This document shows, piece by piece, positions 1 through 64,000 of a stretch of 64,000 nucleotides of DNA. This stretch comes from Arenicola marina (Eukaryota > Annelida > Polychaeta > Arenicolidae): positions 1,054,001 through 1,118,000 of the forward strand of contig OZ025264.1 in the NCBI GenBank assembly GCA_964019135.1, read 5' to 3'. The number at the start of each line of letters is the position of its first letter. The stretch's first letter is position 1. Both the position numbers and the translations under genes were made by a program. Under the pieces are notes generated by a model. The model saw only the letters and a program-made list of their open reading frames with translations. It did not search any database and was not told the DNA's origin.

Positions 1-43
1 AGGGCGAAATATTTTGCCCCTGGTGTTTCGAACTTACGGGCCC

Positions 44-469
44 AGGTCTCCTTACGCACTCCAAATAATTTGTTACAATAATCCATATTGAGCACGTATC
101 TCTCTTGGTCATTTGTTCTTGTTATGACATCAACATCCAACTGAATCTAGTGAATATCGCACTGCTGTCCTTGGTTCAATGGACACACAGCACGTGAGTT
201 TGTTTTTATGTACATGTTATATTTTCATATGGTCGCCTATTACATCATGCATGTACAATAGTGCACGACCATTATTGCCCCAGATAGTTATTGGCATAGT
301 TGAGCACATATATGTTACAAGGTCATGAAACCATCTCTGCACCATCACGGTGCAAAGGTGAAGTTTTGACGACTTCATATATGTCCAGGTGCGATGACCG
401 GCTTATATCGGCTTACATCATATTGACTGACGGGTCATCGGCCTGACTAACTAGTAACTTGCGCCGCCA
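44..469. other. non-coding flank, arm homology
   Basis: I see no gene here. The segment matches the reverse complement of 56,460-56,884 nearly end to end. In the right arm the match stops where a SINE begins at about 56,890. Bases 1-43 have no visible partner. Confidence 0.6.
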
Positions 470-822
470 GTGACACATGAAGTGACACATGAAGTGACAC
501 ATGAAGTGACACATGAAGTGACACATGAAGTGACACATGAAGTGACACATGAAGTGACACATGAAGTGACACATGAAGTGACACATGCAGTGACACATGA
601 AGTGACACATGAAGTGACACATGAAGTGACACATGAAGTGACACATGAAGTGACACATGAAGTGACACAAGAAGTGACACATGACGTGACACATGAAGTG
701 ACACATGAAGTGACACATGAAGTGACACATGAAGTGACACATGAAGTGACACATGCAGTGACACATGAAGTGACACATGAAGTGACACATGAAGTGACAC
801 ATGAAGTGACACATGAAGTGAC
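470..822. repeat. 12-bp minisatellite, about 29 copies
   Basis: The unit TGAAGTGACACA is repeated about 29 times with very few substitutions. Because 12 is divisible by 3, every frame stays open and gives Thr-His-Glu-Val or Cys-His-Phe-Met type repeats; these are not genes. The matching point in the right arm (near 56,030) has a single GTGACAGTCC-like junction and no array, so it expanded in the left arm only. Confidence 0.95.
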
Positions 823-1620
823 AGTCCATGGTGACTGCGGCATGCATGGCGCAAAGCCCATTGTTTACCAGAGTGGACACTGTCAGCAAGTATATAGCGC
901 TAGACCGCCACCAGATATCCCCCAGTTACAAGGTAGTCCGATAGCACTCGTAATATTCTCATTACTGGGTGAATAGGGCGACTAAGTGGACTCCGAAGTC
1001 TCCAACTCCAAAGCAAAGTCTTGTTCTCCAGCTACTTCTGGATGTCACATTGGATCACTCAGTTCGTGCTTTCCGCTTGATAACACTGCTGCCTCATCGT
1101 CTCCAATGATGCAGATATAGTCATCCAAAGATAATTGTCCTTGTCAAACGGCCTTGAGCATTGGTGTTCTGCCCAAAGAATGGCATTGATGAACTACAAA
1201 TAGCAGATCGTGCCTTGATATCTTTTGGGCGTTTGGGGTGCATCCCCGAAGTTCCAGAAATTAAGTAACATAAATTAACTTCTGGAACTTGTTTCCCGGC
1301 GTTTGATATGATTTGGGAAACAAAGTTCCAGAAACAGTTTCCCGAACATTGCATGATACGCTAAATTAAACTTTCAGATTATTTTTTTGCCGCTGACATT
1401 ACTTCTGGAAATTGGCTAGATGCATGGCCGGCTTCAAGCCACCGCGATGGGAGTAGATCTCTCAGCAATCCCAGAAAACTCACTTCGTGGTCACCCTTTA
1501 CCCTCGACATCACAGACTGAAATATGGATCGTCTCTCGGTTCTACCACGCTACGGTCGCTCCATCATGGCACACCATTATTTCAACTCATGTATTATTCA
1601 TGCATAGCATTCATTCACTG
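823..1620. other. non-coding, partly arm homology
   Basis: Bases 823-1,170 are the reverse complement of 55,660-56,000. Bases 1,171-1,620 have no partner and no gene. They include short inverted copies of GTTCCAGAA and GGGAAAC around 1,245-1,345, which look like a decayed small foldback repeat. Confidence 0.5.
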
Positions 1621-1883
1621 CAAAAAGGGGCCGGCGCGACAGCTCAGTGGGCTAGAGCGCTCGCATTGAGTGCTCTGGTCACCTGAGAGCCTAACGGCAC
1701 GTGGGTCGGTGGTTCGAGCCCCGCTGTGGCCATGTCTGTGTGGTCGCAGGATAAAGATCCCATGTCTTTCTTCGTAATGAGTAGGGGGTTACCCCCGGGG
1801 ACATGGTTCCACTCTCTCTTCCTTTTCCCATTGACGCGACATGACCAAAAGTGGTTAAAGCGTCCTGAATAACCAACCAACCA
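1621..1883 (+). mobile_element. tRNA-derived SINE
   Basis: A tRNA-like head begins GGGGCCGGCGCGACAGCTCAG. It has an A-box-like AGCTCAGTGGGCTAGAGCG at 1,641-1,659 and a B box GGTTCGAGCC at 1,711-1,720. An unrelated body follows, then an (AACC)n tail. The element sits between exact 10-bp target duplications TCATTCACTG at 1,611-1,620 and 1,884-1,893. The body and tail (1,741-1,882) are the part that was later amplified in the adjoining satellite. Confidence 0.85.
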
Positions 1884-4800
1884 TCATTCACTGTAGCCCA
1901 GTGAACTTGACCCTTCTGACAACAAGCTGATAGGCAGAAGGGTCAAGCAATGCACATGGTTAAAAAAGTAGTAATGCATAACCAAGCTCACTTCGATGAA
2001 TGATTGTCGATTATGACAACGAGCCTACGTTGTGGTCGCAGGATAAAGATCGTATGTCTTCCTTCGTAATGAGTAGGGGGTTACCCCCGGGGACATGGCT
2101 CCACTCTCTCTTCCTTTTCCCATTGACGCGACATGACCAAAAGTGGTTAAAGCGTGCTGAATAACCAACCAACCATCATTCACTGTAGCCCAGTGAACTT
2201 GACCCTTCTGACAACAAGCTGATAGGCAGAAGGGTCAAGCAATACACATGGTTAAAAAAGTCGTAATGCATAACCAAGTTCACTTCGATGAATGATTGTC
2301 GATTATGACAACGAGCCTACGTTGTGGTCGCAGGATAAAGATCCCATGTCTTTCTTCGTAATGAGTAGGGGGTTACCCCCGGGGACATGGCTCCACTCTC
2401 TCTTCCTTTTCCCATTGACGCGACATGACCAAAAGTGGTTAAAGCGTCCTGAATAACCAACCAACCATCATTCACTGTAGCCCAGTGAACTTGACCCTTC
2501 TGACAACAAGCTGATAGGCAGAAGGGTCAAGCAATACACATGGTTAAAAAAGTAGTAATGCATAACCAAGTTCACTTCGATGAATGATTGTCGATTATGA
2601 CAACGCGCCTACGTTGTGGTCGCAGGATAAAGATCCCATGTCTTTCTTCGTAATGAGTAGGGGGTTACCCCCGGGGACATGGCTCCACTCTCTCTTCCTT
2701 TTCCCATTGACGCGACATGACCAAAAGTGGTTAAAGCGTCCTGAATAACCAACCAACCATCATTCACTGTAGCCCAGTGAACTTGACCCTTCTGACAACA
2801 AGCTGATAGGCAGAAGGGTCAAGCAATACACATGGTTAAAAAAGTAGTAATGCATAACCAAGTTCACTTCGATGAATGATTGTCGATTATGACAACGAGC
2901 CTACGTTGTGGTCGCAGGATAAAGATCCCATGTCTTTCTTCGTAATGAGTAGGGGGTTACCCCCGGGGACATGGCTCCCCTGGGTAGCCCAGTGAACTTG
3001 ACCCTTCTGACAACAAGCTGATAGGCAGAAGGGTCAAGCAATACACATGGTTAAAAAAGTAGTAATGCATAACCAAGCTCACTTCGATGAATGATTGTCG
3101 ATTATGACAACGAGCCTACGTTGTGGTCGCAGGATAAAGATCCCATGTCTTTCTTCGTAATGAGTAGGGGGTTACCCCCGGGGACATGGCTCCACTCTCT
3201 CTTCCTTTTCCCATTGACGCGACATGACCAAAAGTGGTTAAAGCGTCCTGAATAACCAACCAACCATCATTCACTGTAGCCCAGTGAACTTGACCCTTCT
3301 GACAACAAGCTGATAGGCAGAAGGGTCAACCAATACACATGGTTAAAAAAGTCGTAATGCATAACCAAGTTCACTTCGATGAATGATTGTCGATTATGAC
3401 AACGAGCCTACGTTGTGGTCGCAGGATAAAGATCCCATGTCTTTCTTCGTAATGAGTAGGGGGTTACCCCCGGGGACATGGCTCCCCTGGGTAGCCCAGT
3501 GAACTTGACCCTTCTGACAACAAGCTGATAGGCAGAAGGGTCAAGCAATATACATGGTTAAAAAAGTAGTAATGCATAACCAAGCTCACTTCGATGAATG
3601 ATTGTCGATTATGACAACGAGCCTACGTTGTGGTCGCAGGATAAAGATCCCATGTCTTTCTTCGTAATGAGTAGGGGGTTACCCCCGGGGACATGGCTCC
3701 ACTCTCTCTTCCTTTTCCCATTGACGCGACATGACCAAAAGTGGTTAAAGCGTCCTGAATAACCAACCAACCATCATTCACTGTAGCCCAGTGAACTTGA
3801 CCCTTCTGACAACAAGCTGATAGGCAGAAGGGTCAAGCAATACACATGGTTAAAAAAGTCGTAATGCATAACCAAGTTCACTTCGATGAATGATTGTCGA
3901 TTATGACAACGAGCCTGCGTTGTGGTCGCAGGATAAAGATCCCATGTCTTTCTTCGTAATGAGTAGGGGGTTACCCCCGGGGACATGGCTCCACTCTCTC
4001 TTCCTTTTCCCATTGACGCGACATGACCAAAAGTGGTTAAAGCGTCCTGAATAACCAACCAACCATCATTCACTGTAGCCCAGTGAACTTGACCCTTCTG
4101 ACAACAAGCTGATAGGCAGAAGGGTCAAGCAATACACATGGTTAAAAAAGTAGTAATGCATAACCAAGCTCACTTCGATGAATGATTGTCGATTATGACA
4201 ACGAGCCTACGTTGTGGTCGCAGGATAAAGATCCCATGTCTTTCTTCGTAATGAGTAGGGGGTTACCCCCGGGGACATGGCTCCCCTGGGTAGCCCAGTG
4301 AACTTGACCCTTCTGACAACAAGCTGATAGGCAGAAGGGTCAAGCAATACACATGGTTAAAAAAGTAGTAATGCATAACCAAGCTCACTTCGATGAATGA
4401 TTGTCGATTATGACAACGAGCCTACGTTGTGGTCGCAGGATAAAGATCCCATGTCTTTCTTCGTAATGAGTAGGGGGTTACCCCCGGGGACATGGCTCCA
4501 CTCTCTCTTCCTTTTCCCATTGACGCGACATGACCAAAAGTGGTTAAAGCGTCCTGAATAACCAACCAACCATCATTCACAGTAGCCCAGTGAACTTGAC
4601 CCTTCTGACAACAAGCTGATAGGCAGAAGGGTCAAGCAATGCACATGGTTAAAAAAGTCGTAATGCATAACCAAGCTCACTTCGATGAATGATTGTCGAT
4701 TATGACAACGAGCCTACGTTGTGGTCGCAGGATAAAGATCCCATGTCTTTCTTCGTAATGAGTAGGGGGTTACCCCCGGGGACATGGCTCCACTCTCTCT

Positions 4801-5516
4801 TCCTTTTCCCATTGAAGCGACATGACCAAAAGTGGTTAAAGCGTCCTGAATAACCAACCAACCATCATTCACTGTGGCCCAGTGAACTTGACCCTTCTGA
4901 CAACAAGCTGATAGGCAGAAGGGTCAAGCAATACACATGGTTAAAAAAGTAGTAATGCATAACCAAGCTCACTTCGATGAATGATTGTCGATTATGACAA
5001 CGAGCCTACGTTGTGGTCGCAGGATAAAGATCCCATGTCTTTCTTCGTAATGAGTAGGGGGTTACCCCCGGGGACATGGCTCCCCTGGGTAGCCCAGTGA
5101 ACTTGACCCTTCTGACAACAAGCTGATAGGCAGAAGGGTCAAGCAATACACATGGTTAAAAAAGTAGTAATGCATAACCAAGCTCACTTCGATGAATGAT
5201 TGTCGATTATGACAACGAGCCTACGTTGTGGTCGCAGGATAAAGATCCCATGTCTTTCTTCGTAATGAGTAGGGGGTTACCCCCGGGGACATGGCTCCAC
5301 TCTCTCTTCCTTTTCCCATTGACGCGACATGACCAAAAGTGGTTAAAGCGTCCTGAATAACCAACCAACCATCATTCACTGTAGCCCAGTGAACTTGACC
5401 CTTCTGACAACAAGCTGATAGGCAGAAGGGTCAAGCAATACACATGGTTAAAAAAGTAGTAATGCATAACCAAGCTCACTTCGATGAATGATTGTCGATT
5501 ATGACAACGAGCCTAC
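1741..5516 (+). repeat. satellite of SINE tail plus transposon end
   Basis: There are fourteen starts of the word GTGGTCGCAGGATAAAG, spaced about 292 bp (long unit) or about 215 bp (short unit). A long unit is 142 bp of SINE 3' body and tail plus about 150 bp of the left terminal repeat of the neighbouring foldback transposon. Short units lack 77 bp spanning the SINE tail and the transposon tip. They occur four times (2,908, 3,416, 4,213 and 5,017), always with the same junction, so mixed long and short blocks were copied together. Units are about 97-99% alike by eye. The open frames at 1,691-1,891 and 3,774-4,073 are shadows. Confidence 0.95.
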
Positions 5517-6108
5517 CTCTTTAACTCGCCGCGACCCTCTTCTTTACACATTACTTGGACCCTAGGATGCGTTCATTTTGAAGTTCGCTCTCTATTACTG
5601 GCACATGAATGATATTTTCATCGGCTGTTAACGGCTTTCCTCTCTGACGCTTTAAATTTGACCAGGCAATAAAACAGACATCATCCGCATGGCGGCGCCG
5701 CTAGTTGCGTCAAAAACGCAGTCACGACTATAGACACACAACGAGAATTAGTGGCGCCGCCATACGGAAGCTGTCGGGTGTATTACCTGATGTCAACAAA
5801 CGAACCGCGGCAACCGCCTAGAAAAATTTGAAGCGGCACGGAGGGAAACCGTTAACGACCGACGAAAATATCATTGATGTGCAAGAAGTAGAGAGCAAAC
5901 TTTAAAATGAATGCATCCTATGGTCCAAGTAATGTCTAAAGAAGAGGGTCGAGGCGATTAGGAGAGGTAGGTTCGTCGTCATAATCGACAATCATTCATC
6001 GAAGCGAGCTGGGTGATGCAATGCTACTTTTTTGACCGTGTGTATGGCATGGCCCTTACACCCCCGTTAGGGTTGAGGTCGTGAGGGCCATGCGTCAGGG
6101 CTACATTC
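5377..6108. mobile_element. foldback DNA transposon with long terminal inverted repeats
   Basis: Bases 5,377-5,650 and 5,840-6,108 are inverted copies of each other, about 270 bp each and diverged. The outer tips are CACTGTAGCCC and GGGCTACATTCACTG. The inner part pairs ACCGTTAACG-type sequence across a GC-rich centre. No coding capacity is seen, so it is non-autonomous. Its left terminal repeat is the one amplified in the adjoining satellite. The superfamily is not assigned because no clear target duplication survives. Confidence 0.75.
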
Positions 6109-6252
6109 ACTGCAAGAGAAGCCAGTCGTATTTCAGCTTTTTAGAAAACAACTTTAATAATACCCCGGCGATAGAACCAGTTGAATTTATGCGTGAAAGG
6201 TGAGATGAGTCCCTTAAGAACGACGTGATGTTGATGTGCATTTTCGTTGCAG

Positions 6253-16168
<9,916 letters not shown>

Positions 16169-16489
16169 AACGCCCTCGGCGGCCTAGGAGAAAGTCTTGT
16201 AAAAAGGTCCCGGTGGTCCAACAGAAAGTCACATAAATGACTGAATTAAAGCCACAACAGATGATACGACTCAGAGAAAAAGCTCCGACGGCAAGCTATG
16301 AAAAAACTCACAGTGCATTGGCCTACAGGAAGCTGTAAGAAAATATTGAAAGTGGACCTAAATTAATTTGCCACACTGTCTGGCTGGCTATGGTCGAGAT
16401 ATAATTTGTAAACAGTGTAGGATCAGTTAATGGCAGTCGACGTATGTGCCCCTGACAACATACGTATAAAGTGTACGCCATTCCCACAT

Positions 16490-16740
16490 GATTACTAGTC
16501 GAAGGGAATCATCGTCAAAGTCTACCTTTTTTATATTTATATGTGATATTTTCGTTTATATTTTGTATTAAACCAATTGTGACTTCCTTTCAATTCATTA
16601 TCTTACCGTGTCTCTGTGGTTGTCTCCGACACATAACAGTGTAAAACCGCGTATAGTGCGCACTTACAACTGCGGCCATATTGCAGCTAGTCAGATATCT
16701 GGAGCGTCTTCATGCATTCCGGTCCAGGTGCGGAGGCCGG
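16490..16740. other. 3' flank shared with the right arm, inner edge of left arm
   Basis: This segment is the reverse complement of about 29,690-29,940. Shared words include TTACCGTGTCTCTGTGGTTG and ATATTGCAGC. Similarity stops just after 16,740, which marks the inner boundary of the duplication. Confidence 0.7.
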
Positions 16741-16847
16741 GAAAGAGGGTTTCGCCGATGGTCCTAATATTGTAAACGAGATGGTCAAGCGTACGTCAGA
16801 GGGAAGACGAACAACTGGAGAGTGGGACCAACTCAAACCTTGTAGTA

Positions 16848-16996
16848 CGATATGTGTATGGCATTGCTTCGAGGGCGAGATGTCAGATGGGTTTATCTCA
16901 GCACAAGTCTTAGGTAGGCTAAAGGCTCAGGCAGGATTTTGGAGATGCGTGCTGAGATAAACCCATCTCGCCCGAGAAGCAATGCCATATATGTAT
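16848..16996. mobile_element. hairpin MITE-like repeat
   Basis: Two arms of about 48-55 bp (16,848-16,905 and 16,948-16,996) are near-perfect reverse complements. They contain GGCATTGCTTC and ATGGGTTTATCTCAGCAC, around a loop of about 42 bp. The shape fits a small foldback transposon and also a long RNA hairpin. Confidence 0.7.
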
Positions 16997-17640
16997 ATTT
17001 TTTCTATAAATAAATAGGGTATGGATCTATTTAAAAATGTAATAAAAAATATATGTTACTTTACTAAAAAAAAAGTTCTCGGCATTTTTGTCAATTTTGC
17101 TTTAACATGGCGGTCAAGGGGAAAATGTTTCTTTTAGCTTTTGAAGCCCCCCCCCCCCTCCCCCCAAAAAAATGGTCCACAGGACTTTCCCAAAAAACTA
17201 CTTACCTGAAGCCTAGCGTCATGTTGAGTACAAAAAATGTTTGCGTTATAAGCTCGATTGTACCAAAAAAGGCTATAAAATAGGCCAAAAATTCAGAATT
17301 ATAACTTTTTTTACCTTTCGGCGCATATATATATGCAATCACTGAATTGTTGTGTATTTGCTTCTAGTACATAACATACATGCAAATTTGGCGGTGGAAC
17401 TAATATTTTATGTCACATGGTTTGATATTGGTTGTCATTGGAACCTCGGAATGCAAAAAAATTCCGTTTGTTTCGGACAAAATCCGCTAGGCGCCACCCG
17501 CTCTTGACACCATGCGCTCAAATTGGGTACTAAACACGTTTAAAGAGTCCAATATCCAATTATTGGGGATATCCGAAGCAAACGCAGCTGTTTTTAGCCA
17601 AACAACTTTTTTTTTTTTTTTTTTTTAAACGCGTCAAAAA
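16997..17640. other. no gene seen
   Basis: AT-rich sequence with an A/C homopolymer stretch near 17,150-17,170 and a T run near 17,609-17,626. I recognise nothing functional in it. Confidence 0.5.
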
Positions 17641-17793
17641 TCTTCTATGCGGAATCAAGCCAGAAATGACGTCATCGGAGGTGAACCACTTCCCGAAGAC
17701 CGCCTAGGGCGTCTTTTGTAGATTATCCGTAGGCGTCTGTGCATTTGCATCGTTGTTTGGCCTGCTTTGCGTGGATATTTAGTTACATCTACC

Positions 17794-17982
17794 ATGGTGA
17801 AGACCTGCTGCGTGTTTGGGTGCTCCAAAAGCTCACTGGATGGAGTGTGTTCAGGTTTGCTCGGGATGAGGCCTTGAAACGACAGTGGACGGCTCAGGTG
17901 CAGCGTACGCGGGCGGCGTGGAGGGGGCCGGGGAAATTTACGTACATGTATAGCGAACGTTTCACTGATGAACTTTGATATC
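17794..17982 (+). pseudogene. THAP zinc-finger gene fragment
   Basis: An ATG in good context (ACCATGG) opens MVKTCCVFGCSKSS, the N-terminal C-x4-C start of a THAP DNA-binding domain. About ten codons later the reading continues only in another frame as FRFARDEALKRQWTAQVQR and YSERFTDEL. This matches the F-F-P-x-x-L-R-x-x-W core and the C-x-x-H-F end of THAP, with the late Cys and His replaced by Tyr and Arg (YSERF where CSEHF is usual). So it is a decayed first exon. THAP domains occur in host regulators and in P-element and related transposases, and I cannot tell which this was. Confidence 0.6.
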
Positions 17983-18109
17983 GATCCCATGGATGAAGGA
18001 GGATTTGGGCTTTCAGCATTTTGGGGCTAACTTAGAAGAGCATTTTAATTTATTACATCAAGGGTGGTCAGATTATAAAGCAAATAGCAAATTAGTTGTT
18101 CCGGTAGAA

Positions 18110-18640
18110 AGCTAATAGGGCTATAAAGTCTCGTTCGCCAAGACTTCAGGTTTACTTATTTTGGGGACAAACGAACGAAGCCCGTGTTCGGAACGAGTTT
18201 AAAATCTCTGCGCACACTGGTGTCCTCACTATCTATGACGTAGGCGTGACGTATATGTTACAGAAAGACAGAGACATGGAACCAGACTGTGCCTGTGCCG
18301 TTGCATGAACTTATCGGTCTAATCTTAAAACAGTAATGACCACTTTTATGGGAGAATGTGGTTGTTGCACGAAATGCAGGGAAAAAAATAATTGCACCCC
18401 TCGAGAATTGAGGTATCAAAAGGGAAACGCTCTACGGACTGAGCTACGCGGTCTTCCACGTTACGGAATGCGTTTCAGTGCGTCATATTGTCCCTCCAGC
18501 AACCATTCCCTGCACAGTTTGTAATAAAAACACCATTATCGTTTGATTTAATTTGCCGTTAACTTTCCAATGGACAAATCAACATATGGACCTTAGCTAT
18601 CTTCCACTAAGCAGATAAGCTCTGCTGAAGTGATAGCATC
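18110..18640. other. diverged copy of dispersed repeat X (end part)
   Basis: AATAGGGCTATAAAGTCTCG and TTTTGGGGACAAACGAACG at 18,115-18,175 resemble 52,206-52,290. No gene is seen. A tRNA-like stretch on the minus strand near 18,395-18,460 lacks a usable B box. Confidence 0.4.
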
Positions 18641-18699
18641 CCACTGTTGGTCGGCGATAGCCCCCAGCTGGAGGGGGTAACTATAGTGTACCTATGGGT

Positions 18700-19615
18700 A
18701 CCTATGCTCTACGTCAATGCCTAGCATCAATGGCCTGTACGTGCTGCCTACCTTCCGGTTTGTTGCCTTCACTCGCCTCACACACAAGATCGGCTAAAGC
18801 TGTCCTTGGAAGCACAAATCACCACTGAAGTTATGTGCATATCCGAATTATAACCATCCGAGTAGATTTATGTAATGAATGAGCGGTTAGGCAGTTGATA
18901 AACCAGAATGCGGTTGTCTCATGAGTGACTGTCAGTGTCAGGCGATCTAACGTGCTGCGCGGGGTTTTCCATGTCGTATGACGTAATAATCATCATGACG
19001 CGCGTGTCTGCGTGCCGTATGTATGGTTACGTAACAGCGCTCCTTATATAGACTGAGCAGGTGGTCCTCCGTTTGTCGTAGAGCTGTAAACATAGATGAT
19101 TTGGCTCAAAATACAACGCTTCCAACAGTCTCATCGAACGGACCACATGCATTATGGAGAGATAAATGTCTTATCTTCAATTATATTATGATTTTATAGT
19201 TAACGCAAAAAAACAAAAGCAAACCCACTCGAGTCTTCACGCACAAACCTCGCAGCCGGCCGGTTCCCAACACTGAAACGTTGAATACAATAGGGCTGTA
19301 CAGTCACTTCGGGATCTTATCGAGACCCCACGAGACTAGGATACCTATACTCTGCGTCAATGCCTAGCATCAACGGCCTGTACGTGCTGCCTACCTTCCG
19401 GTTGTTTGCCTTCACTCAACGCACACACAAGATCGGCTAAAGCTGTCCTTGGAAGCACAACTAACCACTGAAGTTATGTGCATATCCGAATTATAACCAT
19501 CCGAGTAGATTTATGTAATGTATGAGCGGTTGGGCAATTGATAAACCAGAATGCGGTTGTCTCATGAGTGACTGTCAGTGTCAGGCGATCTAACATGCTG
19601 CGCGGGGTTTTCATA
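18700..19615 (+). mobile_element. dispersed DNA repeat X, tandem pair
   Basis: A unit with a period of about 643 bp is present once in full (18,700-19,345) and once in part (19,346-19,615). It contains GTCAATGCCTAGCATCAA, GTACGTGCTGCCTACC and CTGACTGTCAGTG-like words, and ends near AATAGGGCTGTAC. Related copies lie in the right arm at 52,200-52,820 and about 54,530-55,480, the former in opposite orientation. No coding capacity is seen, so it is a non-autonomous element of unassigned class. Confidence 0.7.
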
Positions 19616-20740
19616 GCCAACCGCAAAGTAAAAAGCTGTAAGTATTGTGTGTATTCACTGTAACATATGTCTCTGGATAGTAATCATTTGCATACGATTT
19701 TACTTATTGTAGATGACACAACGATGAATAACGTGTTCATGATAGATATATAAAAACATACACCTCCGATGAACGAACGGTGTACGAGAAAACTAAATGA
19801 CTTGTAAATAATATAGATGTGATCCGTACTAAACATGTGTCACAATTGACATGATCGTTTGATAGAACAAATATCGTTCTTTTCTTTTTCAAGTGAAGTA
19901 AATCGGGTTTGCAGACTGTTAAGAAAGTAACCGAGTGCGTAATACAATATATATATAATGAAGTAATATGTTTAGACACTTGGGAAAAGAGTCGTTATAT
20001 AGTTTCGCTGTATGTTAACAAAATTGAACACAAGAAAACGGTAACAAAAGTTAATGAATGATTGAATGCGAATATTTTCTTTGATATGTTTTGGATGAAT
20101 TAGTTAACATTAATGCTACTGACTAACAACAACAACAACAACCACGGGAACCGACTGACAGGAGTAAACTATGCGATGAAATGATTTTGCATTTGAACTA
20201 AAATCCATAATCTCGCCAACTGTTTGAGTCAAAGGACAAAGTGTGCATGTGAAAACTTGTTTTATAAATGTAATGGTAATATCAAAGATCTCTATACATC
20301 TCCAATGCGACATGAGTCACGATTAATGTTTTGAAGCAGTGTTTTTATATTAAATCGAGTTCACGTAAGCACAGTCAGCAGTTTTGATTATATGGTTATC
20401 AATATGTGTTTACATTTGTATATGTATATCGCATCAGTCAGTCGGTAAACAACGTGGACTGTAAAAAATCACACCAGAATAGGGTGGATGACAAACTTTC
20501 ACGAAAACGATATGTTTGTAAGTTAACTTCTGAAGCGTGGTGAGCTGTATCAGACAATGCGGCAGCCCTCGACAGAGCACTGAATGTGATAAACCTGCGA
20601 AGAACTTACACCCTCACAAGATTTCTGTTGGTTGACTGCTGCATTCGAGCAGAGTATGCGTAAATAAATATAGGTGTTACGATATTACTGCGCTACGTTA
20701 AGGAGGGGAGGGGGGGGGTGAAGAAATACGATGGATTTCA
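19616..20740. other. AT-rich, no gene seen
   Basis: The sequence is AT-rich with scattered short open frames that lack any recognisable domain. A small G run lies at 20,700-20,720. Confidence 0.5.
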
Positions 20741-21068
20741 GATTAAATACCGTTTATTAACATCAAGAATATATATAGTTTAAACATACATATATATATA
20801 TAGATATATACACACACACACATAGAATGATTATATATATATGGATCCAGTGGAGTATCCAATTGAATAAGTTGCATTAAAATATCGTCTTCAGGGCACA
20901 GTGGAGGATATGGGGACGGCGATAGAGGCACCGCAGCTCCGGGTGCACCTGGGCGATTTCTTATAAAGATCGGTTGTGATTCGTGCTCTTCATCCGACGA
21001 AATAGTGATTACTTCTTGTCGGCGCGGGACTCGCCTGATCACCATCTCCAGTTGTGTGTTTTCGCCTC

Positions 21069-21360
21069 GCCGCGATAAAGTTGGAGATGGCGTTGGCGAG
21101 GGTATCCTATTTTCAATGGGGAGTTGGCGACCTCCCTCGTAGGCCAGACGGATGCCTGCCGCGAACTGGTCTGGAGATGGCGTCGGCGAGGGTATCCTAT
21201 TTTCAATGGGGAGTTGGCGACCTCCCTCGTAGGCCAGACGGATGCCTGCCGTGAACTGGTCTGGAGATGGCGTCGGGCGAGGGTATCTTATTTTCAATGG
21301 GGAGTTGTCGACCTCTCTCATAGGCCAGACGGATGGCTGCCGTGAACTGGTCTGGCCGCA
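21069..21360 (-). repeat. 90-bp coding tandem repeat, about 3 units
   Basis: Units share CTATTTTCAATGGGGAGTTG and AGGCCAGACGGATG(C/G)CTGCC. Period 90 keeps the frame, so the array adds 30-residue blocks to the minus-strand protein. Confidence 0.9.
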
Positions 21361-21443
21361 GGATGAGGAAGGGCGGCTGGATTTGTGCAATTTGCTGCGG
21401 CTGTCCAGTTGACAAACCGACTCCGGGGAATTGTTCGAGTGGA
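21283..21443. repeat. inverted repeat, left half
   Basis: About 160 bp that pairs with 21,868-22,028 in reverse complement with only a few differences. It covers the segment coding for QPQQIAQIQPPFLILRPDQF on the minus strand. The spacer is about 425 bp. Confidence 0.9.
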
Positions 21444-21617
21444 CACGGCTGGTGATATTGACCGTCTTGGTCATCCATGCCTGTGTATGCACCATTACTG
21501 TGGCTAAACATACCGGACCCGGTGAACCAATTGTTGATTGGTGGCACTTCTTGTCAGCGAACACGAACTATTTACGTTGTGCTATTTAACCAATATGTCG
21601 TGAAGTGCCGCACAGAG

Positions 21618-21872
21618 CTAAAAATCGCACTGACCACAGGTACGATAGTAGTGATTCTGTTGCCACCACTGTTTTTTACCCTGGGTCAACGCTCTTTCTC
21701 GCTCTAGAACTGAAAACCTACAATGCCAGAGCGCCCATTGAGAGGCACTACTATATGTTTTTTTCGAGCACCGAAATAGGTGACCAGACTGTCTGGCCGG
21801 CGTGTTTCTGACAATAGCGTTACACCATCGACAATAAAAATACGGCTCACCTGGACCGATGATCCACTCGAA
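21618..21872 (-). pseudogene. possible BED-like zinc-finger fragment
   Basis: On the minus strand PYFYCRWCNAIV followed by ARQSGHLFRCSKK gives C-x2-C-x14-H-x3-C, the spacing of a small BED or C2HC finger as found in hAT-type transposases. There is no ATG upstream, and a strong donor-like CCAG|GTGAGC lies just before it. It sits in the loop between the two inverted halves. Only the motif supports it. Confidence 0.35.
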
Positions 21873-22050
21873 CAATTGCCCGGAGTCGGTTTGTCAACTG
21901 GACAGCCGCAGCAAATTGCACAAATCCAGCCGCCCTTCCTCATCCTGCGGCCAGACCAGTTCACGGCAGCCATCCGTCTGGCCTATGAGAGAGGTCGACA
22001 ACTCCCCATTGAAAATAGGATACCTTCGCCCGACGCCATCTCATAAACAT
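21868..22050 (+). pseudogene. inverted partial copy of the repeat-containing locus
   Basis: The plus strand here reads DDPLEQLPGVGLSTGQPQQI, then AQIQPPFLILRPDQF and RGRQLPIENRIPSPDAIS before a stop. This is the same peptide as the minus-strand locus, so an internal piece was duplicated head to head. It ends after one repeat unit. It lacks a start of its own in frame with good context. Confidence 0.7.
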
Positions 22051-22735
22051 AAAGAAACAACCAATTAACTCCTCTCTCCCGTTTTATATAGGTCCTGAAC
22101 AAACAGATGACTAAATGTCAATGACGTCACCATTCACTCCATTATGATTTTAAAACTGCATCGTTGACGAAGAGGGCAGGTGTAACATGGGAGTCACGTG
22201 TTCAGAATCGTCAGTGAATAGATGGGGGAGAGAAAGGGGGGCAGGGTGGGCCTATAACACAAGCTTCTTATGTTTCCATCAGTGCACAATGACGCCTCGT
22301 GCCATATACAACAGTGAATTTTACTGCCACCACATAATAACCAGCTGCCACGCCTAGTTATCTAGGAGGGGAAGGTATAACGAAATGCCCACAGGCGGTT
22401 GTTGAAGAGGTTAACCGGTTGACCTTTCTGGCCGACGTATTAATGGCTTGCAGATGAAAAACTACCTGAGGTGAAGACCATAGAGACGCTTATTATTATC
22501 GAAGTAATAGTCTGAACAACGGTCATAACTCTTCTCCCTCGCGACAAGAGGACGCCAACCGGGCGCTTGTCTCCACGACTTGTTTGTTCGAGAGTTTCTA
22601 GATGCATCCTTATTACATCGGCGACAGTTGAATAATGTTACAACCGAAACTAAAATTAAGGTGATTATTCCTTCCGATATTTCACAAAGTTCATATCACA
22701 GCGACACTCCCAAACTTGTGCGTACACAGACCGTC
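22051..22735. other. no gene seen
   Basis: I found no domain, repeat or splice pattern here. Confidence 0.5.
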
Positions 22736-22923
22736 GGCCAATACCCCGCCAAAAACCACATGACGCTCCGCCTCCTCGCTCACTGGCTCGCTGGCTCGCC
22801 CGGACATTTGAAAATCACTAGGTCGTGACGGCCAGCGGGCTCTGTGTTGAGGGGCTTGGAAAAAAGATAAAAAATCGATATTTGTCACGGTCGAAGCCCC
22901 GCCCCCACCGTCCAGCGCGCCCA
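22736..22923 (+). repeat. direct repeat before the PC4-like gene
   Basis: About 190 bp shared, in the same orientation, with 24,270-24,462. Shared words include CATTTGAAAATCACTAGGTC, AATCGATATTTGTCACGGTC and GAAGCCCCGCCCCC, the last a GC box. It is GC-rich at the end nearest the gene. It is promoter-like, or the edge of a duplicated or mobile cassette. Confidence 0.85.
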
Positions 22924-23292
22924 CGGGCTCGACTCACTGCCCTCCCACCGGTGAATTCAAACGCGCATTTAAAAAAATAACCGAACGAAAATAAATAATT
23001 GTCGCTGCAACTCTACACATCAAGACAAAGACCACGAAACATCTGTCGCTCGCAGACAAGTCATTAAAGTCACCGCTCTTTCACAAAGGTAGCATTCTAT
23101 TTTTTATGAGTTTTAAAACATCCACGGCCCTTTTCTGTGACCTTTAACATCAATCACACAATTCACACACAGTAGTGCATGAACCAATTATTAGAAAGCG
23201 TAGTGAAGCGACTCAGTCTTATTATAACGCGGGCTTGAGATGTTGGGATTAAAAAAATGATTGATCGTTCATTTACAGCGATTACCCGTGCG

Positions 23293-23298
23293 TATAAA
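23293..23298 (+). promoter_or_regulatory. TATA box of the PC4-like gene
   Basis: TATAAA in CGTATAAAGCCC lies about 165 bp before the proposed ATG. A short upstream reading frame (23,338 to about 23,430) would follow it, ending across the first codons of the open frame. Confidence 0.4.
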
Positions 23299-23461
23299 GC
23301 CCGTTGACCCTACCCCTCTCTGTCTATCTTTAAACAGATGACAAAGCCACGCCGATGTATGACGTCAGTCGTGATGCTATTTTTACACCTCGCCAAAGCA
23401 TGTTCAGACACGTCCCAAGTGGGTGGATGACGAGGAGGGGGAGGGGGGCGTTGTGAATATA

Positions 23462-24127
23462 ATGTGCGGGCGGTCTCCATCTTTTCACCACAACGACATG
23501 ACTTCCCACAAGACAACAGCGAGCTTCGCTCCCTCCAATCGGCTACCACTCATCCCGCTGGCCAAGACAAGAAAATGGGAGAATACGCAGTGTACTTCCG
23601 AGCAAACTCACGATATACGCTGTCAAGTGTGCATCGGAGAGGATGGCTATTTAACTGTTCAGTATTTCAAAGACGTTTTACGCTTTGATATTAGAAAGTG
23701 GGTATGTCAAGACAACGGCCGTGATTACCCTACAAAAGTGGGTGTCAATCTCATCGCAACTCGCTGGAAGATGTTGCAGACATTGACAAACACCATAGAT
23801 CGAGAATTGCAACAGACCACCAATCCACGGAAATATCATCTCGGAAGTTTGGTGATGGCCGAGGTCCAGCCCCGTGGCCAGTTTCTAGATATTCGAAAAT
23901 ACTGGTTGCCGGATACACAAGATACGCCCGTGCCGACCCGAAAAGGAGTTACTCTCGATTTAAAGCAGTGGAATTTACTTAAGTTCCATCTCAACACGAT
24001 CCATGATAAGTGTGTTCCGGAACTCACCGAGTTGGTTGATTGTATGTCATCTCACCAAAGTCAGGAGGGGTACCTCGTCTGTGTTGAATGTTGCCCGAAA
24101 GGTTTGGATAAGATACATCTATCCTAA
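23462..24127 (+). CDS. protein with two tandem PC4/Sub1-like domains
   Basis: An intronless frame of 221 residues. The first in-frame ATG is at 23,462 (MCGRSPSFHHND). After a low-complexity start come two copies of the PC4 (p15, Sub1) single-strand-DNA-binding fold. The first, at about residues 55-120, has GEDGYLTVQYFKDVLRFDIR. The second, at about 135-205, has FLDIRKYWLPDTQDTP then RKGVTLDLKQWNLLK. Both keep the signature: beta strands, DIR-(K/E)-W, a (K/R)-x-G-(I/V)-x-L turn and a Q/R-W helix. Known PC4 proteins bind single-stranded DNA and coactivate RNA polymerase II, usually with one domain per chain that dimerises. Here the pair may form an internal dimer. A Cys-rich tail (VCVECCPKG) follows. 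The gene lies between direct repeats, and lack of introns hints at retro- or mobile-element origin. Confidence 0.8.
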   Translation: MCGRSPSFHHNDMTSHKTTASFAPSNRLPLIPLAKTRKWENTQCTSEQTHDIRCQVCIGEDGYLTVQYFKDVLRFDIRKWVCQDNGRDYPTKVGVNLIATRWKMLQTLTNTIDRELQQTTNPRKYHLGSLVMAEVQPRGQFLDIRKYWLPDTQDTPVPTRKGVTLDLKQWNLLKFHLNTIHDKCVPELTELVDCMSSHQSQEGYLVCVECCPKGLDKIHLS

Positions 24128-24269
24128 ATGTTAATGTATCCACTAAGTTACATTTGATGTATTTATGGATGACTAATCCTGAATTATGGTGAAAGTTACA
24201 CCATATATATATATTGGTGTTTAGTATACGTACGTGTGTCATTTAAAGTTTATAGTGTGTGTAAATATT

Positions 24270-24462
24270 GGCCAATGGGAATACAGCTACCACCACTCCG
24301 CCAAAAACCTACGACGCTCCGCTGGCTCTGGCTCGCTGGCTCGCCCGAACATTTGAAAATCACTAGGTCGTGACGGCAAGCGGGTGCTGTGTTGAAAGGC
24401 TTGGACAAAAAAAATCGATATTTGTCACGGTCGAAGCCCCGCCCCCTCCGTCCAGCGCGCCC
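24270..24462 (+). repeat. direct repeat after the PC4-like gene
   Basis: Second copy of the repeat at 22,736-22,923, about 90% alike by eye. The two enclose about 1.35 kb that holds only the PC4-like gene. I did not find an obvious short target duplication outside them. Confidence 0.85.
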
Positions 24463-25009
24463 GCGCGCCTGCCCACCGCTTGTACCCTTGCTGCGGAGAA
24501 TACTGTCTATTTTACTTACATTTCAAATGTCGAAATTACTCCATGTCACGAATCTATCGAGAGTATTGGTCTCCAAACACCATGTGCAAGACCTCTTTAC
24601 CCATGGTCTAAAATGTCATTCATAATAATATGATATGAAGGTGTATGCTTTTGTGATACTAAGTTTTTGACCACGATAGATGTAGTGATATAGGAATAAA
24701 AAACTTTGCAAAATGGATGATTGTATTTGCGTTAATATGGTTTACTCGATACATATCCTTTAACATATTTTTTTACAACCAAACAAACATATTACACATC
24801 TTATAGGATCTCACGTGGCCTGTTCAACGCAAACATTGATTATATACACGTGTCATTGACGATTAATCATACTGTAACGCGAGAATATACAGTTTACATG
24901 GCGATATCTATAGCGATTAAATGATTTACTGTTTCATCAAAGCAAAATGACTTGTTCATCTATTACCTATTCATAATAGTACCTGATCGCAGTTTGAAGA
25001 CTTCAAACA
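24463..25009. other. AT-rich, no gene seen
   Basis: No domain-bearing frame or clear repeat is seen. Words like ACTGTAACGCGAGAATATAC at 24,870 resemble the tandem units that start just downstream. Confidence 0.45.
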
Positions 25010-25330
25010 ATGATTAATGACATAGTTAACACCTTAATTGCCTCTTCCGCCAGCCATGTCTTCTTCATTCACTCGTACTATAGCACGAGAACATAGACAA
25101 GCAATGATTAATAACCGTGTTGAATATACCTATTTACATACTAATTAATACTATTTATACCCCGTACTATAACGCGGAAACAAAGACTTCAAAACAAGTA
25201 TGAATGACCTTGTTGACAGATTAATTAGCTATTTACATCATAATTTATGCTAATTATACCCCGTACTATAGCACGGAAACAAAGACTTTTGACAAAAATT
25301 AATGTCCTCATTAACTCATGACCGGCAATT
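25010..25330. repeat. AT-rich tandem repeat, about three units
   Basis: Imperfect units of about 90-100 bp each contain a near-palindrome CGTACTATAGCACG followed by GAAACAAAGACTT, at 25,072, 25,160 and 25,260. They adjoin the 3' end of the LINE and could be part of its tail or independent. Confidence 0.65.
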
Positions 25331-27440
25331 TCAAATCGATATTTCAAAATTTTCGGTCCCGATGTCTCTGGACTCACAGTCCATACTACTCCAGAGCCTT
25401 ATCACACTTGGTAGAAACGAGTTTTAATAAGAAGAAAGTCGCGCCTTAACGGTCGTGACGTTCAAAGGCAGAGCATTACGAAGCGCGTAGTGTGTTCTTT
25501 GTGTTATATTTTGAGGTAAAATATCGCATAAATAACTTGGGGCGTTCCCATAAAACAACTTGTGAAACAGTAACAATTGAAATCTTTTACGTCGAGCACT
25601 CAATGTTTCCCAACCGAGTTCTTGATAGATAAGCGAGTGACTAGTGTGTTTAATCGCCCCGGATACAAGACGACCTGCTCTCAGCTGAACTGCTTCTAGC
25701 CTGTCAGCGTCCGCCTGTGTGCAACCATCCCAAAGGACACATGCATATTCCATAGTGGGACGCACGAAGGTTTTGTACATTAAATCTAGCGTAGCTCGGT
25801 TTAACTTGTAACGCAGTCTGGACAACAAATCGACCCTTCTACTCGCCTTAAGACACATTTCGCTGATATGAGATGACCATGTGAGTTTAGAGATCAAGGT
25901 TACGCCAAGATGTTTATGCTGGTTAGTATTTTGTAAAACTTGGCCTCCCATTTGCAATGGCGGTAAATCCGTTATGGGTTTATTGGATATGGTCATAGAC
26001 TTTGTCTTAGGTGCGCTAAACGTTACAAACCACTGTGAGGCCCAGGACTCCATTTTTTGCAAATCACAGTTTAACATATCAGTTCCATCATCCAATTGGT
26101 CATCATCGTCTACAATGACATATACAGTTGTGTCGTCAGCGAAGAGTCTAATTTTTGACTGTATCCCGGTCGACGATATCGTTAATATAAACTAAGAATA
26201 AAAGAGGACCCAGGACTGATCCCTGTGGAACCCCCGCTTGGATATGACCCAGAGGATACGCTGCGCCATCAATCACCACACTCTGATACATGTCATCGAG
26301 GTAGTTTTTAAACCAGTCCAGCAGTCTACCAGTAATTCCAATACGCTTAAGTTTGTGGATAAGACCAACGTGCCACACACGATCAAATGCCTTTGATAGA
26401 TCGCAGAACACAACACGGACAATTTTGCGTTTGTCTAAAGCCTCACTAAATATATGATATAGATGGACAAGCTGGTTAACCGTGCTGTCGGCTGGTATAA
26501 ACCCAGACTGAAGTCTGGAGAGTATTTCATTGTCACGCAGATAGTTAAACGTATGTTTAAATATAATCCTTTCGAACAGCTTCCCGGTACAGCTTAGTAG
26601 CGAGACCGGCCTATAGTTGTCGACTAGGCTTCTACTACCTTTTTTGAATATGGGGATAACGCTTGCTTGCTTCCACAGACGAGGCATCTTGCAATCCTTC
26701 AGGCATTCCTTAACCAATATCATGAGCGGCTCGCTGATACAAGAGCCGGCTTCGCGGAACATTCGAGGGCTGATCCCATCAGGACCACAGGCTTTCTTTA
26801 TATCTATGCATTTTAGCAGATCAACTACTTCGTCCTGTGTAACAGAGATGTTATTTAAACCCGTGAGCATACAATCACCATCTGTGTCTAGGCTGACGCG
26901 CTCACTTACATCGAGAGTTGAATGGGATAAAAAGTACTTATTAAACATAGATGCTTTAGTGTGAGGATTGGACTCAGCTCGACCATCAGCCTGTAAGACT
27001 GGGTACTCGTAACTATCATTTATGCCAGGCATTTGTTTGGAGATGCGCCACCATTTCTTTGGCGTCACAGAGCTTGATTCGTTCAATACACATTCTAAAT
27101 CATACAAGTAGGTAGCTTTTGCCTCCCTTAAGTTTGTGATATATTCGTTACGCAGTCTTCTGTACTCTGCCCAGTCCGTTTCTCTACTGGACTTCCGTGC
27201 TTTACCATGAAGCCTGTCAAGAGCCCACCTTTTACATCTAAGTTCCTTATTAAAAAATGGTTTATCCTTCGGACGAATAGTAACTACCTTGTTTGGAATG
27301 AAATCTGTACACAAGCTGAGAAACCGTGACGTCCACGCCTCACACATAGTATCTGGGTCCCCGGACAGAAAGCATTCGCTCCAGTCCGTATGTGACAGAG
27401 CTTCACGCAACTGATCAATGTCGGCTTTGTCATTTTATGT
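25331..27440 (-). mobile_element. LINE, CR1/Jockey-like, 5'-truncated
   Basis: The minus strand encodes the reverse transcriptase and C-terminal part of a non-LTR retrotransposon. Successive motifs are KACGPDGISPRMFREAG, ASVIPIFKKGS, DNYRPVSLLS, QSGFIPADSTVNQLVHLYH, VVFCDLSKAFDRVWH, GVPQGSVLGPLLFLVYIND, FADDTTVY and HLGV. The endonuclease half is missing, so the copy is 5'-truncated near 27,440. The stop lies at about 25,421-25,426, and a non-coding 3' tail reaches toward 25,330. No target duplication was found. Confidence 0.9.
25421..27410 (-). pseudogene. LINE reverse transcriptase, frame-broken
   Basis: About 660 residues in two frames. The first (27,410 down to about 26,150) ends inside the RT domain just after YINDIVDRDTVK. 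The second takes up at LFADDTTVYVIVDDD and runs to LSSY-stop. A one-base change in a run of A explains the switch. Otherwise the frame is open, so the copy is fairly recent but not functional. Confidence 0.88.
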
Positions 27441-29689
27441 CAATTATTGGTTTATTCTACGAGTTGAGGACGAAATCTATGCATATTCCTTACCTATGAA
27501 CTGGGGCCTGTCTGAGCAATTGTTTATCCGATCTGCAGTTCGCAATACATGACCTGCCATGCTATTTAATAGCGCAGACGATGTTTTTATCGTTCTCTTG
27601 TCAGTCGCGCAAATGTAAAGGTCATTCAACTGCCACCTGATTGGTTCAAAATCTAGGTCAGGTTGGCAAAGTCCATCGCGTCATTTGACGAGGGTACCGA
27701 GGTTGAATGCAATGGTCAGGGGGTAGTGGTTGATCTGCTGTACCCACTTTTGCAGGAGGCGTTTGCTTTCGCGCAATGAATCCAAGTTTAGCCTCAATGG
27801 ATACTAATTAAACTCCCTCTGGGTCACTTTAGGTATGCGTCAATGCTTCAAAACAGAGTTAATGATAAAACATTACAAAGGAATTGACCCCTTACAAAGA
27901 TGTAAATGGTATCGCAAAGTGACGTCACAGTAAACAGTGAATGGCGCCATCAAGCCGATCGGCTGCTTCGAAGTGCAGCAAAACAGCATTTGCTTTATAG
28001 TTTATTTGCAAGTGTCTCAGGAAACGTGAGTTGACATACACTTATTAGGCCCCGATTTGAAGTTCACACAGAAAGTATTTTTTTCTTCGAATCAATGAAT
28101 ATTTTCTCGTAAACGGGAAATTTCGTTGTCCGGAGAGTTTCCGTTGCGACTATAAGCCAGTTTTTATAAATAGCAATATATAGACTATGAGAGGCGGGCC
28201 TTAGTGCAGATGACCACGTGGTACGTGACTAATATCGAATGAAGAAGTTAAGCTCGTGGGCCTAACGAACATATTGTTTAGGCAAAATGGCATCTTTGTT
28301 TCGTAAATTGTAGTTATTATTTCTATGGTTGGAGTTCACCAAAGGGGGGGGGAGTAGTTGTGGAGTAGTTCCTCGTATAAATCTGTCTCATCCCCCCCAC
28401 CCCCCCGCCACCTTTCCTAGTTAGATCATGCGGTAGGTAGGTATTATAGTGAACTTACCCCCGAGGATTATCGCCTATTGTGACTAAAAACGACCCCAAA
28501 CTCCAACCCCGGACCGAACCGTTTGTCTCTGTCCATGAAACTCCTGGCTCGGACCGAGAGATTGATGCTAGTCAGGGATCAATACCGACATATCCCTATA
28601 TCTAGGACTTGATCTACAAGTACGCCACCAAAACATATGTATTGAGTTCAGTACATTGGGGACGCTGCCAAATATATGTTATGTTCAGTAATTTTTTTAG
28701 TAGCAATCGTTTCTCCATGTTATATAGGTCTAAGTATATTCGGTTTTGAATTTAAATCCTGAAAGCCTGTGGGCTATCCAGAGAGAAGCAAATGTGTTTA
28801 CCGGAGCGGAAGTTGGTGGCCGGCTTTATATACCTCCGCGCCTGTTCGCTGTTCGGTATTCTGTTATGTCGACCGTGGCTTGCTAGGACGTCCGCGCGAT
28901 AAACAAGTCCTCGCAGTTTTAGGTTGAAATTGTTCTTTTACAGACTGAACGAGATTTAAAACTTATATGCATCATAATGTTGAGATGCTTTTAGTCTTGT
29001 CTCGGAAATGTAAAAAATCTAAGATAGCGCATGTAAGTAGGCTGCTTTAACGGCTCGCGTATTCTAAAAAAAATGACGTTCGCTGACAGATCGCAAGGAC
29101 AGATTTCTATCTTTGACATCGGACCTCCAGTCCAATTCGAGCAGTGACAATTAGTCTGATTTGCACCCCAATAACTGATGAATAAGTAAGTTACGTTGAG
29201 GGCCCGTATTACGACCGCACACTATTTTACTAGGCCTTAGTAATACCAATAATAGGCCTATTATAATAGCAATGTGGTTTGTTATATACATAGCCTCCAT
29301 GGCAGGGTTGTATATGTGAGTCGTAACAGAACCCGCATGGGTTGCGATGGGTGGGTGGGGGTGTGGGCAACCTCATCTTATCCGGGTAATTAAGTCAGCG
29401 GTCGCCACCTGCATGTATAATCGTTAACCCTACGAATCAGCAATAAACATTTTTCCTCATTACAACTCAGGAAGGTCCATATATAATTTACCTATATGCT
29501 CAGGACAACAACAAAAATACCCAAAATGCACCAGTATACGCAGAACGAAATAAGAACAGAACCTATAAAGGATAAAACTAAAGTCAAAATCCTGTATGCC
29601 CACCAAAATGGTGGATTGGGTGGATTGTTGTCGCCCCCCCCCACCCCCCCCCCCACTCGCCCCCTCATGGGTATAGGGAAGAAACCTCA
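27441..29689. other. central spacer, no gene seen
   Basis: About 2.2 kb without a recognisable gene. It holds G or C homopolymer runs near 28,345, 28,390 and 29,635. No similarity to the other arm is visible here. Confidence 0.5.
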
Positions 29690-29899
29690 CCTACACCCGT
29701 ACCTGAACCAGGACCAAAGATGCGCACTGAAACATCCGCACCTGGACTGTAGTGAAGACACTCCAGATGTCTGACTGGCTGCAATATGGCCGCAGTTGTG
29801 AGTGTGGACTGTACACCGTCATGTGGCGGAGACAACCACAGAGACACGGTAAGATAAGGAATTGAAAGGAAGAAAAACGTCGCAATTGGTTTAATACGA

Positions 29900-30044
29900 A
29901 ATCTAAACAAAAATGTCATATATAAATATAAAACGAGGTAGACTTTAATTGCCTTTGGCTAGTGATCATGTGGGAATGAAAATGTCTCACATAAATACAA
30001 CAAGAGGTAGACTTTAACGATAGTTTCCTTTGGCTAGTGATCAT
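29900..30044. repeat. 71-bp-class tandem repeat, part 1
   Basis: Units of about 70 bp are built on GAGGTAGACTTTAACGATA and TTTGGCTAGTGATCATG. Two units lie here and two more lie at 35,506-35,655 on the other side of a retrotransposon that landed inside the array. The left arm has a single related unit at about 16,495-16,545. Confidence 0.75.
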
Positions 30045-30211
30045 TGTTATATCTATTATTCCGGATTAAACCTAGATTCGTCGGATTAAACCACGACAAC
30101 AGTTTTGTACTTTCTTGCTTTCTTTTATTAAACCGGAAACCGGAAGTCGTTCTCCCTTGAGGTTGTATACACGGTGTGGGCTATAACATATCCGGACTTA
30201 CAAACACGACA
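30045..30211 (-). repeat. 3' LTR of the right Ty3/gypsy element
   Basis: 167 bp. On the minus strand it starts TGTCGTGTTTGTAAG and ends AGATATAACA. Confidence 0.9.
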
Positions 30212-33200
30212 TCCCTCCTTTTCTTGGACAGTTTGTCATCGGCCGTTGGTTGATGTGGCTAATATCTCCAAAGACTAATTAAACAGGCGGCGCATTGATT
30301 TTACTTAGCTTTCCAAAGAATGCCACAAGTTAATAAACATGCTTTGCCTTTAACTTGCGCTTTGCTGAAAAAGAGTGTATTATGTAACAAATGACAAATG
30401 TTCTCAATTTACTCATTATCATGATCTAAACGTTTACTTAAATGTTCACACAGGTTCTTCGCTGGAATGTTCATCAGCTCAGAGTTCGTTCGTGTCAATT
30501 CATGTCAGGACAAAGTTCTCCAGAGTCTTTGGGGGTCTGCGATCCCTCTGCGGGTACCGCGGCTGGGGTGTCACCGGTGCAGGGGCACTCTCCGGAACCG
30601 ATGGGCGCACAGGCGTCGACACACTGCCGGATGATGTCTGGTCTGGGTTGATTTCCTCTCTCTGCTCGGCGTTGTTATCCACAGCTGGTGGGACCGCCTC
30701 CCTTGACGGTTCCAAGTACTGGCGTACGTGGCTGGTGTTTCGCACATACTGCTGTCCAGTAGGTGTCTCGATGGTCACGCTGTTGCCAGCTCTGCTTACA
30801 ACAGTGAGTGGATCTGACCTGAAGGTAGTCGTCAGCTTGTTGGCTTTATCTTGCCTCATCAAGACTTTCTGGCCCACTGCCAGGTCTGATGTGCGAGCAC
30901 CATGCTTTAGATCTGCATATGCCTTGCTCTTGGCCTTTTGTTCGGCGTCACGGTCACGGGTCCCCATGTCAAACTGGCAGCCGATACCGGTTTCTGGGAT
31001 CTTACCCCGGATTTTCCGACCGAACAGCATTTCAGCGGGGCTGCGACCAGTTGTACCATGTGGGATGCTTCGGTACTGGCGTAGATACTTCAGCAGCTCT
31101 CCACGCCAGTCTTTACCCTCTGCCTGGGCAATTTGCAGTCGTTTCAGGAGTGACGAATTCTGTCTCTCCACCTCTCCATTGGCCTGAGCCCACCTTGGTG
31201 TCACTGGGGTGTGTCTTATCCCTTCCTTCTTGCACCATTCATTGAACTCGGCTTTGAATTGTGGTCCATTGTCGGATTTCACTGTCACAGGCAGACCATG
31301 ACGGCTAAACATTTCATCCAGACAGCCAGTTATCTTTTCTGTTTTAGTCGATCCCAGGACTTCCACCTCGTAGAAGCGGCTGTAGTAATCCACTGCTACA
31401 AGCAGTGAGTGGCCTGATGGTAGTGGACCCATCAAGTCCACAGCGATGTCTACCTATGGGCCCTCTGGGATGGGGGTTGACACCATGGGCTCTGGCGGCT
31501 CAGGCCTAGCTACCAGCTGGCAGCCGTGACAGGTGTGACAAAATCTGTCCACCTCCCTGTCTACTCCTGGCCACCACACTTTACTTCGCAGGTTCTGCTT
31601 CATGCCTACAATGCCCAGGTGACCCTCATGGGCCAGCCCTAGTGTGCGGGCTCGTAGGCTGGCTGGCATCACTATGCGGGTGCCTCTCAAGAGGAGGTGT
31701 CCAATCGCACACAGTTCACCTGCTGCTGGGGCATACATTTTACAGCTGTCAAAGCGGCCCGTTGTGAGTGCCTGCCTTACTTCGGTCAGTTCTGCATCTC
31801 CTTCTGAGGCCTCCTCGATCTCTCGGGTCGTAAGTGCATTTGGGGTAGCATGCACTGCGACAAATCTGACGTAATCATCCTCGTTGCGTCCACCTGAGGC
31901 AGGTTCGGCTGTAACCAGTCTCGAGAGAGGGTCCGCCACGTTGTCTCTCCCAGGGATATGTACAACCCTGAAGTCATAGGGTTGAAGTCGCAGTACCCAG
32001 CGTTCGATTCTAGCACAAGGCTTGGATCGCGGGCTGTAGATGGCCTGCAGCGGTTTATGGTCGGTAACCAAGTCAAATTTCCTGCCGTAGATGTAGACAT
32101 GGAATCTTTCGCATGCCCACACCAGAGACAGGGCCTCCTTCTCTGTTTGGGAGTATCTCCTTTCGCAGTCGGTCAGGCTCCTGCTTGCGTAGCATACAGG
32201 CACAAACTCACTGTTGACTTCCTGCACCAGCACAGCTCCAATCCCACGAGGTCCCGCATCTGCAATCACCTTTGTCGGTGCATCTTTGTCAAAGTAGGCC
32301 AGTGTCACTGCCTCTGCCATCCTTTGCTTTAACACCTCAAATGATTTGCTTTGCTCAGGTCCAAAGTGGAATTTTGCATCCTTCCTGAGCAGTCTGCGGA
32401 GTGGCTCCACAATTGTAGCAAATTGTGGAATGAAGCGAGCACTGTAGTTGGCCAGACCAAGAAAGCTACGGACTTCAGAGACGTTTTCTGGCTCACGAGC
32501 CTCTACGATCGCTTTCACTCTGGCTTCTGTTGGGCCTATACCCTTCTCCGACAGCATCATACCCATGAAGATCAGCCTGCTCATGTTGAATTGGCACTTG
32601 GCTGCGTTGAGGGTCAGACCACTGTCCTGTAGGCGCTTCAGGACTGCATGCAGCGCTCTGTCATGCATATCCTGGTTGTTTCCGTGCACGATTATATCGT
32701 CAGATATGTTCTCTGCACCTTCTATCCCGGCCAAGGATGAACAAAAGGCCAAGACACTTGAAACCTCATGCTGGTATTGTTCACTGGCTGAGCTCACCCC
32801 AAATAGCAAGCGTTTGTAGCGATACAATCCCGCATGTGTTGCGAACGTGGTGATATCCCTGGATTCAGGTGAGAGTTCCAACTGGTGATAGCCCCACTTC
32901 AGATCGAGTTTGCTGAAGACAGTGGACCCGTTCATGTCCTGCAGTACTTCATCCACCGTTGGGATGGGGTGGCGGCCACGAATAATAGCCTCGTTGGCAC
33001 GCCTCATGTCGATGCAGAGTCTGATTTCACCTTGGCCTTTCGGCACGATGACCACTGGATTCACCCAGGGGGTGGGTCCATCCACAGGCTCCACGATATC
33101 CTGGTCCTGGAGCTCCCGTAGCTTAGCCTCCACCTTGCCTCGCAGGTTGAATGGGGTACGCCTCAATGGCTGGGCTACCGGCGTGACGTCTTCATTGATG

Positions 33201-34222
33201 TGAAGCTTTATTTGTTTATCCTTCAGCTTCCCAACCCCTTCGAACACTTTGGGGTACTGCTGTTGCAGGCCTTTCCCTGCTTCATGGACTGCAGCGACGT
33301 CATATCCAATTTTCAGGACTCCCAGGTCCATTGCGGTCTGTTTGCCTAGCAGTGGTACACCCCTACCTTCTATCACCCGGAACTCTGCCTTCACACTGCG
33401 CGTTCTCACCTGGACTTCGCAGACAAATGTTCCTTTTACTTTTAAGGGTACCAAAGTGGCGTAGGGACTCAACTGGTTGCCTCCTTTCTTTGATGTACAC
33501 TGTATGTTCTGGCATTTGAGGTATTCCCAGGTATCTTCATCAACAATATTGCTGTTGGCCCCGGAATCGATGAGTATCTGTAGGCTCACCCCACCTACAG
33601 TGATTACCATCATTGCATCCCCTTCCTTGGAGTCTCCAACAGCAAATGCATAATCTGTGTTGGCCCCGTCAGAGCTCACGCTATTCACATTATAGCTTTT
33701 ACGGGACTTCGTCTTACATACTTTCATGAAGTGATTCTTCCCGCCGCATTTCTTACATGTTTTTCCTGTAGCCGGACATGTCGGATCCTTCCCGAAATGA
33801 GCTTTACCCCCACATCGGTAGCAGGTCACCTCCTTTGTGGATTTCCAGTCCCTGGTGTCATGGCCCCTGTCACTGCCACCCCTTCGTCCTTGACTTGGGC
33901 GGTGGTATTTATCACTGGGTTTGGGCCCGGACACCCGGTTCACGTTGACAGTGTTGGAAAGTGTCAATCCACTGAGCAAACCCATCTGAGCATCCACTTT
34001 CTCAGTCTGCTCTGCCAGCTCTAGAGCACGGGTCAGAGTGAGGTCAACACCCTGCTCTAGCAGCTTTCGGCGAATGTTGTCAGATGCACATTTGTAGATA
34101 AGTTCGTCTCTGATCTGATTATCCAGTTCGGCACCATAGCCACAATCCTTGCCTGCTTGCCTCAAGCGAGTGAAAAACTGCTGTACAGTCTCCCCCTCCT
34201 TCTGCTTTAGCTGACGGAGCTC

Positions 34223-34951
34223 TTGACGCAAGTGCCCCCAGGCAAGCCCGCTTCTCTAGGGGCACAACGGTAACAATGCTAAAAACCTTCGACGTTAGTA
34301 GGGAATCGACTGTAGCTTTTATTATAATGTGTGCTCGAACAATCATAGTGTTTTCGTATTCTATATACCGTGTTCTATCATCTGACATCAATAAAGTGTA
34401 TCGACACTAGGTTGTTTCGGTTATATTTTCGCGAAGAAATGTTGGAGCACACAACTGTTCCCGACCAGCCGTCCGCCATATTTGTTTTTGGCGGATGCCG
34501 GTACCTGTGAATGCGACTTGGTTCCTCCTTTCCGTTAGCATATGACTCTCCGCCAGAGGGCCTTGTCAGTCGCTCACTTTGAACTTAAGGACAACAGCAG
34601 CGCCCTCTTTCACAGGTCATTGACTGTTACAAAGTTTTGGACCCAGGCTACAAATCGTTTAAATGATGGCGGGATTCGCCAGGTGGCGCTGCATACGCAT
34701 GGCCGTTGGTAGGGAAAAGTCGTATGCTCCAACATTTGTTCGCGAAAATATGACTGCAACTATATCGTGTTGACACACTTTCTTGATGTCAGAAGATAGA
34801 ACAAGGTATATAGAATACGTAAGCACTATTATTGTACGCGCCAACATTATGATAAAAGCTACAGCCGATTCCCTACTAACGTCGAAAGATTTTAACATTG
34901 TTACCGTTGTGCCCCTAGAGAAGCGGGCTTGCCTGGGGGCACTTGCGCCAA
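34223..34951 (-). mobile_element. MULE-like DNA transposon nested in the retrotransposon
   Basis: A 729-bp element with long terminal inverted repeats of about 165 bp, starting TTG(G/A)CGCAAGTGCCCCC. It is flanked by an exact 9-bp target duplication GAGCTCCGT (34,214-34,222 and 34,952-34,960 as ACGGAGCTC). A 9-bp duplication with long inverted ends is typical of Mutator-like and some Merlin elements. It has no coding capacity. A related single end lies at about 59,140-59,324. Confidence 0.85.
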
Positions 34952-35338
34952 ACGGAGCTCGTGTCTGGCTTGTGCCACATTGACCTTCGGCACAAAGTAA
35001 GTGTTCAGGGCCTCCACAGCTTTCGTGTATTCTGTCGCATCACCGGTGTCCGGCAGCGTCAGAAAGATGTCTTGAACATCCGTCCCTGCGTAGTGCAACA
35101 ACAGGGCTCTTCTCCTTTGCTTGGTGGTGTTCGTAGTCCCCTCCGCGACTATCAGTCCTTTGCCGTCAGCAAACAGTTCAAACGACAGTAGCCACCGCTT
35201 CCAGCGGGTACCAAGCGTGGCGGGTTGTGAAAAACAGTCAAATTTTGGGAGTGGTCCTTTCTCACCATCCATCTTCAGCTCGTCCGCAATATCACGCAGA
35301 TTCACAGACTGGACTTCGATTTTAATCCTCGTCGCCAA

Positions 35339-35505
35339 TGTTATATCTATTATTCCGGATTAAACCTAGATTCGTCGGATTAAACCACGACAACAGTTTT
35401 GTACTTTCTTGCTTTCTTTTATTAAACCGGAAACCGCAAGTCGTTCTCCCTTGAGGTTGTATAAACGGTGTGGGCTATAACATATCCGGACTTACAAACA
35501 CGACA
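35339..35505 (-). repeat. 5' LTR of the right Ty3/gypsy element
   Basis: 167 bp, about 99% identical to the copy at 30,045. The tRNA-Ser primer-binding site follows after one base. Confidence 0.9.
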
Positions 35506-35655
35506 TTCATGTCTTAATGAAAATGTCTCACATAGATATAAAAAGAGGTAGACTTTAACGATAATTTCCTTTGGCTAGTGATCATGTCTTAATGAAAATG
35601 TCTCAAATAGATATATAAAAATAGGTACTTTGACGAAGATTTGGCTAGTGATCCC
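35506..35655. repeat. 71-bp-class tandem repeat, part 2
   Basis: Continuation of the array at 29,900-30,044, split by the retrotransposon. Units carry ATGTCTTAATGAAAATGTCT and GGCTAGTGATC. Confidence 0.75.
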
Positions 35656-35840
35656 AAATCATATCTCGACCATAGCCAGCGAGACAGTATGGCAAATTAA
35701 ATCAGCCTGGTACACTTCCAATATTTTCCCCTGAGTTGCATAATCTGTTCATTCAGACTTTCATTCAGTCATTCATGTGATTTTCTGTTGAGCCACAGTG
35801 ACGATTTCACAAGACTTTCTCCTTGGCCGCCGGGGGCGTG

Positions 35841-35918
35841 TCAGATTCTCTGCTGAGCCCTTCCTATCCATTCTCTGGCGATTATCATTCGCTGAATCTG
35901 TGATGTCCCTTCGAATAT
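35841..35918 (-). CDS. ACADM: ACADM-like right, last exon I
   Basis: [25 protein letters not shown], then TGA. It has one difference (Met for Leu) from the left copy, and the catalytic Glu is kept. The 3' flank is alignable with the left arm to about 35,650. Confidence 0.9.
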   Translation of the reverse strand: MFEGTSQIQRMIIAREWIGRAQQRI

Positions 35919-38900
35919 CTACAAAGGAATCAACCATTTCGTGTCTGAGTGTATCACATCACGGCAATATCCTGTGTTTCTTTTGAATATGTATAAGGAA
36001 GTAAACCATTTCGTGGCTGGGTGTATAATATAACAGCACAGACCCATGTTTTGTTTCTCACAACCCAATTAGTTTGTTCTGCAGATACATATACATATGC
36101 TATGTCCTGCTACAAGGAAGTGACTTACTCCATCATTGTCGTTGCGCATCTCAAGGAGTCCTTCAAAACATCACAGAATGAATCTATAGGCTGACGTCGC
36201 TCAATGTCAACTAGCATTTATACGCGAACCATGACATACATTAATATCTTGACTATAAACTACATATGTATATCTTCACCATTAATATCTTCACCAAGAC
36301 AGCATCAATTGTCTGGTTCCTACTTCAAAAACTAAATGCTGTACCTGCAAAATCTTTGCGTCTCTCATCAGCTTCTCTGCTGGGTATTCTGTGCTGAAGC
36401 CGTTCCCTCCGAATATCTGCATAGCAATGATAGTATGGACCACGTCACACAACACTACACTCAAATAGTCTGAAATAGCGCGACAGAAACATCTGTGCTA
36501 GCCATACATATTGTAACGGGTTTTCGCAAGGACTCGAGTAACCAACGGCGTGAAATACTTTTGGGTTGCCCCGTTTATTAGCTATGGTGATAAACGAACG
36601 TAGTATCATACACCTATATACAGTTAGATACGTAAAGGCAGTTATACAGACGCAAAGAATAAGTCCCCCGGAATAATCGCAATCATATACGTAAAATAAG
36701 TCTTTGTGATTCATTAACTGGCATCCGTTTATACTTCTACTCAGCCCCTCTACCTCTTGACCGTGGTTCCTTCACCGCAACCTACTCGTGGCGGCTTAAA
36801 CCAGTCCAAACTATCCATCTAGCGTCCTAAATTAATACCCGAGTGCCACCAGGAATAAACATCTGGACGTCAATGACACCGGTAAAATAGGCCACTAATG
36901 TTCTAGAGGCACCATACCAGGACCTGCAGCCCGTATGCACTTAGACCGTGAATCAAATTAAGCTTATAATTAATTTAATACATCAGCAGGCTCACCCAGT
37001 CATAGTCTTAGCCTAACCGGCATATGTCCCACACCTATAAAGCATGACGAATTGATGAGAGCTAATATATTTCCCAAACTGAAATAACCAGTTGATGTAA
37101 CCTAAGATGAGTACCGTGAGAGTAACCCACGCGAACTGCTTGTCCGCCCGTTCGCACTCCTTTTATACCTCAGACATTTCCACAATATTTCCACCAATAC
37201 CATATTCCACCAACTTTACCTTCCACCATAATTCCACTCGCATTCCACTAAATTTCCACCATAACATGTAAGCTAAGCCCTAATAGATAGTCACTTCATT
37301 ATAACGGCAACATACACAAATTGCAGTCCTAACAGGCTGGTAAGACTCTGTGAATATAATCGCTACTAGATAGCACCGAAGGAAATGTAAATATTGATAT
37401 GGCCTCAGTACATCAACAGTTAATGATACAAACTTACCGTTCCACGGCTTGTGGAATCTACCGTGGTGGAAAATTGCCACATAGTGACATACATAGTAAC
37501 AAGCGCGCCCGTTACCATGACGCGATAACGGTATAATTGATCTGACGTCACTACCATAACAACCGTTGCTACGACTGCGTCTATTCACCTAACAGCTGAA
37601 CGGTATCCGCGTACAACAGGTACAATACGAATATCTGCTATAAAACCTAGAAGGCGAGCGTAGACTTTGACTTTGTTGTGAAGCAATTTTTTGGACCCCC
37701 ACTGATGATAACTGGGCTAAACTGTTTCTCATAATCTTAGTTATGACTTGTTCTTTTTAAAGGTGAAGTTTTACATATTATGCTATTTTGTATATTTAAT
37801 ATCAAAGTTTTGGTACTGAAAAAGTAAATCTAGTAGTCTAGTAGTACATTTGATTTGTAGTCAAGTGACCTGCCGCTGACCGAATCTGTCATGATTTAGG
37901 TTTCTATTACCCTAGGTTGCTTTATTTGTGATCTTTTGTTCGAGAGAAATTGCCATCTAAAAATAGGCTAAGGCAATGAAATCAATTTCCATCCCCTGGT
38001 ACATTGACTGACCGAAAATGTTTGTTCTCAAAGTTTAAAAGTGCCGTGTTTTATGGGGAGGGATCATTGCATGGTGTAGGTGGAGTGCCATGGTCAGATA
38101 GATGTGGCCGGCAATAGTTATGTTCCTGCCTTCCTGCTCCCTGATTTGGATTTGTAACTTCACGACTCAGCTCATGTAATGAGCGTGAGTAATTATACTC
38201 AAGATCTCTAGAATTTGAAACTGGACGACTGGTTGACTGGGTTGTGTTACGGTTACCCAGTGTGAAGCAAATACTGTGAATATTTTTTTAAGTAAGGGTG
38301 GTCGGCCCTCATTCAACACAGCAAAACCAGCAAGAAGTAGTCTACGATAGACAGAGATCCCAAATGACACGCAGCTGTGATAGAAGCTTTTAGTTTTGAA
38401 GTAGATGTGCTAAAGAAGGGGAGCACAACTTGTTTTGATTTGATAATTGGACTACTGTAAGAACTTACTACTTTTTAAATATAATGAAGAATGCTAATGG
38501 ATAGATGTTCGAAGATCTTGATAACTTATCTCTAGATGTAGGCTAGTCTTAACTGAAGGGTTTGTTATAAACCAAAAAAAAGCAATTTTTGCGCCAAATT
38601 GTTTAAAGCTTGGATCCAGCTTTGTATATTACCTTCTAGCTAATCTATATTAGAAGTTAGTTATTTGACGGATCCTACACGGACGCCTAATGAACTTTCA
38701 AACCACCCGTTTGAATGAACACAGATGTTGCTTTGATTCGATAATTACGAGTAAGGTTACTTTTTAAAGTAAGCTTATATTAAAGAATGCCAATGGATAG
38801 ATGTTCGAAGATCTTAATAGATCTAACTTATCTCTAGATGTAGACTAAGCTTAATTAAAATTTTTGTTAAAAATCTGCCAAACAACAGCAATTTTTGCCT

Positions 38901-41900
38901 CAATTTTTTTTAAAGCTTTGATCCAACTTAAAGTTGCATGTGGAGTTGTTTCGCTGTTTTTGAATGCCAAATTTGCGTATAAGAACACAAACCTAAGGCC
39001 TTAAGGTTCATAACAGACAATAAACACCTACCATATCGCTCACCAATTATCTGCCAATGAGCAAAATATTTCAAATTCATGAATTGTCCGCCACAAAAAT
39101 GAAAACTTGTGCTGATTTGAAACGTCATAAACGTGTGTAAGCAAGTCGTTTACCGGTGCCACCGACAGGGGGCCCAAGCGCTAAATTATATGAGACAATA
39201 GAAGTGTCCGGAGCGCCATATTTTCTTTGGCGGTGGCCGTTGACACTGCTTGTGGTCAAATGTAACATTTCCTGTTTCTGTTTATTTTGGTACAGCCGTT
39301 GCAACGGCCAGCTCCACATGTAACTTTAAGCTTAGTAAGTCTTACATTAATTTCCAGCTAGATCTGCATTAGAAGTCTATTTTAATGAAAGGCTATAAAA
39401 GACAGTTGTCCCAATCAAATGGTTCCCTTAGCTTGTCCAGGAACCAGTACAAATTTCTTGACGGATCCTGCACGGATGCCTGATGAACTGTCAAATAACC
39501 CAGTTAATTAAATGTGACACAAATAAGTGGTGAAAGTTATATGATTATAGCCTAAATGTGATGTTAGATCTAGCACCTTTTGGATCACCAACCTTGATCT
39601 ATATTTACAAAAGCTGAACTAGATTGTAGACCTAACGGATCTAGATCTGGATCTAGGCCTAAGCTTAGATCTAGAACATGTAACGCGTTAACGAAGCAAT
39701 TTTTGCCTTAAATTGTTTAAAGCTTAGATCCAACTTAAACTAGATCTAGGGAACTTACATTAAATTAACTTCCAGCTAGATCTATATTAGTCAATTAGAA
39801 GTCTATGTTACTGAAAGGCTCAGTAAACATTAGCTAAAAGAGTCAAATGGTCCCCTGGTCAGGCCTCAGAGGCTCAGTCAGGGTCAAAACTGTTCTATGA
39901 CTATGGATCCTACACTGGCGCCTGATGAACTGTCAAATAGATCTAACTCCTAGGCTAGATCTAAATATTACACAAATAAGTTACCTTAGCACTTTAATGT
40001 ATCACCAACCTTGATATAAATTGACAAAAGCTAGACTAGACGTGAAAATGTTGTAACATCAACGAAGCCTGGTAAACTGCTGACAAATCTGAAACTGTCG
40101 TCTGCGCGTTCGACTTGTGCTGCCACCAAGCGAATGCATCGCGCGCGCGTGTTGAGCGCCCTCTGTCAGGAGAGAGGAAGAAACATGCATGTTGTCGCTA
40201 TGATCAGCGTTTCATCAGTTGGAATTATGTTTTTGTATGTAAATTATCTACCAATTATGTACATTCGTTTGTTAATGTGGGGGTTTGAGCTGCATATAAG
40301 TTTTTGACAAAAAAAAAAAAATATGAAATTTCCCAGAATGCATTTAAACGCATGCGCATGTTACACCACTGGGGGTCGACTTCCCGTTGATTTTTTTTCG
40401 CGCTTTACAGTATGGGATTGAGATACAGATTTTGTCAGTTTTTTACGTGTGTGTTATCTAAAGAGCTCGCTACGCTCGCTATAATATGTCACTTTAAAGA
40501 CATCCCCAATATATTTCGTCCGTCAAAATTAAGTACATCCAATATTACGACACCTAGACTAAGGGTATTCCTTACAATATCAAGGTGAATCTAACAGGCC
40601 CCCAGGTACTTCATCTGAGCGTATATTTATTATATATATATATTCATATATTTTTGTTTGTCCTATGTTGTTATTCAAGCAGAACAGGACTTCAATCACT
40701 TTTGCAAAACAAGTGTAAAGGTTGTGGGGATAAAAACCCGTACGCATAGTTTTGGCATTTTTAAACGGTCATTTGTCTTGACTTAGTCTTTATTTAATTA
40801 TAGTATTACGTGTATGCGTCAGTTGTAGACCATACCTTTTTTAAATGTATTAAAATAAGACAATTTGTGCGTTTCTTCTTTCCATGAGTGTATATATACA
40901 TAGCACTAGAATTTGTCAAGCATAGCTTGGGAGGAAAGACGAAAATCGGGGGATAGGTGCAACTGACCATGAGCCGATAACTATGAAAGGTCACAGATAA
41001 AGGGGCCGCATTCATAATCCCGCTTATAACATAGCTGGAAGATAGCGAGAATATATGAATCTCCAAAAAGTCTCTAAAGAATACTCTGAAACAAACCGCG
41101 GATATATACCCGATATTACCCAATGTGGACCTGTTTCGTTGTGGTGCGAGATATAAAGATCGAGACGGGCGGATGTTGTGCTTCGGTCGAGCCTATGGAA
41201 GACCGAGGGCAGGATTTCGTATGAAATATGACTGATCGAGCGGGTTTGGGGACTTCTGAAACAGTAGCATATACGTACAACGCGGCACTTTGGCGTAGTG
41301 GATAAGGCTTTCGACAGTGGGCATGAAGGTTGATCCTATTATTAATATTTTTTCGTTTTTATGCTGGAAACACATTTCGGTTGATATAAAAGGAACATTC
41401 GGCCCGCGGGCGTCAGTTTTTGAACATAGAATTGCAAAGGGCTAGTGACAATATTGGGTTATATAGGCCGGAACGTCTCGATCCGTCTTCAAGTGGCGGA
41501 ATCGAGTCTTTATAATGGGATAATATTTCTTTGCGTTCAAACTACTGGTTCGATTTCCATGGCATTTGGCACACATGATGTTAGTAATATTGGTACATAT
41601 TCCACCACATGTAGGTAATCTACCTGCATGCATGTGGTCACCGCAATTTTGTATAATTTTTCTTGGGTTACAATTGATCATCCAACTCAAAAACTATAAA
41701 TGTGAGGTGAAATCCGAAGGCACACAACTTTCGCGCCTGTCTCTGAAGAATACTTTGAAACAAACCGCGGATCTCTAGACCCAATATTAACTGAGTTACG
41801 CGGGAAAACATGTTTCATGACCATGACCTTGCCGTGACCTTGACCTTGGAAGCGTAACCTTGATCAATATAGTACTTTCCGCCCAAATACTACTGTCATG

Positions 41901-44900
41901 TTTCACGCAAGGTGTTGTTTGTCTGAGATGTCCCCTTCATGGAGAAATTGGGGAGGTCATTTTCCCGCCAAAATGCTCCCGTAGGGTCCCATGTTAAACT
42001 TTGGGAATTTTTAGCGGGAAAACTATGCGTAATAGGTAAAATGTGAAGGCGGTTTTCAAATCCAAGTCGACGTTTGCCCGTCGTTTGCAACTAATCCCGA
42101 CTCTCTAGCGTCGCTATTAAGCGAACGGCGGCCATCGCAACCCCGAAAGAGTGCCGGTCCATATCGCCGTTGACTCATAATGGGAGCGTCGGCATGGAGG
42201 GGGGTGCACCTTTTGTGAGCGCTCTAGCGGCCAAACTAAGCGTCCTAGAGCATTTCTGAGGTGGTTTTCATAAGTCTAGCTCACATTTCTCTCTCCATTC
42301 ATGCCAAATCTGGGCTCCCTATCTCAAATATTAACCGAGTTATGGCCTTGCAAAGTTTAAAACGCCACTTGACACGTACGCTGAATATAGATTGGCCGAT
42401 TACTCGAAAATCGTTCAGTATCCGGAAACATTTGAGCCAGTCATGCGTGTCCGCCTCTCTCCGCAGAATACTCTCCAACAAACAACGAATCTCTAGACGC
42501 GATATTAACGAAGTTACGAGGGGAACACATGTTTCGTGTCCTTGACCTTGCTGCGACCTTGACCTTGGAAGCGTGACCTTGACCAATATAGTTATTCGTG
42601 CCCAATTACTAATGTCATGTATCACGCCAGGTGACGTTTGTCTCACTTGTGCCCTTCACGGAGAAATTGAGACCACTTTCCCGCCAAAATGCTGCCGTAG
42701 GATCCCATGTTAAACTTTGGGAATTTTTAGCGAGAAAACTATTCGGGCGATTTTTACAATTTTGAGACGATGTATAACGTACCTATGGGCCTAATAACAG
42801 AAATAATGGTGAGCGTCATTAGATGAAAACTAAGACAGTAGTAGTGATTTTTCCGATTTTTGGTCCTATCTTTCAATGGTTAAGCGAAATGTGAAAAATT
42901 CCTGTGACCTTGACCTTTGACCTAGATTGCCCATCTACAAACTTGGTCTGACGGTAGGCCGTGGCATTATCTATGCAGAAGGAAAAGTCGATATCTCAAA
43001 CTTTGTAAAAAAAAAAAAAAAATCCAAAGTTGTCAATTTTCAAGAGCCCGTGGCGCGAAAACTTTATGGCGCGAAAACTTTATTATTATTATAACAATAT
43101 TAAGAGAGCTAGTGCGGAAAATGTGTTTTGGACGTATGACGTCATCGTGACGTTGACCTTTGAGTTATATTGCCCATCTACGAACTTGACCTGTCGATTG
43201 GCTGCCGGAATGTTTTGGTAAAAGAAGAGAACGTTATCTTTAGTCATTCGACAGATAATGCTCCGACAGACAGACAGACAGACACACACACAGACAAACC
43301 GAACACACCGACATAAGACGAAAATCGTAGATTTTCGTCTTAATGATTGGGGAGACTGACCTGGACACAGTCGGCGGCCGCCTTGTTAGCCATGTCGGCG
43401 GCGAAGCCCTTGGCGATGGACGCTCGGTAGGTGTTAGACCGTCCGTTGTCGGTTTCCCACGCCGAGCACAACGTCATCAGCCGGGAGAGCTCCACGTTCA
43501 TGGCCATCTCCGCCAGCATGAAGGACACGGCTTGGTGCTGTGGAAAAGAGAATGGCAGTGGGGGATATAGGTAACATGTACTCAGCTGGGAGGGAGGAGG
43601 TGGTGGAGTGGGGGTGGGAGGGAGGAGGGGGAGAGGTAGGGAGGAGTGGGAGAGGGAGGGGGTGGAGTGGGAGAGGGGTCTCGAGGGAGGGAGTAGGGGA
43701 CGAGGGAGAGGGAGGGGGTGGAGTGGAAGAGGGAGGGAGGAGTGGGAGAGGGAGGGGGTGGAGTGGGAGAGGGGTCTCGAGGGAGGGAGTAGGGGAAGTG
43801 GGAGAGGGAGGGGGTGGAGGGGGAGAGGGAGGGAGGAGTGGGAGAGGGAGGGGGTGGAGTGGGATAGGGAGGGAAGAGTGGGAGAGGGAGGGGGTGGAGT
43901 GGGAGAGGGGTCTCGAGGGAGGGAGTAGGGGAAGTGGGAGAGGGAGGGGGTGGAGGGGGAGAGGGAGGGAGGAGTGGGAGAGGGAGGGGGTGGAGTGGGA
44001 TAGGGAGGGAAGAGTGGGAGAGGGAGGGGGTGGAGTGGGAGAGGGGTCTCGAGGGAGGGAGTAGGGGAAGTGGGAGAGGGAGGGGGTGGAGGGGGAGAGG
44101 GAGGGAGGAGTGGGAGAGGGAGGGGGTGGAGTGGGAGAGGGGTCTCGAGGGAGGGAGAAGTGGGAGAGGGAGGGGGTGGAGTGGGAGAGGGAGGGGGTGG
44201 AGTGGGAGAGGGAGGGGGTGGAGGGGGAGAGGGAGGGAGGAGTGGGAGAGGGAGGGGGTGGAGTGGGAGAGGGGTCTCGAGGGAGGGAGAAGTGGGAGAG
44301 GGAGGGGGTGGAGTGGGAGAGGGAGGGGGTGGAGTGGGAGAGGGAGGGGGTGGAGTGGGAGAGGGAGGGGGTGGAGTGGGAGAGGGAGGGAGGAGTGGGA
44401 GAGGGCTAACGAGGGAGGGAGTAGGGGAAGTGGGAGAGGGAGGGGGTGGAGTGGGAGAGGGATCTCGAGGGAGGGAGTAGGGGAAGTGGGATAGGGAGGG
44501 GGTGGAGTGGAAGAGGGAGGGAGGAGTGGGAGAGGGAGGGGGTGGAGTGAGAGAGGGATCTCGAGGGAGGGATTAGGGGAAGTGGGAGAGGGAGGCGGTG
44601 GAGGGGGAGAGGGAGGAAGACGTGGGAGAGGGAGGGGGTGGAGTGGAAGAGGGAGGGGGTGGAGTGGAAGAGGGAGGGGGTGGAGTGGGAGAGGGAGGGA
44701 GGAGTGGGAGAGGGCTAACGAGGGAGGGAGTAGGGGAAGTGGGAGAGGGAGCGGTTGGAGTGGGAGAGGGATCTCGAGGGAGGGAGTAGGGGAAGTGGGA
44801 GAGGGAGGGGGTGGAGGGGGAGAGGGAGGAAGACGTGGGAGAGGGAGGGGGTGGAGTGGAAGAGGGAGGGGGTGGAGTGGGAGAGGGAGGGAGGAGTGGG

Positions 44901-47900
44901 AGAGGGCTAACGAGGGAGGGAGTAGGGGAAGTGGGAGAGGGAGCGGTTGGAGTGGGAGAGGGATCTCGAGGGAGGGAGTAGGGGAAGTGGGAGAGGGAGG
45001 GGGTGGAGTGGGAGAGGGAGGGAGGAGTGGGAGAGGGAGGGGTTGGAGTGGGAGAGGGGTCTCGAGGGAGGGAGTAGGGGAAGTGGGAGAGGGAGGGGGT
45101 GGAGTGGGAGAGGGAGGGAGGAGTGGGAGAGGGAGGGGTTGGAGTGGGAGAGGGGTCTCGAGGGAGGGAGTAGGGGAAGTGGGAGAGGGAGGGGGTGGAG
45201 GGGGAGAGGGAGAGAGGAGTGGGAGAGGGAGGGTGTGGAGTGGAAGAGGGAGGGAGGAGTGGGAGAAGGAGGGGGTGGAGTGGGAGAGGGGTCTCGAGGG
45301 AGGGAGTAGGGGAAGTGGGAGAGGGAGGGGGTGGAGGGGGAGAGGAAGGGAGGAGTGGGAGAGGGAGGGGGTGGAATGGAAGAGGGAGGGAGGAGTGGGA
45401 GAGGGAGGGGGTGGAGTGGGAGAGGGGTCTCGAGGGAGGGAGTAGGGGAAGTGGGAGAGGGAGGGGGTGGAGGGGGAGAGGGAGGGAGGAGTGGGAGGGG
45501 GTGGAGTGGGATAGGGAGGGAGGAGTGAGAGAGGGAAGAGGTGGAGTGGGAGAGGGGTCTCGAGGGAGGGAGTAAGGGAAGTGGGAGAGGGAGGGGGTGG
45601 AGGGGGAGAGGAAGGGAGGAGTGGGAGAGGGAGGGGGTGGAGTGGGAGAGGGGTCTCGAGGGAGGGAGGGGGTGGAGCGGGAGAGGGGTCTCGAGGGAGG
45701 GAGTAGGGGAAGTGGGAGAGGGAGGGGTTGGAGGGGGAGAGGGAGGGAGGAGTGGGAGAGGGAGGGGGTGGAGTGGAAAAGGGAGGGGGTGGAGTAGGAG
45801 AGGGAGGGTGGAGTGGGAGAGGGATCTCGAGGGAGGGAGTAGGGGAAGTGGGAGAGGAAGGGGGTGGAGGGGGAGGGAGGAGTGGGAGAGGGAGCTCGAA
45901 GGAGGGAGTAGGGAACGTGGGAGAGGGGGGAGGTGGAGTGAAGGAAGAGGAGGGAGGAAGGGAGGGAGGAGGTGAACTGGGAAAGGCAGGGGGAGGATGG
46001 AGCAGGAGTGGGAGAGGGAGGGGGGAATGGGAGAGGGAAGGAGGAGGGGGAGAGGGTGGAAGCAGGTGGAGATGTGGGAGTGGGACTGGGATAGAGGAGG
46101 GGGAGAGGGAGGGAGGAGGGTGTGTGGGAAGGGGCGCGGAGAGTGAGAGAAGCAGAGGGGGATGGGGGCTTACCTGAGCAATGGAAACGCCGAACGTCTT
46201 CCTCTCCATTGCGTACTTGGTCGCCTCGTCCAGCGCCCTCTGTGCCAGGCCAACAGCACCTGCTGCCACCTACAGGCAGTAAGTGAAACTCTGCAGTCAT
46301 AAGGAAAGCGATAGCCATCGGCGTCACTATCTCCCTTTATCCAACATGTTACTTTCCCTTTACAGGTCGTACCAATTTCAATTAAATTATTCTTACATAC
46401 CGTTATCACTTTTATGTTTCCTTGCAGGTGATATTAATATTCGTGGATGGAATGTGGCCCTGCATGAAACCATGCACACTGTCGGTGTCCTTGTCACTGT
46501 ATCCATGTTGCTATCACTGCTGTGTCATTCTTAATGTGCCACTGTCAGTGGCATTATACTCCATTATCACTGTGAAATTTCCATATTGTCATACAGTAAT
46601 TATTACTGTATAATTTTCATATTGTCATAATCCAATTATCACACTAATTTTCATATTGTCATAATCCAATTATCACAGTAATTTTCATATTGTCATATAC
46701 TTATTATCACTGTATTTTCATATTGTAATTATCTCTGTGCAATGTTCATATTGTCATACTCTAATTATCACTTTGTAATTTCCGTATTGTCATATTGTAA
46801 TTATCACTTTGTAATTTCCGTATTGTCATACTCTAATTATCACTTTGTAATTGTCGACTTTGTCAGCGAGCAATGTACTTACGGCAGGTCGCGTTTTGTC
46901 AAAGCAACCCATGGCAATCTTGAAGCCCATGCCTTCTGCACCCAGAACGTTCTGCAAACGAGAGATACCAGCTAAAGATAAATCCCGTAAGGCATGATAG
47001 ACGAGATGATGACTGTGAGCATAGCATACAACAACTTGGTCTGTATTTCCAATGTCAAGCGATTATTTTGTTGGACATAAGTAAATTAGGCAACAACAGG
47101 AAGTTGTATAAAGGTATACATTTCATAATGGTTTAGATAATAGTTTCAATATTACTGTAATACGGCATTGAGAAAACAGAAAACTAAAGAAGACAATCAC
47201 GTCTTTGTCATAACCAAATGTTAAAGTGTAAATCTCACAATTTATCTGTAACATCTTAAAAGCTAGACTGTCAAGTAACAATCTCGATGTTCAACGACGA
47301 GCATTTCAATCGGAAAATACGTGTCTCTACCTCTATGGACACGACGAACGTTTAACCTGAGAACGCGTGCCTCTACCTCTTTGGGGACGACGACATCCTC
47401 GAATGTGATCCCTCTCGTGTCGCTGGCTCTCTGACCGATCATGATCTCCTGCAGAGGGAGCCACAATACATTATACATGCCGACTACCAAGATGTGTAAA
47501 CGTGAATGCATGAATTGTTATCTCACGCCACCTAGTGTGCACAAGGGCTGAGGCGGACCAAGGAACCTGCTCAGATACGAGACAATCATCAGATTTTTTT
47601 TAAGGAGACTTCAACTGATTAAAGAGTTCTAGTAGCGAGGGACAAGCAGCCAAACTGACATGATATGTACAAGTAATTTTCCTCCAAGCAGGACTCTAAC
47701 GACAATCAGCAGTAGGCATTTATTACATTCCTGCCGGACGTAACGGCAATGACGTCACGGGGTGTCGACATGACGTCATGCGGTGTCGACAGGACGCCAC
47801 GTGATATACTTTCCTGCCAGTGGTCACGCCGGGGTTTTTCGCCATGACGTCACGTGACCTACCTTTCTGTCGAGGGTGTCGCCATAACGTCACGTGACCT

Positions 47901-50900
47901 ACCTTCCTGTCGGGAGTGTCGCCATGACGTCACGTGACATGCCTTCCTGTCGAAGGTTACGCCGGGGGTGTCGCCATGCCGTCACGTGACCTACCTTCCT
48001 GCTGGGGGTCACGCCGGGGGTGTCGCCATGACGTCACGTGACCTACCTTCCTGCCGGGGGTCACGCCGGGGGTGTCGCCATGACATCACGTGACCTACCT
48101 TCCTGCCGGGGGTCAAGCCGGGGGTGTCGCCATGACGTCACGTGACCTACCTTCCTGCCGGGGGTCACGCCGGGGGTGTCGCCATGACGTCACGTGACCT
48201 ACCTTCCTGCCGGGGTCACGCCGGGGGTGTCGCTATGACGTCACGTGACCTACCTTCCTGCCGGGGGTCACGCCAGGGGTGTCGGCGTCGACGATGAACC
48301 CGGTGAAGGCCATCCCGGCGGGCGCCTTGGGGTCAGCCTCGGTCCTCGCCAACACGAAGTACCAGTTGGCCACCCCGCCGTTGGTGATCCATATCTTCTG
48401 GCCGTTGAGGACGTAGCTGTCTCCTTTCTTCTCGGCCCTGGTCCTCAGGCCGGCCACGTCCGAGCCAGCCCCAGGCTCCGTCACACAGTACGCCTAGGAC
48501 ACCAAGCAGATAACATGAGAAACCTGAGGGAAGATGCTGATCACGTTCAACTAGATATGGGTTAGTTTAAATATTTTTTGCCGTAAATACCTGCATGAAA
48601 GCTTTTGGGCGTAATGAATAAAAAATCCCAAAATTTGATTCCAGAAAATACGGTAATTACATGTTCCCAGTGTCACTTTTAACAGTAAAAGTGACCGCGA
48701 CAAATTGACACCGCAGAAATGAGGCTTTACAAGTGTTGTGCCAGAGCCTCGGATACCTCGCTACTTAAGCGTGCGGCGATGTCTTCTGCCTTTAACTCAA
48801 TGACTCACGCAGTACAGCGGCTCCTCAACCAGCCGACCCAAATATTTCTTCTTTTGCTCTTCATTTCCTGCTAGAATCACCGGCATTTCCTGGTGGAAGA
48901 CAAGAAAGGATCATAATGCAATTATAACTATTCCATCAGGTTACATATATATCTCTTAGGCTGTCGTCACTAGAAATATCTAAACTTCATATGAACTAAT
49001 TTGTACCTTAAAGTGTCAATATCTTTGATAACGTTATTTATTGGTCACCAAGCGTGATATGATATGCGAAATTATCCCACATTCGCTCAAAGTCGATCCG
49101 TGCGGTCAAACCTATCATATCTTTAAACGGCCAGACCTAGACTACGGTAGAACCGCCGATGCGTGTTCATGCGGTGTGCAGTTGCAGGCACCGAGAGGCC
49201 GGCCGCGCGAGTACCGTAGAACCGCCAGCGCGTTTTCATGCGGTGTGCATGCGCAGGCCCCATTGGCCTATTTCACTTACATAGTTTAGTCGGCTACCGG
49301 GCTTAGTCGGATCGCCCATTATTTACATGGTGACTTTAGACGACTAAACCCCGACTAAGCCGCTATACTGGGTTCGTGAATCCGCCACTGGACGCCGTTG
49401 TGGCCGTTTATAGAGCGCACTGGCGGTTCCCGGGCCCTGCAAGCCGTTACGCATTACAACGCACCGCGTCCAGTAAAAAACATGTAACAAATGTCACAAG
49501 CCGCTCAATCAGAGTAAAGTTCGAGGAGGTTCAATCCAAATAGGGCGAGAACCTAAACGTTCAAAAAAGAATGGAAATAATGTAAAGAGAACAAAATGCG
49601 TCTACCAGATTATGCAAACTATACGATACACCGTGCAAGGACAAAAATGATGTGGCAGTTCCGGGAGTACTTACACCCACAACGTTTCCCAGTATAGCGA
49701 CCATGATACCGGTGCAGGCATACCCCAGCTCCTCGTCAACCAGGACAGAAGTCAGCATGGACATCTCGACGCCGCCTGAACGAAAGGGCACGCAATCAAG
49801 AAGTCGAGACAGGATCAAGCATAGCTTGAGAAGGAGAACGAAAATCGGGCTTACGGGATTGCCCGTTGTATGCCGTGTTTAGTGCTGACACCAGTCCTTC
49901 AGATATGCCTTCATGAAACCACCAACAAATTGCTATACTTCACCATTATTGCAAGTTGCTTAGCGAAGAGAAATAGAAAGATCTACGTTGAACATGTTAC
50001 GGCCGATCGGGATGGTCTACATGCAATGTCGACCAAGTTATAGGCCGAAACGTCACCGCGCTGTCAGCCAGTTTGCGTCTTCAACCTTTTAATGGGATTG
50101 GTCATGTTAAAGTGTGATTATTGTTTTGCGTCTAAACTGCTGGTTCGATTTCGATGCTATTTGACACTCATGATATAACTAACATTGGAACATATACTCC
50201 ACCACGTATGGATCACCTGCCCGCTTTAACATTGTCACCGCGATTGTTCACAATTTTAAGGACACTAAAACTTGATTGGCCGATTACTCGAAAAACTTTA
50301 GGGTATGCGGTAAAATCTGAGCAAATAACGCGTTTCTGTCTCTCTCTGAAGATTACTGAAGAAACAATGGGTCTGACATTGGCGATGTTAAAATTGGATT
50401 ATTTTTTGGCGTCCAAATTACGGGTTCGATTTCGATGCCATTTGGCACGCATGATGCCACTAACATTGGTACATATTCCACCACATATGCGTATCCAGAT
50501 AATTGAGCCACCACTGCTTTTCAGCGGGTTTGGGGATTTCTGAAACAGTAGCCTCCACGTGCGACACGCCACTTTGGCGTAGTGGATAAGGCTTTCGACT
50601 TTGGGTAAGAAGGTTGGGTGTTCAAACCCAGCTGGGTGCTTATTTTTTTATCGTTTTCATACTGGAAACACATTTCGGTTGATATAAAAGAGATGTTGGG
50701 CCCGCGGGAGTCACTTTTTGAATATAGAATTGCAAAGGGCTAGCGACAACATTGGGGTATAGGCCGAAACGTCCTCTCGATCTTGCCCTGGTACTAGTTC
50801 AACAAATTAAAGTTGCGTACTGAGCTGTTCTATGGTGACAGAGTTCTATGATGTCCGGGGATAGACATGTTTGCCATATCACAGCCCAAACGGCGATTTT

Positions 50901-53900
50901 CATCAGGTTTTTGAATTGACAGAATTAAACAATCGAGTTTTCTGCAATTTTTGATATCAATTTCGCCTGGGCTTAGCTTAGGCGGGAAATAACTCGATAT
51001 GCAACTTTAAACACGGTCCGCTCCCATCTTGGATATGTCGCGCACCTACGTTTAATATCCTCGCTATTCTTTTTAATTAGCAGAGTTCCGACCTGAACAA
51101 ACAAACTTAGCGTGAGCATTCGCTGCCAGGCGGCGTTTGTTGGCGTCCGGCAAATGGCGGAGCATTGAAAAGGAAGCGAGAGGTGACAGAAATCGCCCGG
51201 ATTACAAGAAAATGGAATGGAATGTTGGTGTTTTAGGCCACTTTTGTGCACATACAGGCTAAATTGGGCCAAGGAACCTCCCGAGACGATGAAGGATGAA
51301 GGAATGAAACATGCCCCAGATTAGGTGCCCGAGCCCGGATTCGAACCCAGGACCTATTGATCTGCGGTCTAGTGCGCTAACCACTACACCAGGGAGGCCC
51401 CCTTACAAGAAAATACACTACCGACTAAAGAGACGAAGTTCATAAAAGCTTCAGGAGCATAGTGGAGCAACTTGACGGGTAGGCACTGCATATTTATTCT
51501 GGCACTGCATATTTATGCAGTAATATTGGTACATAGCCTAATCCACCACATATAGGTGATCTACCTGCATGCATAGTCACCGCAATTTTTTATAATTTTT
51601 ATTAGGTTACAATTTGATTATCCAATAACTCAAAAACTATAAATGTGAGGTGAAATCTGAGGCCACATTACTTTTGCGACTGTCTCTGAAGAATACTCTA
51701 ACCGCGGATCTCTAGACCCAATATTAACGTTACGCGGGAAAGGGTCTCATGTTAAACTTTGGGGATTTTTGCAGAAAAACTATACCAGCGATTTCAAAAT
51801 ATTAAGATGATAGATAAGGTACCTATGGGCCCAATACGAGAAATAATTTTGAGCGTAATTAAATAAAAACTGTGAGAGTAGTAGGGATTTTTCCCATTTT
51901 TGGTTCTATAGTTTGGTCAATAGTTAAGCGAATTTTGCACACAAAAAATCCTGTGACCTTGACCTTTGACCTACATGGCCCATCTACAAACTTAGCCCTA
52001 CGATAGCCATTTCGCATCCTTTTTGTGAATTTTGAAGAAGATATCTTGAGGCATTCGAAAGATAATGCGTTACGTGACAGACTGACACACACAGACCTAA
52101 GACGAAAATTGAACATTTTCGTCTTAACAAGTCGTTCTTTATGCCCTATTCACACGATGCAATACGTTGTAAGTTAATTGAAATAAATCAACTTTTCAAC
52201 CAACTCATCAATAGGGCTGTACAGTTCTCGCGGGTTCTATTTCCGGTTTAGGTCTTTTGGGGACCAACAAAAAAACACGTGCTCTTAGAACGACTGCGCA
52301 TCCCGCTGGTGCCTTGCTACAGATGCGTGACGCGCACTAATTGTAGTCAACGTTTGAGTGTTGGGAACCTGCCAGCTGCGCGGTTTGGGCGTGAAGAATC
52401 GAGTGGGTGTAAAACTATTTTTTGTCTGCTTTGGTCCAGGCATTGCTAACTATGAAATCATAATATAGTCAAAGATAAGACATTTATCTCTCCATCATGC
52501 ATGTGATCCGTTGGATGAGACTCTTGGAAGCGTTGTATTTTGATGCAATTCATCGATGTTTACATTTCTGGACAAACGGCACACCATTTTTCTCGCCTTG
52601 TCGGTCCATGTAAGGAGCGTTGTTACGTAACCATAGATACCGCGCGCAGACATGCGAGTCGTGATGATTATTACGTCATACGACATGGAAAACCCCGCGC
52701 AGCACATCAGATCGCCTGACACTGACAGTCACTCACGAGACAACCGCATTCTGGTTTATCAACTGTCTAACCGCTCATATATTACCAAAGATATTAGTGC
52801 ACCAAGATAGGTCATACGGCAAAAGCCCATTGTAAAATGTGTATTGCGGCGAGTAGTGGCGCCGCTATGCGGCGAGGGCGTAACGTTGGGCTGCCACTGC
52901 GCTGACGATAACGCAGACTGCGTGATAAGCGGCGCCCTGTGAACTACAAATTGGATTTTAGCGCTATTAATTCAGGTGATATCAAGCCTGGTGGTGTTCT
53001 TTCATGCTTTCAGGTATATTTTACATTAAATATATATAATTTTGTATTTTTTATGCGGCAATAAATAGTTGTTAGTGTCATCAAGGCATCATATTTCGAG
53101 AACGTCATAGACTGGCAGTCAACAGTTTGGCTTCTCTAATTCGCTGATAACTTTGCTGGTTGAAAACCAGATGTACCCTTGACTGATGGGTTATAAAACA
53201 CAACAACTTCATAATTATTTGGCATTTAGCGGTCTCCTGTCTTTGTTTGATTGACACATTTCTTTGGACAATAGATTCGTCTACCCTTCAACGTCACTGC
53301 AAACAGTTTCCCAACAAGTGTACAACAAACACAACGACGCCCGAAGTTCAGTCTGAGAAGTAAAACTCGGGCTTTCCGACGAAATACACTTGAAAGAGAC
53401 ATTTTGTAGATGAAACCCAGAGGCGGATCCAAGGGGAGAGGGGTTATCTAGGGATGTTAAAGTCGACATTTTTTTCACCCCTCCTACTGGTTGTAAAAAT
53501 TCGTGGACATGTGCGGCCATTTTTACGCCCCCCCCCCCTCTTTCGCTTTAAAATTCCTAGATCCGCCCAGAGATATATTCTGAACCTAAATATGAATGAA
53601 AACAACAAAGTCATGCTCAACCAATTGATATTTTTAATACAAAAATACAAACATCAACAAGACTGTTCATTTCCACAGAAACTCTCAGACATGAGCAGCT
53701 TTTAAGAATATAAACGTCAGCTGATAGGGATAGGCCTACAGGGGCGGATCCAGAAAATCTGGATAGGGGGGGGGCGCTTTCAGGGGCAGATATAGATATG
53801 CTGGATATGGGGGGGGAGCGGTTTTGGTTTTCATATGTTAAATGGTATACATTTCGGTCCTAAAATGGGGGCCCAGGCCGGGTCGGCCGCGCCCCCCCCC

Positions 53901-56900
53901 CCCCATGGATCCGCCCCTGGCCTACTGGACTCATTCAACAAGTCTTTCCTTCTTGCATTGACCTCCCATCTCTGGCATCTAAAAGGTAGTAATACAAAAA
54001 AAAGCAAATGCTTATAAACAAACAAAAAATTACTCGACAAGCGTCCAGTATCAATACAGACAAAGACTTTGCTTTTCCCTCGGTCTGGCTAGCTCTGTCA
54101 AATGTAACCAGAGCCCGGGAGCCGAACACCCAGGCCAAGACAGTAGGTCCATGATCATACTATATGAGTTCACCCAATTTTTATTCAAACTCCAGGACAT
54201 CGATTAGGACACCTCATTACGCATTCGTTAGGCATTAGCCGGCACTTAGAGGTTGTTGTCTTCTGGTAATTGTTGAGTAATAGATAGTGACAACGATAGA
54301 TCTTTGAGTTGGTTTGCTCACATGAGCCGCCCGATTCGATGTGGGCGATAATAGAGAATTATCAGAAATTGTGGTGGTGATAAACGATGCACGGTATCTG
54401 ATAAATTAACTGATGACTGATAAATTAACGCAAGAAGCCGGTCTTACCTTTCCTTTTCCTTCGGGAATCTGAAAAATGCCTGTCCTGGACATTTCTTTCG
54501 TGAATTCGCGCAATTTATGGCAGAACAAACTTGAAGTTCATGCCTGTCGACGGCGGTTCTGTGCAACACTACGCGCTCACCGCTTGGCGGCGCCACCGGA
54601 GAACGATTACAAGGGGCGTATTTGATTATGCGCGCGGAGTACCTCGATCACGACGTCTTGTAAATCAAACAGTGAAAATCGTGCCCCGAGCGTTGCGTCA
54701 CGTGATCAATTTCACCGCGCCGCGTGCTCTCGGTTTCGAGCAGGGGCACAAGAAGTTCCAAAATGGCGTCAAAGGAACAGCCCAAGTGGATCGTTTCACT
54801 TGCAGTTACGAGCTCGCAAGTTTACGGGCAACGAAAGTAAGCATCATACTAATATTGTTAATAACACTAATTTTATACCCCAATATTATTGGGGCCGTTA
54901 TTATTGCGGCCATCTTCGTGCAATTTAATTTCGAGCAATATTATTAAAAAACATGTTTGTCCTACATTTATGATAAACATTTTTCGTTTCTCTTCAGGCA
55001 GGCAATTCATTTTTTTGTATTTTACGAGCAGAAGTTCGAAATCTTAGTGAAATGACATCCACATAACTCCTTCGTCGGCCATGTTGCTGTCGGACAACGC
55101 GGATTTCACGTTTGAATATCCGACACAAGGGACTTTAAAAGCGCATGCGCAAAAAAATCGCGCCTGGCAGGCGAAGTGCATAATCAAATACGCCCAAGGA
55201 AATCGCCGTATGACCTATCTTGGTGTACTAATATCTTTGATATTACATAAATCTACTCGGATGGTTATAATTCTGATATGCGCAAAATTTCAGTGGTCAG
55301 TTGTGTGGCCAAGGACAGCTTTAGCCGATCTTCTGCGTGAGGCGAGTGAAGGCAAACAACCGGAAATTAGGCAGCACGTACAGGCCGTTGATGCTAGGCA
55401 TTGACGTAGAGCATAAGTTTCCCTGTCTCGTGGGGTCTCGATAAGATCCCGTAGTGATCTACTACTTCTACGGACGTATGCTATTGAATCATTCGACCAG
55501 TAGATGGCAGCATTGTACTATACGTCATACGAAATTCGGCAGCGGTGTAACAAACACATTCTCCAATAATTAGCTTTCGGTACAAAAGTACGATCCAAGC
55601 ACGATGTGCTATTTGCCATATAACAGCATAGGATGTAGGTTTCACCACTTTTATTCTTTAGACAAGACACCAATGCTCAAGGCCGTTTGACAAGGACTAT
55701 TATCTTTGGACGACTATATCTGCATCACTTGAGACGATGAGGCAGCAGTGTTATCAAGCGGAAAGCACGAACTGAGTGATCCAATGTGACATCCAGAAGT
55801 AGCTGGAGAACAAGACTTTGCTTGAGTTGGAGACTTCGAACTCCACTTAAAGTCGCCCTTCACCAGGGCACTGAGAGTATTATCAGGGCTATCGGTCTAC
55901 TTTGTAACTGGGGGATATCTGAGCTACAAGTGGCGGTCTAGCGCTATATATACTTTCTCACATTGTCCACTCTGGTAAACAATGTGCTTTGCGCCATGCA
56001 TGCCGCAGTCACCATGGACTGTCACTTCGACGAAAGCCTTAGTACAACAAGCTACAACCTCGGATACGTTACCAAATCGCCGAGATCCACTTTTTGACTC
56101 TTGGGGAGAAAGCAAACAGAACAGACATAAGATCCAGTTCCATTGGTCGTTCGGGACCCTCACAGTGACACTGACTTGTATAGCGTTACAGAGAGATGCA
56201 TTGAGGATGGGGGGGGAGGGGGGGGCTTAGGGGGAGGGGTTGGCAAGTCCGGCAAAGAACCTCCATAGCTCCCTAGTTAGTAAGCAGGCTGAGCTGCAGA
56301 TCAGCATGTCGAGGGTACGAACCCTAGCATCAGCATCGATGGCATCGGGTCGATTTAGCCTTTGTATGCACCAACATTTCGTTTCAGTGCGCTCCCGGGT
56401 GCAAAAAGGAAGGCCCTGACACGGTGGATGGAGTATGTGTCACTGGCTGCGCAAGTTACTTGTCACTAGTCAGGCCGATGACCCGTCAGTCAGTATGAGA
56501 TAAGCCGGTCATCGCATCGGGACATATATATAACATGTATAAAGTCGTCTAAACTTTACCTTCGCCTCGTGACGGTGCAGAGATAGTTTCATGACCTTGT
56601 AACATATATGTGTTCAACTGTGCCAATAAATATCTAAAGCAATAATGATCGTATACTATTGTACATGCATGCTGTAATATGCGACAATTTGAAAATGTAC
56701 CATTATGTATATAAAAAGAAATCCCCAAACTCACGTGCTGTGTGTCCATTGAACCAAGGACAGCAGTGCGATATTCACTAGATTCAGTTGGATGTTGATG
56801 TCATAACAAGAGCAAATGACCAAGAGAGATACGTGCTCATAATGGGTTATCGTAACACATTACTTGAAGTGCGTAAGGAGATCTGTATTGCAATGAAACG

Positions 56901-57520
56901 TTGGTGTTTTAGGCCACTATTGAGCACATCATGGTCCAACTGGGCCAACCGAGACAATGAAATGGGGTTAGATAAAACATGCCTCGGATGCAGATGCCAG
57001 TGGATGACCATGATCGTTACATCTGCAGAGTAACTGAGCCTGTTTACCAACTGAGCTACGGAGGCTCCACCTACTGAGTCCTATCGAAACAGTGAAAGAG
57101 CGATCGAAGCTTCAACGCCCATTTGTGCTTACACTTATCTCCACCTACCATATTTTTCAGGAATGTTTCCATTCGCTAAGCCAAGGGCGTGCGCCTTCCT
57201 AAATAGGTCGTGTGGGTACTACAAAGAGACAAAAACATTACTGTTACTACCATAAAATTGACTTGCGGCAGCATCTGATCGGTCAGGCCTAAATTACATT
57301 TAGCGAAATGTTTTCTTTCGATGATTCCGGTGCTACCTAGCTGTCACGCGGTCTACAAACCTCCCCTGTCCTGTTATGTGATGGATTAACCCACGATTCC
57401 TAGCTGTCGCACGTACACGTACCGCCCCTGTCCGGTCGAGCTCGGCTGCTACAGGGAGAATCTCCTCTCGTGCAAACTTCCGCGCCAAGTTCTGGATTTC
57501 TTTGTCCTCTGACGAGAGTT
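35841..57520 (-). CDS. ACADM: medium-chain acyl-CoA dehydrogenase-like gene, right copy
   Basis: Minus-strand partner of the left gene. Exons in transcript order are 57,423-57,520 (N-terminal), then A 49,675-49,775, B 48,809-48,889, C 48,254-48,493, D 47,377-47,448, E 46,883-46,951, F 46,174-46,269, G 43,361-43,537, H 36,345-36,416 and I 35,841-35,918. All lengths and phases A-I equal those of the left copy, all borders are GT-AG, and no stop interrupts them. The FAD-contact motif, the catalytic Glu in FEGTSQ and the C-terminal helices are kept. Outside exon A it differs from the left protein at about 16 of 294 positions. The exon expected between the N-terminal exon and exon A (PLIRRAWELGLMNTHIPE-like) was not found. 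Introns are stretched by repeats to over 20 kb in total. Confidence 0.88.
36345..36416 (-). CDS. ACADM: ACADM-like right, exon H
   Basis: 24 codons, [20 protein letters not shown] then KILQ. Ser replaces the Asn seen in the left copy and in mammals (NTEYP). GT-AG borders are intact. Confidence 0.9.
38480..40030. repeat. diverged tandem repeats rich in AGATCTAG
   Basis: Recurrent blocks share CAATTTTTGC (38,583, 38,891, 39,692), TTTAAAGCTT(G/T)GATCCA, and GGATCCTACAC(G/T)GG(A/C)GCCTGATGAACT-like strings (38,668, 39,459, 39,903). Three or four units of irregular length are old and interrupted. The many AGATCT words make it compositionally unlike its surroundings. Confidence 0.6.
38928..39325. 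mobile_element. small foldback element in the AGATCT repeats
   Basis: AAAGTTGCATGTGGAGTTG at the left edge is matched in inverse by CCAGCTCCACATGTAACTTT at the right edge, enclosing about 400 bp that interrupts the tandem repeats. No coding region is present. The class is unknown. Confidence 0.5.
40916..43343 (+). mobile_element. hairpin-ended 2.4-kb repeat, copy 1
   Basis: It starts TCAAGCATAGCTTGG, with GACGAAAATCG soon after. It ends in a perfect hairpin of TAAGACGAAAATC and GATTTTCGTCTTA followed by A. Inside are a tRNA-like stretch TTTGGCGTAGTGGATAAGGC at 41,289, two blocks with GTGACCTTGACCTTGGAAGC (41,830 and 42,550), and TGACCTTGACCTTTGACCTA at 42,902. Sub-terminal inverted repeats plus a 3' hairpin recall Helentron-type non-autonomous elements, but no proof of class exists. 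A second copy lies at 49,815-52,127. Confidence 0.7.
43361..43537 (-). CDS. ACADM: ACADM-like right, exon G
   Basis: 59 codons, [20 protein letters not shown] to AAADCVQ. Four residues differ from the left copy (ETDNGR for EADKGL, KGFA for KAFA). The acceptor TTCCACAG follows directly after the huge pyrimidine tract of the intron. Confidence 0.92.
43560..46160. repeat. 2.6-kb polypurine/polypyrimidine array in the F-G intron
   Basis: The + strand is almost pure purine: GAGGGAGGGGGTGGAGTGGG blocks of about 36 bp arranged in higher-order units marked by CTCGAGGGAGGGAGTAGGGG, which occurs about 18 times. On the gene's sense strand it is a CU tract. The long proline/serine and glycine/arginine open frames here are shadows of simple sequence. 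The left copy has only about 390 bp at this place. Confidence 0.95.
46174..46269 (-). CDS. ACADM: ACADM-like right, exon F
   Basis: 32 codons, [20 protein letters not shown] to GVSIAQ. It differs from the left copy by one residue. The donor is GTAAGC. Confidence 0.92.
46560..46860. repeat. AT-rich tandem repeat in intron, right
   Basis: About eight units around CATATTGTCATA(A/C)TC(C/T)AATTATCAC. This is the counterpart of 9,255-9,500 but longer. It is the expansion of a shared ancestral array. Confidence 0.8.
46883..46951 (-). CDS. ACADM: ACADM-like right, exon E
   Basis: 23 codons, [20 protein letters not shown] then RPA. The left copy ends RPG. GT-AG borders are intact. Confidence 0.9.
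47325..47376 (-). repeat. donor-derived 46-bp repeat after exon D, right
   Basis: CTCTACCTC (sense GAGGTAGAG) occurs at 47,371 and again at 47,325. So the donor of exon D is duplicated once downstream here, against twice in the left copy. Confidence 0.8.
47377..47448 (-). CDS. ACADM: ACADM-like right, exon D
   Basis: 24 codons, [20 protein letters not shown] then PKE. The left copy has Met for the second Ile. Confidence 0.92.
47755..48253 (-). repeat. tandem array of the exon C splice donor, right
   Basis: About nine good units of 51-52 bp and about two decayed ones lie just 3' of exon C in transcript sense. Most carry the donor context AGGAAG|GTAGGTCACGTGACG. The composite palindrome GTCACGTGACGTCA is perfect in six of the nine good units. 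Units nearest the exon are the most alike, so growth was from the exon edge outward. Confidence 0.93.
48254..48493 (-). CDS. ACADM: ACADM-like right, exon C
   Basis: 80 codons with [14 protein letters not shown] and [11 protein letters not shown]. Four residues differ from the left copy. Its last 14 bases are the seed of the adjoining tandem array. Confidence 0.93.
48809..48889 (-). CDS. ACADM: ACADM-like right, exon B
   Basis: 27 codons, [20 protein letters not shown] then VEEPLYC. It has three differences from the left copy. Confidence 0.9.
49020..49400. repeat. GC-rich intronic repeat shared by both arms
   Basis: Counterpart of 7,005-7,330. It contains two imperfect copies of GCACACCGCATGAACACGC followed by GGCGGTTCTACCGTAG. 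It probably predates the duplication. The glycine- and arginine-rich frames here are not supported as genes. Confidence 0.5.
49675..49775 (-). CDS. ACADM: ACADM-like right, exon A
   Basis: 101 bp with [20 protein letters not shown] then [18 protein letters not shown] borders. It corresponds to [20 protein letters not shown] in mammals. It differs strongly from the left exon A (13 of 33). Confidence 0.8.
49815..52127 (+). mobile_element. hairpin-ended 2.3-kb repeat, copy 2
   Basis: Starts TCAAGCATAGCTTGAG and ends in the hairpin TAAGACGAAAATT / CATTTTCGTCTTA followed by A. It has the tRNA-like GGCGTAGTGGATAAGGC at 50,574 with a B-box-like GGTTGGGTGTTCAAACCC at 50,612, and TGACCTTGACCTTTGACCTA near 51,956. 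It is interrupted by a SINE at 51,214-51,402. It lies upstream of exon A and has no left-arm partner. Confidence 0.7.
51214..51402 (-). mobile_element. tRNA-derived SINE with (ATTCC)n tail
   Basis: The minus strand begins GGGGGCCTCCCTGGTGTAGT, has the A box TGGTGTAGTGGTTAGCGCAC and the B box GGGTTCGAATCC, and ends with repeats of ATTCC. Exact 12-bp target duplications TTACAAGAAAAT flank it (51,202-51,213 and 51,403-51,414). It is intact and fairly recent. Confidence 0.92.
52200..52820 (-). mobile_element. dispersed DNA repeat X, right copy 1
   Basis: The reverse complement matches 18,700-19,300, including TGACTGTCAGTGTCAGGCGA, CGTATGACGTAATAATCATC and AACGCTTCCAA. It ends at ATTAGTGCACCAAGATAGGT. 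No coding frame. Further GC-rich sequence to 52,960 may belong to it. Confidence 0.7.
53418..53570. mobile_element. MITE of the GGCGGATCC-ended family, copy 1
   Basis: Starts CAGAGGCGGATCCAAGG and ends CCTAGATCCGCCCAG. It contains a C run and no coding. Ends are diverged. Confidence 0.6.
53739..53919. mobile_element. MITE of the GGCGGATCC-ended family, copy 2
   Basis: 181 bp from CAGGGGCGGATCCAG to CATGGATCCGCCCCTG, a near-perfect terminal inverted repeat, with a GCCTA duplication on both sides (53,734-53,738 and 53,920-53,924). Long G and C runs lie inside. Other relics of the family are at about 58,730 and 58,845-58,905. Confidence 0.8.
54530..55480 (-). mobile_element. dispersed DNA repeat X, right copy 2, interrupted
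   Basis: Bases 55,199-55,460 are the reverse complement of the unit at 19,300-19,500 (for example GCAGCACGTACAGGCCGTTG and GTCTCGATAAGATCCCG). The rest of the copy resumes before 54,611, and the 582-bp element listed next lies in between. Confidence 0.6.
54614..55195. mobile_element. 582-bp transposon, PIF/Harbinger-like ends
   Basis: Ends are GGGCGTATTTGATTATGC and GCATAATCAAATACGCCC, perfect inverse copies of 18 bp. A 3-bp duplication AAG lies on both sides, as in PIF/Harbinger elements. It is inserted in dispersed repeat X. An ATG at about 54,763 opens [20 protein letters not shown] before a GTAAGC donor-like site, which could be the relic of a first exon. Confidence 0.65.
56259..56420 (+). 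mobile_element. tRNA-derived SINE, diverged
   Basis: CATAGCTCCCTAGTTAGTAAGCAGG resembles an A box region and GAGGGTACGAACCCT a B box region. The tail GCACCAACATTTCGTT recalls the other SINEs. It lies in a right-arm stretch absent from the left arm. Confidence 0.55.
56893..57070 (-). mobile_element. tRNA-derived SINE, diverged
   Basis: The minus strand starts near GGAGCCTCCGTAGCTCAGTTG (A box) and ends ACACCAACGTTTCATTG, like the SINE at 51,214. The B box is degraded. It marks the point where arm homology ends. Confidence 0.65.
57071..57422. other. intron sequence, nothing recognised
   Basis: No exon fits here. The last 60 bases start the segment that is repeated at 57,890-57,955. Confidence 0.45.
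57423..57520 (-). CDS. ACADM: ACADM-like right, N-terminal exon
   Basis: 98 bp between CTCCGCAG and GTACGT: two bases of a split codon, then [20 protein letters not shown] and [12 protein letters not shown]. This is the [20 protein letters not shown] and IIPVAAEYDKTGE segment of mammalian ACADM, the start of the N-terminal helical domain. The matching left exon would lie just outside the window. Confidence 0.88.
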
Positions 57521-57889
57521 CTGCGGAGAGAAGTGGTAAGTTACAAATTACCGGTGCATCCAGGAAATATAACTTATCAGCAACGCGATAAGTGTATTCA
57601 TGCTGCGGTCGAACAATCTTAGGTTACAGCCATTTGTTATTTCCTTTAGTAATTATATATAAATGATCACTGTTGTAATTCAGGCGAAGCAGCTGCTATT
57701 CAGATATTTACGGTATTATATGCACCCTGCACGTGTGTTTGTTTACATCCGGTGCACTGGTGAAGTCGATTCTAAGGCTGCGTCCCGGTTGCTAATTTCC
57801 GGTCATTTCGGGGGTCAAGCCGTGGTCCCGAGAGAATCCCTGACCAGCGGCAGCAACCCAGCAGCATCGGCAATCGAAGTCAAGTGGTT

Positions 57890-58045
57890 CACGAACCTCC
57901 CCTGTTCTGTTATCTGATGGATTAACCCACGATTCCTAGCTGTCTCGTGGTACACGCCCCTGTCCGGTCTAGCGCGGCTGCTACAGGGAGAATCTCCTCT
58001 CGTGCAAACTTCCGCGCCAAGTTCTGGATGTCCTTGTCCTCTTTC
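57890..58045 (-). pseudogene. duplicated, unusable ACADM N-terminal exon
   Basis: A direct repeat of about 57,355-57,512 with flanks. The exon-like part reads [20 protein letters not shown] then VAAALDRTGA. The acceptor is lost (TAAGTGAAAGAGG replaces the CCGCAG end) and the donor GTACGT is altered. It is therefore a fossil of tandem exon duplication. If it were spliced in, it would repeat a helix. Confidence 0.75.
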
Positions 58046-58260
58046 ACTTACACAGTCGGGCGTAATGTTAGGTCTACGTAAGGGTACGTAATGTGACGTT
58101 CGACTGTTCCCCCCCCCTATTGAGGGTCGGTATAACCATTACGTAAGGTTAACTTTGCATTATCTTATGTCATCTTGCGTAATAATACGTAAGATCAGGC
58201 ATACACAGTCTGGCGTCATCTTACGTAAGGGTACGTAATGTGACGTTGGACGGTGTAGCC
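58046..58260. repeat. short direct repeat with TACGTAA words
   Basis: TACGTAAGGGTACGTAATGT occurs at about 58,076 and 58,220, with surrounding ACACAGTC(G/T)GGCGT also shared. A local duplication, not coding. Confidence 0.6.
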
Positions 58261-59139
58261 CTTAACGGTCTTTTAACCATTTAAGGTTATACTTATTTAA
58301 TGTCATATTGCTGGCTATAGCTGTTCCGATATGGATGTGTATATGTGTTTCGTCATTTAGAAGTAAATGGCCTTTCACCGCCAACACGGCGTTACTTTCT
58401 TCCCAGCAACGAGCTTCGCGAAGGCTGGATGATAGACAGACCGACTGGTAAAAAATATATTCTGTTTAAGGTTTCCACGGTGCCAAACAAGTGTTCTCAG
58501 GTTAGAAGAAATTTAATCTTATATCAAGAAATTAAATCTTAGTTTGAGAAAAATGTTAGGCCCTATAACATTTTTCTTACGTCAAGAAAATCTTTCTTAA
58601 ACTTGAATTTTCTTGCCGAAGTTTCTTTGATTAAAAAAATTGGTATTGCATTTTTAAATGAAGAAAAAATCCAAGATTGTAGAACCAAGAACATCTCTTG
58701 TATTAAGTATATATTATTTAGTTTAGCAAGTGTGCAGATCCAGGGGAAGGGGGATTAGTGGGGTGGCAACCCACCCCTTGGAAACATGAGCATATACTGT
58801 AAATTTTAAAGTATATGCTAAAGTTTCCGAAGAAATATATTTGTAGTGGCGGATCCAAGGGGCGCGGAGGGGGGGGGGGGTGGGGGGGGGGTGGGAGCAT
58901 GTTAAGAACGGTTAAACTGAAATTTGCCGGTGTACATCTGTTGAATGGCTGATGTTTGTGGTCAAAGGAGTTTTATGATGTGCAAGATTACTTTGAATAT
59001 GATAGGAAAAATAGATTGGCACATAAAGGAAAGTATGATTCAATTGGTTGGGTCCCTGGGTTCTGCAGCCTGTCCGTAAATTTCCGAGCGCTCACTCCAA
59101 TTTTAGCGAAAATATCGGCCAAAAACAGTGTGAACGGCA
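58261..59139. other. repeat relics, no gene
   Basis: TTTCTTAA/TTAAGAAA-rich sequence at 58,500-58,680 pairs with similar sequence at 59,640-59,890, suggesting one AT-rich foldback element split by later insertions. GGCGGATCC-type MITE relics and long G runs lie at 58,845-58,905. Confidence 0.45.
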
Positions 59140-59324
59140 TTAATGAATTTGACTATAGAATATGTAAGCACTATTATTGTACGCGTCCACGTTATCATAA
59201 TAGCTACAGTTGATTCCCTGCTAATGTCTAAGGAATTTAACATTGATACCGTTGTGCCCCTGTGCCCCAGTAAATTACGATCCCCAGAGAAGCTGGCTTG
59301 CTCGGGGGCCGGCACTTGCGCCAA
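59140..59324. mobile_element. solo end of the MULE-like transposon
   Basis: Matches 34,790-34,951: GTAAGCACTATTATTGTACG, TTTAACATTG, CCGTTGTGCCCCT, and ends GGCACTTGCGCCAA. The partner end was not found nearby. More diverged than the nested copy. Confidence 0.7.
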
Positions 59325-60579
59325 GGACCAGCTCCAAACGACCACCATGCGCAATGTCCCTGGTGGTGGTTTTGATGTCAGAGCTAGGACCAGCCACGAC
59401 TCATTTGAGTCGCATTTTGTGGCTAGATCAAAATGATCACGGCAAATTCGCGGAAAATATGGGCCGAAACGGCATTTATGACATTGACTTTACACATAAA
59501 AACAGGTCAAGACTTATAAATATATCTACCTTTTTATATTGTCAAACCTAGTCTATACACCCGTTTCCAGATATATAGCCTATCTAGACTGAACGAATGC
59601 TTGTACTGGGCTATGCTTGGTCTGATAGGCCTAGACTATTAGATTTTCTTGATTTCAGAAAATATAGTTTCTTCTTTCTCATCTTACTTTTGAAGGGATT
59701 TCTTTTTTTAAGAAACTTTCTTAAGGGATTTTCTTTTTTAAAGAAACTTTCTTATCAAAGAAAATAGTTTCTGTGCAATTTCTTGGCCACAGGAAAATAT
59801 TTTCTGATTGTCTCAAGCTTAGTTGTGTCACTCCCTAGAAAAAAGAGTTCTTGTTTTAAGAAACAAATTTTCTTACTTACGCCACCCTTATCTATCGAGC
59901 ATAATTGTTCGATTATTTAAATATTTCAACGGCTTACATATTATTGGGAGGGTCGATAAATGTGAAACAATGTTCAATTTAGTTTTGAAGGTGGCGACGC
60001 GAAAGGACAATTCTGACCAATCAATATCGCTTTGGATTAATCCGAGCACTTACCAAAGTTTAAGCCAGCAGAGGGCGCGCCATCAGCGATTGTTGATCTG
60101 TGTCTGATTGGTCCCCGGCTGACCAATCGGCTGCAGCCACGCAGGTACTACACAAACACATAACATATTACTATTATGCATAAAGATAGCAGACTATAAT
60201 ATATAATATACTACATAATATAGATAGTAGATAGCAGTGTACTCTTATTAGGGAATAGAAATCGATGTCACAAAGGACATCAGAGTCAGAAGGAAGTCTG
60301 TCACACGGTTGCATGATGACACGCCCCAGTAGATGGACCGCAACGGCTTTCCGCACTGTGTGAACGGAGCCAAGGGGAAGCCAGGGTGCGCGGGGGGGGG
60401 GGGGGGGGCAAGGGGAAGCCAAGCCAAGGAGGAGCAAAGGGTGGAGGTGGGGGAAGTCGAATAGGGTTCGGATCACGATCTATACGTCACTATGACGACG
60501 GAGGCCCGAAGGCCAAACAGAGTTATGTAAAGGTATAAAGTACTTCCAGTGTCTAAGCCATGCAACCAGAGTGAGGGTG
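59325..60579. other. no gene seen
   Basis: AT-rich foldback-like repeats lie up to about 59,890, then unremarkable sequence with a G run at about 60,390-60,410. No domain-bearing frame. Confidence 0.45.
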
Positions 60580-61275
60580 GCGCTGTGGGACAGCGGTGTC
60601 GGGTGTGAATCGGCCGGAGGGTGGCGCTGTAGGACAGCGGTGTCGGGTGTGAATCGGCCGGAGGGTGGCGCTGTGGGACAGCGGTGTCGGGTGTGAATCG
60701 GCCGGAGGGTGGCGCTGTGGGACAGCGGTGTCGGGTGTGACTCGGCCGGAGGGTGGCGCTGTGGGACGGCGGTGTCGGGTGCGACTCGGCCGGAGGGTGG
60801 CGCTGTGGGACAGCGGTGTCGGGTGTGACTCGGCCGGAGGGTGGCGCTGTGGGACAGCGGGGCCGGGTGTGACTCGGCCGGAGGGTGGCGCTGTAGGACA
60901 GCGGTGTCGGGTGTCACTCGGTCGAAGGGTGGCGCTGTGGGACAGCGGTGTCGGGTGTGACTCGGCTGGAGGATGGCGCTGTGGGACAGCGGTGTCGGGT
61001 GTCACTCTGCCGGAGGGTGGCGCAGTGGGACAGCGGTGTCGGGTGTGACTCGGCCAGAGGGTGGCGCTGTGGGACAGCAGTGTCGGGTATGACTCGGCCG
61101 GAAGGTGGCGCTGTGGACAGCGGTGTCGGTTGTGACTCGGCCAGAGGGTGGCGCTGTAGGACAGCGGTGTCGGGTGTGAATCGGCCGGAGGGTGGCGCTG
61201 TAGGACAGCAGTGTCGGGTATGATTCGGCCGGAGGGTGGCGCTGTGGGACAGCGGTGTCGGGTGTGACTCGGCCG
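60580..61275. repeat. 44-bp minisatellite, about 16 copies
   Basis: The unit runs GTGGCGCTGTGGGACAGCGG, TGTCGGGTGTGACTCGGCCG, GAGG. Copies differ at one to three positions, with one variant of 43 bp. Each unit carries GAGGGTGGCGCTG, which resembles the core of a CTCF site. The long frames rich in HPTPLSHSATL are shadows that jump frame each unit. Confidence 0.95.
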
Positions 61276-61498
61276 GTACAACTAGGTAGGCCGAAGTCAT
61301 GGCGCCGAAACCAACGAGAGCCGAACTCAACGTAATTCTTTGATAGAGTTTACGTTGGAGATTCTTCAAGAAAAGGGTAATGTAAACCTTCGACACGTTG
61401 AGAATAAACAAACGCGCTCAGTGTCAAGCCACTGAAGTCAAGAGTAGGTAGACCCGTGTCAAGTTAGGGTCAAGTTATGTACGTCGATCGTAACTTAC

Positions 61499-61541
61499 GT
61501 TTCTCCAAAAGCTGTATGAGCAGTTCTAAGCGTCACTGTGA
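61499..61541 (-). CDS. tentative second exon of the right ACADM-like gene
   Basis: 43 bp between AATCAG and GTAAGT on the minus strand. Joined in phase to the candidate first exon it reads FTVTLRTAHTAFGE, Arg-containing and free of acidic residues until the end, as expected of a mitochondrial leader. Its end phase does not fit the N-terminal exon at 57,520, so another small exon would be needed. The polypyrimidine tract is weak. Confidence 0.25.
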
Positions 61542-61643
61542 CTGATTGTTCACCGTCCAGCATGGCAGCCAATATTTCCTTTTATTGTATGCAAGTTTTT
61601 AGATATTCCACAATGAATCGATTTTACTTTTGACATACCTTAC

Positions 61644-61656
61644 ACAACGAAGCCAT
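61644..61656 (-). CDS. tentative first exon of the right ACADM-like gene
   Basis: ATGGCTTCGTTGT in AAGATGG context, followed by GTAAGG. It gives MASL plus a split codon. A longer version uses GTATGT and gives MASLCK. Mammalian ACADM also has a very short first coding exon. Position upstream of all other exons supports it; nothing else does. Confidence 0.28.
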
Positions 61657-62091
61657 CTTTGCCAACTTGACTGCTGTATCAAATCCAAACGTGTATAGGT
61701 CTACAGTGCTTGACGAACAACTGTGAATATTGCCACTGACTGCGTTCGCGTCAAGTCTTCACGCGCGTCCTTGACACTAAATGACGAGTGAATAAAAAAA
61801 AGTATAATAGCCAGCGCCATCTATCAATTGAGTTGGCTTTGAAGCTCCGCCTCCTCGGTATATGTTGAAGCAAGTTGACTCTGGCTCAAGTGGCGGACAA
61901 GAGGATGATTGGACGGGAGGAGGCCGCGGAGCCCCCTGTCCCCGGGGGTCGGGGTGACTGGGGGGGGGGGGGGGGTACTTAATACATTGCTGCTCGGAAA
62001 GGGTATTTTGTCCGTTGACCCGCTTTATGTCGCAGTTCCATGCCGATCTCTTCGGTCCATTATTTTTTCCTATATATCCTATAGACCGTTC
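61657..62091. other. possible 5' region, no gene seen
   Basis: If the first exon above is right, the promoter of the right gene lies here. No TATA box is evident. A G run lies at about 61,960-61,975. Confidence 0.35.
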
Positions 62092-62366
62092 TGTTGTAGC
62101 CTGGCCCGGATACGTGTCAATGAGACGAGCGAGATATCAGGTAGATTCCATTGAGGTTTTATTTCACCTTGTTACATTCGTACATCACGACTGCCAAGTA
62201 CCGATGTTAAGAGACGACTGGCATGTGACGACTGCCCGTCGCACACAGTGACCGCGAGTGTACAGTTCCGAAAATATGGCCACTGCTCAAACTACTACTC
62301 ATAGCACGGTGCTCATTGTGGTTCTACCTAATGGTTAACACTGGGTCGGGATCCAAATCTATGACA
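62092..62366 (-). repeat. probable 3' LTR of the right-edge element
   Basis: About 275 bp. The inner end TGTCATAG is well defined by the purine tract. The outer end at TACAACA is chosen from the TG...CA rule only. Confidence 0.5.
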
Positions 62367-64000
62367 TCCCCCTTCTTGTAAAAAAAAGTTATACACTTTA
62401 GTCAACAGCTTTGAAGTTAACTAGCATTAATGCAGGACTCGGAGTATGACACAAATTAAGCGGTATGAGTCTGTGTTCGATGATATATCCTGTCAATAAT
62501 GGCAAACTATATATATATATCCAATATTCAAAATAATTTCAACATTAGAGTCAATGAGTCACTTGGATATATTATGTCCATAACGGTTGGTTGGGCGCAC
62601 AACTCGACCAGAGCGAGTTTGGTAGGTCGGTGTCTCCGTACTGTCAGACGTCTCAGGTAGCTTGAACGTGACAGTCTTCCTGGGGCTGACTGGTGGTGTC
62701 TCTGTTGTTGACGATGTAGATGGGATGTCGGTGACTGACGTAGGTTTCAACGCTTGTTCTGCAGCTTGTAGTGGTAAGGCGTCGTCTGTGTTGGGAATAT
62801 CCATAAGGTGACGACGGTTGCGACGATATCGTCCTCCGTTGGGGGTCTCAACGACGTACGATCTGGGTTCGTCGGAGTTTCCAACGACACGTGCTGGGAC
62901 GCAGCCTCCGGATGGGTCCTGCAGACGGACTTGCTGACCAGAAAGTAGGGTTGTCAAGGGTTGCGCATGTTCATCATATTTCGCTTTCTGAACTGCTTGG
63001 CGTTGAACCATGCGTTGTCTCACGTCGTCCTGAAACGAAGCGCGAATCCTCACGGGCAAGTTGGTTCGGATTCGCCGTCCCAGTAGGAGTTCCGCTGGGG
63101 ATGGGATGGTGTCGTCGACTGGTGTTGAACGTAGACACAGCAAACCTAGGTATGGATCATCTCGAGATCTGTAGCTCTTCTCTAAGGAACGGTTAACTGA
63201 GCGAACAGCTCGTTCCGCCATTCCGTTTGACTGCGCATACCCGGGTGAGCTAGTAACGTGGTCAATCATCCATTCTTTTGCGAATTGTTCATATGGTGCA
63301 CCAGCGAACTGTGGTCCATTATCTGAGATTATCTTTACGGGGACCCCATGTTCAGAGAAGATCTGTTTCGAGAGCTTGACTATTTGACTGCTTGTGGCGG
63401 ATCCCGAAATTCTGCGTACAAAAGGAAACTTGCTGAAATAGTCCACTATCAGTAAATATTCAGATCCATTCCAGTGGAACAAGTCTGTACCGACGACCTG
63501 CCATGGACGGGTAGGGATTTCATGTGACAAGAGGGGTTCCCTTTTTTGTCGTGGCTGGAGTTCTTGGCACACTCCACACCTGGACACAACGTTCACAATG
63601 TCCTTATTGATGCAAGGCCAATAAACACAAGTCTTTGCTCGTAGCTTGGTTTTCGTCTCGCCCAAGTGTCCTTCGTGTAATCGTCGAAGAACATCGGATC
63701 GTAGGGATTCTGGTATCACAACTCTGTCCCCCATCATCACCATGCCATCCTCGATGCTCAGCTGGTCTCGTATTGACCAGTATGGTCGCAATGAGGACGA
63801 TAATTCTTTCATCCGTTCCGGCCATCCAGCAATGATGATGTCACATAACCCACATAAGATGTGATCCTTGGCGGTTTCGCGCTGAAGTTCCTCGATCTTG
63901 TTATGACTGAACTGGACCAAGTCGACACGTATGTCCAGTTGGATCTGATGACGGTCTACCCCGGGAAGACGTGATAAGGCATCAGGTAAAATCATTTCGT
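62092..64000 (-). mobile_element. Ty3/gypsy element, 3' part, leaves window
   Basis: On the minus strand the end of pol (about 63,995 down to 62,559) shows an RNase H tail (DALSRLPG), an HHCC-type zinc finger of integrase (H-x-GH and C-GVCQ), the catalytic core with SDNGPQF, and a C-terminal SH3-like region. A purine tract AAGAAGGGGGA precedes the probable 3' LTR at 62,092-62,366 (TGTCATAG to CTACAACA, AATAAA inside). The visible part looks open throughout. Age cannot be judged without the other LTR. Confidence 0.88.

Follow-up and report, generated by a model that had tools for sequence, protein, structure and literature searches.

Tandem arrays that begin inside an exon and repeat its splice site have been described in cephalochordates under the name of mirage minisatellites, in the genes for Adh3, the globins BflGb6 and BflGb9, troponin C and PGBD5 (PMC3087553, PMC3902484). 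According to the accessible portions of these papers, either donors or acceptors can be repeated, the units measure 10-160 bp, array length varies between haplotypes, and the AG/GT signals are kept in many units but not in all. For amphioxus, the available text of one of them reports RT-PCR results suggesting that the mirages do not interfere with splicing (PMC3087553), and it also cites the idea of Rogers that introns are gained by duplication of AGGT proto-splice sites. Among the open-access papers listed in our searches, we found no description of mirage-like donor arrays in annelids; the nearest case there is an earthworm metallothionein gene with repeats in intron 1 and duplications of exon 4, and in the accessible text the duplicated exon copies are described as absent from transcripts (PMC12783039).

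The 64,000-nucleotide stretch of DNA analysed here (the window) contains two genes for medium-chain acyl-CoA dehydrogenase (MCAD), one on the left and one on the right, and in each of them an array starts 30 bp before the end of exon C and extends into the intron (Table 1). A full unit consists, in the mRNA sense, of 30 nt resembling the exon end followed by the donor and the beginning of the intron, about 22 nt together, and the 40-bp units lack 12 bp, which is one of two similar 12-mers of the exon end; the 52-bp unit length is no multiple of 3. TRF reported the right array as 52 bp x 7.2 copies with 94% matches (47911-48284), with a further match of 40 bp x 3.0 at 47839-47957, and the left array as 52 bp x 5.3 with 81% matches (8086-8346), the sixth left unit being degenerate. 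The unit table placed the authentic exon-intron boundary in the first unit of the array, the exonic half of right unit 1 being the last 30 bp of exon C (48254-48283), and this exon end is conserved MCAD coding sequence. Since the array's first unit coincides with the authentic exon end, which aligns with solved MCAD proteins (the left copy was used for the alignment), the direction of copying was from exon to intron. The preliminary description had named the exon C end plus its donor as the seed and had counted about nine good copies on the right and about six on the left, and both statements were borne out, cutting into units having given ten and a fragment on the right and six on the left. 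Its span of 47755-48253 covers the intronic part, but the array proper runs on to 48283 and includes 30 bases of the exon. A near-identical 5' splice site had been ascribed to every unit; the intact donor AAG/GTAGGT was found in 8 of the 10 right units and 5 of the 6 left units (the 21-bp fragment being left out of the count), so that the statement holds for most units but not for all.

Table 1. Positions in the window of the exons, donors and arrays of the two MCAD genes, and dimensions of donor arrays in other genes of the genome.
Feature	Position	Strand	Description	Basis
Exon C, right MCAD gene	48254..48493	(-)	240 bp, phase 0	Open frame and AG/GT borders
Exon C, left MCAD gene	7876..8115	(+)	240 bp	Frame, borders and alignment to solved MCAD chains
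Right array	47767..48283	(-)	10 units of 40-53 bp and a 21-bp fragment	TRF and unit table
Left array	8086..8391	(+)	6 units: 52, 52, 40, 52, 51, 59 bp	TRF and unit table
First (authentic) exon C donor GTAGGT, right gene	48248..48253	(-)		Joins exons C and D without a stop
Exon D, left gene	8743..8814	(+)		Exon reading
Second, smaller donor-seeded array	8813..8935	(+)	47 bp x 2.6, begins at exon D donor	TRF and reading
Exon D donor duplication, right gene	47313..47379	(-)	Roughly two copies, borders approximate	By eye
36-bp array, left gene	9259..9486	(+)	Begins 30 bp after exon E donor (9229), donor excluded	TRF
36-bp array, right gene (counterpart of left exon E array)	46556..46852	(-)		TRF
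SCaMC-like carrier exon array			91 bp x 19, each unit with 81 bp of exon	
SCYL2-like exon array			54 bp x 36.5	Exon by reading
HDAC6 exon array			50 bp	
ALDH1-like gene array			39 bp	
Rapsyn-like gene array			46 bp	

The worm arrays resemble the amphioxus mirages, as these are presented in the accessible text, in being exon-started tandem arrays that repeat a splice site and keep the signal in many units. They differ in their annelid host, in having up to 36 units seen in full and tandem-donor spans of 5-6 kb, in the CRE-like word that some units carry and that is abundant in the worm genome, and in being described here from DNA. The mitochondrial genes lie on one strand in the order ND4L-ND4-16S-ND1-ND3-ND2-COX1-COX2-ATP8-COX3-ND6-CYTB-ATP6-ND5 (12S being left out, and the names of all protein genes except COX1 being readings of frames). 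This is an annelid order, and a lancelet origin, which the mirage literature had first suggested, was dropped on account of it. Mirages in the narrow sense have a cephalochordate host; we therefore call the exon C array mirage-type by structure and make no claim of a shared origin. The earthworm metallothionein gene likewise combines an annelid host with minisatellite arrays within a gene; however, its monomers average about 180 bp and lie inside intron 1, and repeated donors do not figure in the accessible description (PMC12783039). As in the proto-splice-site model, so far as the citing paper presents it, a stretch bearing a splice site was duplicated in the worm, but here an existing intron was enlarged at its 5' end and no new intron was seen.

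A query of two array units gave 34 matches, all within ten MCAD copies on a single chromosome (C19:853-1296 kb); a first look had given 10 candidates, every one of which was scored. The copies fall into four paralogue classes with 6, 10, 1 and 13-14 units, and identity is about 80-92% between classes, for the alignable part only, and 97.7-99.9% within a class. Unit number thus varies among paralogue classes, but recent copies belonging to one class look alike in it, so that the exon C array is not highly unstable. Class C has a single unit, yet its exons C and D still join in frame. It retains 11 bp resembling the start of a second unit, and on the strength of this remnant class C probably once had more units. 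Capture of a pre-existing repeat at the exon end is unsupported, array DNA having been found in the MCAD copies alone.

The MCAD array does not stand alone, the same process being visible at several further exons in the genome. Besides the five other genes of Table 1, the same anatomy was found at three more. Two consensus donor words were counted in tandem across the genome. Three copies of CAGGTGAGT in 29-59-bp steps occur at 2,860 places versus 928 for the reversed pattern (3-fold), and tandem triples of CAGGTAAGT at 3,697 places versus 447 (8-fold), these being counts of places, many per array, in which large arrays weigh heavily; tandem occurrence is also seen for the reversed words. Among the first 100 matches listed for each word there were nine tandem-donor arrays, and all six whose 5' edge was reached start at what reads as the end of a coding exon; the edge lay beyond reach in L064/L070, L066 and L067. 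Loci L009 and L010 were picked through the E-box/CRE motif and are biased evidence; the array of L010 (58 bp x 13.4) lies on the acceptor side and adjoins a hydrophobic exon without a Pfam name, and short arrays are present at the motif places L011 and L012. Screens unbiased by the motif yielded few cases. One stepped exon was encountered in the matches listed for Mito_carr (141), ABC (20), SSF (64) and Pkinase (122), and it accounts for 18 of the 141 Mito_carr matches. At 16 exon loci (L023-L028, L042-L051), three arrays were found at most 150 bp from the domain match and none across a donor: those of L043 and L048 follow what reads as a stop codon, and that of L050 ends about 29 bp before an acceptor.

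We conclude, with a probability of roughly 0.85, that the array is an intronic minisatellite that arose by tandem duplication across the exon C/intron junction, is spliced out and is nearly neutral. Duplication in an MCAD gene would have involved a segment with 30 bases from the exon end and about 22 from the donor and the beginning of the intron, and copy number would then have risen and fallen by slippage or unequal exchange, the 52- and 40-bp units lying one internal 12-bp repeat apart. The array would be tolerated because the authentic donor precedes all the copies; if the 5'-most donor is used, and we infer that it is used exclusively, the copies leave with the intron. Judged from the sequence, a near-neutral minisatellite tolerated in this way is most likely.

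That the gene copies or the repeat units were falsely duplicated in assembly is extremely unlikely. The near-identity of copies within a class, which form three similar triplets within a single contig, would fit such an artefact, but between classes about 8-20% of the alignable sequence differs, as do unit number and order, the triplet spacings are unequal, and arrays of this type recur in other genes, located on C1 and C2. Another explanation assigns the downstream copies a role as decoy or poison donors, which would compete for U1 snRNP or yield stop-containing, degraded transcripts, so that the amount of enzyme would depend on array length. Of the 26 non-first units, 22 have GTAGGT intact. 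The right intron after exon C holds eight GTAGGT, of which the first alone joins exon C to exon D without a stop; all seven alternatives there, and all five in the left gene, lead to a premature stop. These 12 of 12 stops would suit poison donors, and they also run counter to the earlier suggestion that alternative donor use adds a repeated peptide to the enzyme, no alternative in the window genes keeping an open frame. When one gene of each of the four classes was tested, however, the outer gene at C19:854 kb, alone among them, had open alternatives, 4 of its 12 giving no stop in exons C and D and two of these four being in frame. Furthermore, array length is not conserved across the paralogue classes, class C lacks any copy, and the view published for amphioxus, in the accessible text, is that splicing is not interfered with (PMC3087553). 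We consider control by such donors very unlikely. Two points bear against exclusive use of the first donor in the main reading. Most copied donors are equal to it in sequence, and the mean unpaired probability predicted for the first donor was 0.26-0.40, versus 0.34-0.74 for the copies; the first donor is thus predicted to be less open than most copies, so that folding gives no reason for the first donor winning, and masking of the downstream donors by RNA structure is unsupported.

The preliminary description had further proposed an intronic enhancer, in which a repeated CLEAR-type E-box (GTCACGTGAC) overlapping a CRE would recruit TFEB/MITF and CREB and tune a beta-oxidation gene to fasting. 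The host gene is indeed that of MCAD, and exact words exist: GTCACGTGAC occurs eight times in the right array, twice in the left and nowhere else in the window, and TGACGTCA seven and two times, densities far above the genome average. Classes A, B and C have the full 14-mer in their first unit, which in class D has the E-box without the CRE. The E-box/CRE word GTCACGTGACGTCA, said to be in many units, was found in 6 of the 10 right units but in only one of the six left units (the 21-bp fragment again left out). The high local density follows from tandem repetition, and the CRE word is abundant: TGACGTCA has eight further copies in the window outside the arrays and occurs 166,947 times genome-wide versus 14,904 for the reversed word, an 11-fold excess. 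The 14-mer occurs 1,626 times versus 7 for its reversed form, and its first eight genome places among the matches listed all belong to one dispersed repeat family. The reverse complement of the 14-mer has 16 copies in the SCYL2-like array, indicating that the word rides in the array of an unrelated gene too. Between units (26 units other than the first, taken from a single gene of each class, few and related), the mismatch rate per site was 0.051 for CACGTG and 0.053 for TGACGTCA, versus 0.038 for the donor, 0.048 for the flanking TGGC, 0.092 for the exonic part and 0.065 for all 32 columns, so that E-box and CRE are no better conserved than donor or flank. Given the genome-wide excess of TGACGTCA, the lack of clear preferential conservation and the single unit of class C, the enhancer reading is weak, and we think it highly improbable; the words would more simply be intron-start sequence carried along in copying. 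The motif was also rejected as the driver of array birth, being absent from the 91-, 53-, 50- and 39-bp units of donor arrays in other genes.

The repeats resemble tolerated repetitive DNA more than a control switch. A point against the neutrality of the minisatellite is that, of all segments compared, the donor hexamer differs least between units, which are few and related. U1 is known to protect transcripts. One could imagine that minisatellites arise preferentially at exon 3' ends through a mechanism tied to the donor, and that hundreds or more of introns (a guess from two donor words) begin with strips of strong donors on which U1 snRNP docks; with the 5'-most site in use, such docking would protect transcripts or help splicing. 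We regard this as unlikely.

Arrays of near-identical strong donors offer a natural test of how the spliceosome chooses one 5' splice site among equals, and the ten MCAD copies, whose arrays at one exon range from 1 to 14 units, form a ready-made series. Mirage-type arrays in a second animal phylum, apparently common in the genome, would widen an amphioxus curiosity to a route of intron growth and, if common, would be a hazard for automatic gene annotation.

Smaller arrays accompany the following exons of both window genes (Table 1). Repetition at the exon D donor, which the preliminary description did not mention, was seen in both genes.

We searched a genome assembly of 867 Mb and 762 contigs, in which the window corresponds to C19:1054001-1118000, and found two medium-chain acyl-CoA dehydrogenase (MCAD) genes lying face to face in the window (see table). 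Solved MCAD chains matched the joined left exons over 269 residues (E 9.4e-139), and Pfam acyl-CoA dehydrogenase domains also matched them. The lengths of the exons found are all divisible by 3, the 18-letter C-terminal peptide of exon C is identical in both genes, and exon G of the right gene, though missed by the exon pattern, has a visible frame. The array begins 30 bp within exon C, its 52-bp unit consisting of these 30 exon bases and the donor and intron start GTAGGTCACGTGACGTCATGGC. It comprises 10 units (52, 51, 52, 52, 52, 52, 52, 40, 40 and 53 bp) plus a 21-bp fragment in the right gene, and 6 units (52, 52, 40, 52, 51 and 59 bp) in the left; missing from the 40-bp units is one member of a pair of similar 12-mers at the exon end. 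The first unit is coding and aligns with MCAD proteins, and therefore the intron copies come from the exon, which bears out the preliminary description of the exon C end and its donor as the seed of the repeat. The exon D donor is also repeated in the left gene, with about two copies in the right gene by eye, and in the next two introns of the left gene arrays begin close to the donors, the donors themselves lying outside. Intron F of the right gene is mostly filled by a 2.3-kb GA-rich array (43587-45894; CT-rich in the mRNA sense) of the same type as that at 14515-14824 in the left gene.

Features of the MCAD genes, array states of the MCAD copies, and exons ending in donor arrays on C1
Feature	Position	Strand	Repeat	Remarks
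Left MCAD gene, exons B-H	7482-15741	+		exon pattern/frames
Right MCAD gene, exons B-F and H	48889 down to 36345	-		exon pattern/frames
Exon D donor array, left gene	8813-8935	+	47 bp x 2.6
36-bp array, left gene intron E	starts 9259	+	36 bp	donor at 9229
CT-rich array, left gene intron F	from ~14490 (by eye)	+		~0.3 kb at 14515-14824; donor 14478
Class A		+	6 units
Class B		first -	10 units
Class C		second -	1 unit + 11-bp remnant GACACCCCGGC
Class D	outer gene		13 units counted	fourteenth cut short
Acidic exon	C1		53-bp unit	acceptor and open frame; span 5.25 kb
Lustrin-like cysteine-rich exon	C1		34-bp unit	Pfam match under cut-off; only ~4 exon bases common with unit
HDAC6 exon	C1		50-bp unit	E 1.5e-10
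ALDH1-like exon, ends AGWCDKIQ	C1		39-bp unit	span ~6.3 kb; open frame across 851 bp read
Hydrophobic exon	C1		44-bp unit	acceptor and open frame
Rapsyn-like exon	C1		46-bp unit

Searching the genome with exon C uncovered ten MCAD copies on C19 (854-1296 kb), comprising three (+,-,-) triplets and a single outer gene, and six weaker matches on other contigs (37-51% identity). The copies fall into four array states (a single gene of each class was tabulated unit by unit, and the remaining six sequences were inspected by reading); they are 97.7-99.9% alike within a class and about 80-92% alike between classes, over the alignable 0.6-3.2 kb. A query of two array units matched 34 places, all inside these ten genes, and class C retains the in-frame joining of exons C and D. 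Taken most simply, these sequences suggest an origin of the array in MCAD that predates the split of the classes, followed by its near loss in class C; gene conversion between the copies may also have been involved.

A tandem duplication starting in an exon and ending in the intron would multiply exon sequence and leave the protein untouched, provided that the 5'-most donor is in use. The accounts of amphioxus mirages excerpted from PMC3087553 and PMC3902484 place them in Adh3, globins, troponin C and PGBD5, report that RT-PCR suggested normal splicing and that length change was observed, and give an anatomy that is the same as that of the exon C array, which we file as mirage-type by its structure. 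Those mirages have a cephalochordate host, whereas the host here is not a cephalochordate, and we therefore make no claim of shared origin. The mitochondrial contig (15,942 bp), which carries COX1, has its protein genes all on the same strand, arranged as ND4L, ND4, 16S, ND1, ND3, ND2, COX1, COX2, ATP8, COX3, ND6, CYTB, ATP6, ND5 (protein names by eye); this order has all four derived annelid features given in the excerpted text of PMC2639372, which also places the main non-coding gap of Clitellata, Maldanidae and Terebellidae between ATP6 and ND5, as here.

Two functions had been proposed for the array in the preliminary description. One, a repeated peptide added through alternative donors, has to be abandoned for the window genes, where joining exon C to exon D through an alternative GTAGGT ran into a stop in 5/5 cases in the left gene and 7/7 in the right, in the latter six codons past the junction and due to a base that unit 1 shares with no other unit of the right array. 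Of the 12 alternatives in the outer gene, 4 were stop-free within exons C and D, two of the 4 also being in frame. A suitable place to examine repeated-peptide isoforms is a locus on C1 (605400-606250) whose exon we take to be ALDH1-like, where the 39-bp donor array is open in the exon's frame (13 codons).

The other was an enhancer array of E-box/CRE sites for TFEB/MITF and CREB. The word GTCACGTGACGTCA is real and occurs exactly in the array, where it makes up 14 of the unit's 52 bases and multiplies along with the unit. Genome-wide this 14-mer occurs 1,626 times (7 for the reversed word), and the first eight places listed are copies of one dispersed repeat: when locus L001 was compared with each of the other seven, the best-matching pieces were 77-96% alike over 0.4-2.1 kb; these cover the 14-mer in five of seven and in L003 and L007 lie beside it, with 14-mer flanks alike by eye. 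TGACGTCA by itself outnumbers its reversed word 11-fold (166,947 versus 14,904), an excess to which a dispersed repeat contributes in part; it was also seen within arrays at L044 (514-660) and L048 (1097-1390), loci fetched irrespective of the word. Among the 26 non-first units, the E-box was intact in 18 and the CRE likewise in 18, mismatch per site being slightly below the unit average and not below that of donor or flank; the most frequent E-box loss was C to T at its CpG (6/26). As putative binding sites, then, the words bear nothing that is clearly a mark of selection, a result with which binding would be compatible; this and the genome-wide excess weaken the enhancer reading.

Donor arrays were also found elsewhere in the genome. 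In a Mito_carr domain search, a screen free of motif bias, one exon stepping at 91 bp made up 18 of the 141 matches among those listed; its locus, presumably SCaMC-like, holds 91 bp x 19 (98% alike), each unit containing 81 bp of exon and the donor GTGAGT. Two further arrays were selected via the motif. One (54 bp x 36.5) starts at the end of an exon that we take to be SCYL2-like; the other (58 bp x 13.4) lies on the acceptor side and abuts its exon at the array end, consistent with a mirror rule that would hold for acceptors. Three CAGGTGAGT at 29-59-bp steps occurred at 2,860 places and the reversed pattern at 928; for three CAGGTAAGT the corresponding counts were 3,697 and 447. All of these are numbers of places, many in one array, and not array numbers. 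The first 100 of each set fall in nine arrays on C1; 5' flanks were taken for all nine and attained the edge in six, and in 6/6 the first donor ends an apparent coding exon (that of the 46-bp array presumably rapsyn-like). The ten donor-array periods (52, 47, 91, 54, 53, 34, 50, 39, 44 and 46 bp) include two multiples of 3. Other screens count against donor arrays being common: short-step exons were absent among the listed matches to Pkinase (122), ABC (20) and SSF (64), and no array crossed the donor at any of 16 exon loci picked irrespective of arrays (L023-L028, L042-L051), three of which contain an array no more than 150 bp from the domain match. Donors may be favoured as birthplaces of arrays, or may just tolerate them.

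C3 carries dozens of kinase genes, each a single frame of about 300 residues, at about 14-57 Mb, mostly at 23-57 Mb. Kinase frames with in-frame TAG/TAA were seen on C232, C330, C443, C465, C497, C504, C609, C652 and C684, nine contigs that look like DNA from a ciliate associated with the worm. Within the window, left intron E is 5.2 kb long (0.6 kb in the right gene) because of a retroelement insertion (9615-14204) that has gag/pol-like frames at 9812-13920 and is bounded by direct repeats of 199 bp, 99.0% alike. Retroelement-like frames, one integrase-/polymerase-like and one LINE-like by eye, lie on the - strand at 30500-35359 and 25424-27434. Tandem repeats of 292 bp and 215 bp (98-100% alike) are interleaved at 1739-5298, and 16 copies of a 44-bp unit, 92% alike and with several frames open, occupy 60573-61276.
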